From a virus, in the IMG/VR virus record IMGVR_UViG_3300031576_000181, positions 1 through 37,884 of that record: DNA of 37,884 bases; one strand, 5' to 3'. The notes under the pieces were generated by a model. The model saw only the letters and a list, made by a program, of their open reading frames with translations. It ran no database searches and was not told the origin of the DNA. The position numbers were made by a program, and so were the translations under genes. Of the stretch, positions 1 through 37,884 are shown one piece after another. Every line of letters begins with the position of its first letter. Within the stretch, counting starts at the first letter, position 1.

Positions 1-131
1 TTTCCTCCGCCTCGGCAAACGAGACTCCGTCGAGTTTCTTAGGCCGTAATGCGGCGATGAGCCGCAAAAGATGTTCTTTCATGTTCTTCCTCTCCCTCCC
101 TGAATTGTAACTGGCGACCAGTCGTTCCAAG
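1..131. repeat. Left copy of the terminal direct repeat
   Basis: These 131 bases match 37754-37884 at every position except 127 (C here, A at 37880). The simplest reading is an assembly overlap of a circular or circularly permuted genome. A short physical terminal redundancy is possible but cannot be told apart here. Genes continue in frame across the join. Confidence 0.95.
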
Positions 132-652
132 CGACCCCCGGCCGCCGGATTCGTCACCACCGTTAACTCGTTGACTACGCCGATATCCGTGACGTAATCG
201 ACCTCTTCTCCCTCGACGCTTCGCTTCTCTGATGAGCCGAGGACGTCGACGGAAAAACCTAAAATTTCTTTGTTATCGTTTTCAAGCCCGAGACGAAATA
301 GATCGGCGAGCCACCTCGCGGATTCCGATAATTTGAGTGTAGCGACGAGGCCATGCGCACCATCGGATAGTTTAGAGAACTTCACGGCATCGATCATTCC
401 GCATATTTGATTCGGGAAGCCAGCCGGGATCGCGGCACGCGCGTCTTCGGAGAGATGATCGTAAAATCCGTTCCAGGAATAAAACGCCACCTTCGCGCCT
501 TCAAAGAGATCGCGTGATTTGAGAAGCGTTTCCTTCGGATAGTAAGTGCCGTTTTTGGATTTTCCCTCGCGAATGACGACGACTTCGAAGGTGAGACCGT
601 TCTCACCGCTCTCTTGGATGACCTCGAAAATCCGGTTGTTAAGTTTCAGCAT
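1..652 (-). CDS. Prohead protease domain of a protease-scaffold-capsid fusion (5' part; continues across the contig junction)
   Basis: I translated this by hand from ATG at 652; an in-frame TGA lies just upstream, so this is the first possible start. The frame stays open to base 1. About 190 residues look like a phage prohead maturation protease: an N-terminal NGTYYP segment, a His in FYDHLSE, a GFSVDVLG strand and the typical ending VNELTVVTNPAAGGR. Across the terminal repeat (base 1 equals 37754) the frame runs directly into the capsid gene at 36096-37835. This gives a predicted 769-residue polyprotein, with the capsid Met at residue 191. NCBI uses the name prohead protease/major capsid protein fusion for such proteins. 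It would act inside the procapsid, cleaving scaffold and capsid N-termini. No good Shine-Dalgarno is visible at the start. The right-hand copy of the repeat carries a stop in this frame. Confidence 0.82.
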   Translation of the reverse strand, partial: MLKLNNRIFEVIQESGENGLTFEVVVIREGKSKNGTYYPKETLLKSRDLFEGAKVAFYSWNGFYDHLSEDARAAIPAGFPNQICGMIDAVKFSKLSDGAHGLVATLKLSESARWLADLFRLGLENDNKEILGFSVDVLGSSEKRSVEGEEVDYVTDIGVVNELTVVTNPAAGGRLERLVASYNSGRERKNMKEHLLRLIAALRPKKLDGVSFAEAEE

Positions 653-695
653 CTTCCCATTTCATCGCCCGGACTCAAGGCCTCTTCGCGACGGC

Positions 696-908
696 TCAAA
701 TGAAAGTTACGATTAGTTTACAACTACGGCATTTGATTTGGCAAGAGACTCTTGCATCCGGTGCCGGTGGCTTGGCGAGAAAGCGATTGCAGTTCGGATT
801 CGGACATCGCGCATTCTCGCCTGTACGCAGATACCGAACTACGTGTTCAGGCGGACTTTTTGACTCTAGCTGGCTTGTGCTCTTCAATGCAGAGGAATTT
901 CCGTCCAT
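696..908 (-). CDS. Com-like zinc-finger protein
   Basis: A 70-residue protein whose second half resembles the Mu Com family: CPNPNC, then NRFLAK, then IKCRSC, two paired-cysteine knuckles around the RFLAK segment (usually LLAK in the family). In Mu, Com is a zinc protein that binds mom mRNA and opens its start site for translation. No mom-like gene is seen next to it; it sits directly ahead of the protease-capsid fusion. The first knuckle has four residues between cysteines instead of the usual two. The start at 908 overlaps the upstream gene by 62 bases and has only a weak ribosome-binding site. The C-terminal match is fairly sure; the target and the exact start are unknown. Confidence 0.65.
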   Translation of the reverse strand: MDGNSSALKSTSQLESKSPPEHVVRYLRTGENARCPNPNCNRFLAKPPAPDARVSCQIKCRSCKLIVTFI

Positions 909-1221
909 TGCACATTCCGTAGGTGCCGGTGAGTTTTTCGCCGGTTTTTGGAAGCAAGAGCATCATGCCGTCGAGCAACTCCGTGCCAGGCGTCAGGGTA
1001 TCCTTTGGAGGCATCGCGTTGACGAGGAAAAGACTCTTCTTTCCACCGTTGATGATCCCGGTGATCTGCTTCGCCAAGACCACGCGAACGCCGCCGGGAA
1101 TCGACGTGCGATAGAATTCGAGAAATCCAAGCTTGAGAATAGCCTCGTGTTGCTCGGCCGGTATTTTGATGCCGTCCTTCGTCGCCATGTTATCGAATTC
1201 TTTTGTAACAATCTCCATCAC
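847..1221 (-). CDS. Conserved-looking head-module protein of unknown function
   Basis: A 124-residue protein whose ATG overlaps the stop of the MuF-type gene by four bases, pointing to translational coupling. I do not recognise a family. It has no signal peptide or membrane segment and is a mixed alpha/beta sequence with a central GGVRVVLAKQITG strand region and a basic C-terminus. The position between the minor head protein and the protease-capsid gene suggests an assembly or accessory role, which is inference from context only. A second Met at residue 2 and another at residue 12 are possible alternative starts. Confidence 0.6.
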   Translation of the reverse strand: MMEIVTKEFDNMATKDGIKIPAEQHEAILKLGFLEFYRTSIPGGVRVVLAKQITGIINGGKKSLFLVNAMPPKDTLTPGTELLDGMMLLLPKTGEKLTGTYGMCNGRKFLCIEEHKPARVKKSA

Positions 1222-2129
1222 TCTCCTCCTTGTTTTCCGGGAAAACGCGCGAGTTCTTCGTCGAGCAGATCCTCCGGCAAAACAATTTTAACGCAGCGGC
1301 AGTTGATAGTATTGCCCGGACTCCCTTTCGGATCAAGCGGATAGTCGATGTCCTCTCCGTCGACTCGGAAGGGCTCATCGACATCTCGCACCTGCTTATG
1401 CGCCTTCACGTGGGCGTCTCGTGTTCTGGCGTCCATGGTGGCAATCCACGCCTTTTTTAGCGCGGGGAGATCTTCAGGTCGCTCCTCGGCGATCTTTTGA
1501 GCCATCGCGTCATCCACGGCGTTATAAGCCCTACCCATTTCCGTCCTCACGATTCGTTCCGCCGCCGCGCCCGCGCCGACATCTCCGCGCGGCCCTACGA
1601 TCGTGGATACCTGACGCATCGCCTCAAAAGGCGTCTGCGCGCCGAGTACGGCTCTCTGAATAGCAGCTTTTGTTTGTGCGGCGACGTCGTCCGCTAGGCC
1701 TCGGATGAGCTCTGTCGACATGGACGATACGACGCTGAGAAGCTCGTCTGAAAGAACGGGAGAGACAGGAACCAATCCGGGCGCGGGAGGTCTCAGGAGA
1801 AGCTGAACATCGTCCCAATACTTTTGGCCGAGCTTTGCCGCAGCCTCGCTTCCCCTGGCGGAGATCTCCTGGGCACGGGCGGAGAAGTTAGCCACCGCGG
1901 CTTCGACGGCGACGAGAAGACGTTCGAGATGGGATGCGGCGAAACGCTCTGGTGCAATGGCGGCGAGTTCGCGTTGGATATCGGCGCGAAGCGTTTTGAG
2001 AAGCGCGAGGATTTCCTTGACGGCGTCCGTTTGTCCGGCATCGAGTGCGCGTAACGCGTCTTCCTGCGCCTTCCGGATTCGCCGCCCGATCGACTTAGGG
2101 CCCACCGCCTCAGAGAGGCTAGTAGGCAT
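1218..2129 (-). CDS. MuF-type (phage Mu gpF-like) minor head protein
   Basis: About 303 residues from ATG 2129, which overlaps the portal stop by 11 bases. A longer reading from 2258 would lie inside the portal gene and is unlikely. The C-terminal third carries the MuF-family pattern: a helix with ERIVRTEMGRAYN, then TMDARTRDAH, and a closing NTINCRC cysteine motif. The N-terminal half is helical and alanine-rich. Proteins of this family (Mu gpF, SPP1 gp7) bind the portal, sit inside the head and help packaging or DNA ejection. Directly following the portal is the usual position. Family call is firm; the exact job in this phage is inferred. Confidence 0.88.
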   Translation of the reverse strand: MPTSLSEAVGPKSIGRRIRKAQEDALRALDAGQTDAVKEILALLKTLRADIQRELAAIAPERFAASHLERLLVAVEAAVANFSARAQEISARGSEAAAKLGQKYWDDVQLLLRPPAPGLVPVSPVLSDELLSVVSSMSTELIRGLADDVAAQTKAAIQRAVLGAQTPFEAMRQVSTIVGPRGDVGAGAAAERIVRTEMGRAYNAVDDAMAQKIAEERPEDLPALKKAWIATMDARTRDAHVKAHKQVRDVDEPFRVDGEDIDYPLDPKGSPGNTINCRCVKIVLPEDLLDEELARFPGKQGGE

Positions 2130-3543
2130 AAAGATTTTTCTTCTTCTTTCGCCGAGCCTCGAAGGCGGTGGCGAAAGCCTTAGCGGCCTTTTGGAGCTGT
2201 ACGGGAACGCCTCGATCTTCATCGAGCATGGGTTCAATCTCCGCGCCGGTTTGCCCAAAGATTTGAGCGAACGCCTTCGCGCTGTCCTCTTTGTTCACCC
2301 ATTGCTGAGCCTCTGCTGTCTGCAGCGCAACGGCGACGTTGACCACCGCCGCGGACATCGCCTGAAGATCCGTTGAACTGATCTCGTCCATGGCGATGTC
2401 ATAGCCTTGTGCGATATCGGAATCGGAAAGCCGACCGACGGCTTTGACGTGTTCGAGATCGTAATCGATGAGCCTGGTGAACATTCGCTTTACCGTGCGT
2501 TGCTGCCGACGAAACGCACGCTGCGTGGGTTCGCTCATCGCCTTGGCGGTCGCGAAGTTGACCTCGCGGCCAAGTGCGTAGAAGTGTTCCGGAATTCCGT
2601 AGGCTCCGAGGATGGTCTGAAGATAGTTTCGGTTCGACTCTGAGAAGTCCTGCGCCTTGATGTCCGGCGTGATGACGTTCCATTCGACGTCCTCGTTGTG
2701 GACGCGCATGCAGGCATTCGTCGGCGTATCAGTGTTATCGAGAAACTCCTTGACCTTCTCCGGCGTCGCCCCTGTGAGCTTGACGTCCCAAACGGCGGCC
2801 GTTGCGAGTTCCTGCCGTTCGGCCTCGTTAAACAACCGCTTAGAGTAGATTTCCATCCATTCGTAGGTCCGAAGGAGTTGGGAGTGCCCGCGCCGTTTCG
2901 ACGCGATCTTTCCCCAGGGGAAGTAAAAAACGTCGCCATCGAGGCGGCCTCCCATCTGCCCGCGCGGGTCCTGATTTCTCATGATGACGCGGAGCTCGCG
3001 GATCGGCATGTCGTTCTTATCGAGGATGTTGTCGGTTTTGAGGACGATCTTCCCGGTGTGCTGTGGAAATCGAGGCATCGGTATGGCCTCTTTGATCCAC
3101 AGGGGATCGATTCGGCCGAGCTGAACAAGCCCGGAGACCGGGTTGACGTATGGAAACATCACGAGCTCGCCGAAAATCGTCATTTCCGTGGAAATCGGCG
3201 TCTGCTGCTCTGGGAAGTCGTTGATCTCGTCCTCCCAGAACTCATCGACCGCCGCTTGGAGTTTGTCCGAACCAGCGGTGATCCGCGCGCCCTCGCCCAT
3301 GACGAAATCAGTGATGATCTCGACGATGCGCCCAGCCAGAGGATCGACGAGCCATTGATTATAGGCGGAGTTCGAGACGAAATCCTGAACGCCGGCTGGC
3401 AAGTCACGGTTCACGCGACCGCCGAGCGAGATCCATTTCTCGTCATCGTCGTCGATCTTGCGGATCGGCAAGGTGAGCTCCTTGAAGGAAATCAGCCCGC
3501 GTTGATAGAGACGACTTCCGCGTATTCGATCAAGTAAGTTCAT
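2119..3543 (-). CDS. Portal protein
   Basis: 474 residues, a normal length for a portal. This is the dodecameric ring at the head vertex through which DNA is packaged and ejected. Supporting segments are the N-terminal WLVDPLAGRIVEIITDFVMGEG helix region, a central wing with PLWIKEAIP, and the late GIPEHFYALGREVNFATAKAM segment typical of portals of this group. The C-terminus is basic (EARRKKKKN). Its ATG overlaps the large terminase stop by four bases, and the MuF gene starts inside its end, the standard TerL-portal-MuF order. Confidence 0.9.
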   Translation of the reverse strand: MNLLDRIRGSRLYQRGLISFKELTLPIRKIDDDDEKWISLGGRVNRDLPAGVQDFVSNSAYNQWLVDPLAGRIVEIITDFVMGEGARITAGSDKLQAAVDEFWEDEINDFPEQQTPISTEMTIFGELVMFPYVNPVSGLVQLGRIDPLWIKEAIPMPRFPQHTGKIVLKTDNILDKNDMPIRELRVIMRNQDPRGQMGGRLDGDVFYFPWGKIASKRRGHSQLLRTYEWMEIYSKRLFNEAERQELATAAVWDVKLTGATPEKVKEFLDNTDTPTNACMRVHNEDVEWNVITPDIKAQDFSESNRNYLQTILGAYGIPEHFYALGREVNFATAKAMSEPTQRAFRRQQRTVKRMFTRLIDYDLEHVKAVGRLSDSDIAQGYDIAMDEISSTDLQAMSAAVVNVAVALQTAEAQQWVNKEDSAKAFAQIFGQTGAEIEPMLDEDRGVPVQLQKAAKAFATAFEARRKKKKNLYAY

Positions 3544-4943
3544 CGCAATCCTCCCCTTCGCATCAATCTCGCAGGTCGTTTTGGTTTCGGATTCTTGCTC
3601 CCGTACACAGGAGAGCCCGCGCTTCGCCAGTCCAAAATCGCCTGCGTCATCGAATCCACCTGATCGTCATCCTCGCCGTTTGGAAATGTCGCGCATTCTT
3701 CGATGAATCCCGTCACCCAAGGATACATCACCTCATCCGCCGGTATCCAGAGATTGCCGGCTTCGAGCTCTGGCTCGACTGCCATTGCCCGGACTTCCTT
3801 CCCGCCCTTGGGTTCGACGAGGATGATGCCGCTGATCTCCTTTCGGAGAAGTTCCTCGATCGCGTTTCCAGTTGCCTTCGCCTCGATGAGTTTCCGTGTC
3901 GCCGCCGACCATTTGGCGGATAGTGACCGGATCTTGTCGAGGATCTCGACGATCGACCACTTTCCGCGAATCTGATCGAGAAGATATTTTCGCGAGCCCG
4001 TCTTTCCCCACACCTGTCCGACGACGAAACTTGTTCCGTCCTCTTTCTGCACGGGGTCCCAGGATTGTTTGATCTGCTCGAACTCCGGTAGATCCTCAGG
4101 CCGCCAGCGTTTCCAAAACTGACGTTTCAAGATCGCGCCTTCCATCGGCGCCGGGCGACCCTGGTATAGCGAAGCGTAAAGCCTTGGACCGATCGACGTT
4201 TTGATGCCGGCCAGCGATCCCTCGTCGTATCGCTCCGGACAGAGCGCCTGTCCTGGCGTGCGACCGATGGGGTCGGCGTCCTCCGCGTTCGCTGGTAGAT
4301 TCACGACCGTCCATTTGTCTCCATGCTCATGTATAAGCCAACCCGAGAGATCTTTTTCGTGCCATCGCGTCGCAATAACGACGATCGACCCCAAAGGTTC
4401 CAGGCGCGTGTAAAAGGTCGATTTGAACCATTCGACGTGTGATTCCCGCATGGTCTCGCTCATCGCCTCCTCGAGCGTCTTGATGGGATCATCGATGATG
4501 CCGAGATTCATTCCGCGGCCAGTGATCGCGCCGCCGATTCCTGACGCCACGAGGCCTCCACCTTCCTGCGTATCGAATTCCATCGACGAGTGACTTTCCC
4601 GCGTCGCCTTCACGCCGACCGACGGATTTCCGACGACCTCCGCCTTGATCCTGCGTCCGAAGAATCGCGCGAGCTTATCGCCGTAGCTTGTTAGAAGAAT
4701 TCGATTCTCAGGCCACAGATCGAAATACCACGTCGGCATCCAGTGCGAGAAGAGCTCACTCTTTCCGTGCCGCGGTGGCATCGAAATGATCACGCGACCG
4801 CCGCCGGCGAGTACTGCCTCTCGGACGATCCGCGCCGCGTATTCGAGATAAGGCCAGCGAATCCATCGACCGCCGCTCGCCACCTGTGCGTAGGTATCAG
4901 GACTTAGGCGCCAATAATCTATTTCATGGGCGGGATCATTCAT
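3540..4943 (-). CDS. terL: Terminase large subunit
   Basis: 467 residues: packaging ATPase plus headful or cos nuclease. A Walker A-like loop is visible at residues 54-62 (SMPPRHGKS), a Walker B at about 148-152 (GIIDD), and motif III at about 190-200 (IATRWHEKD). The nuclease domain begins with the first catalytic Asp in SWDP (about 296) and ends with an acidic cluster (EDDDQVDS) near residue 430. The start overlaps the small subunit's stop by four bases. All expected motifs are present, so it looks functional. Confidence 0.95.
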   Translation of the reverse strand: MNDPAHEIDYWRLSPDTYAQVASGGRWIRWPYLEYAARIVREAVLAGGGRVIISMPPRHGKSELFSHWMPTWYFDLWPENRILLTSYGDKLARFFGRRIKAEVVGNPSVGVKATRESHSSMEFDTQEGGGLVASGIGGAITGRGMNLGIIDDPIKTLEEAMSETMRESHVEWFKSTFYTRLEPLGSIVVIATRWHEKDLSGWLIHEHGDKWTVVNLPANAEDADPIGRTPGQALCPERYDEGSLAGIKTSIGPRLYASLYQGRPAPMEGAILKRQFWKRWRPEDLPEFEQIKQSWDPVQKEDGTSFVVGQVWGKTGSRKYLLDQIRGKWSIVEILDKIRSLSAKWSAATRKLIEAKATGNAIEELLRKEISGIILVEPKGGKEVRAMAVEPELEAGNLWIPADEVMYPWVTGFIEECATFPNGEDDDQVDSMTQAILDWRSAGSPVYGSKNPKPKRPARLMRRGGLR

Positions 4944-5386
4944 TTTGATTTCAAGTCATCGATCTCGATCGCCGCTAATCGTTTGCCGATCTCTATCGCT
5001 GCATCCCGAAGCTGCGGATCTTTTAGGATTTCCCGCAGGCGATCACGCTGTGTCCTGATCTCGATCGGTCCGCCAGTCGGTCCAACCAAGTTGTGAACGT
5101 CTCGCCATTCCTCAGGAAACCGATTCTTGAGCCAAAATATAATCGCGGCTATTTTTCCGCGTTGCGCCTGCTGTACGAGTCGGCCCACCATGGTGGCGTG
5201 CGCACGCTGCCGTGCCTTTTCTATCTCCTCCGCAAACTCGGGGTGTACTTTTTTCCAGTCATAATACGTGGCCTCGGCAACGCCAAGAGATCTGAAGGCT
5301 GCAGTTTCCGTGCATCCATTGGCAACGAGATTAATAATCGACTGATGTGTTGCCGGATACCGGCTCTTTCGGCCCATTCCCGCCAT
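4940..5386 (-). CDS. terS: Terminase small subunit
   Basis: 148 residues with an N-terminal helix-turn-helix (TETAAFRSLGVAEATYYDWK, about 26-45), a central helical oligomerisation region with IIFWLKNRFPEEW, and a C-terminal helical tail. It recognises the phage packaging site and hands DNA to the large subunit, whose gene it overlaps by four bases. The start could be ATG 5386 or the in-frame ATG at 5377, which follows a GGCGGGA tract. A perfect TATAAT lies seven bases upstream of 5386 (see the promoter entry). Confidence 0.88.
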   Translation of the reverse strand: MAGMGRKSRYPATHQSIINLVANGCTETAAFRSLGVAEATYYDWKKVHPEFAEEIEKARQRAHATMVGRLVQQAQRGKIAAIIFWLKNRFPEEWRDVHNLVGPTGGPIEIRTQRDRLREILKDPQLRDAAIEIGKRLAAIEIDDLKSK

Positions 5387-5393
5387 GGCTTTA

Positions 5394-5399
5394 ATTATA
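5394..5399 (-). promoter_or_regulatory. Possible -10 element ahead of the terminase genes
   Basis: On the minus strand a perfect TATAAT ends seven bases before the TerS ATG and includes the methyltransferase stop codon. No TTGACA-like -35 lies 16-18 bases upstream, so it would need an activator or may be chance. If used, the transcript would start at or next to the ATG. Confidence 0.3.
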
Positions 5400-6735
5400 C
5401 GCCTTTTCGTTTGGCCTTTTCTCCCGTCGTGGCATCCAATCGGGCGAGGATGACGTCACAGAATCTCGGCTCGATTTCGATGGCATAACATCGTCGCCCC
5501 AATTGTTGTGCAGCGATGATCTGCGAGCCCGATCCAGCAAATGGCTCGTATAACAGCGCACCTGGGCGCGTATGCTTTTTGATCGCATTTTCAAAGAGTT
5601 TCAGAGGTTTTTGCGTTGGGTGCGCATTTTTCGAAGGTCTTCTCTGGCCGTCATAATCGGCAAACCACACCGACGACGCCGAGCCAGACCTTAGACCATC
5701 ATGAAACGGTTTATCCCCTTTCGGCCAACCCATCGTGGCCATTTCATGCTGTGGCTCCCATAGGCCAGATACGGGGACGTCTTCGCCTGATGGCCATCCT
5801 ACGAGGCAGGGCTCATGCTGCCATGGCCAATAGGAGAACGTCAGAATCGGCGAGGGTTTCACCCAGACGATTTGTTGATGGATGTGAATGCCGAGCCGTT
5901 GCCAGACGTCCTCGATGAGACGTTGGCGTTTGCTGGCGTGCCAGCAGTACCACGCCGCATTGGCGGTGAGTACCTGTTTTGCATTTGAAAATGTTTGCAG
6001 AAAGAACTGCTCGGCATCTTCGATTTCGACTTCCTTGTAGTTTTCGCTCCAATCCTTACCGCCATCTTGGGGCTGATCGTCTCCAGTGTAATCAACGAGA
6101 TACGGTGGATCGGTGAAAAAAAGATCCGCCTTTTCGTCTCCCATGAGTCGGGACACGTCCTCTGTTTTCGTGGCATCGCCGCAGAGTAAGCGATGAGCAC
6201 CAAGCTCCCATAGCTCGCCTGTTTTAACGCGAGCTTTGATATTTTCCGGCACGGCATCTTCCTTCGTCATCGCGGTATCGAAGTATTCCGATCGAAATGA
6301 TTTGAGCTCAATCTCCGGAAATCGGAACGACTCCTCGATTTCCTCCATCGTGATTCCAGCCGCCGTCATGAACTCATAGAGCCCTTGAGAGTCCATTTCG
6401 CCGTACTGAGACGTGAGTGCGAGTACCTTGCGCCTGGCCTCCGCCTCGCTCTTTGCCTCGACGAAGTTGCACGGAATCTCGCACGTTTCTATTTCTCCTG
6501 CTTCGATCATCTGACGAAGGGTTCGTATCCTCTGCGTTCCGTTCAGCAAGTAGTGGTGATCATCTTTGCGCCAAACGGATATTGGTTCGGAAAAACCTAG
6601 CTCCATCATTTCTTTTCTGAGTTTCGCGTAGTTTTCTTTGGATAGGATTTTGAGATTTCCCTGGAAGTACTCGCACTTTTCGACAGCAATCGTCGATGCG
6701 CCCATGCAGGATATTTTCAGTTTATTCCTGGACAT
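5395..6735 (-). CDS. ParB-like nuclease domain fused to DNA adenine/cytosine methyltransferase
   Basis: 446 residues from ATG 6735, which overlaps the HNH gene by 14 bases; a reading from 6807 would lie inside that gene. Residues about 15-150 resemble ParB/sulfiredoxin-fold domains (FQGNLKIL, then PISVWRKDDHHYLLNGTQRIR). The rest is an N6-adenine or N4-cytosine methyltransferase of the beta class: HRLLCGDAT, catalytic DPPY at about 209-212, HPTQKP, and the S-adenosylmethionine loop FAGSGS near 399-404. Such fusions are common in phages and probably protect phage DNA from restriction or mark it for regulation. The ParB part may give DNA targeting. Base specificity cannot be read from the sequence. 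Its first 30 residues resemble those of the neighbouring HNH protein. Confidence 0.9.
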   Translation of the reverse strand: MSRNKLKISCMGASTIAVEKCEYFQGNLKILSKENYAKLRKEMMELGFSEPISVWRKDDHHYLLNGTQRIRTLRQMIEAGEIETCEIPCNFVEAKSEAEARRKVLALTSQYGEMDSQGLYEFMTAAGITMEEIEESFRFPEIELKSFRSEYFDTAMTKEDAVPENIKARVKTGELWELGAHRLLCGDATKTEDVSRLMGDEKADLFFTDPPYLVDYTGDDQPQDGGKDWSENYKEVEIEDAEQFFLQTFSNAKQVLTANAAWYCWHASKRQRLIEDVWQRLGIHIHQQIVWVKPSPILTFSYWPWQHEPCLVGWPSGEDVPVSGLWEPQHEMATMGWPKGDKPFHDGLRSGSASSVWFADYDGQRRPSKNAHPTQKPLKLFENAIKKHTRPGALLYEPFAGSGSQIIAAQQLGRRCYAIEIEPRFCDVILARLDATTGEKAKRKGV

Positions 6736-7318
6736 GGCCCCAGTTTTTCCTTTCCAGAATTCTCTGTATTTGTGCCCTAGACACGTCGAACCTGGCGCAC
6801 AGCTCACGAACTGATGAACCGAAACATTTGCGCATCAATCGGATATCGATTACTTGGCATGAACTGAGCTTGGATCTGGAGCACTTCTCGCCGAGGAGTC
6901 TTTTCCCAAGCACGCGCCTTGCATGCCTTTCATTTTCGGTCGGCGTGACCCATTCCAAGTTCTCAGGCCTATTGTCCATTCGTATCCCGTTTTTATGGTT
7001 TGAAACCATTCCTACGTGCGGAACTCCGTGGAATGCCATCGCGATCAGGCGGTGGACAGGAACGAATTGAACCCCTCTTTTATGCTGATTATTTTTTATC
7101 CAGACGCGGCAATACCCGTCTTTGTCGACATAAAGCGTCTTCGGATGTTTCGCGTTGGGATGGTCGTTTTTCTGGAAAACCGTTCCTGAATCGGAAACGA
7201 ACACGTTATCGAAGTTTGGGACTTTTTTAAGATTTCCCTGGAAGTCGACAAGATCCGCAAGTGGGAGCGATATCGCTCCCTGGCATTTGATCTCAATCTT
7301 CTGGGAGATCTCGTTCAT
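6722..7318 (-). CDS. HNH homing-type endonuclease with C-terminal helix-turn-helix
   Basis: 198 residues from ATG 7318, chosen because it starts just inside the end of the preceding small zinc gene; ATG 7399 would cover that gene almost entirely. After about 30 residues shared with the next gene comes a NUMOD4-like segment (VFVSDSGTVF), then the HNH core: VHRLIAMAF, VSNHKNG, DNRPENLEWVTP, NERHA. A C-terminal helix-turn-helix (SSVRELCARFDVSRAQIQRIL) probably binds the target. Free-standing HNH genes of this type are mobile and cut cognate sites in related phages. The N-terminal block looks derived from the methyltransferase it precedes. Confidence 0.88.
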   Translation of the reverse strand: MNEISQKIEIKCQGAISLPLADLVDFQGNLKKVPNFDNVFVSDSGTVFQKNDHPNAKHPKTLYVDKDGYCRVWIKNNQHKRGVQFVPVHRLIAMAFHGVPHVGMVSNHKNGIRMDNRPENLEWVTPTENERHARRVLGKRLLGEKCSRSKLSSCQVIDIRLMRKCFGSSVRELCARFDVSRAQIQRILERKNWGHVQE

Positions 7319-7424
7319 CGCAGTTAATCTCGTGGACCGTGATGCATTCCTCACAAAACGGCTCATCGCAAAAGGCGCACTCCATCCATGCCGCCCCATC
7401 GCAACTATCTTCAGAACAAATCAC
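7293..7424 (-). CDS. 43-residue cysteine-rich zinc microprotein
   Basis: The GTG start overlaps the previous stop as GTGA. The 43 residues hold seven cysteines plus a histidine (ICSEDSC, MECAFCDEPFCEECITVH, NC), like a compact treble-clef or B-box-type zinc fold. It is acidic. The HNH gene begins inside its last 26 bases. I do not recognise a function; it is probably a phage regulatory or host-targeting zinc protein. Confidence 0.6.
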   Translation of the reverse strand: MICSEDSCDGAAWMECAFCDEPFCEECITVHEINCDERDLPED

Positions 7425-7630
7425 AAGTAACCTTCAAATGGCATCGTCGTGCGGCCGCACTTTGTGCAGGTTGCGGTTGGAGATCCTGATTTAACCTGCC
7501 AGACCGAGATAGATTCGTCGGCTTTCACGAATCGGCCGCACGTCTCGCAGACCGGAATGAACATCATGCCCTCATCGCCGTAAATGATCCGCCGGACGCC
7601 TTCATATTCGAAGCTCGGAAATGTGCTCAC
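7421..7630 (-). CDS. Small zinc-ribbon protein
   Basis: 69 residues from a GTG that overlaps the previous gene's stop (GTGA). Two CxxC knuckles (VCETCGRF and CTKCGRTT) about 30 residues apart form a plain zinc ribbon. An ATG-initiated reading from 7831 in this frame would run across the preceding gene and gives a low-complexity N-terminus, so I reject it. It belongs to the early operon's cluster of tiny zinc proteins. Function unknown. Confidence 0.6.
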   Translation of the reverse strand: MSTFPSFEYEGVRRIIYGDEGMMFIPVCETCGRFVKADESISVWQVKSGSPTATCTKCGRTTMPFEGYL

Positions 7631-7887
7631 GAATCGTTTCCAGCCTTCGGCCTGAACTCCCCGCAGCTCGGGCACTTGTGCGAGACAATTGGGAAATACG
7701 TCCTTCGCATGATCGCCGCCTCCCGTGTCGGCGCGAGCGTCATCTGCACCTGGCCGGCCATGAGAAACACCGTCGGTGGATACCGCAGGCATTCCCCGAC
7801 CTCCGCGTTTTGCTCGATGAAATGCTCGCACTCACCGCACGTTCGTCGTATCGGCGCGTTCACTTGCACACCACGGATATCCAGCAA
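7627..7887 (-). CDS. Small zinc-binding phage protein (CGEC...CPSCGEF type)
   Basis: 86 residues. The layout TCGECEHF, then GECLRYPPTVF, then FPIVSHKCPSCGEF is a pattern I know from many short phage proteins of unknown role, with four to five cysteines likely holding one zinc. Its start lies 28 bases inside the preceding membrane-protein gene and its stop couples to the next zinc-ribbon gene. No catalytic residues are visible. The family resemblance is moderate and the function unknown. Confidence 0.65.
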   Translation of the reverse strand: MLDIRGVQVNAPIRRTCGECEHFIEQNAEVGECLRYPPTVFLMAGQVQMTLAPTREAAIMRRTYFPIVSHKCPSCGEFRPKAGNDS

Positions 7888-8033
7888 AACGCCCGCGTGG
7901 CGATTCCGATGGATGCCCCTGCCGAGAATGCGAGAAACGCTGCGCAGGCGGGAACTCCAAAGACGACAAAAAGAACAAAAGCGGTTTCTAGTTTACGATT
8001 CCTGATCTCCGGACTTTTCAATTTATCGATCAC
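7860..8033 (-). CDS. Small membrane protein
   Basis: 57 residues. I place the start at GTG 8033, which overlaps the RusA-like stop as GTGA and has a strong AAAGGAG nine bases upstream; an ATG eight codons earlier lacks this. A short charged N-terminus is followed by one long or two short hydrophobic segments (AFVLFVVFGVPACAAFLAF and a second around ATRAFCWISVV). Function unknown. It lies among early genes, so a role in host membrane takeover is as likely as lysis. Confidence 0.55.
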   Translation of the reverse strand: MIDKLKSPEIRNRKLETAFVLFVVFGVPACAAFLAFSAGASIGIATRAFCWISVVCK

Positions 8034-8329
8034 GAAAACGACTCCTTTCCGGCGCACATATCAGCGAGCGACTGCTCATCACGCTCGATCAATATGATCG
8101 CCAGCGATCCCGCGCTTTTTTCGGCCAGGCGCTGCAACGGGATACGACCAGGCCACAGGCGTGCCGCGCTATCGTTGACGATGACGCCGGCATCACGGAG
8201 AAAATCAAGAGGCCACTTTAACGCCGAAACCAAGTTGTCGAAATCCCACCGCCGATTGGGAACTTCAAAATACGCGAAAAACGCGGCGTAACTGAATCGC
8301 GGCGCCGTGAGCAATAGAACTGCGTTCAT
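8030..8329 (-). CDS. RusA-like Holliday-junction resolvase (short form)
   Basis: 99 residues from ATG 8329. The core VPNRRWDFDNLVSALKWPLD, then GVIVNDSAARL, resembles RusA nucleases, in which conserved aspartates bind the metal for cutting branched DNA before packaging. Two things differ: the protein is shorter than the usual roughly 120 residues, lacking most of the N-terminal strand region, and the usual second DD is ND here. Activity is therefore uncertain. A tiny GTG frame upstream (just after 8355) does not supply the missing part. Placement beside recombination genes fits. Confidence 0.55.
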   Translation of the reverse strand: MNAVLLLTAPRFSYAAFFAYFEVPNRRWDFDNLVSALKWPLDFLRDAGVIVNDSAARLWPGRIPLQRLAEKSAGSLAIILIERDEQSLADMCAGKESFS

Positions 8330-8354
8330 GAATCCGCAATCTCGCCAGTATTTC

Positions 8355-8639
8355 TCACGGCCCCTGTTCTCCCATCGACTGTGCCCCCTTCGATTTCCTC
8401 TTTGGGGTGGCAGTGGAAATTCGAACCTGGCGTTCTCGAAGAGCTTCGCCAATCTTCTCTGCTCGCCGTTCCATAGTTTCGATCCGAATCGCGATTTCAT
8501 CGAGCCCGATGAAGGCTTCGTATAGGAGTCTTGTGATTCGTTCGCCGAGGTGAGCCTTTTCGAGGCGCCCGTCGAGTTCGTGATATCTCTGGCGAAAGCT
8601 CTTCGCAATGGGATATCCATCTCCGCGCTCACCGCTCAT
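8355..8639 (-). CDS. Coiled-coil protein of unknown function
   Basis: 94 residues from ATG 8639, which overlaps the upstream stop by 11 bases. The middle is a long amphipathic helix (RQRYHELDGRLEKAH through ETMERRAEKIGEALRERQ), predicted to form a coiled coil, with a basic Lys/Arg tail at about 80-90. No signal peptide, membrane segment or zinc motif. It resembles many small phage proteins with no assigned role. Confidence 0.55.
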   Translation of the reverse strand: MSGERGDGYPIAKSFRQRYHELDGRLEKAHLGERITRLLYEAFIGLDEIAIRIETMERRAEKIGEALRERQVRISTATPKRKSKGAQSMGEQGP

Positions 8640-8898
8640 CTTCTGTGTTTCCGCTTTTCTTTCGAAATGCCTTGGCATTCGGGCAATCGACGAAATGAGC
8701 CTCATAGACGTCGATCCCCTTCTCGCTTTGCGCGACGACCCGATCGACCGCGAACGGGATCGCCTTACCCGTTGCGGATTGCGCGAAGCCGATTCTCTTT
8801 CCGCATCTCTGACCTGAGCACGGGCGCGAGATCCCATTCCATTTCATGAGAACGTCGCGGTCGTATCTGCGGATGAAAATGGGAACTGGATCACTCAC
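8629..8898 (-). CDS. Small zinc-like protein with HF..CP..A..FRK ending
   Basis: 89 residues. It has CSGQRCGKRIGFAQ, then GKAIPFAVD, then HFVDCPNAKAFRK. This matches a pattern common in phage early proteins, where a CxxC pair and a later His/Cys pair bind one metal. It overlaps both neighbours by four to eleven bases. Function not known; likely nucleic-acid associated. Confidence 0.6.
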   Translation of the reverse strand: MSDPVPIFIRRYDRDVLMKWNGISRPCSGQRCGKRIGFAQSATGKAIPFAVDRVVAQSEKGIDVYEAHFVDCPNAKAFRKKSGNTEDER

Positions 8899-9110
8899 AT
8901 GGATGGTCCCATGATTCCAGGCAACGATATTTTCTCAAGCAATTCCACGTTGACGCCGAGCCCGCGCCCGCGGATGAATACCTGCCATACGCCGGAGGCC
9001 GTAAGGTACGGATCGGACGTGACCTCGGTCTCCTCGAAGCGCAGCGCGGCTTTCCCGCCCGGATAGAACCGCACGGCGTCCCCCTTGGAAACGGTGACTT
9101 CTCCGGCCAT
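8895..9110 (-). CDS. Small beta-rich hypothetical protein
   Basis: 71 residues from ATG 9110, directly next to the stop of the annealing-protein candidate. It opens with VSKGDAVRFYPGG and has a short beta-barrel-like pattern (SGVWQVFIRGRGLGVNVELLEK), loosely like SH3/KOW folds. No catalytic motif. Co-transcribed with the recombination genes; function unknown. Confidence 0.55.
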   Translation of the reverse strand: MAGEVTVSKGDAVRFYPGGKAALRFEETEVTSDPYLTASGVWQVFIRGRGLGVNVELLEKISLPGIMGPSM

Positions 9111-10064
9111 TTATCCCTCGGCGCCAGGTTCCCTAGATTCTCTCAGACCCAATTGCTTCCCGGTGTTCTTCTCCCGCTTTTCATGGATTTCCGGCTGCGC
9201 CGAGGACTGTTTCTTAGTCTCCGCTGCCTTCGCGGCGATCTTATCCTGAAGCGATTGTGGTGCCGCCTTCTCCTCCGAAAGATTTCCACTGGCCGGCGGA
9301 AACGCCACGTCGGCGTCGATATCGCCATCCTTCAATGCCGTCGAGAGACCGATGAGGAATTCGAGATCCGCGCGGTCGACGTCATCGAGCGACGCCTTTC
9401 CGATCCTGGCGAGCACGCGATCGCGATCGACACCGAGCTTTGCGAAATGGTCGATCATCTTCTGTCGACGTTCCGTGAGTTGCGCGGCATCGCCGATCGC
9501 CATGTCCTTCGCGGCCAAGTAGACTGGCCACCAGTAGATTTTCGGGATGGTTTTGAAAATCGCGTTCCGACCGGAGATCGCGCAAGCGGCGTTCCCGGTG
9601 ACCTGAATCATGTCGTCACCGTAGCGTTTGCCGTATTTGTTCGTTATCCGGCGCGTGGTTCTCACAGTCTTTCTGACGTTACGCTCGAGGTCCCAGACTA
9701 CACCTTCGCCGACGATGAATCGGTGATCCTCACTCTCCCCAACGACGCGCTCCGCGCAATAGAGATTCGTCCAACACGATGAGATGATCTCGGCGAGACG
9801 TACGCCTGGTCCCTCGATACGGACGACCTCATTCGTCTTTCGATCGGTGCGTTCAAGGACGTAAAAACACCCCGCTGCGGTCTCCTCATCGAGCGTCGCG
9901 AGCTCCATCGCCTCCGACTGAAATCTCTTCACCGACCGTGGAAATCTCTTCGCCGTCGTGATCTGAACGTCTAACTCCGTTCCGATAATTTCCATGCTGA
10001 CTATGGGGACGAGCGCATCGTCCTTTCCATTTCCGTTTTCCATTTCAACTTCCGTTGACATCAT
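9111..10064 (-). CDS. Putative single-strand annealing recombinase partner of the exonuclease
   Basis: 317 residues. Its ATG overlaps the YqaJ exonuclease stop by four bases. The conserved-looking core is VQITTAKRFPRSVKRF, EMATLDEET-like MELATLDEETAAGCFYVL, GPGVRLAEIISSCW and ITGN-like QVTGNAACAISGRNAIFKTIPK. I know this kind of protein from phages beside exonuclease genes but not a settled name. By context it is probably the annealing (RecT/Beta-like) half of a two-component recombination system. The last 80 residues are charged and probably disordered. Alternatives include a different ssDNA-binding role. Confidence 0.6.
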   Translation of the reverse strand: MMSTEVEMENGNGKDDALVPIVSMEIIGTELDVQITTAKRFPRSVKRFQSEAMELATLDEETAAGCFYVLERTDRKTNEVVRIEGPGVRLAEIISSCWTNLYCAERVVGESEDHRFIVGEGVVWDLERNVRKTVRTTRRITNKYGKRYGDDMIQVTGNAACAISGRNAIFKTIPKIYWWPVYLAAKDMAIGDAAQLTERRQKMIDHFAKLGVDRDRVLARIGKASLDDVDRADLEFLIGLSTALKDGDIDADVAFPPASGNLSEEKAAPQSLQDKIAAKAAETKKQSSAQPEIHEKREKNTGKQLGLRESREPGAEG

Positions 10065-10966
10065 GACTTCGCTCCTTTCGGCTTCTTGTATCGGAGTTCG
10101 CGATAGGGGTCTTTCGCCTCAACCGAGTACGCTTTACGTCCCTTGTTGAGAAAATACGTCAGCTCACCGAGACCGCACCGCGCGGCCTCCGCGTCTCCAA
10201 GCGCTTGGAGGAGGAATGAGGTATTTTCATCCTTTATTATCTCCGCCTGCTTCAACGCTTCCTTCGCCGCAAGCCATGCGGCGACGATCTCATCAGCGAC
10301 GTCCACGATCTTCTCGGGGACGCGCCGTAACTTTTTGTAGGTATCAAGAGATGCCGGTTCGCCTTCCGGAGCGATCCCGGCCAAGACATGATCTCGCCAG
10401 AATTTAACCTCGATCGTCTCGAGGTCGGCGATGAGCTCGGCGTTTCGATCAACGCGGTAGTATCGCAAGCCTACGCCGCCGAGGAGCACAGGTACCCAGA
10501 CGGTCTCCACCGATGGCACGACGGCCATCTGATGCTGGCACTGCAGCCCCACGCGTTCGGGCACCTCGCCGGTTTCGACCTCACCCCATTGTTCGTCGAT
10601 GTAGAGCGAGACGAGCCCATGCGTCTTCGCCTCGACGGCCTGCCGAGGATCGCCGTCGACGAAAGCGTCGAAATTCGCCGCCATGATGCCGTTGGCGTGA
10701 AGCCGGCGGTTGCGATCCACGTCGTCGTTGAGGATGAGCTTTAGGTTTTTCTCCGCGCCGAACCATCGTAGCACGGGCTCTTCGAGGATGTTGCCGAGTC
10801 GTATGGCCTCGTTGTCGGCCACTCCGCTTGTCGGAACGATTTGCCCGGTCTTGTCGTAAAAAATATCGAGCGGCGAACGGAAGGGATCGAGTCCGACGAC
10901 GGCCGCGGCATCGGATGATCCTAGGAATTTTCGGCGTTGCTCTCGTTGCTGTTCGGTGATTGGCAT
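10061..10966 (-). CDS. YqaJ/lambda-type 5'-3' exonuclease
   Basis: 301 residues. The YqaJ fold is shown by GSSDAAAVVG (about 16-25), RLGNILEEPVLRWF with its Glu pair near 62, the aspartate region DAFVDGDPRQ (about 100-109), the catalytic VEAKT (111-115) and the QCQHQM glutamine helix near 143. It resects double-stranded ends to give 3' single strands for its annealing partner, encoded next with a four-base overlap. A sigma70-like promoter lies directly upstream with no room for a leader. Confidence 0.88.
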   Translation of the reverse strand: MPITEQQREQRRKFLGSSDAAAVVGLDPFRSPLDIFYDKTGQIVPTSGVADNEAIRLGNILEEPVLRWFGAEKNLKLILNDDVDRNRRLHANGIMAANFDAFVDGDPRQAVEAKTHGLVSLYIDEQWGEVETGEVPERVGLQCQHQMAVVPSVETVWVPVLLGGVGLRYYRVDRNAELIADLETIEVKFWRDHVLAGIAPEGEPASLDTYKKLRRVPEKIVDVADEIVAAWLAAKEALKQAEIIKDENTSFLLQALGDAEAARCGLGELTYFLNKGRKAYSVEAKDPYRELRYKKPKGAKS

Positions 10967-10972
10967 ACTGCG

Positions 10973-11000
10973 GTTATATTCTTTCCAATGTTTTTGTAAA
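10973..11000 (-). promoter_or_regulatory. Sigma70-like promoter before the exonuclease
   Basis: On the minus strand: -35 TTTACA (10995-11000), a 16-base spacer and -10 TATAAC (10973-10978). The ATG at 10966 begins seven bases after the -10, so a normal initiation point falls on the ATG and the message would be leaderless. The region is AT-rich against GC-rich surroundings. Confidence 0.5.
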
Positions 11001-11005
11001 GTTTT

Positions 11006-11527
11006 TCAATTTTGCTCCTCCGGCTTGGGGAAGGCGAGCCCGCCGGAGACGCGTTCAATAAGGGCGTGCATCTCCCGATGCGCGACCTCCGCCTCCTGCT
11101 GGCGGCGGTAGAGAATCCATGATTTCACGAATCGCCCCGCCCTGGCTGGGAGCTCCTCCGTCCTGGTCTCGCAAAGCGCACGCCATCCGCCACTAGCTTC
11201 AACCGCCGCCATTTCCTTCGCGTCGAGATCGGACGATGTGGGAGGATTCGGCCATCCTCGCGATCGCACGAGCCCGCAAACCTTTGACCACGCGGATTCG
11301 GCCCCACCTTCGACAGCTTCGCAAATTCGCCGTACCTCCGCTGCGGATGGGAAAAACTCGAACTCGTTCATCCCGACCCTGATAGCGACAGCGACGCGAT
11401 CAAAAGGGAGGTCGGCGAGGACGCGCGCTCTGGCGGCGATCTCCGCCGCGTTCGGCTTTGTTCCCTTCGTCACGTTCGCGAGCTCTAGCAACAACTGCGC
11501 GATCTGCTTTTGTTCCTTCGTCGTCAT
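11006..11527 (-). CDS. Putative replication accessory protein (helicase-loader-like by context)
   Basis: 173 residues. ATG 11527 has a strong GGGAG six bases upstream, which fixes the start although it lies 128 bases inside the initiator gene. It is helical with FFPSAAEVRRICEAVEGGAESAWSKV, reminiscent of phage helicase loaders that follow an initiator gene, as P follows O in lambda. No ATPase motif is visible. The family is not recognised, so the role is inferred from position only. Confidence 0.5.
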   Translation of the reverse strand: MTTKEQKQIAQLLLELANVTKGTKPNAAEIAARARVLADLPFDRVAVAIRVGMNEFEFFPSAAEVRRICEAVEGGAESAWSKVCGLVRSRGWPNPPTSSDLDAKEMAAVEASGGWRALCETRTEELPARAGRFVKSWILYRRQQEAEVAHREMHALIERVSGGLAFPKPEEQN

Positions 11528-12347
11528 GATTTCTCCCGTCGTTCATTTTTTCGATGAGATCGCCGGCGACCTCCGCTGTTTCCCGCATCCGGTCTACCGA
11601 CGCCTTCGCCCGGTGCCAAGCGCCGGACTTCTTGCCGGGACTACACCAGCGGTCGAGCCTCTTCTGGCGCTCCTTCTCCGTGCCACCGAATAGGTATTCG
11701 ATGTCGTTGAACTTATGGCGTTCCTCGTAGGAATCATTCCGAAAGTTCTCCACTCCTAGAAGGGCTCCATTCTCTCCATAATCCGAAATCGCCTGCTCGA
11801 TCCACCTCTGACGTTCCGGCGTGAGTCGGTAACATTTCGCGTCCTTCTCCCAACTTTCCAAGTAGGCACGAAAGACCAGGAGTATGGCCTCGTTCGGTTT
11901 CCCCCCAGACCCCCCTTCAATACCTAATACCTTATGCCTTAGTACCTTATGCCTTAGTACCTTAGCATCTCGCGAGTGCTCCGTTAGACAACGGTTATTT
12001 AACGGTTCTTTAACCGTTATTGGTCCATGTGCCGGAAATTCCGAGGCTTTTTCCGTATGATGTGGATTCTGATGCTTCGACCACGTGATGATTTGAATGT
12101 ATCCAACTCCGTCGACTTCGTAGCGTTCGATGAACTCCGCTGACTCTAGGGCTCGAAGTCCTACGTCGACATCATGATCGTCATAAGGCAGCACTTGAGC
12201 TTTGATTTTCGCTGGGATGTCTTTGAGACGGCCAGCCTTATCTGCGATGATCCATAGCCCCTGAAAGAGAATTCTCGTAAGCGGAGGCAACGCAGCAAGT
12301 TCCACGTTGAGGAAAAAATCAGGCTTGATGAAGCGCGTACGTGCCAT
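11400..12347 (-). CDS. Replication initiator (lambda O-like organisation)
   Basis: 315 residues from ATG 12347. The N-terminus (ARTRFIKPDFF, PPLTRILFQGLWIIADKAGRL) is the winged-helix domain common to phage replication initiators. A linker follows that contains repeated LRHKV units encoded by 15-base DNA repeats. The C-terminal domain (YRLTPERQRWIEQAI, through KFNDIEYLFGG) is typical of the same group. The last 40 residues are basic, low in complexity and overlap the next gene. As in lambda O, the likely origin lies inside the gene. Upstream are two strong hairpins and a promoter. A TTG start at 12413 is possible but lies within the hairpins. Confidence 0.75.
   Translation of the reverse strand: MARTRFIKPDFFLNVELAALPPLTRILFQGLWIIADKAGRLKDIPAKIKAQVLPYDDHDVDVGLRALESAEFIERYEVDGVGYIQIITWSKHQNPHHTEKASEFPAHGPITVKEPLNNRCLTEHSRDAKVLRHKVLRHKVLGIEGGSGGKPNEAILLVFRAYLESWEKDAKCYRLTPERQRWIEQAISDYGENGALLGVENFRNDSYEERHKFNDIEYLFGGTEKERQKRLDRWCSPGKKSGAWHRAKASVDRMRETAEVAGDLIEKMNDGRNHDDEGTKADRAVVARARERDEGNKAERGGDRRQSARPRRPPF
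11921..12020. repeat. Candidate replication origin: direct repeats and AACGGTTA inverted repeats
   Basis: Two exact copies of TACCTTATGCCTTAG (11928-11942 and 11943-11957) are flanked by partial copies at 11921 and 11958. Some 25 bases on, AACGGTT at 11990-11996 precedes a hairpin, TAACGGTT/AACCGTTA (12000-12007 and 12012-12019, four-base loop); a CCGTTA half-site lies at 11981. The segment is AT-rich and lies in the linker of the initiator gene, as in lambdoid origins. Confidence 0.5.
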
Positions 12348-12360
12348 AGAAGAATTAATC

Positions 12361-12429
12361 GGCCCGCACCCGGTGACTTGGCGAGAAACCGGGGCGGACC
12401 GATCGAGCCCCAACCTTTCGAGCTGGGGC
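12361..12429 (-). promoter_or_regulatory. Two strong hairpins in the initiator leader RNA
   Basis: In minus-strand RNA, 12400-12361 folds into a 13-pair stem (seven plus six pairs with one wobble and one bulged base) around a 13-base loop. Before it, TGGGGC/GCCCCA at 12424-12429 and 12407-12412 forms a six-pair stem. The larger hairpin ends 13 bases before the ATG, which has no other clear Shine-Dalgarno. No U-run follows, so it is not a standard terminator. Confidence 0.5.
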
Positions 12430-12471
12430 AGCCACTACGTTGCTTTGGTTAAAAACAGCCAAGCCGAGATC

Positions 12472-12500
12472 ATTAGAAACCGAAACTGCGGCATTGTAAA
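12472..12500 (-). promoter_or_regulatory. Main early leftward sigma70-like promoter
   Basis: Minus strand: -35 TTTACA (12495-12500), a 17-base spacer and -10 TCTAAT (12472-12477); each hexamer is one base off consensus. The start would be near 12465, giving a leader of about 118 bases before the initiator ATG. It shares its -35 with the exonuclease promoter. Confidence 0.6.
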
Positions 12501-12571
12501 TATTTTTCAGTTTCCGATCCCATTTGTTTTTGACACGCGTTGCGGTATTCTCTGCGACGAAAGAGGTCGCG

Positions 12572-12769
12572 ATGAAAAAACGAAAAGTGATGAAGTCCTG
12601 GATCGTCTACGACAAGACCTGCGTAATGTGCCGGCGGAAGTACACCGCGATGCGAAAGCACGCGACGACGTGCTCGAACGATTGCCAATCGGCCAAGAAC
12701 CGGCTCCAGAAGGTTCACGGCGTCGACTTCATCGAAAAAGACTATAAATTCCGTATCTTACGGCCTTAG
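12572..12769 (+). CDS. Small zinc-finger protein, first gene of the plus-strand island
   Basis: 65 residues from ATG 12572 (GAAAGAGGT upstream); the longer reading from 12524 has no better site. It is basic and has CVMCRRKY, then CSNDCQSAKNR, the layout of short zinc knuckles found in phage and bacterial small proteins. It reads away from the initiator gene. A TTGACA lies at 12530-12535 but no matching -10 is clear. It could bind nucleic acid; no function is recognised. Confidence 0.6.
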   Translation: MKKRKVMKSWIVYDKTCVMCRRKYTAMRKHATTCSNDCQSAKNRLQKVHGVDFIEKDYKFRILRP

Positions 12770-12777
12770 AGATTTTC

Positions 12778-12807
12778 TTTACTTTTCTTACAGTTTCCTT
12801 TTATAAT
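12778..12807 (+). promoter_or_regulatory. Plus-strand promoter with perfect -10
   Basis: TATAAT at 12802-12807 with TTTACT at 12778-12783 (18-base spacer; TTACTT gives 17). The start is expected near 12814, just before the first pairing strand of the structured leader. It would drive the plus-strand island from 12920 on. Confidence 0.6.
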
Positions 12808-12814
12808 GATTCCC

Positions 12815-12905
12815 GTGGTTGCGAATTCAAATAAGTTATCCATTGCCCCGGCCGACGACAGCAGGCGTTCGGTCGCAACCACCGCTTGCCCGTCGGTTCG
12901 GGGCA
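12815..12905 (+). ncRNA. Structured leader RNA with pseudoknot-like pairing
   Basis: Three helices can be drawn by hand. P1: GTGGTTGCGA (12815-12824) with TCGCAACCAC (12873-12882), ten pairs. P2: TGCCCCG (12844-12850) with CGGGGCA (12899-12905), continued by CCGAC (12852-12856) with GTCGG (12892-12896). P3: GCAGGCG (12861-12867) with CGCTTGC (12883-12889), seven pairs with one wobble. P3 lies inside P2, and the P3 loop contains the 3' strand of P1, so P1 makes a pseudoknot. The structure ends just before GGGAG and the ATG at 12920. No known riboswitch class is recognised. Confidence 0.5.
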
Positions 12906-12919
12906 CCCGGGAGAACACA

Positions 12920-13246
12920 ATGATCAGGATGAGACCAACAAAAGATGGAATATGGAGCCTAAAACCGAAACCTTTCTACGGTGAGTTGCCGCTTGGAAAT
13001 GGCACTCTGTTTACGGTTGGCGCTTTCGAGCTTGGATTTGATGGCCGGCTTTTTGTCGGCATTGAGGGCCACGGAGCCTATACGTTCAACGGCTTTGTTT
13101 CTTGGAATTACGCCGCTGAAAAGCTCGGCCTACTTGAAGGCGACGCTCGAAATGTTGCCGACTGGATCAACGCTCAATTGAACATAAATATCATTGGATC
13201 CGGGAGGGGACCACAGGGATTCTATGACGAAAGGTTTTGCGCATGA
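12920..13246 (+). CDS. Hypothetical protein of the plus-strand island
   Basis: 108 residues from ATG 12920, chosen because GGGAG lies seven bases upstream and the promoter's TATAAT overlaps the only longer ATG start (12806). Sequence is beta-rich early (GTLFTVGAFELGFDGRLFVGIEG), then helical (SWNYAAEKLGLLEGDARNVADWINAQL). No known family. Its expression is likely controlled by the structured leader in front. The stop overlaps the next small frame as ATGA. Confidence 0.6.
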   Translation: MIRMRPTKDGIWSLKPKPFYGELPLGNGTLFTVGAFELGFDGRLFVGIEGHGAYTFNGFVSWNYAAEKLGLLEGDARNVADWINAQLNINIIGSGRGPQGFYDERFCA

Positions 13247-13314
13247 GAACTCAATTCGTAAAACTTCAGCTCGTCTGCGAACGCCCGATCGAGCATGATG
13301 GGAAACCGTCTTGA
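13243..13314 (+). CDS. Possible 23-residue coupled peptide
   Basis: An ATG overlapping the preceding stop (ATGA) opens 23 residues (MRTQFVKLQLVCERPIEHDG and a short end), with its stop overlapping a TTG of the next frame. The opening QFVKLQLVCE looks protein-like, so this could be the remnant of a longer gene broken by a frameshift. Weak evidence. Confidence 0.25.
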   Translation: MRTQFVKLQLVCERPIEHDGKPS

Positions 13315-13514
13315 GTCAAGCGATGAGGGAAAAGAGCGAGCGAACTCATGAAGAAGGCTGGAACTCCGCTATGTGGCCATCTTCATCCCTGATCGGTCGG
13401 CTTATGCGATGTGGATGGACACATAGGAAAGTGCGCCGGTACACGGAGGTAATAATCCGCAGCACGTATCAATCCGTGCCATGGGCTGACCATAATCAAA
13501 GGAGAATGAGATGA
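13311..13514 (+). CDS. Possible small basic protein (low support)
   Basis: 67 residues from TTG 13311, or 63 from ATG 13323. Basic and Trp/Arg-rich with no recognisable motif. The case for it is the chain of stop-start overlaps on both sides. Against it, residue composition is unusual and another frame over 13360-13420 also reads plausibly (VAIFIPDRSAYAMW), which suggests a decayed or frameshifted gene. Confidence 0.3.
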   Translation: MSQAMREKSERTHEEGWNSAMWPSSSLIGRLMRCGWTHRKVRRYTEVIIRSTYQSVPWADHNQRRMR

Positions 13515-13693
13515 GCACATGGGAATTGATTGAATGCGCGAGGATAAACTTTGAGAATCTCGGAAAGCTCGTGTCTGGAATCAAAGAGCATCCGATGTAC
13601 AAAATTGTGGAGGCCCAGCTCACAATCGCAGCGAACCAGGCTGAAGAGGAGGATAGAAAAATGGAGGCGCGTGAGACCGCGGATCGCACATGA
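13511..13693 (+). CDS. Small helical protein
   Basis: 60 residues with a strong AAAGGAG before ATG 13511. It is predicted mostly helical and acidic toward the end (ANQAEEEDRKMEARETAD). The start overlaps the previous frame and the stop overlaps the next ATG, so it is translated in a coupled series. Function unknown. Confidence 0.55.
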   Translation: MSTWELIECARINFENLGKLVSGIKEHPMYKIVEAQLTIAANQAEEEDRKMEARETADRT

Positions 13694-13941
13694 GAAAATC
13701 GAACTACGTAGTAATCGAGGAGGACTTCGCTGGCATCGATCCAGTAGTCATCAAGGACGTTGGACCTTGGGATAAGTACCTATCGGTGACAAATGACGCA
13801 GAGAACGTGATCGAGGAGCTATTTCGAGAAGGTCGGCTGAACGAAGGTCAGCGGCTTTTCTACATCGATAGCAATGGCCTGCAGGACGAGATTCTCATCA
13901 AGAATCGGAAGTTCGCTGGATTTGCTCGTTACAAACTGTGA
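13690..13941 (+). CDS. Small acidic alpha/beta protein
   Basis: 83 residues. Starts with an ATGA overlap. Acidic with EEDFAGIDPVVIKDVGPWDK, a helix VIEELFREGRL and an ending FYIDSNGLQDEILIKNRKF. The fold looks compact and soluble. No family recognised; acidic small phage proteins in such islands sometimes mimic DNA or inhibit host enzymes, which is speculation here. Confidence 0.55.
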   Translation: MRKSNYVVIEEDFAGIDPVVIKDVGPWDKYLSVTNDAENVIEELFREGRLNEGQRLFYIDSNGLQDEILIKNRKFAGFARYKL

Positions 13942-13960
13942 AGAAAACGGAGGAACGAAA

Positions 13961-14215
13961 ATGAACTGCGCAATCTCAAACGAAACGATCAAGCGAAAGC
14001 TTCGCACATGGAATGCCGTATTATTCGGCTGGGCTCTCGCGGCAACAGTGGCGGTGCTAGTAGGATGCGGGGAAGGAAATCAGCCGGCGCTTTCGGACGA
14101 ATCGGAGCGCGATATCCAAACGACGGAATGCGAGCTCGATCTTCAGAAGTGCCTTCTCGAGTGTAATGCTCAATGTTCAATCTGCTACGATTCCTATGAT
14201 GCCTGCCTGGAATGA
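13961..14215 (+). CDS. Cysteine-rich lipoprotein
   Basis: 84 residues from ATG 13961 with GGAGG upstream; an earlier ATG at 13874 would overlap the previous gene. A basic N-terminus and hydrophobic stretch (ALAATVAVLVGC) end in a lipobox LVGC, so it should be lipid-anchored after cleavage. The mature part has seven further cysteines in a short tail (CELDLQKCLLECNAQCSICY). Phage lipoproteins of this size can block superinfection or act as outer spanins, but there is no proline-rich linker here and it is far from the lysis genes. Exact role unknown. Confidence 0.6.
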   Translation: MNCAISNETIKRKLRTWNAVLFGWALAATVAVLVGCGEGNQPALSDESERDIQTTECELDLQKCLLECNAQCSICYDSYDACLE

Positions 14216-14475
14216 CATTGCCGCGCGATCATGACATTCGCTGTGAACTCAGCCGTAGCTCGCGGTGCTCATGTCGATGTGGCGGCGCCAACCACGGCTG
14301 GCTCTGGACGCAACAAATTGACCTTCCCGGCTTTGAACGAACGCCATCGGACTGGCTCTTGCGGGCGTTGGGAATGGAGCTGCTTAAGCGAGGTCCCATG
14401 CGTGATCTGTTTCCTCGCTCGTCCTCTACGATTCGTCGCGCAATCGCTGAGCTTTCTAAAGCCGGAGATCATTGA
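14212..14475 (+). CDS. Small Cys-rich protein with CRCGG..HG motif
   Basis: 87 residues beginning with an ATGA overlap. Contains CELSRSSRCSCRCGGANHG, a short metal-binding motif I have seen in unannotated phage and bacterial proteins, then a helical C-terminus with RSSSTIRRAIAELSK. Another frame over the same bases is open (14231-14518) but reads as low-quality sequence. Function unknown. Confidence 0.5.
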   Translation: MTLPRDHDIRCELSRSSRCSCRCGGANHGWLWTQQIDLPGFERTPSDWLLRALGMELLKRGPMRDLFPRSSSTIRRAIAELSKAGDH

Positions 14476-14514
14476 TCGCGGCGAGGCGGCGCTGACGATC
14501 ATGCGAAATTCAGA

Positions 14515-14721
14515 ATGACAAATATAATCCAATTTCCGGCGAGAGGTAGTGCGTGCCCGACGCCGGAATTGCCGCCGCGGCGGGACTCGGTTCTCCTCCA
14601 GGAGACACCCGCCCGGCGGTCTTTGATGCTCACGGACATTCTTATGGGATTTCTGTCCGTGATCATTCTCTTTAGCGCTGTGAGTGCTGTTCTGATCGCC
14701 GTCATGAGCTCATCGGAATAG
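14515..14721 (+). CDS. Small tail-anchored membrane protein
   Basis: 68 residues. A soluble N-terminus (about 35 residues, with Pro-rich ELPPRRD) is followed by one hydrophobic helix near the C-terminus (LMGFLSVIILFSAVSAVLIAV). A short overlap-free gap precedes it with no strong ribosome-binding site. Could be a holin-like or inhibitor protein; unproven. Confidence 0.5.
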   Translation: MTNIIQFPARGSACPTPELPPRRDSVLLQETPARRSLMLTDILMGFLSVIILFSAVSAVLIAVMSSSE

Positions 14722-14726
14722 CTTCA

Positions 14727-15023
14727 ATGGCAGAACCTATCGACAAAGCCGAGACCTACCTCGACGCCTCCACCGGCCACATGGTCGGTGGCTTCATCTT
14801 GGCGAGCCTGGTCTCTCCTGCCATCGCAAGATGGGTGCCGATTCCTTGGCAGGTCCATGCCATGGCGGGCATGGGCATCCTCGCCGGCGTCTCGAGGGAA
14901 ATCTACCAGGCCGCCCGAGGTCAAACGACGTTCAAGCAGTCCATCGGCGACATAGCCGAATGGCTCCTCGGCGCCTTCGTAGCCGGGGTGATTTTGACCG
15001 TAACGACGGCGCTCTGGCGTTGA
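14727..15023 (+). CDS. Membrane protein of unknown function
   Basis: 98 residues. At least two hydrophobic segments: about 20-40 (GGFILASLVSPAIARWV) and the last 20 (LLGAFVAGVILTVTTALW). An amphipathic stretch with GMGILAGVSREIYQAARG separates them. Last gene of the plus-strand island and convergent with 15106-15318. Could be a holin or membrane regulator; the lysis cassette elsewhere makes this uncertain. Confidence 0.6.
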   Translation: MAEPIDKAETYLDASTGHMVGGFILASLVSPAIARWVPIPWQVHAMAGMGILAGVSREIYQAARGQTTFKQSIGDIAEWLLGAFVAGVILTVTTALWR

Positions 15024-15105
15024 ACGAAATCAGGCCATACCCAAGTAAGGCCAGGACCCGGCAAATCGAAATTTCGGCCGATTAGGCGTTATTCGGCTTC
15101 CGGAT

Positions 15106-15318
15106 TCATGGCAAAAGGCATCTTCGGCCTTTTCGGTAGGAAACCTGCCAGGACTCATAAACGCCGTCGTCGCAGATGAACGTGTGGATCTTGTATGGAT
15201 CTCCGCTTCGACGGCAGCACTTCGTCGTGCCGTAGAGCGGATCGACTTCGTGAACGATGATTTTGTACCCACAAGACGAGACGAGAAGGAGGGTGACGAA
15301 AACGGTCACCCAGTGCAC
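15106..15318 (-). CDS. Small lipoprotein
   Basis: 70 residues from GTG 15318 (or GTG 15309). Hydrophobic TVFVTLLLVSSC ends in a lipobox-like VSSC, then a short Cys-containing mature part (KCCRRSGDPYK, FICDDGVY). Last minus-strand gene before the convergent point. It could be an outer-membrane spanin subunit or a superinfection-exclusion protein. No proline-rich linker typical of Rz1. Convergent region 15024-15105 shows no clear terminator. Confidence 0.55.
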   Translation of the reverse strand: MHWVTVFVTLLLVSSCGYKIIVHEVDPLYGTTKCCRRSGDPYKIHTFICDDGVYESWQVSYRKGRRCLLP

Positions 15319-15344
15319 ATCGCCATACTATCAGATGTTTGAGA

Positions 15345-15818
15345 CTAGTCCTGGAGCTTTCCCATGACCATGGCGATCCCCTCGATAGGATGGATGGTAC
15401 GGAAGCTCGAATCTTTGAATCGACCGGGATCACGTATACGGAAGCGAAAACTTTCCTCCGTCTCGTCGACGGCATTCATGGGACCGTCGGCGAAGTTCTT
15501 GGCGATTTCCAGGGCCGCATCGGCAGACGCCGCTTTTTCTTTCGAGACGATGAGGGTCTGTAAAATCATGGGCTCGCGCTGCTCTCCGAACCAAATCGTT
15601 TTGGGCTCATCTGTGGTGTCATCGTCCAGGACGGCCGTCTCCACGATGGTCTCGCAGAGAACGAACTCACGCTGCCCCTCCGCAGCATATCGTTCGCGCG
15701 TTCCTGGCTTCAGAACGCCGGCGTCCTGGAGCTTTTTCGTGCAAATCGCATAGGCTGAATCCTTTTCTTTGCCGTCCTTAAGAAGCGCGACCACGCAATC
15801 TTCGAGCGCTTTCGGGAT
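15345..15818 (-). CDS. Virion-associated hypothetical protein, possible non-standard start
   Basis: The frame is open above GTG 15794. That GTG has no Shine-Dalgarno, whereas TAGGAG (15825-15830) precedes an in-frame ATC at 15818 by six bases. Starting there gives 157 residues opening (M)PKALEDCVVALLKDGKEKDS, which looks like a natural N-terminus followed by SAYAICTKKL, a segment I associate with small phage or bacterial head or tail proteins. Function unknown. The end of the appendage block suggests a structural role. Confidence 0.55.
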   Translation of the reverse strand: MPKALEDCVVALLKDGKEKDSAYAICTKKLQDAGVLKPGTRERYAAEGQREFVLCETIVETAVLDDDTTDEPKTIWFGEQREPMILQTLIVSKEKAASADAALEIAKNFADGPMNAVDETEESFRFRIRDPGRFKDSSFRTIHPIEGIAMVMGKLQD

Positions 15819-15827
15819 GGCGATCTC

Positions 15828-16349
15828 CTAATAGTCCTTCACGTTGATGAGAACTTCATCCTGGAATTTATTCGAGAGCGAGGTCGTCGCAGAATAGATG
15901 AGTTTGACCCGATTGCCGTCCGCTCCCGCTTTGATCGATGCAATCGCTTTCGCAGCCGAAAAAGCGTCCGCGGCAGCTGCCGCCACCGCTTGTTCCTGAA
16001 AGACGAGCGTATCGTTTTTGAGCGAGCCGAAGATGATGTCCATGATTCGCGTCGCGTATCCCTTAGTGGAATTCACGACGAAATCGCCGACCCGGAATCC
16101 AGCTATCACGAGGTCTGTATCGTCGCGAATCGTCGTCGTGCTTCCGGAAATCGCGACTCCGGCCGGAATAGACGCCGTTGTCGACACCAGAAAACTAGCA
16201 CTGATGTCGACGTTATCACTCAGTCGAATGGCCTGAAGCGTAACCGTGGAGAGAATCTCCCCAGGGCCTAAAACCTTATGATATAAGACCGAAAAGCCGT
16301 ATTCGTCGAATGGTTCTTTTTCGACCTCGGTAATGAGCACGGCCACCAT
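15828..16349 (-). CDS. Hypothetical structural protein
   Basis: 173 residues from ATG 16349. Beta-rich (SFLVSTTASIPAGVAISGSTT, GFRVGDFVVN) with a helical alanine-rich stretch (AVAAAAADAFSAAKAIASI) near the end. Reads like phage appendage or decoration proteins, with no known domain. A start at GTG 16340 also fits the AGG upstream. Likely virion-associated by neighbourhood. Confidence 0.5.
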   Translation of the reverse strand: MVAVLITEVEKEPFDEYGFSVLYHKVLGPGEILSTVTLQAIRLSDNVDISASFLVSTTASIPAGVAISGSTTTIRDDTDLVIAGFRVGDFVVNSTKGYATRIMDIIFGSLKNDTLVFQEQAVAAAAADAFSAAKAIASIKAGADGNRVKLIYSATTSLSNKFQDEVLINVKDY

Positions 16350-16364
16350 CCTAGCATTTCGATC

Positions 16365-17078
16365 TCAAGATTCCGAGTCTGGATCGATTTTCGAATCCAA
16401 TGCGGCGACCTGAGCCTTCGTCAATTCTCCTACGGCGACAGAAGCCGTCGGGCGAGCCGTAGCCACTCGTAGGCCGCGCTCCACCGAAATCGCTCTGGTT
16501 CGTTCGGAATGAAAAAACATCACGCGATCTTGGCGAAAGAGCAGCCCTTTTCGAATCCCGGCGAGTGGGAGAACGAACCACGCGGTCAGGCGAATATGGT
16601 CAATGCTGGCTCTCGCCGAAGAGTTGGGGTCGACAATATTCATGGCTCGAATTGACACGCCAAAGCCGGAGCTATTGATGTCTGCGGCCGAAAAAGTGGC
16701 TCCCCACAGAAAGGTGCTACTGCCAAATGTGTCGCTGTATGTAAGTATGTCGGGCCAGAACGTTCCATCGGATTGATCCGTTCCGGTTTCAACGCCTCCT
16801 TTGACGATGAAGATATCATCATCTTGAATAAAACCCTCCGGGTCGGTCGTGTGAATTCCACGATTCCGTTTGAATTGCATCGTGATGCCCGTCGGAATCG
16901 CCGTAGCACTTAATGCAAAACCGTAAGCCGTGCTCCGAAGAAACTGAGAGCTATTCCCCGCCAAGGTAGTTTGGGCAACGGTCCCGTTTTCCGTAAACAC
17001 GTTCGTCGGCGACGTCCACGCCACACCGGAACCCGTGCTGATGGCGACCGCAGGATTATTCGGCCCCTGACTAGCCAT
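16365..17078 (-). CDS. Appendage protein with beta-sandwich N-terminal domain
   Basis: 237 residues; start overlaps the upstream stop by eight bases. The first 170 residues are rich in Ser/Thr/Gly and aromatic strands (TSPTNVFTENGTVAQ, GITMQFKRNRGI, SSTFLWGATFSAADINSSGFGVSIRA), like sugar-binding or adhesin domains in tail fibres. The final 60 residues are charged (ELTKAQVAALDSKID), perhaps a helical oligomerisation segment. Probable receptor-binding or baseplate-attached protein. No exact family. Confidence 0.55.
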   Translation of the reverse strand: MASQGPNNPAVAISTGSGVAWTSPTNVFTENGTVAQTTLAGNSSQFLRSTAYGFALSATAIPTGITMQFKRNRGIHTTDPEGFIQDDDIFIVKGGVETGTDQSDGTFWPDILTYSDTFGSSTFLWGATFSAADINSSGFGVSIRAMNIVDPNSSARASIDHIRLTAWFVLPLAGIRKGLLFRQDRVMFFHSERTRAISVERGLRVATARPTASVAVGELTKAQVAALDSKIDPDSES

Positions 17079-18459
17079 GGGTCGAAGTCCTCACGATACG
17101 GGAAACGCTTTTGGGATGACCATCCGTGATGCCATACAATACGCGATGGGATTCCACGCTTTCGTGAGGTGCGAAGAAAACCGACGCCCATGGAACATAT
17201 TGGAAACGCGGAATGGCTGAGATGCCGCGATTTCGAAAATCTGGCATGGCATTGATGACAAAGGGAATGAAGGCGAAGGATTCCAGGATGGGCCAGACGT
17301 CGAAGTATTGCGACGCCACCGATACAACGGGCGCGGGCGTAATATTTGGAATCGTGACAAATAAAACGAAAGCGAATCGATCTTCAAAAGTAGGAGAGTA
17401 GAAATATCCAAGGCGCGGCACTTCGAATGCGGGCGCCACAATCTGCGAAGTGGTGCGGAATGGCAGGAAGGCGGAGATCGGAAAGGAAATCCAAGGATAA
17501 AAGAACGACCGGCGTTCGTCCTTCGGCGTCACCGGAAAGGTTCGATGTTGAATCCACGTTAAAACGGGAAAAGCCGGAGCCGCAAATTCCGGCGATCCGA
17601 CAAACATAAATTGAGAAGGCACCGATGGTTTGATGGGATCGCGGGATCGAACGACGTGAGGCGAGAGAAATGCGAAGCGTTCCGCCGTCGGAGGAGAAGG
17701 GACAAAAAGAAACCCAGAGGCGGACCGAACGTCTCGAACCGGCGCGAACCGAGAGGAATCCGTCTGCGTCTTAAAAAATACGATGGTGGGTGAGACGGGA
17801 TGAATAGCAATGGTAGCGGCGACATAGGTCAGCGATTGATCGACGCCGAAGGTGCCTGGATTATCGGATGCCGCATTGAGCTGCCGTTCGGCCGTGCAGG
17901 TGCTTACGTTCGTCGTCGCCGCAGCGCCGACGTCCGTGCTTTTTTGACGCGGCGGACTCGGCGTGTAGCTCGCCGGCGGCGTATTCGCCCAGGTATCATC
18001 GTCGGCCTCCTCGCCATCCTGTGTGACGGCTGCGATCCAGAGGTAATCCTTAGCTCCGCCTGTCGGTGTCAGGGACGGTGGATCGGGCGTATTGCTGGCC
18101 ACCGATCCGTCGACCGTCGCCGCCTGGGGAACCTGCGTGGTTGGATTTGCAGCTCCCGAAATCGAATAGACAATCGCCGCCCATTTTTCTGACGCCGACG
18201 ACGTAATATCGAACGTGGTGGTTTCGGTACCGTCCTCCTGGTGATACGCGCCGTAGATCGTCAAAGTGCCGGCACGGCTTTGCGTGAAAAATTGTGTGTA
18301 GGCGGCGGGCCACGTCAGCGTCGGGTTGCCATCCACGCCGATGATGACGATGGTTAGTTGTCCATTGACGCCGGCAGGGCGACTTACGGTAAATGGACTC
18401 GCGTCATCCGCGGTCGCATTCGACTCGGTTGGTGTGCCGACAATGGCGGGAAAGGCCAT
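17071..18459 (-). CDS. Large two-part appendage protein with aromatic-rich C-terminus
   Basis: 462 residues. The first 220 form a fibre-like domain (TVSRPAGVNGQLTIVIIGVDG, WAAIVYSISGA, PPSLTPTGGAKDYLWIAAVTQ), a type found in phage and bacterial surface proteins. The last 240 are unusual: very rich in Phe, Pro and Trp with few charges (GFLFVPSPP, FAFLSPHVV, FMFVGSPEF, YFYSPTFEDRFAF, SFAFIPFV), in irregular segments of about 25-35 residues that seem to repeat. No membrane-protein pattern. Likely virion tip or fibre. The repeat-like C-terminus is not recognised. Confidence 0.55.
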   Translation of the reverse strand: MAFPAIVGTPTESNATADDASPFTVSRPAGVNGQLTIVIIGVDGNPTLTWPAAYTQFFTQSRAGTLTIYGAYHQEDGTETTTFDITSSASEKWAAIVYSISGAANPTTQVPQAATVDGSVASNTPDPPSLTPTGGAKDYLWIAAVTQDGEEADDDTWANTPPASYTPSPPRQKSTDVGAAATTNVSTCTAERQLNAASDNPGTFGVDQSLTYVAATIAIHPVSPTIVFFKTQTDSSRFAPVRDVRSASGFLFVPSPPTAERFAFLSPHVVRSRDPIKPSVPSQFMFVGSPEFAAPAFPVLTWIQHRTFPVTPKDERRSFFYPWISFPISAFLPFRTTSQIVAPAFEVPRLGYFYSPTFEDRFAFVLFVTIPNITPAPVVSVASQYFDVWPILESFAFIPFVINAMPDFRNRGISAIPRFQYVPWASVFFAPHESVESHRVLYGITDGHPKSVSRIVRTSTHG

Positions 18460-18471
18460 ACGGCTTTAAGT

Positions 18472-18750
18472 CTAATCTTCTTCGTGAAATCCGACGATAG
18501 GAACGTCGCGACGAACGAGACCGGAATCGGTGAGTCGCGAGACCTCGGCCATCCAAAATCGCCTTGCTTCAGCCAGTGTCCCGAAGGACTTGTTGTGAAT
18601 CGCCATGGGCCGAAACGTCGTGCGTCGGGTGACTATGAATTCCTTCGAACCGACGTTCGATCGAATGTCATGATGTCGCCGAAGTTCAATGAGAACGGAG
18701 GCCGATCGGTCGGGATAAATGAATTGCGCCGATCGCAGGCACGCGATCAC
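18472..18750 (-). CDS. Small hypothetical protein between appendage genes
   Basis: 92 residues from a GTG start with GAGGAA upstream. Basic early (LIELRRHHDIRSN), then RTTFRPMAIHNKSFGTLAEARRFWMAEVSRL, a helical segment. Soluble with no known motif. Could be a chaperone for a neighbouring fibre protein, as often placed beside such genes; inference only. Confidence 0.5.
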   Translation of the reverse strand: MIACLRSAQFIYPDRSASVLIELRRHHDIRSNVGSKEFIVTRRTTFRPMAIHNKSFGTLAEARRFWMAEVSRLTDSGLVRRDVPIVGFHEED

Positions 18751-18756
18751 AAGATG

Positions 18757-19206
18757 TTATTCCTCGAAAACGATATAGACGTTTGCGTTGATGGCGGCGC
18801 CGAGCGCAGCTTCGTTTTGAATACCTAAGAATTCTGCGGCCACGCAATCGAACTCTCGACCAGGCGCCGCAACCCATATGACACCGGTCACCACGGGCAC
18901 GTAAAGTTTGTGGAGTTCTTCGACGAGCGTGCCGTCGGCGGTATTTTCCACCAAAGCCGTTGTACCGAGCACCGTCGTTTGATCGCTTTGCAGTTGCACA
19001 ACCGCGCCAGCGGCTCCGGTGCCGACCGTAGAAGTCCGTTTGACCCGGAAGGACACCGGAACGAGCGTCGAGTTGGGAGCCCCGTTCATGGAGATCCCGA
19101 ACTCGGTCGCTTGAATCGTATCAACCGGATTCAGCTCAACTCGATTGAACGCCGTGGCGTTCGCAGCAGATGTATCGGCGACTATTCCTACGCGTCTCGT
19201 GGACAT
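18757..19206 (-). CDS. Putative virion structural protein
   Basis: 149 residues from ATG 19206 with AAGGAGG upstream. Beta-rich (DTIQATEFGISMNGAP, TGAAGAVVQLQSDQTTVLGTTALVEN) and then GVIWVAAPGREFDCVAAEFLG. Looks like a small tail or capsid decoration protein. Its own promoter-like element lies at 19232-19260. No family match. Confidence 0.55.
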   Translation of the reverse strand: MSTRRVGIVADTSAANATAFNRVELNPVDTIQATEFGISMNGAPNSTLVPVSFRVKRTSTVGTGAAGAVVQLQSDQTTVLGTTALVENTADGTLVEELHKLYVPVVTGVIWVAAPGREFDCVAAEFLGIQNEAALGAAINANVYIVFEE

Positions 19207-19231
19207 TCAGCCTCCTTGATGGGCACGCTCA

Positions 19232-19260
19232 AATATAGCGCTCGACGAGGAAGGATGCAA
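19232..19260 (-). promoter_or_regulatory. Possible promoter ahead of the 19.2 kb structural gene
   Basis: Minus strand: -10 TATATT (19232-19237) and -35 TTGCAT (19255-19260) with a 17-base spacer. The -35 matches consensus at only three positions. It lies in a 57-base gap, one of the few real gaps in the late block. Confidence 0.35.
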
Positions 19261-19263
19261 AAG

Positions 19264-20202
19264 TCATTTTTTCGGCCTGGTCACCGACGCGCGTCGACGA
19301 GATCGAACGACCCATCGTTGTGTCTTACCAATATCGAGTTCGATGAGGAGAACGGTTCCAGAAGTTCCATCACCGCCGGCAAAGCCGTTGGGATCGCCTT
19401 CAACACCCCCAAATCCTCCATTGGCGAAGATATTGCCGACTTTGATGAATTGGCCCGCGATGACATAGACAAATCCTCCGCCTCCTCCGCCTCCTCCGCC
19501 TCCGCCTCCGTTTCCACCCTGAGAGACGCCCGCGCCGCCACCGTCGCCCCCATTGGATCGAATCGAGCCGTTGTTGATGCAAACGCCCACGCAAACGCAA
19601 ACGATTCCGCCCCCTCCTCCCCCTCCTCCTCCGCCAGCACCATTAATGCCACCACCCGCACCGCCAGAAGATCCCCCACGCCCACCTCCACCAGCACCGA
19701 CCAAATTGATAGCGCCACGTTTGAACTGAAAATCCGGAAAGCGATGCTTTGCAAGCACCCCAGGTGCCTGTGAACCCTGCGCTCCGCCCGTAAATACGTC
19801 GATCAATGAATCACCGCCCGCACCTCCATAACCGCCACTCCCACCCTCTCCGGTCTGAACGCTTGCGCCAGCGCCCGACGTTCCATTTCCAGACGTTCCC
19901 GCGGCGCCGGAGCCACCAGCGCTATTGGCCACTACGGATATAAACGTTCCCCCCGCTGCTCCCAATCCCGCTGCTCCAGTCCCGCCACCGGGGCTCCCAA
20001 TATTTCCATCGGCGTGAATGGTCCCGTGATTGATGAGCGAGCCCGCGACGAAAACGCGGACGCCACGCGTGATAAGCGTCGCGCCGGTATTCACCGTGAG
20101 ACTGGCGTAATGCATGTCACGCGCGAGCGTAACGGTTCCGGAAACGACGACGTCGCCGTCGCTACCGTCACCGAAAAATCCTGGAAGAAGGAATAGGCTC
20201 AC
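19264..20202 (-). CDS. Glycine-rich adhesin-like fibre tip protein, copy 2
   Basis: 312 residues. After an N-terminal domain (GDGSDGDVVVSG, LARDMHYASLTVNTGATL) come several glycine runs of up to about 12 residues (GGGGGGGGG, GAGGGGRGGSSGG) split by short hydrophobic segments such as IVCVCVGVCINN and FVYVIAGQFIKVG. This is the polyglycine-II-sandwich layout known in phage tip adhesins such as S16 gp38. The last 20 residues are basic. It follows a paralogue encoded directly upstream and shares its first 50 residues. Very likely exposed on the virion and involved in host recognition. The GTG start overlaps the previous stop. Confidence 0.65.
   Translation of the reverse strand: MSLFLLPGFFGDGSDGDVVVSGTVTLARDMHYASLTVNTGATLITRGVRVFVAGSLINHGTIHADGNIGSPGGGTGAAGLGAAGGTFISVVANSAGGSGAAGTSGNGTSGAGASVQTGEGGSGGYGGAGGDSLIDVFTGGAQGSQAPGVLAKHRFPDFQFKRGAINLVGAGGGGRGGSSGGAGGGINGAGGGGGGGGGGIVCVCVGVCINNGSIRSNGGDGGGAGVSQGGNGGGGGGGGGGGGFVYVIAGQFIKVGNIFANGGFGGVEGDPNGFAGGDGTSGTVLLIELDIGKTQRWVVRSRRRASVTRPKK
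19474..19510. repeat. In-frame trinucleotide/hexanucleotide tract in glycine-rich gene
   Basis: A TCC/GCC tract on the plus strand (TCCTCCGCC repeated) encodes glycines on the minus strand. Similar tracts lie near 19608-19635, 20391-20428 and 20529-20551. Units are multiples of three, so copy-number changes would alter glycine-run length without a frameshift. Confidence 0.6.
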
Positions 20203-21113
20203 GTGACAGAAACAACTCCCGTGATGAGACGAATTTGAACCACCTTTCCGATTCCTCCGGCACCACCTACACCACCGTTGGGATCGCCTTGGCCAATATC
20301 GACCCCAGTACCACCGGTGCCACCGGTGCCCCCGTTGGCAGTCAGTGAACCGGAGCCAGAATAGTCATCGAAATAGATGTGGATGATGCCTCCGCCTCCA
20401 CCCCCTCCGCCTCCACCCCCTCCGCCGGAGGAATTCGCGCCGTTTCCCCCATTTCCCCCGTTTGTCTGAATGCCACCGTTGTTGACGATGGTCTTCGCGA
20501 AAATGATGAATTGACCCGCACCGGAACCGCCCCCTCCTCCCCCTCCTCCTGCGATCGCACCCGTTCCACTCCCCGAGCCGCCGCCGCGCCCTCCGGTTCC
20601 AGGCTGAACGAGAATCAGCGACGTGCGATGGAAAATCACGGCAAAAAACCTGATTTTGAAAAGGATAGAATTCGTTCCGGAGGAAGCCGCACCTCCGGCG
20701 AAATTGTGAAGTCCGCCTTTCCCGCCGCCTCCTCCGTTTCCCCCATCTCCCGTCGCGGTCGCGGGAGCCGCAGCCTGTGATCCGTTGGTCGTCGTTCCAT
20801 TGGCACCCGCCGTGCCGGCCGTGGAAGTTCCGAAGATGATCCCGGCAACCGCCGCGCCTCCGCTACCCCCAGTTGAGCTCGAGGTATTGGAACCATTGGT
20901 CCCATTGCGTTGCAACACACCGCCGACATCGATCGTCAGCGTATTTTTAACGAAGATTCGAAAGCCACCCGGATTGAGTGTCGCTCCCGATTGAATCGTA
21001 AGGTTGTTGTAATACATGTCACGAGTAAGTGTCGTCGTGCCGCTCGTCAGCACGACGTCACCATCTGAACCGTCGCCGTAAAACGACCGAACGATATCAG
21101 AGCTTCCGGCCAT
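20199..21113 (-). CDS. Glycine-rich adhesin-like fibre tip protein, copy 1
   Basis: 304 residues. N-terminal domain matches copy 2 (YGDGSDGDVVLTSG, LTRDMYYNNLTIQSGATL). Glycine runs (GGNGGGGGKGG, GGGGGGGGGGGGG) alternate with short aliphatic-aromatic segments (IIHIYFDDY, QFIIFAKTI, ILVQPGTGG). Same adhesin-like layout. It starts just before the stop of the upstream short gene. Two tandem glycine-rich paralogues could present alternative or paired binding loops. Confidence 0.65.
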   Translation of the reverse strand: MAGSSDIVRSFYGDGSDGDVVLTSGTTTLTRDMYYNNLTIQSGATLNPGGFRIFVKNTLTIDVGGVLQRNGTNGSNTSSSTGGSGGAAVAGIIFGTSTAGTAGANGTTTNGSQAAAPATATGDGGNGGGGGKGGLHNFAGGAASSGTNSILFKIRFFAVIFHRTSLILVQPGTGGRGGGSGSGTGAIAGGGGGGGGSGAGQFIIFAKTIVNNGGIQTNGGNGGNGANSSGGGGGGGGGGGGGIIHIYFDDYSGSGSLTANGGTGGTGGTGVDIGQGDPNGGVGGAGGIGKVVQIRLITGVVSVT

Positions 21114-21461
21114 CTAGGCCGCGAGAATGGCGAGCTGTTTCAAAATAAATAGAACAGCTCTTCTCGTTGGATTGTCGGCGATACTTTTCGCCGCCTGAAA
21201 GGCGAGGCGAAATTCGTCTTCTTCAGCCGATACGTCGGCGAGGAAGAGATCGGAATCGAAAACGAGCGAGCCCGCCACCACCGAAAGATATTTATACGGT
21301 TTGTCGATAATGCCGGCGATCGGATTTGTATCGAGTACTAGGATTTGCCAAGAAAACCGAACGGCATCGACGACGCGCGTCGCATCCGAGTAGTTTTGAT
21401 CGGCCCGCCATTCGATGAGCCGCACGGGTCCGTTGTCGTGATAGACCCGATGCCTGGGCAC
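21114..21461 (-). CDS. Short protein with RVYHD...DQNY N-terminus (paralogue of 23086-23424)
   Basis: 115 residues. The first 25 (PRHRVYHDNGPVRLIEWRADQNYSDA) are similar to those of the gene at 23086-23424 (RVYYD..., RPDQNY), pointing to a shared N-terminal attachment element; the rest differs. The C-terminus is helical (EDEFRLAFQAAKSIADNPT). Probably an adapter or appendage component, found before glycine-rich adhesins here and after the triplicated proteins there. Function unknown. Confidence 0.55.
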   Translation of the reverse strand: MPRHRVYHDNGPVRLIEWRADQNYSDATRVVDAVRFSWQILVLDTNPIAGIIDKPYKYLSVVAGSLVFDSDLFLADVSAEEDEFRLAFQAAKSIADNPTRRAVLFILKQLAILAA

Positions 21462-21463
21462 GA

Positions 21464-21796
21464 TTACTTCAGGCGTTGCGGAAGGACTTTTCCGATCAGG
21501 CGATCGACCGCCATGAAGAGCGCTCCGATCGAGCCGAGGAGCCTACCGATACCCGCGACGATTCCGAGCGGTTTTTCCGTCTTCACGAGGCGACCGAGAA
21601 CCTCGGCGACCACGGCGACACCGATCGCGATGAAAGGATGGTTGGAAACGGCATCGGTCACCTTATCGATGACGGCCGACACCCCGTCCGTGGGCGCAGT
21701 AACGGTAACCGCATCCTGGGCCATTACAGCCGTGATGGCTACGAGAGACATAAGCATGAATGTTCCACGTGCCACCTTTAAGAAATTGGTTCGCAT
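21464..21796 (-). CDS. Holin-like or secreted membrane protein
   Basis: 110 residues. An N-terminal signal-like segment (FMLMSLVAITAVMAQ with a possible cut after AVMA), then two hydrophobic stretches (HPFIAIGVAVVAEVLG and LGIVAGIGRLLGSIGALFMAV). Basic C-terminus. Next to spanin- and endolysin-like genes, so it may be a holin or antiholin-like component. A role is inferred from context and hydropathy only. Confidence 0.5.
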   Translation of the reverse strand: MRTNFLKVARGTFMLMSLVAITAVMAQDAVTVTAPTDGVSAVIDKVTDAVSNHPFIAIGVAVVAEVLGRLVKTEKPLGIVAGIGRLLGSIGALFMAVDRLIGKVLPQRLK

Positions 21797-21804
21797 TTAT
21801 CCTC

Positions 21805-22128
21805 CTATCGAGTGCTCAAGTATCCCACGGTCCATCCGCCGACAGCAAGGCCGACGGTGAACCAAAGCCATTGATTTTGATACCAGTGATTCGTGCTGGA
21901 TGGAGCCGCGCGCTCATCTTTTAAGCTATTGAGTTCCGCAATAAGCCCGTTGAGCTCGGCCTGTTCTGATTGATCGTAACAAACGAGATCTATATTCGCC
22001 GATGCGCCGGCCTTAAGAAGAATCCCCAGATCCTTTTGAACCGCCGGGGCCTCGTCTGCGCGACTTGGCATCGCGAATGAGCTCGTTAAAACGAGCATGA
22101 GACTTATCAATCGTCGTTTCCAAACCAC
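21805..22128 (-). CDS. Secreted protein with C-terminal membrane anchor, in lysis cassette
   Basis: 107 residues from GTG 22128, set by GGGAGGAG seven bases upstream; a reading from 22227 is unlikely. Signal peptide (RRLISLMLVLTSSFAMPSRA|DEAP), a periplasmic part with a helix (EQAELNGLIAELNSLKDER), and a C-terminal hydrophobic anchor (WFTVGLAVGGWTVGYLS). It starts inside the gene for the coiled-coil protein upstream, as embedded spanin pairs do, but lacks a lipobox. Possibly a spanin partner of unusual topology. Confidence 0.55.
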   Translation of the reverse strand: MVWKRRLISLMLVLTSSFAMPSRADEAPAVQKDLGILLKAGASANIDLVCYDQSEQAELNGLIAELNSLKDERAAPSSTNHWYQNQWLWFTVGLAVGGWTVGYLSTR

Positions 22129-22288
22129 GTTTCTCCTCCCTTTCTCGTTCAAGTTCCGAAAGCGATGCCGATAATTTCGATTGAAGGTCAGCATTGTTTC
22201 GGAGCTCTTCCCTCCGTTCCATTTCAAGCCACAAAATCATCCCCAAGCAGCACAAGAGGGTAATGCAGACGATGACTATTTCCGTCAC
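22013..22288 (-). CDS. Inner-membrane spanin-like (Rz-type) protein
   Basis: 91 residues from GTG 22288, a GTGA overlap with the endolysin stop; the ATG at 22351 lies inside that gene. One N-terminal membrane helix (IVIVCITLLCCLGMILWL) then a long charged coiled coil (NNADLQSKLSASLSELEREREEKRGLETTIDK), the inner-spanin layout. Position after the endolysin fits. The outer partner would be the overlapping gene downstream or one of the two lipoproteins. Confidence 0.6.
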   Translation of the reverse strand: MTEIVIVCITLLCCLGMILWLEMERREELRNNADLQSKLSASLSELEREREEKRGLETTIDKSHARFNELIRDAKSRRRGPGGSKGSGDSS

Positions 22289-22731
22289 GATCGAGATTCC
22301 ATGATTTTCTTGTCCGCCCACACGCCGAGACGCGGAAGATCGGCATGGCAATGCCCTAGTTTACGATAGAAGAAGAGCTCGCCCGGCCATTCGAAGGTGA
22401 TAAAGTCATAAACTTCTTGCATTCCACCTTCCGCTTCCGGAGATATCCAGTCAACGGCGGAGCCAATAAGATGCCCGGAGTTTGCGACTCCGCCGACGGC
22501 ATAGTTAAGTTCCGCATTCCGAATCCAGCTCGTTGGCTGGAAGGCACCGAACCGCGCCGTCACCGGCGCGACGAGGAATTTAGCCACCAAATACGCATGT
22601 TCTACTTGTTCGTCGGTGGGAACGATTTTAGATGCCATCAAGGGGAAAGAAGAGGATACGACGCATTTCCCAAGCGCAAACCCTGGAACGAGTTCGACGG
22701 TTCTCCAATCCTCGCGGATGAGGATATTCAT
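22285..22731 (-). CDS. Endolysin, M15-type D,D-carboxypeptidase/L-Ala-D-Glu peptidase
   Basis: 148 residues. Zinc-peptidase motifs of family M15: SGHLIGSAVDW (His about 87, Asp about 94) and a second His near 127-129 in GHCHADL. No signal sequence, so export would need a holin. It cuts peptide cross-links in the cell wall at lysis. It sits between a holin-like gene and an Rz-like gene. The usual H...D...H set is present. Confidence 0.75.
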   Translation of the reverse strand: MNILIREDWRTVELVPGFALGKCVVSSSFPLMASKIVPTDEQVEHAYLVAKFLVAPVTARFGAFQPTSWIRNAELNYAVGGVANSGHLIGSAVDWISPEAEGGMQEVYDFITFEWPGELFFYRKLGHCHADLPRLGVWADKKIMESRS

Positions 22732-23030
22732 CGCAGCCGTGCTCGAATGTCATCGCGAATGCGGTCGACGTCGCTCTTGATCTCTTTGCCGATCTCTATG
22801 CCACTTTCGAGCCGTTCTGACAGGCGCACCATTGCCATCGACATTTCTCGGTTAATTTGTGCGAGTTCGGAGAGATTCTCGTTGAGCTTGTCTAGCGCAC
22901 GCGCCATCACGCCGTCGTTCGCGCCGTCACGCTTTCGCATCGATCGAACGAAAAAGAAAACTTCACGAATTAAAATGGCGACCGCCGCGAGGATGGCGAC
23001 CGCCGCGACAGGATGGTTCAGCTGATCCAC
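22728..23030 (-). CDS. Holin-like membrane protein with coiled-coil tail
   Basis: About 100 residues from GTG 23030 (GGGGGG tract upstream). ATG 23132 is possible but overlaps the previous gene. One membrane helix (PVAAVAILAAVAILIREVFFFV), then a basic segment and a long helical region (LDKLNENLSELAQINREM, then MVRLSERLESGIEIGKEIK). This layout fits some phage holins or inner-membrane lysis proteins, and the endolysin follows with a four-base overlap. Start and role are moderate-confidence. Confidence 0.55.
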   Translation of the reverse strand: MDQLNHPVAAVAILAAVAILIREVFFFVRSMRKRDGANDGVMARALDKLNENLSELAQINREMSMAMVRLSERLESGIEIGKEIKSDVDRIRDDIRARLR

Positions 23031-23085
23031 GCCAACGCCCCCCACAACTGCATAGGAAAATCGTAGCGGTTCGGTGGCATAGACG

Positions 23086-23424
23086 TCAATCGATGTGCTG
23101 CAAGGCACGGGCGATCTTGATGAGGAGTTCACGAAGATCGACGTTTCCCAGCGTATCGAGCGCGTTTCGATATCTCGTTTTCAGTGCTTGCCTCGCAGAT
23201 ACGTCGGCGTCTCGTGCTGCCGTATCTACGGTCACCGAAAACAAGCCCCCGCCGAGATTCGTGACAATCCAATAGCCTGCGTCATCGGTGGGGAGATTAA
23301 CTCCTTCCTTCACGATCCACGTCGGAAACTGCGAATTTGCTAACGTATAATTCTGGTCTGGTCGATGTTCTGGCCGACAGTTCCGACCCGTCACTGAATC
23401 GTAATAAACGCGATAGAGCATCAC
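23086..23424 (-). CDS. Short protein with RVYYD...DQNY N-terminus (paralogue of 21114-21461)
   Basis: 112 residues. Opens LYRVYYDSVTGRNCRPEHRPDQNYT, resembling the gene at 21114-21461. The middle is beta-rich (AGYWIVTNLGGGLFSVTVD) and the end helical (SARQALKTRYRNALDTLGN). Overlaps the third member of the triplicated family by four bases. Likely an attachment or adapter unit for an appendage protein. Confidence 0.55.
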   Translation of the reverse strand: MMLYRVYYDSVTGRNCRPEHRPDQNYTLANSQFPTWIVKEGVNLPTDDAGYWIVTNLGGGLFSVTVDTAARDADVSARQALKTRYRNALDTLGNVDLRELLIKIARALQHID

Positions 23425-24158
23425 GCCCTCCCGAGAACAAGCAGATCGAGATCATTGTCCTGATATGTCGGCCCGCCGCCCGTATAGTAGCGGCTCGTGA
23501 ATCCAGTCGTCAGCTTTGCGGCGTACGCCAAGGTGAACTGCCCGCCGATCGGAATGTTATTCACAGGCGAGAGAAACACGGCGTAGTTGGCGTTCGCCAT
23601 GGCGGTGCTGAAAGTATAGTCGTAGACGCCGGCGGACGCACGCGAAACCGAGGCCAGGTTGAAATCGGCAAGAATCGATGGTGTCGCCGAGCCATCGACG
23701 TAAGCCCATGCCTTAACGATGTTGTCGCGATAGAGCGAGTTCGCGACTGGTGTCCCTGACGAACCGAGATCGCTGCCAAGGATTCGCGTGTATCCAGGTG
23801 ATCCGGAGATCGGAAGATAGAAGCGAATGAGTTCCGTTGTTCCATCGTCGGCGTAAAGCGAGATCTGATCGGTCCCGCTTTTCTTGATTCGATGGCCTTC
23901 GGAACCGAATTTTATTCCTTTATCTTCGGAATCAAGCGTGAGCGGATTCGTGCCATCACCCTCGATTGAGGCGGATGTCCCAATTCTCACTTTTCCATGA
24001 GTGAAGAAGATTCGATGCGATGCCGCCGCCGGATCTCCAAGAATATCTTCTGTCGCATAACGTAGATTGTTCTTTAGCGCGGTTTCGACGACGAATCCCC
24101 AAAAGTCATCGATGACGAAGGCCGCAACCGAGGTGTAGGAAAACGTCGGCGGCATCAC
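23421..24158 (-). CDS. Triplicated appendage protein, member C
   Basis: 245 residues. Belongs to a family of three tandem paralogues. Shared blocks: DDFWGF, NNLRYATEDILGDPA, HRIFFTHGKVRIG, SIEGDGTNPLTLDSEDKG, DLGSSGTPVAN, YRDNIVKAW and DFNLASVSR. The last 60 residues are divergent (aromatic/Gly-rich GGGPTYQDNDLDLLVLGR). Beta-rich, soluble and lacking signals, as expected of tail appendages. The divergent C-terminus may carry the binding surface. It starts with a GTGATG overlap (ATG at 24155 also possible). Confidence 0.65.
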   Translation of the reverse strand: MMPPTFSYTSVAAFVIDDFWGFVVETALKNNLRYATEDILGDPAAASHRIFFTHGKVRIGTSASIEGDGTNPLTLDSEDKGIKFGSEGHRIKKSGTDQISLYADDGTTELIRFYLPISGSPGYTRILGSDLGSSGTPVANSLYRDNIVKAWAYVDGSATPSILADFNLASVSRASAGVYDYTFSTAMANANYAVFLSPVNNIPIGGQFTLAYAAKLTTGFTSRYYTGGGPTYQDNDLDLLVLGRA

Positions 24159-24886
24159 TGGCTCCCGATCACGGCGACGGAATTATCGACGTCTTGATTA
24201 GTTCCAGCGTCGTCCGGGAATTCAATCCTGAATTGAGTCGTCGAGTGCGTCGTCATTTGGCGCGGATGGCGAAAGATGTCGCTGCCTGGATATTCTACAC
24301 TGGCGAGCACTGGATAGTCTGAATTCGCCATCGCCGTTGCCATCGTGTAAGTATAGGCCCCTTGGGCGTTTCTGGTGATGGACGAAAGATTGAAATCCTC
24401 ATCGATCGTCGGCGAAACGCCGCCCGTGATAGATCCCCATGCCTTGAGGATCGTCTCCCGCCAGATGCCATTCGCATCTGGAGTTCCTGAAGAGCCGAAA
24501 TCGGCTGCACGCGGCCCTATGTATGCCGCTCCTGACGTAGGAAGAAAGAAATCGAAATCCTGTCTCGTGCCAGCGTCGTCGAAAAACGAGATGATATCTG
24601 TTGTCGTGCGTTTGAGCGTCTGACCTTGTGACCCGATCTTCCAACCCTTATCTTCGGAATCGAGCGTGAGCGGATTCGTGCCATCGCCTTCAATAGAATA
24701 TGCATTCCCTATCCGCACCTTGCCTTGATTGAAGAGAACGCGGTGCCCATTCGCGCCTGGATTTCCGAGCTGATCCTCGATGAGATACTTCAGATTGGAG
24801 TTATATGTCGTCGCCGCCGCGAAACCCCACAGATCGTTAAGAACGAAGTCCTGGACGCGCTTGTATTCGTTCGCAGGTGCCATCAC
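24155..24886 (-). CDS. Triplicated appendage protein, member B
   Basis: 243 residues with the same core as A and C: NDLWGF, SNLKYLIEDQLGNPG, HRVLFNQGKVRIG, SIEGDGTNPLTLDSEDKG, DFGSSGTPDAN, WRETILKAW and DFNLSSITR. Its tail (FRIEFPDDAGTNQDVDNSVAVIGSQ) is unlike the other two. Overlaps both neighbours by four bases. No family name known; probably virion fibre or appendage. Confidence 0.65.
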   Translation of the reverse strand: MMAPANEYKRVQDFVLNDLWGFAAATTYNSNLKYLIEDQLGNPGANGHRVLFNQGKVRIGNAYSIEGDGTNPLTLDSEDKGWKIGSQGQTLKRTTTDIISFFDDAGTRQDFDFFLPTSGAAYIGPRAADFGSSGTPDANGIWRETILKAWGSITGGVSPTIDEDFNLSSITRNAQGAYTYTMATAMANSDYPVLASVEYPGSDIFRHPRQMTTHSTTQFRIEFPDDAGTNQDVDNSVAVIGSQ

Positions 24887-25620
24887 ATGCGCCCGAGGAT
24901 CATCATGTACACGCGATACGATCCGGCAACGGGGTTCGTGCGAACCCGGCCGCTGGTCGTCGCCTTGACTTCAAATCCGGCCTTGCGAAGGGAACCGCCA
25001 CCTGCGTCTCCATGAAGTGCGGCTCCCTGCCAATCTGCGCTGGAGAGCTCACGTGCGAACGTGAAATTCCAAGCGCCCTGAGCTTCGAATGTCGTAGAGG
25101 CGATGTTGAAATCGGCGGTGATCGTGAGATTTGAGCCATCATTCGGCGTCGCTAGCCCGTTCATCCACGCCTTCACCATGTTGTCTCTATACTGCGCATT
25201 GGCGAGCGGTGTGCCTGAGGAACCTAGATCCTCGCCTCGATCGATATAGGCGGGCGCGATGGAAGTGGGCAGAAGAAAGCGAATCACCTCGCGGTCCGAA
25301 AGTCCGGAGACTTTGCTGAACATGCCGAGGGCATTGTCAGCAGCAAACTTAAGGCCCGTGCCATCCGGGCCGATTTCGATTTTCTTATTCTCGGTATCCA
25401 TCGCCATCCGATTTGTGCCGTCGCCTTCGAGAGAAACCGTATCGTCGATTCGGACCTTTCCCATGTTGAAAAGAATTCGGTGATCGAATGACGCGGGATC
25501 GCCGAAGAGATCCTCCAGAACGTACCGAATATTGTCCTTCCGAATGTTTGCGCTTTGGTAGCCCCAGAGCTGATCTTGGATCGAATCTCCTAGGCCAACC
25601 TTGGAATACGTGAACGGCAT
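24883..25620 (-). CDS. Triplicated appendage protein, member A
   Basis: 245 residues, the most upstream and most diverged copy: DQLWGY, DNIRYVLEDLFGDPA, HRILFNMGKVRID, SLEGDGTN, DLGSSGTPLAN, YRDNMVKAW and DFNIAST. It ends in LGRM, close to the LGRA of C. Its start shares one base with the previous stop. The three-copy order A-B-C suggests repeated duplication rather than a single event. Confidence 0.65.
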   Translation of the reverse strand: MPFTYSKVGLGDSIQDQLWGYQSANIRKDNIRYVLEDLFGDPASFDHRILFNMGKVRIDDTVSLEGDGTNRMAMDTENKKIEIGPDGTGLKFAADNALGMFSKVSGLSDREVIRFLLPTSIAPAYIDRGEDLGSSGTPLANAQYRDNMVKAWMNGLATPNDGSNLTITADFNIASTTFEAQGAWNFTFARELSSADWQGAALHGDAGGGSLRKAGFEVKATTSGRVRTNPVAGSYRVYMMILGRM

Positions 25621-26027
25621 CAGGCCGCCGTCGCCGAGATCAGCATCCGAAGAATCCGCGTGATCAACGGAATCGCGCCAACCTCCCTCAGATAAGGATA
25701 TTCCTCCGTCGTGAGAACGTAGGTCGGACCGCCGTGATTGCGGAAGCGTCCCGTTACTTGCAGATTATTGTCCATCGCGAAGCGATCGAGCTTCACTATC
25801 ATGTGATTGATCGTCTCGCCGAGATTCATGCCCCCAAAATATTCTCCGATTTCCAGGAGACCATACTCTTTGGCTTTGGCTCGTGGATCGCCATCATCCG
25901 TCCAGACGATGGCATCCATCAGTTCAAAACCGTTCCGTCCGCGGACTACACTCATTGCCACCCATGAGTTGACGAGCGCGGCATCCTCCGGCGTCGAAAG
26001 CACGGACATATCGATGATCTTTTTCAT
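25620..26027 (-). CDS. Tail-tip associated protein of unknown function
   Basis: 135 residues. Starts by overlapping the large tail protein's stop. Contains ELMDAIVWTDDGDPRAKAKEYGLLEIGEYFGG and QVTGRFRNHGGPTYVLTTEEYPYLREVG. Soluble, alpha/beta. Probably an adapter between the tail tip and the triplicated appendages, inferred from location. Confidence 0.5.
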   Translation of the reverse strand: MKKIIDMSVLSTPEDAALVNSWVAMSVVRGRNGFELMDAIVWTDDGDPRAKAKEYGLLEIGEYFGGMNLGETINHMIVKLDRFAMDNNLQVTGRFRNHGGPTYVLTTEEYPYLREVGAIPLITRILRMLISATAA

Positions 26028-28087
26028 ACGAGCGTAAACCCAGCATCTCCGTTGGAGAACTTTCCCGTCGAGTTATTGGCGAGGTGCCCGTATTCCTTCT
26101 GCGCCGTCGTTGCGGTGATCCACGAGGGAATGATGTCGTAGGAAATCCCGCTTTCGTTCACCCACACGGTTTGAGCAGTTCGCACAGTGTCTGCGTCGAC
26201 AACATCCGTGATTTTCAAATGTTTTCGATTGCCTTCGTTCGTTGGGTTCTTGAGACGAATGATGTCGCCAACTGCAACGCCGGCGGTGATGAAGCTCGTC
26301 GCGCCCGTCGCGTTGATATCCGCTGAGCCATTGGTAACCGCCACAGTGCCGTTTGAGACACGTTCGCGGCGTGTCTCATCATCGAGGAAATACGCTCCCT
26401 CAATGATCGGGCTGATATCCCTACCACGAATTGCCGCAGAGAAGTCGGCTGGATTGAATACGATCGATTGGATCTGAAGTCGCCGATCTGTCCACGCCTG
26501 CCCGCTGGCGCCGTTAGCATGATTGATGCGGATCTGATCGCCGAGATCCGAGAGAATGGCCCGAAGTCCAGTGCGGAACGTCGCGTGTGCAACCGGCATC
26601 GAGAACTGAAAGAGAATGCGCGTCGCCACGTCATTTGATCCATTGGAGTCCGCATTCCACGGAAAATCGACGACGAGCGATCGTTCCCCATAGGTGGATA
26701 CCGACGCGGGTGTTGTCGCCTTTTTCTGACCAAAGAACGCGCGCGTTGCCCAATGATAATCAAAGGAGAACTCCACGGAATTGACGAGCTGCGCATCCTC
26801 GGCACCTTCGATCTGCGCCTCACGATCGATGGCCCAACTCCCACGAAGAATATCCCGGCCTTCATCGAAAAGCGGTGGGCTTGTGCCCGGAGGATATAAA
26901 CTCGGATCGAACAAAAAGGCCGCCACACGCCCATCTTTGGAGGTGTAAAGTGCGATATTGAACGATCGTGCAAACGCCGCGAGAACGCTGGCCGTTGTCG
27001 TCTTATCGACGTATCCACCTTTGACGTTATAAAAACGGCCATCGCAAATCTCACGCACAACCGCCATCGAATCGTCGTCCACCGATGGATTTCCGCAAAA
27101 GCTCGCTAGAAAGTCTTTGAGAACGTCGATGGGATTCACAAGTAACGTGCCCGTTCCAATCCCCGTCGATTCCTTGCCTTGTACGTTGGCGACGACCTCT
27201 CCCACAACGCCGCCGGTATCGACGACTTTGGATGTGAATTGGGCGTCCGTGAATTGGATATAGGCCATCCTGACGCCATTGATCGTGCCAGCCGGAAAGG
27301 CGGTGTAATCTGTGACAGATGTGAGGAGTGTTGATCCCAGAGTGGGGCGAATTGTATAGACCTCATTGATGGCTTTGATGGCATGTCGAGCCAAAAGGAA
27401 CTTCTTCGCGTTCGTCGTGTTGTCGACGTAGAGCGTCGGCCAGGCCCCTCGGTTTCGGTTGTCGTCATCGGACGTCACGGAATGCGTGCCGTAGCAGACC
27501 GATAGCGGGAGTCCGCGGTGTTTCTTCAACGCATTCGGAAATTTCACCGCATCGACAAATCCCGTGATGGGAAATTCCGGAAGATCGAGGAGGGAATCTT
27601 TCACGATGACGGACACACGAAACTCGTCGATTGAATACGCGTCGATCTTCCCGCGAAGGACCGTCATGTAGTCGGGATGCGATAGATTCGTCGTTCCGAC
27701 CTTAATCGTCACGCGTTTTCCCTTCCACGGCTCGGCGATTGATGAGTACACGCGGTCGCTATCGTTGATGACGATTTCGACCGACGAGACCTCGTAGATG
27801 CCTAGGTTTCGTTGGATCACGCGGCGGATCTCGCCGATCGATACAAGGCGCCCTTCGTAATAGGCGGTCGTAAAGCGCGCATCGAATCCAGCGATGAGAC
27901 TCAGCTGATTGTCAAATTCGATCTCGACGAGAACAACTGGACCAACGCCAAAACGCTTGAACTCTGCGGCGATCGTCGCCGATGTCCGCACGGGGAGATT
28001 CGGAATCACGCGGCCGTATTCCGGACGAATGAGTTGCGGCCCGGAGATTACGATGCGCGGAGATCGATTTTCAATCGGATTCGACAT
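26024..28087 (-). CDS. Large tail tip/baseplate hub-like protein
   Basis: 687 residues, the largest tail gene after the tape measure. N-terminal region VVLVEIEFDNQLSLIAGFDARFTT and YEVSSVEIVINDSDRVYSSI is typical of tail-tip proteins; a central part has SFCGNPSVDDDSMAVVREICDGRF and YVDKTTTASVLAAFARSFN, like hub proteins that bind fibres; a C-terminal part has DEGRDILRGSWAIDREAQIEGAEDAQ. No enzymatic motif is visible. It follows the distal tail gene, the usual place for the tip or hub. Confidence 0.65.
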   Translation of the reverse strand: MSNPIENRSPRIVISGPQLIRPEYGRVIPNLPVRTSATIAAEFKRFGVGPVVLVEIEFDNQLSLIAGFDARFTTAYYEGRLVSIGEIRRVIQRNLGIYEVSSVEIVINDSDRVYSSIAEPWKGKRVTIKVGTTNLSHPDYMTVLRGKIDAYSIDEFRVSVIVKDSLLDLPEFPITGFVDAVKFPNALKKHRGLPLSVCYGTHSVTSDDDNRNRGAWPTLYVDNTTNAKKFLLARHAIKAINEVYTIRPTLGSTLLTSVTDYTAFPAGTINGVRMAYIQFTDAQFTSKVVDTGGVVGEVVANVQGKESTGIGTGTLLVNPIDVLKDFLASFCGNPSVDDDSMAVVREICDGRFYNVKGGYVDKTTTASVLAAFARSFNIALYTSKDGRVAAFLFDPSLYPPGTSPPLFDEGRDILRGSWAIDREAQIEGAEDAQLVNSVEFSFDYHWATRAFFGQKKATTPASVSTYGERSLVVDFPWNADSNGSNDVATRILFQFSMPVAHATFRTGLRAILSDLGDQIRINHANGASGQAWTDRRLQIQSIVFNPADFSAAIRGRDISPIIEGAYFLDDETRRERVSNGTVAVTNGSADINATGATSFITAGVAVGDIIRLKNPTNEGNRKHLKITDVVDADTVRTAQTVWVNESGISYDIIPSWITATTAQKEYGHLANNSTGKFSNGDAGFTLV

Positions 28088-28090
28088 GGA

Positions 28091-28906
28091 TCACACGTCG
28101 GTCGGCAATGCAGTTCCCCGCGCTCCTTCGCGTAGCTGCAGCCGAACGACGTATGCCGTTGGCGTAGTGCGGACGATCTCCAGCTCAGAGGACATCCGGA
28201 CGAAAAAAGTCTCCGCTGGGCTCGCCGTATGGTCGTGAGTGAACACGAACGGATGACCTCCGGTCTTCGTGAACCGCTTGAGCTTCCGAAGAAGATCGCG
28301 TGTCGCTGCCGTCACCGAGTTGAACTCCAACGCGATTCGGCGAACGTCCTCGACGTCGCGAATATAGACATATTCGTGCAGCCATTCGGTCTCGTGCATG
28401 ACATTGGCGTCCGGAAATGTTTCCGTGTAGGGCAGTTCTGGATCTTGCTTTGAGGCGGCATCGATGCGGACGCCGATCACCCATTCGCCAATTTCATAGA
28501 AGCCATCGGGGTTGCTGATGTCACTAATAGAGAGCCGCCAATACCGCCTCGTCAAAGAGCCGAACTTATGAAAGAGGTTGTAATGCGGCGGGTCCTGGCC
28601 AAGGCCGGATACAACGACTGTGGAATCGAGATCGAGGACGGAGAAATCCGATAGCGCGCTCGCCTGCACCTTGATCGTCGCCGTGCTTCGGAAATTGACG
28701 TTGATTAGCGCTACTGTATCCACCGCAACTGCTGAGCCGAAATCATTCGCCACAGTATGAAGAGAAGAGGCATTCGCGGTACGAAATACTTTCGCTCCGT
28801 TTTCGTCGTAGAGATTCGCCTTCGGATACAGCGTCGATTCCGATGAGACCGTGACGGAGGCCTGCACGCTTCGGAGCTTGTTGTCGTAAAGGAATGACGC
28901 CGGCAT
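28091..28906 (-). CDS. Distal tail protein with discoidin-like N-terminal half
   Basis: 271 residues. The first half resembles F5/8-type or similar beta-sandwich (TLYPKANLYDENGAKVFRT, VDTVALINVNFRSTATIKVQAS, RYWRLSISDISNPDGFYEIGEW), which could bind sugars. The second half (EYVYIRDVEDVRRIALEFNSVTAATRDLL, GGHPFVFTHDH) is the typical tail-distal domain. Located directly after the tape measure, so probably distal tail (Dit-like) or equivalent. Confidence 0.6.
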   Translation of the reverse strand: MPASFLYDNKLRSVQASVTVSSESTLYPKANLYDENGAKVFRTANASSLHTVANDFGSAVAVDTVALINVNFRSTATIKVQASALSDFSVLDLDSTVVVSGLGQDPPHYNLFHKFGSLTRRYWRLSISDISNPDGFYEIGEWVIGVRIDAASKQDPELPYTETFPDANVMHETEWLHEYVYIRDVEDVRRIALEFNSVTAATRDLLRKLKRFTKTGGHPFVFTHDHTASPAETFFVRMSSELEIVRTTPTAYVVRLQLREGARGTALPTDV

Positions 28907-28993
28907 TCAGATCACCAGATACCAAAAGATGGCGACGGCGATGCCGAGAGACATTCCGACGAGGAAGAAGGAGGCGAGCCCGTCATCGATCAC
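28907..28993 (-). CDS. 28-residue single-span membrane microprotein
   Basis: GTG 28993 overlaps the tape-measure stop (GTGA), and the TGA is followed at once by the next gene's ATG. The 28 residues (VIDDGLASFFLVGMSLGIAV and a short end) are almost all membrane helix with an acidic start. The gap would otherwise be empty, and the fit at both ends argues for a real gene. Function unknown. Confidence 0.45.
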   Translation of the reverse strand: MIDDGLASFFLVGMSLGIAVAIFWYLVI

Positions 28994-31872
28994 CCAGACC
29001 TTTGCACGGCTCCGCGGAAATTGCCGATGTTCTGTACGAGGACTTCGCGCACAGCGCGCGCGAGGGCTTCTTTGGATGATCCAGTCGCCGCGACACCGTT
29101 GATGTTGATCGTGATACCTCCGGCATTCCGATTTCGTGGCACGATCGCCTCGCCCTCGTGGACCATAGCGAGGCCTGTCTTTGGCACGAATGGTGTACCT
29201 TCTTGGAACTGCCCGACGAGGAATCCGAGATTGCCTTTCTTCACGGCGGTGGCGATTTCCTTGAGGAGATCGACTTGCTTTACCGCCTCCGCCTTGAGCT
29301 CATCGATTTTCCCCTGCAGCTCCATAGATAGCCGGTCATTTGATTCCAGCAGCGATGCCTCTTGGAGTTTTAGCTGATCGAGCTGCGCGTTCTGCGTGGC
29401 AATCAGACGATCGAACTCCGATAAGCTCTCGATTTGCGTGGATTCGAGCTGCTCGAGGATATCGGCTTGGATCGAGGCGAGTTCCTCTCCGGCGATCGCG
29501 CCCTGTGCGGCTAGGTTCTTCGCGGCCTCGAACTGCGTCTGAAGTGCTCCGGCGAGTTGCTGGCCGACGGCTGCCTTTTTCTCGCCCGCTGCCGCGCCGA
29601 ACTTTGTCTTGAGACCTGCGACAGTCTCCTCCGGAGACGCGAGACCACCAGAAACCGCAGAGATGACCGAGGCGAAGGCATCGGAGACGCCCGTTCTTGC
29701 GCCCTTCAATCTTTCGATTTCCGCCGCCGCCTTTGAAATTGAGTCGCGTATCGGTATGAGAGCCTTGTTGTTGAGTTCGATCAGCGCCTCGGTTTCCTTT
29801 TCGGCGGCTTCGATTCGGAGATTCGTGATCTCTACGACAGCCTGCGCTTCATCTTCGATCGCCTGCGTGAGTTCCGCGATGGCCTTCTCGACATCCTCTC
29901 CGCTTTTTGCGTAGAATTTTTTGATCGATTCTATCGAGCGACCTTCCGCCAATAAATCCGATAAATCACGATCAAGAAGGCCCTCACGAACACTAAATTG
30001 CCCAATAAAGCCTCCAATGGCTTCCCGTCTGGTTTCTGTCGCACGATTTCTACGGAGAACGGCCTCGGTGATATTCTCTCCAGGCGCCTGGAATTGGGAT
30101 GCCATGCGATCCAATGAATCCGTGAGGCGCAAAATCGATTTGGCGAGCTCTCCTTCGTTGATGACATCGTTCATGGCGTCGACGAGTGAGCCTTTGGAAC
30201 CTCGAAACGAAAGAAAGCCGCCGAGATTTTTGAAGAATCCTCCAATTCCCTTGAATACATCCGAAAAAATATTAGCGGCATCCTGCATGACGTCAGTAAG
30301 TAGCGTTGGGAGATTCTGGCGAATGGAAGTGCCGATTCCCTTGAGGGCGTCGCCAATGGCGACGCCTAACGCAGCTCCGGCGCCTCCTCCGACAGCACCT
30401 CCGATTATTCCGCCGGCCAGGCTTATGCCCTTCGCTCCACCTCCGAGCGTTTGGGCGAACTGGACGTTTTGGGAAATGGCCTGAAGCTGTTCCTGTTTCT
30501 TTTTCTGTGCGTCCTCCGCGGCCTTAGCGTTGACCTCTTTGATTTTGTTGAGGCGAATATCCTCGGTATCGAGAATGAATTGGCGTCGTTCTAGTTCGGT
30601 GATCAAATTAAGCCGGGCCGCTTCTTCGATGACTTCCCTTCTTTCCCTGGCCTCGCGGTCAATGGATTCGATACGCGTGGAGCTCTCTTCGAGAATCTGG
30701 CGCCTCAGCTGCTCAAACTCCGGTTCGAGCTTCTTACGTTCCTCGACGATTCGCAGACGGCGATTCTCTGCGCGGATCTGCTGCTCGGCCGCTTGTACTT
30801 GTCTGAATTCCTCGCGTGTTTCTTTTGCCGCGGACTCCGCGCTGATTCTCTTGATCCTGGCTATTTCGGCCTCGACTTGCTTGAGCTTTTCCGCCGCCTG
30901 CGCCTGGCTTTCGACACCCATCGTGAAGGTTGGCTCGCCGCGAAACGATCCCGTCTGACGAGGGCCCTGGGCAGCCAGCGTTCGAAGCTGTGAGGCCTGC
31001 GCTTCGAGCTCCGCCAGTCGTCCCCTAGGAGCCAAGAATTCCGCCAAATTATTGAGGAGATCTGTCATCCCGCGAATCGCTGACATCAGCGCCGGGCTCT
31101 GCGTGATGAACTCGCCGACGGCCTTGAGAACGTCTCGGAAGGCGTTGCCGAGCTGCGCCATTGCGCCGGAAAACGTCTGAACGTCCTGAAGCGCGGCGCC
31201 ACTGAAGCGCTGACCGATCTTTGCGAGGCCTTCGCCTGCCCTCAATGCCTCGACGGACATCCCCTGGAGAATTCCTCGAAGCTCGCTGGTTCTCGGAATC
31301 ACTCCCTGCATACTTCTGGCGATCTCGCCGGCAGCCTCCTCGAGGGATTTACCCGTCGCGGCGGCGAAATCGACAACGGCCTGAGTCGCCGGCTTGATCT
31401 TCGTAGGTGCGATGCCGAAGGCGACGAGCATGGATTGGATGGACAGGATGGCGTCGTCGGAAAATCGCGTCGTGCGTTCGAGCGCATTCGCCTGGGCAAT
31501 AAGAGAATCCCGGAAACTCTTCGCTCTGATTCCGATCAGTTCAAGGTTCGTCCCCAGCTTTCTGACGGCCTGTTCGTACTGCGAAGCCTCCTGAATTCCC
31601 TTTCTGATCCCGATTCCAATAGTTCCAAGACCGATGGCGACGCCGGTCAATTGGAGAGCGAATCGTTTCAGCGAGGACACGGCATCGGTGGTGGTCTTCG
31701 CGGCACCGGACATGGCCTTGTTCTGATCGTTGAACGCTCGGGAAACATCGCGGCCAGACTTCTCGGCCGCCTTGGTGAAATCGAGGACGGCAGCCTCGAC
31801 CTTCTTTAAGGCCGGAGTCGCCTGATCCTCGACGACCGTCGTAACCCTTATTTTATATTCAGTTTCAGCCAC
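28990..31872 (-). CDS. Tape measure protein
   Basis: 960 residues from GTG 31872, the longest gene. It sets tail length and is ejected on infection. Long Ala/Glu/Lys/Gln-rich helices (EAEIARIKRISAESAAKETREEF, KKLEPEFEQLRRQILEE) alternate with an early Gln/Ala region and a central glycine-rich hydrophobic segment (AGGIIGGAVGGGAGAALGVAIG) that could cross the host membrane. The C-terminus has FVPKTGLAMVHEGEAIVPR, common in tape measures. A 960-residue tape measure predicts a tail of roughly 140 nm by the usual scaling. Follows the chaperone pair as expected. Confidence 0.9.
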   Translation of the reverse strand: MAETEYKIRVTTVVEDQATPALKKVEAAVLDFTKAAEKSGRDVSRAFNDQNKAMSGAAKTTTDAVSSLKRFALQLTGVAIGLGTIGIGIRKGIQEASQYEQAVRKLGTNLELIGIRAKSFRDSLIAQANALERTTRFSDDAILSIQSMLVAFGIAPTKIKPATQAVVDFAAATGKSLEEAAGEIARSMQGVIPRTSELRGILQGMSVEALRAGEGLAKIGQRFSGAALQDVQTFSGAMAQLGNAFRDVLKAVGEFITQSPALMSAIRGMTDLLNNLAEFLAPRGRLAELEAQASQLRTLAAQGPRQTGSFRGEPTFTMGVESQAQAAEKLKQVEAEIARIKRISAESAAKETREEFRQVQAAEQQIRAENRRLRIVEERKKLEPEFEQLRRQILEESSTRIESIDREARERREVIEEAARLNLITELERRQFILDTEDIRLNKIKEVNAKAAEDAQKKKQEQLQAISQNVQFAQTLGGGAKGISLAGGIIGGAVGGGAGAALGVAIGDALKGIGTSIRQNLPTLLTDVMQDAANIFSDVFKGIGGFFKNLGGFLSFRGSKGSLVDAMNDVINEGELAKSILRLTDSLDRMASQFQAPGENITEAVLRRNRATETRREAIGGFIGQFSVREGLLDRDLSDLLAEGRSIESIKKFYAKSGEDVEKAIAELTQAIEDEAQAVVEITNLRIEAAEKETEALIELNNKALIPIRDSISKAAAEIERLKGARTGVSDAFASVISAVSGGLASPEETVAGLKTKFGAAAGEKKAAVGQQLAGALQTQFEAAKNLAAQGAIAGEELASIQADILEQLESTQIESLSEFDRLIATQNAQLDQLKLQEASLLESNDRLSMELQGKIDELKAEAVKQVDLLKEIATAVKKGNLGFLVGQFQEGTPFVPKTGLAMVHEGEAIVPRNRNAGGITININGVAATGSSKEALARAVREVLVQNIGNFRGAVQRSG

Positions 31873-32316
31873 TTAGGCGCCTCTTCCTGTTTTTCGCCCT
31901 GATTTGAGGCGCTGCGTACGTGCCATTGAGGCGTCGGTCTTGGATTGATCCGATCGTCCCTGGATGCCCTTCCAGGCGCCGAAGATCGCCCGTATTTTGC
32001 GATATGCCGACAAGGTAGGCCTAACCCCCTCCTTCTCCAGTATCCAGGCCAAAAACGCCGAATTCAACGTAAATATAGGCCCCGCAAGCGTAGCCTCGAC
32101 GCCGACGATCTCCGCGGCGTTCTCCGACCAGATCCGCCACGCCATGATGTTCTCCGCCATCAGCGAGCTTTCGATCTCCGGCCACGGGCACGGCAGGCCA
32201 TCGCCGTCCGGATTGCTGCAGTTCGGGATCGGGGTTCCCCACTTCTTCTGATCGTCGTAGCATCCCTGGCATTTCCGTTTCCCCGGGTCGAGCACATAGC
32301 CCGCCCAGGCTAGGAG
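31873..32316 (-). CDS. Tail assembly chaperone, -1 frameshift extension (GT-type)
   Basis: The frame is open from the slip site to the stop beside the tape-measure start. A -1 slip at A AAA AAC adds 147 residues to 142 of the upstream protein, giving a 289-residue product. An unlikely independent start would be GTG 32295. The extension has a Cys-containing segment (RKCQGCYDDQKKW, CSNPDGDGLPCPW), a helical region (AENIMAWRIWSENAAEIVG) and a basic tail. In lambda the GT fusion bridges the tape measure and tail-tube protein during assembly. Confidence 0.7.
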   Translation of the reverse strand, partial: LLAWAGYVLDPGKRKCQGCYDDQKKWGTPIPNCSNPDGDGLPCPWPEIESSLMAENIMAWRIWSENAAEIVGVEATLAGPIFTLNSAFLAWILEKEGVRPTLSAYRKIRAIFGAWKGIQGRSDQSKTDASMARTQRLKSGRKTGRGA

Positions 32317-32738
32317 TTTTTTATCTCCTCCTCCTCCCTACGAGCACCGAGCTGATGAAGTTCCTTGGCCTGGTCGAGGACGAACGTCGGGAATCCGTAG
32401 AAGTTCGATAGGACGAACATCTTCTGCTCCGGATTGCACGGCGTCTCGGCATCGTCCGGCGTGCCCGCTTTGAGATTCACGAATTTTCTCGCCTTCGCCG
32501 CCGTGAGGCCCCGCCAGTTTACGACGAGGTCGGCGATCTTTCGCCGGAATCGTTCCTCGTCTGTGCGTTCGGTCAGTTGATGATTTCGGTACTCTCGAAC
32601 CTGGCAATCGCGAAGCATTCGTTCGCCTGCGGTGACACTCAAATACTTGAGCTCGACCTCGAAGTCGCCGTCCGGCCACTTCACCCAGGCGGTGAGATTG
32701 GGCTCGAACTCTTTCTGTAGATCCAATTGCGCTGGCAT
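32310..32738 (-). CDS. Tail assembly chaperone (G-type)
   Basis: 142 residues from ATG 32738 (AAGGAGG six bases upstream; TTG 32741 less likely). Contains TAWVKWPDGDFEVELKYLSV, then EERFRRKIADLVVNWRGL and KAGTPDDAETPCNPEQKMFVLSN, which resemble tail chaperones of siphoviruses. Ends with a Glu run and a slippery site just before the stop. Binds the tape measure during assembly; not in the mature virion. Confidence 0.7.
   Translation of the reverse strand: MPAQLDLQKEFEPNLTAWVKWPDGDFEVELKYLSVTAGERMLRDCQVREYRNHQLTERTDEERFRRKIADLVVNWRGLTAAKARKFVNLKAGTPDDAETPCNPEQKMFVLSNFYGFPTFVLDQAKELHQLGARREEEEIKNS
32316..32322 (-). promoter_or_regulatory. Programmed -1 frameshift site A AAA AAC
   Basis: In zero frame the sequence reads ATA AAA AAC TCC TAG, so the heptamer A AAA AAC is in the correct X XXY YYZ phase. 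After slipping, the frame is CTC CTA GCC TGG and stays open through the extension. The zero-frame stop lies two codons downstream. Confidence 0.75.
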
Positions 32739-32762
32739 CAAGTGCCTCCTTTGGCTTTTGGT

Positions 32763-33686
32763 TTATGTAAGAGCGATCGAGATCTCGTCATCTCCACTTG
32801 AGAGATTAAATTTCCCATCAATCGACAATTTCGCAATCCCGCCCTCGTCCTGCTCGGTGATGTTCGTCACCTGAAACTTAGGAGCGGTAATCGATATGAT
32901 GTTTCCGGCTGCGCCAGTGATTGTGATCACGATGTTTGCTTCCGTTCCGGCTTCAAGAATTCCATACCAGTCTTTGCCGGCGACGAGCGGCTCTTCGACA
33001 ACGAAATTACATACTGGCAGTCGATCACCGAGGAAGGTGGAAATGTAACCCGATGTCTTGGTGAAATCCCCGCGTGGTGTGAGGACGACGCCGAGATCAA
33101 TGGAGAACGCTGAGCCCACGACGCTAGAACCGTGCAGCGTAAAGGTCAGACCCTTCAAAGGCTTGGGTACGACGGTCGTGTATGTGGGCGTCAATATCGC
33201 CTGATCTGTCACCGTATCTTCAACGCCGAGCATGTTGAAATTCATGATGCAGATTTCGCCTACCGCACCACCAAATGAAACACTTCCTCTGGAACCAGCG
33301 ATCTGTTTTCTCATTCCATCCATATAGTGCGCCACGGTGGCCGATATATCTCCGGTAGAAATCGGCGCATAGGTAACCGACGTCACCGGGACAACGGTTT
33401 CCGAAAACCCGCATGCCCGCATGAGTGGACCCCAATCCGGTGCGGTCCCCGCCGTGCCGGAACCCCGCATTTCTACTTGAGCAGTGATCGTCGCTGTTCG
33501 ACGGCCTGGCACAGATGGCATTTGCGAAATCGTAGGTCTCAGAACATTTCTCGGAAGCAGGTCTTGGTTTCGCTGATAACTCCCAGCCAGTGCTAAAATG
33601 CCGTTCGCCGCTGCCAGCACTTCGGCGGTTCCTTCGACGGCCTCAACTTTTGCGGCGATGACCGCTCTTTGCGTTCGTAACGGCAT
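32763..33686 (-). CDS. Major tail (tube) protein
   Basis: 307 residues, a typical length. Begins with RAVIAAKVEAVEGTAEVLAAANG, then RRTATITAQVEMRGSGTAG and several beta-rich stretches (GSRGSVSFGGAVGEICIMNFNMLG, GLTFTLHGSSVVGSAF), characteristic of tube-forming tail proteins. Sits just before the chaperone pair. Forms the helical tail tube of a non-contractile tail; no sheath gene is present. Confidence 0.8.
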   Translation of the reverse strand: MPLRTQRAVIAAKVEAVEGTAEVLAAANGILALAGSYQRNQDLLPRNVLRPTISQMPSVPGRRTATITAQVEMRGSGTAGTAPDWGPLMRACGFSETVVPVTSVTYAPISTGDISATVAHYMDGMRKQIAGSRGSVSFGGAVGEICIMNFNMLGVEDTVTDQAILTPTYTTVVPKPLKGLTFTLHGSSVVGSAFSIDLGVVLTPRGDFTKTSGYISTFLGDRLPVCNFVVEEPLVAGKDWYGILEAGTEANIVITITGAAGNIISITAPKFQVTNITEQDEGGIAKLSIDGKFNLSSGDDEISIALT

Positions 33687-33807
33687 GTGAGTCCTCCCTC
33701 TCCGTTGTCGTTTCCGGCTCCTTCTCGGTAGCCTTCTCTTCGGGCTTCACGGCTCCGCCGTCCCTGACGGTGAATGTGAGACCCTTCGGCTCGGTATCGT
33801 CGCTCAT
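33643..33807 (-). CDS. Small acidic-basic protein overlapping major tail start
   Basis: 54 residues. ATG 33807 overlaps the previous stop (ATGA). Rich in Glu/Lys/Thr (KPEEKATEKEPETTTERED), a likely disordered linker-like peptide with a basic end (KSGHRRKS). The major tail gene begins inside its last 44 bases. It may be an assembly factor or spurious; the coupled start argues it is real. Confidence 0.45.
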   Translation of the reverse strand: MSDDTEPKGLTFTVRDGGAVKPEEKATEKEPETTTEREDSHAVTNAKSGHRRKS

Positions 33808-34289
33808 TGCAGGCGCTCCGTGACCGATAATAGCAGACGGGTGAAATGGACGAAATAGTTCGAGAACTGACCGTGACCGATTTCGAGCACTTGAATCGGA
33901 TCGCAGAGGATCACTCCGGCGAGCGCGACACCGGTAATCTCGTCCTCCAGTAGGTATTTTTTGCGGAACTTGTCAAGAATCTCATCGACGACGGCCTGAA
34001 ATTCGAGCTCGCTTTCTTCCGCATCCGAAAGTCCGTAAAACCCTTGAATTTCGACACGGTGTTTGACGTCATACATGTGCGTCACGTCGAACGTCGGATG
34101 CGTCACTTCGAGCCCAGTGCGTGTGAGCATCCAGGCCGTGAGGACAGTCTTCGTCTCCAGCTGCACCGTAAACGTACTGATGAACTCCGCTTCATCTGGG
34201 ACATCGCGCAAATACAGGTGAACGTTGTGAACGCCGTCGATCCTTTGCATGATCGACTTCACGCGATCCGCAATAATTCGATAGCTCAT
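33804..34289 (-). CDS. Tail completion/terminator-like protein
   Basis: 161 residues. Alpha/beta with IDGVHNVHLYLRDVPDEAEF, VTHMYDVKHRVEIQGFYGLSDAEE and a helix (AVVDEILDKFRKKYL), consistent with the tail-terminator (gpU-like) group that caps the tail before it joins the head. Located between the gp10-like gene and the major tail protein. Moderate confidence. Confidence 0.6.
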   Translation of the reverse strand: MSYRIIADRVKSIMQRIDGVHNVHLYLRDVPDEAEFISTFTVQLETKTVLTAWMLTRTGLEVTHPTFDVTHMYDVKHRVEIQGFYGLSDAEESELEFQAVVDEILDKFRKKYLLEDEITGVALAGVILCDPIQVLEIGHGQFSNYFVHFTRLLLSVTERLQ

Positions 34290-34801
34290 GAGACATTCGA
34301 TCTCGATGCCGCGCGACGGACGAATCGCTCGATAATTTGCGGCACGCGTGATGCGGCTGACTTGAAACCCTTCTCAAAAAAACGAGCCGGAAATCGCTTG
34401 GGATCAAGGCCGCTCCGGCCGATCTTTCTGGAAATCGCCCACGCCACGGATCTGGATTCCTTTGATGACACGCCGATCTTTCGTCGCACCCAGAGTTCAA
34501 CGGAATCGATCATCGCACGCGACGGAAAGAACTTCTTATGAATTCCGAACTCCAGCGGAAGCGCGTAAAGCGTATTGGTACCGACGACGGCTACGGTTCC
34601 GCGTCCGCTATCGCGTACGTCGAGCTGGATGGATCTGCGAAGATTCCCCGTATTGACGAGGTTCTGCGAACTGATCTCGCCGCGGATTGACGTCTGCATG
34701 AGTGCGCCGATTTCCGATGCCGCCGCTCGCTGCTCCCGGCGCAGGTTCTCGGCGATCCTGGCGAACATCTGCCGATCGAGTTCGATCGTGATTCCACTCA
34801 A
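34286..34801 (-). CDS. HK97 gp10-like head-tail joining protein
   Basis: 171 residues. Basic helical N-terminus (FARIAENLRREQRAAASEIG), then ISSQNLVNTGNLRRSIQLD and TNTLYALPLEFGIHKKFFP. This VNTGNLRRSI ... ALPLEFG pattern is typical of HK97 gp10 family proteins, which help attach tail to head. C-terminus has a long basic helix. Good family match. Confidence 0.75.
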   Translation of the reverse strand: MSGITIELDRQMFARIAENLRREQRAAASEIGALMQTSIRGEISSQNLVNTGNLRRSIQLDVRDSGRGTVAVVGTNTLYALPLEFGIHKKFFPSRAMIDSVELWVRRKIGVSSKESRSVAWAISRKIGRSGLDPKRFPARFFEKGFKSAASRVPQIIERFVRRAASRSNVS

Positions 34802-35499
34802 CGGCCGTCCTCCGGATGAATGATGAACGGGCTCTCATCCCGCGTTTTCATGTCGAAATCTTTATACATCGTCACATAGCTTTTAACTTCCGGGGTCTTT
34901 CCTGAAATGAGATCGGCGTACTTCTTTAAGAGCGAGTTGGCGAGATCCATCATATCCTCGGATTTCTGCGAGAAATCGACCGAATCGTTGGGCAAGTTCG
35001 AACGGTTCGCTTTGAGAAAGTCCGCTGAGAGAGCCAACGCGGCATAGTGGGCGAGAAGGAGTGCAATTAATGATTTGTCGTCATCGTCGATCGTCGACGT
35101 CGTGGGGTCCAAATCATGACGACTCGTAAAGGTAAGCCGAATCGTCGCACCGGTTCCAGGTGTTTCCTTGAGAAATTTTAGCTGCTCGCTATCGGTAGAT
35201 GGTTTGTACACCTGCCATGCGTCCTCCTTGAGGTAAACCGGAGGCTCTTTCCCGGATGGAAACTCGATTCGTCGAATTTTCGAAAACCTCGTAATCCAAC
35301 CCGTGACGACACCTGTGAGCGTGTAGTTCTTCGTGCCAGTAGCGGCGATATCGATTAGACGTTCGCGAGGTCGATCTCGGGAGATGTGCATACGCGCCTG
35401 CTCGGCAAAGTAGATCCAATCTTGCGGCTTCAGTTTGGCGGCGTCCTCACGGAGATTCACACGGGCCAACGCGACGCCATCATTGAAGGCAACGGACAT
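34798..35499 (-). CDS. Head-tail connector protein (adaptor-like)
   Basis: 233 residues. Has LRAD-like helical start (ALARVNLREDAAKLKPQDWIYFAEQARMHISRD), and the middle is beta-rich (TKNYTLTGVVTGWITRFSKIRRIEFPSG). An acidic/helical C-terminal section follows (SEDMMDLANSLLKKYADLIS). Position matches the connector that joins portal to tail. Family not certain. Confidence 0.6.
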   Translation of the reverse strand: MSVAFNDGVALARVNLREDAAKLKPQDWIYFAEQARMHISRDRPRERLIDIAATGTKNYTLTGVVTGWITRFSKIRRIEFPSGKEPPVYLKEDAWQVYKPSTDSEQLKFLKETPGTGATIRLTFTSRHDLDPTTSTIDDDDKSLIALLLAHYAALALSADFLKANRSNLPNDSVDFSQKSEDMMDLANSLLKKYADLISGKTPEVKSYVTMYKDFDMKTRDESPFIIHPEDGR

Positions 35500-36006
35500 T
35501 TACGCGCCCTCGGCCCATTCCAGACCCGCGACCACTGATAATCCTGCTGGAAGTGCAACGCCGGCGAAATTAACCGCCAAGCCTTCCGCCGTTCCTTTGA
35601 GAACGATTGGGCATTCGAAAAGGATTTCATGACCTACGTTGCCTCCGATGCCCGCCGTCGTCGCGGCAGGGGAGTCAAGTCGTCCCGTCCAGACGGAACC
35701 TAGCGAAGTCCCAGGAGTAGGATTCACAGTGTAGTGCTGAACAAGAGCCAATGCGGCAGCAATGCCGGATTCCCGAGGAATCCGCGCCGTTGCTACTGCC
35801 GTACCCCCTGCGTTGGCCGTCGAATGCTTATTGAAAAACCATGTATTGACTCCCGCCGTCGTTTGAATGGTCGACAGAAATAGTTTGAATACGCGAACCG
35901 TGCGTCCTGCGATGCCTTCGATAATAAAAACATCCGTCGGAAGCGCCGGTGGAGTGAACGCAGCGGTAAATGCCCGGTAGAAATCCCCTAGTTTCGTCTC
36001 GTACAT
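35500..36006 (-). CDS. Putative capsid decoration or head accessory protein
   Basis: 168 residues; first gene after the terminator hairpin. Beta-rich, Ala/Gly/Thr-rich (GIAGRTVRVFKLFLSTIQTTAGVNTWFFNKHST, GSVWTGRLDSPAATTAGIGGNVGHEILF). No charged clusters. Resembles head decoration proteins in composition and location but no family motif. It may also be a fibre base. Confidence 0.5.
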   Translation of the reverse strand: MYETKLGDFYRAFTAAFTPPALPTDVFIIEGIAGRTVRVFKLFLSTIQTTAGVNTWFFNKHSTANAGGTAVATARIPRESGIAAALALVQHYTVNPTPGTSLGSVWTGRLDSPAATTAGIGGNVGHEILFECPIVLKGTAEGLAVNFAGVALPAGLSVVAGLEWAEGA

Positions 36007-36017
36007 CTCTCCTCCTC

Positions 36018-36057
36018 AAAAAAACGGCGGGCTCTCCGCATGGCACGGAGGCCCGCC
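36018..36057 (-). terminator. Intrinsic terminator after the capsid gene
   Basis: In minus-strand RNA a GC-rich stem (GGCGGG at 36057-36052 with CCCGCC at 36031-36026, extended by six inner pairs with one bulge) is followed by a run of seven U (36024-36018). A second seven-pair stem lies upstream (36088-36082 with 36068-36062). It ends transcripts from the packaging and capsid genes. Confidence 0.85.
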
Positions 36058-36095
36058 GGCTGGCCTGCGATTTGGCGTTCGGCAGGCCTTTATAA

Positions 36096-37835
36096 TTACG
36101 GTACCACCGCCCCGGTGAACGGCCGGAAGTCCGTCACTGCGCCCCCGTAGATGTGCCGCACTTTGTAGCGGATCTGATCGTTGGTGAAGTCCGAACCGGA
36201 GTTCGCGACCTCTTGGAGGATTTCCGGGTCCTGCTTTCCGTCCAAGAATCCGATTTCGATTCCTGGGAGTATTTTTGGATTTCCGACAAGCGACCAGTTG
36301 TTGACGTCCGTCCAATACGGTAGCGCGATGACTTCAAGGCCGAACTGCGAGTAAGCGTTATCCACGGTTTCCGTTCTTGCCGCCGAAGTCGATTTCGTCG
36401 CCGTCGAGATCTCGTACGCCGTGATGTAAAGCTCGGCCGGTACGCAGATGTACTTCGGCTTGAACCCAGGAAAGAAGTTCGCTTCGTTGTACGCTGCCTG
36501 TTCGAGCATCACGATGACGTGGTTATTGAACTCGGCCCAGGAGAGCGCAACCGTCCGGAGATTCGCTCCGTGCGTTGCATGATAGAGCGTAACCCCATCG
36601 TAAATCACCGGGTTTACCGCCGGATTGATGAACTCAAAAACGAACTGAAAAAGAGTGTTTTTGCATCCTCGGCCTAATCGTTTGGGGATGAGCTGTAACG
36701 CTTTCAAGTTATCGTTGACGATCGATTCCCACGAAAGAGTTTCCAGGCCACCACGTTTCGCGAGTAACCACGTGGCCTCCTCGTCCGTCGGGCTCGTGAG
36801 CGCGGTATAAGCTCCCGCTTCCGCCACGGTCGGCATATTCGTGCCGTATCCTCCGAGCCGCGTCGCTCGATTCGTGAGGAAGTCGGAGGCCTCCGTGATC
36901 GCTACTATTTTTCGCCACTCCTCTAAGCCAATCTCGGCGTATTCGGCCACCATCCTCTTGTGGAGCCTGTCGCCGAGAACCTCGGCAAAGCTTGCCGTCG
37001 TGATGGCTTCGCGGAAGGCCTTTTTGCGGTTATAGATGGGCGCCGCTTCTTTGAGTCCGTGCCAGAGCCTCTCTTTGATCCCAGGCGTGAATGGTGAGAG
37101 TCCCTCCATTCGCGAATATGCCTCCGTGAAAGATCGGAACCGAGGCGTTTTGTTGATATCGAATCCGGCGATCATTCCCTCGACGGCGTCCCCCATTTTG
37201 TCGGTGGAATCCTGACCCGTTTCGATTCGGAGCCCGTGCGGATGGAGCGACTCCATCATTCTCGCACAGTACTTTTTCTCACTATCGATCTCCTTGGAGA
37301 GCTCAGCCTTCTCGAAAATCTTCCCGCTGAACTTTTCCGTGAGTCTCGTCTTCGACGGATCTGGAAGTTTTGATTCGGCGAGTTCGGCGCGAAGCGTGGA
37401 TTCACATAGCTGAACGCGAAGATCGTGATCTCGCTTCTCGCTTTCCGTGAGCTTCTTTTCGAGATCCTCCTGACGCTTTCTGAGATCGATCACGTTGGAT
37501 CGCTCTTCGTCGCCTGATTTGTCTTTCCCTTCCTTCGTGGCTTTTCCGCCATCCATCGGACCTGTCTCGCCCATTTTCGATACCATGTCATTGTAGACGT
37601 CGATGGCCTTCTGGATAGCTTCCTTCACCTTGGAGGGCTCCCCGGAGTCGACGGCCTGCATCGCCTCTTGAAGCGCCTGAATGAGCTTCATATTTTCCTT
37701 GTGCTGCGAGATCGTCTCGGAGAGTGCGGCCTTGGCCAGCGTTATGAGGCTCTTTTCCTCCGCCTCGGCAAACGAGACTCCGTCGAGTTTCTTAGGCCGT
37801 AATGCGGCGATGAGCCGCAAAAGATGTTCTTTCAT
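36096..37835 (-). CDS. Scaffold/major capsid protein part of the protease-capsid fusion
   Basis: 579 residues from ATG 37835, which has GGGAGGGAGAGG upstream. The first ~180 residues are charged coiled coil (KENMKLIQALQEAMQ, DLRKRQEDLEKKLTESEKRD), a built-in scaffold. The remainder is a capsid domain related to Mu gpT-type major head proteins: FAEVLGDRLHKRMVAEYAEIGLEEWRKIV, then FFPGFKPKYICVPAELYITAYEI and VANSGSDFTNDQIRYKVRHIYGG. By circular continuation this frame is preceded by the protease (see 1-652), unless the TAA at 37880-37878 is real. The internal start could give unfused scaffold-capsid as well as the fusion. Confidence 0.85.
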   Translation of the reverse strand: MKEHLLRLIAALRPKKLDGVSFAEAEEKSLITLAKAALSETISQHKENMKLIQALQEAMQAVDSGEPSKVKEAIQKAIDVYNDMVSKMGETGPMDGGKATKEGKDKSGDEERSNVIDLRKRQEDLEKKLTESEKRDHDLRVQLCESTLRAELAESKLPDPSKTRLTEKFSGKIFEKAELSKEIDSEKKYCARMMESLHPHGLRIETGQDSTDKMGDAVEGMIAGFDINKTPRFRSFTEAYSRMEGLSPFTPGIKERLWHGLKEAAPIYNRKKAFREAITTASFAEVLGDRLHKRMVAEYAEIGLEEWRKIVAITEASDFLTNRATRLGGYGTNMPTVAEAGAYTALTSPTDEEATWLLAKRGGLETLSWESIVNDNLKALQLIPKRLGRGCKNTLFQFVFEFINPAVNPVIYDGVTLYHATHGANLRTVALSWAEFNNHVIVMLEQAAYNEANFFPGFKPKYICVPAELYITAYEISTATKSTSAARTETVDNAYSQFGLEVIALPYWTDVNNWSLVGNPKILPGIEIGFLDGKQDPEILQEVANSGSDFTNDQIRYKVRHIYGGAVTDFRPFTGAVVP

Positions 37836-37884
37836 GTTCTTCCTCTCCCTCCCTGAATTGTAACTGGCGACCAGTCGTTACAAG
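37754..37884. repeat. Right copy of the terminal direct repeat
   Basis: Matches bases 1-131 except at 37880 (A here, C at 127). On the minus strand this changes GAA (Glu 176 of the fusion) to TAA. It lies five bases from the contig end, so an assembly error is a realistic alternative to true variation. Confidence 0.95.

Follow-up and report, generated by a model that had tools for sequence, protein, structure and literature searches.

The window, as we call the whole stretch of viral DNA analyzed here (a virus record of 37,884 bases), contains a leftward gene block encoding a portal protein, TerL, a DNA methyltransferase, a RecE-like exonuclease and a replication initiator, followed by small rightward ORFs from about 12.5 kb. 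One leftward-encoded protein matches both ParB-like and DNA methyltransferase families and is probably a fusion of the two; coordinates of this and other features are collected in Table 1. GC skew flips sign at 12-13 kb, going from -0.16 to +0.15 across positions 11001-14000, between the leftward and rightward blocks and near the replication initiator gene. This flip could correspond to an origin or to a boundary of divergent transcription. A terminator-like hairpin about 3 kb further on is possibly the end of the rightward unit. The ORF that heads this unit, 12920-13246, has no family match, and its protein has no relative in viral contigs, genome contigs or phages; a fold model of the protein (mean pLDDT 45.6) was too poor to use.

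Table 1. Positions of features in the window and, where a contig is named, of phage RNAs with the same architecture.
Feature	Position	Strand	Remarks
Protein matching ParB-like and DNA methyltransferase families	5395-6807	-	
Replication initiator	11400-12347	-	First ~126 residues 56% identical to those of HK639; rest without reported match
Weak HNH-like ORF	ends 12769		Pseudoknot element sits between this end and ATG 12920
Sigma-70-type promoter	12778..12807	+	-35 TTTACT 12778-12783, weak; spacer 18 bases; -10 TATAAT 12802-12807, perfect
H1, 5' arm	12815-12824	+	GTGGTTGCGA; at predicted transcript start
Linker	12825..12843	+	Single-stranded, 19 bases; from the topology, would have to span the stacked helices
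Possible anti-Shine-Dalgarno GUUAUCC	12835..12841	+	Complements 12910-12916 except for one A-G mismatch
H2	12844-12857 with 12891-12896 and 12898-12905	+	14 pairs, one bulged base
H3	12861-12867 with 12883-12889	+	7 pairs
Loop UUCGG	12868-12872	+	5 nt between H3 and H1'
H1', 3' arm	12873-12882	+	TCGCAACCAC; in hairpin loop, abuts H3' without spacer
Shine-Dalgarno GGGAG	12909-12913	+	6 bases separate GGGAG from ATG 12920
ORF 12920-13246	12920-13246	+	108 aa; heads rightward run of small ORFs
Terminator-like hairpin	15987..16009	+	8 such sites in the window against 5.5 expected
Group RNA	L055:3923-4040	+	
Group RNA	L058:3624-3741	+	
Group RNA	L089:834-953	-	
Group RNA	L139:1043-1162	+	
Group RNA	L143:7965-8084	-	
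Group RNA	L152:6019-6131	-	
Group RNA	L153:869-984	-	
Group RNA	L076:721-835	+	

In sequence searches the window phage appears isolated; here and below, these searches may omit the records most similar to that of the window, and close kin may exist. Searches with TerL and the replication protein returned distant relatives only, the best TerL relatives reaching 35% identity among viral contigs and 44% among named phages, and a RecE search of viral contigs returned no relatives. The best named-phage match of the replication gene is HK639.

Between the weak HNH-like ORF and the ORF at 12920 lies the element studied here. The promoter-like site before it matches the consensus at 10 of 12 positions, and two such sites were found in the window compared with 2.9 expected in shuffles; the promoter consensus by itself is not above chance. 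The placement given in the original prediction, just after the start expected from a TATAAT promoter and just before GGGAG, agrees with the sequence at both ends. Position 12815 is the eighth base past TATAAT, and transcription would start at or near 12814-12815. H2 ends at 12905 with only CCC (12906-12908) before GGGAG, which starts 4 bases downstream of H2, and the ATG follows 15 bases downstream. The sequence after 12905 is of the type ACCCGGGAG and holds no T-run, the longest run of T near the end of H2 being 2.

Helices of ten, twelve and seven pairs had been predicted. The ten and the seven are right; the helix given as twelve has 14 pairs with one bulge. The sequence shows directly that the ten-pair helix, H1, connects the loop of the nested hairpin with the predicted 5' terminus of the transcript, as had been claimed. 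H1 consists of 10 Watson-Crick pairs (12815-12824 with 12873-12882) with a duplex energy of -16.4 kcal/mol, and the hairpin at 12842-12906 has a minimum free energy (MFE) of -40.1 kcal/mol. The H1 duplex plus the hairpin with the H1 strands left free (-36.7 kcal/mol) can be set against a nested minimum of -41.9 kcal/mol, a comparison which leaves out the loop cost of the pseudoknot and by which additive energies would favour H1.

Topologically the fold is an H-type pseudoknot, and H1 and H3 can stack coaxially into one long helix. To cross the 10 pairs, the 5-nt loop would have to bridge about 25 A along one groove or about 37 A along the other, as estimated from A-form fibre parameters. Following the general rule for H-type pseudoknots we take the shorter path, through the deep groove, and on this estimate the fold appears feasible. 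Pairing potential read from one sequence suggests that H1 may form in the cell.

Shuffling controls make it very unlikely that this pseudoknot arose by chance. Among 200,000 dinucleotide shuffles of 12815-12908 (94 bases), 62 held 10 bases complementary to the 5' end (offsets 0-2), and a nested MFE as low as the real one was found in 5 of 5000. None of 5000 shuffles matched the MFE of the hairpin at 12842-12906. A strict descriptor (exact TATAAT, H1 of at least 10 pairs and a crossing H2) gave one match in 15,286 shuffled windows (1.16 Gb). In 3.73 Mb of real sequence, from which L001, a copy of the window, was removed before counting, it matched only the window and one group of phage RNAs; the ten matches are those of the window and eight other contigs, since L058 and L142 are the same contig. 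A looser, promoter-free form of the topology, for which the window ranked 15th of 334 matches, was dropped as evidence because it is too common in GC-rich coding DNA. We consider the fold to be, with high probability, a selected feature.

The prediction that the element belongs to no known class was borne out by comparison with the covariance models of Rfam 15, which gave no match at gathering scores in the whole window and none up to E=10 for 12760-12960. DNA similarity and pattern searches found no relatives beyond the phage RNAs just mentioned, which we call the L055 type. Eight pattern matches in the genome contigs look by eye like ordinary coding-like sequence; they are absent from the strict-descriptor matches and from the 22 matches of the tight descriptor described below. 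Among open-licence PMC papers, none was found to describe the window element or the L055-type group. To our knowledge, few leader pseudoknots of phages have been described.

The L055-type architecture is carried by five of 137 phage contigs, relatives by TerL or replication protein that were fetched without regard to RNA. A descriptor scan of these contigs identified L055, L058, L089 and L090, and pattern searches added L139, L140, L141, L143, L152 and L153. L076, whose H1, H2 and H3 are spelled quite differently, was added on a model match of 22.9 bits (E 0.034) together with inspection. These RNAs are about 110 nt long and have a 5'-end pseudoknot with compensated changes and a terminal U-run. 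They sit near TerS, portal or early-gene blocks, close to the starts of early or late gene blocks, and on inspection show no obvious gene in the next 200-350 nt.

Covariation of H1 in this group is positive. In an alignment of seven members 99% of cells pair, and of the 11 H1 pairs four change on both sides, none changes on one side only and five are invariant, the other two deviating only through one unpaired cell in one sequence. This alignment holds seven of ten group sequences (L090, L140 and L141 were omitted as near-identical to rows kept), and its seven rows represent about five distinct types and hence few independent events.

Like the window element, the L055-type element has no Rfam match at gathering score. 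A sub-threshold mir-208 match overlapping it in L058 was taken as spurious. In L055, a real match to RF02932 (Betaproteobacteria-1 RNA) at 4106-4236 (+) follows the pseudoknot RNA at a distance of about 70 bases. RF02932 matches in four of 398 Pseudomonadota genomes had no such pseudoknot upstream in a quick look for T-runs and motifs, and we treat the association as adjacency alone. The apparently non-coding few hundred bases after the U-run share pieces such as GTCAGGGCGC and CAGCTAAT in L139, L143 and L153; L089 and L055 differ from these three on the 3' side of the pseudoknot RNA. A search of 299 genomes with the group model R1, built from the nested part and sequence, gave 0 matches and, having no positive control, shows little.

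The window and the L055-type RNAs share a 5' H1 paired into the loop of a two-part hairpin, with H1' 0-3 nt before H3'. A tight descriptor of this layout (H1' 0-3 nt before H3', H1 of at least 7 pairs, a two-part hairpin, promoter not required) gave 22 matches in 3.91 Mb: ten group members, the window, and 11 matches without a promoter-like box. The 11 matches with such a box (at least 5 of 6 positions) are the ten group members and the window. Shuffles lead us to expect 12.5 matches, 0.47 of them with a box (590 and 22 per 184 Mb). The tight descriptor was written when the window and the group were both known and is fitted to both, so the shuffles control its looseness only. The real set includes contigs fetched as group members; L055, L058, L076, L089, L090 and the window are the unselected ones. 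Copies (L001, L142 and L154) were removed before the loose- and tight-descriptor counts. All ten members recovered have a U-run and a promoter-like box at most 28 bases upstream; L152, which belongs to the group by sequence, was missed.

The H1 of L055, L143 and L153, the commonest in the group, is identical to that of the window at 8 of 10 positions, and both differences preserve pairing. For one short stretch compared by eye, this agreement is suggestive of kinship. In other respects the two differ. H2 of the L055 type ends in a U-run (TTTTTGC), whereas the window has none (runs of at least 4 were tested). The linker is about 8-14 nt in the group by our own reading and 19 in the window, and the stretch from H3 to H1' is about 15-19 bases, often with a small hairpin, compared with 5 in the window. 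Model R1 gave five matches to E=10 in the window, none of them at 12815-12905. Because it has neither the U-run nor a match to R1, we did not file the window element as a member of the group, whose layout it shares.

It is a possibility, though one we rate as rather unlikely, that the window leader and the U-run RNAs belong to a single class of phage RNA, recognizable by shape, whose versions have diverged in sequence. In such a class the first transcript bases would fold into the loop of a long hairpin and stack flush, and the fold would directly follow a promoter where a gene block begins. All members would share one partner, either RNA polymerase or a decay enzyme, and their outputs would vary with what follows, a U-run giving a free RNA or attenuator and a Shine-Dalgarno sequence a leader. 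A shape shared without sequence at phage transcript starts would be a concrete, testable class, and sharing of shape only would explain why sequence-based RNA catalogues miss it.

We propose that the element is a cis-acting pseudoknotted mRNA leader which seals the 5' end of its transcript and gates ORF 12920-13246, and we give this reading a probability of roughly 0.42. That it is a cis leader of some kind seems likely. Between the two roles originally predicted, cis-regulatory RNA or small RNA acting in trans, the former is better supported by the Shine-Dalgarno sequence and start codon. The latter is weakened by the lack of a U-run after H2, and therefore of a terminator that would release a small RNA there; together with the immediate start codon, this favours a leader over a free small RNA. 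Placement between TATAAT and the Shine-Dalgarno sequence with correct spacing also counts for a leader, as does the finding that in other phages this architecture also follows promoter-like boxes and its H1 shows compensated changes. The weak -35 counts against it, as do the U-runs ending the RNAs of the same architecture, which suggest a different output there.

In the proposed mechanism, the first ten bases of the transcript would pair with the loop of the H2/H3 hairpin, so that the 5' end would lie within a helix that stacks on H3. According to PMC3997798, both RppH and the RNase E 5' sensor depend on single-stranded 5' ends. A 5' end within a helix should therefore resist both enzymes, which we assume for the host, and this sealing may prolong the life of a message for small, probably early, ORFs. 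With H1 formed, the linker would be stretched along the helices, where it probably cannot reach the Shine-Dalgarno sequence, which would stay free. If H1 were opened or displaced through a protein or a second RNA, or had not finished folding, GUUAUCC could pair with GGAGAAC and close the ribosome site.

Six pairs between 12835-12841 and 12910-12916 have a probability of 0.53-0.94 in the nested ensemble. The energy of the linker/Shine-Dalgarno pairing was reached by 31 of 400 linker shuffles, and this pairing, on which the hypothetical switch depends, is only weakly above chance in these models. With H1 reserved and the linker blocked, 12909-12913 have an unpaired probability of only 0.24-0.39, the Shine-Dalgarno sequence being partly paired elsewhere. 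Protection, the switch and its trigger are what we infer for the leader.

Another possibility, which we consider unlikely, is a nascent-RNA antiterminator similar to put of HK022, where the fold would bind RNA polymerase after the promoter and terminators in the rightward unit would be read through. The element lies just behind a promoter-like site that opens a block of small genes, the position described for putL in PMC9378689. The record of HK639 is annotated with a 'putL-like antiterminator RNA', and RNAs of the same architecture occur near the starts of gene blocks, early or late. Against this, the topology of put is another one, no Rfam family matches, and a gene begins immediately after the element. 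None of the open-licence PMC papers found deals with antitermination in HK639.

Somewhat lower we place an autogenous translational operator as in T4 gene 32, in which a phage protein, be it the product of ORF 12920-13246 or a different one, would bind the pseudoknot and so block the ribosome site. A pseudoknot in a leader does adjoin the ribosome site here, and gene 32 and rpsO are precedents (PMC3014915). The ORF, however, has no family match and no SSB match, and in the window nothing A+U-rich and unstructured separates the pseudoknot from the ribosome site.

We regard it as improbable that the element is a trans-acting small RNA, released through processing or at a terminator that escaped notice. 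Phage RNAs of similar architecture end in a U-run and are followed by a stretch without an obvious gene, and this reading fits them better than the window element, where no U-run or other terminator comes right after H2 and an ORF with a good ribosome site begins 15 bases on.

Equally improbable is a fold due to chance, or one lying in the coding sequence for the N terminus of an ORF that begins at 12806. The frame 12806-13246 is indeed open into ORF 12920-13246, and GC-rich coding DNA often shows such topologies when no promoter is demanded. Among 172 real 38-codon pieces, the codon score of 12806-12919 (-0.105 per codon) falls at the 1.7th percentile; of 516 off-frame pieces, 55% score at least as high. 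There is no ribosome site at 12806 and a good one at 12920. Codon score and ribosome-site position led us to reject 12806-12919 as coding sequence, and the shuffling controls (strict descriptor, hairpin energy and tight descriptor) argue against chance.

Least probable is an element at the level of DNA, in which the 10-base arms would serve a repressor as inverted sites or belong to a replication origin, the RNA fold being incidental: the arms do form a perfect inverted repeat at a promoter, with the replication initiator gene about 0.5 kb away and the skew change nearby, yet whole arms occur nowhere else in the window, only one of the 8-base parts searched recurs, once (10708), and H2 and H3, whose energy no shuffle matched, would be left unexplained.

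The window element and the RNAs of the same layout point to a kind of phage RNA control element of which little is known. The leader reading that we prefer has parallels in the 5'-terminal stems that stabilize E. coli mRNAs such as ompA and papA, in which the 5' end is likewise held in a helix; these are simple stem-loops, whereas the window has a pseudoknot. HK022 putL and putR are also structured nascent RNAs, putL just downstream of an early promoter. In PMC9378689 they are described as two stem-loops of about 70 nt in all, in contrast to one interrupted hairpin with a pseudoknot in the window. Gene 32 of T4 and RB69 has a pseudoknot in a phage mRNA 5' leader near the ribosome site (PMC3014915); in the window the pseudoknot is a pairing potential. 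In T4, 67 nt that include A+U-rich sequence separate the site from the start codon downstream, whereas H2 of the window ends 15 bases before the ATG.
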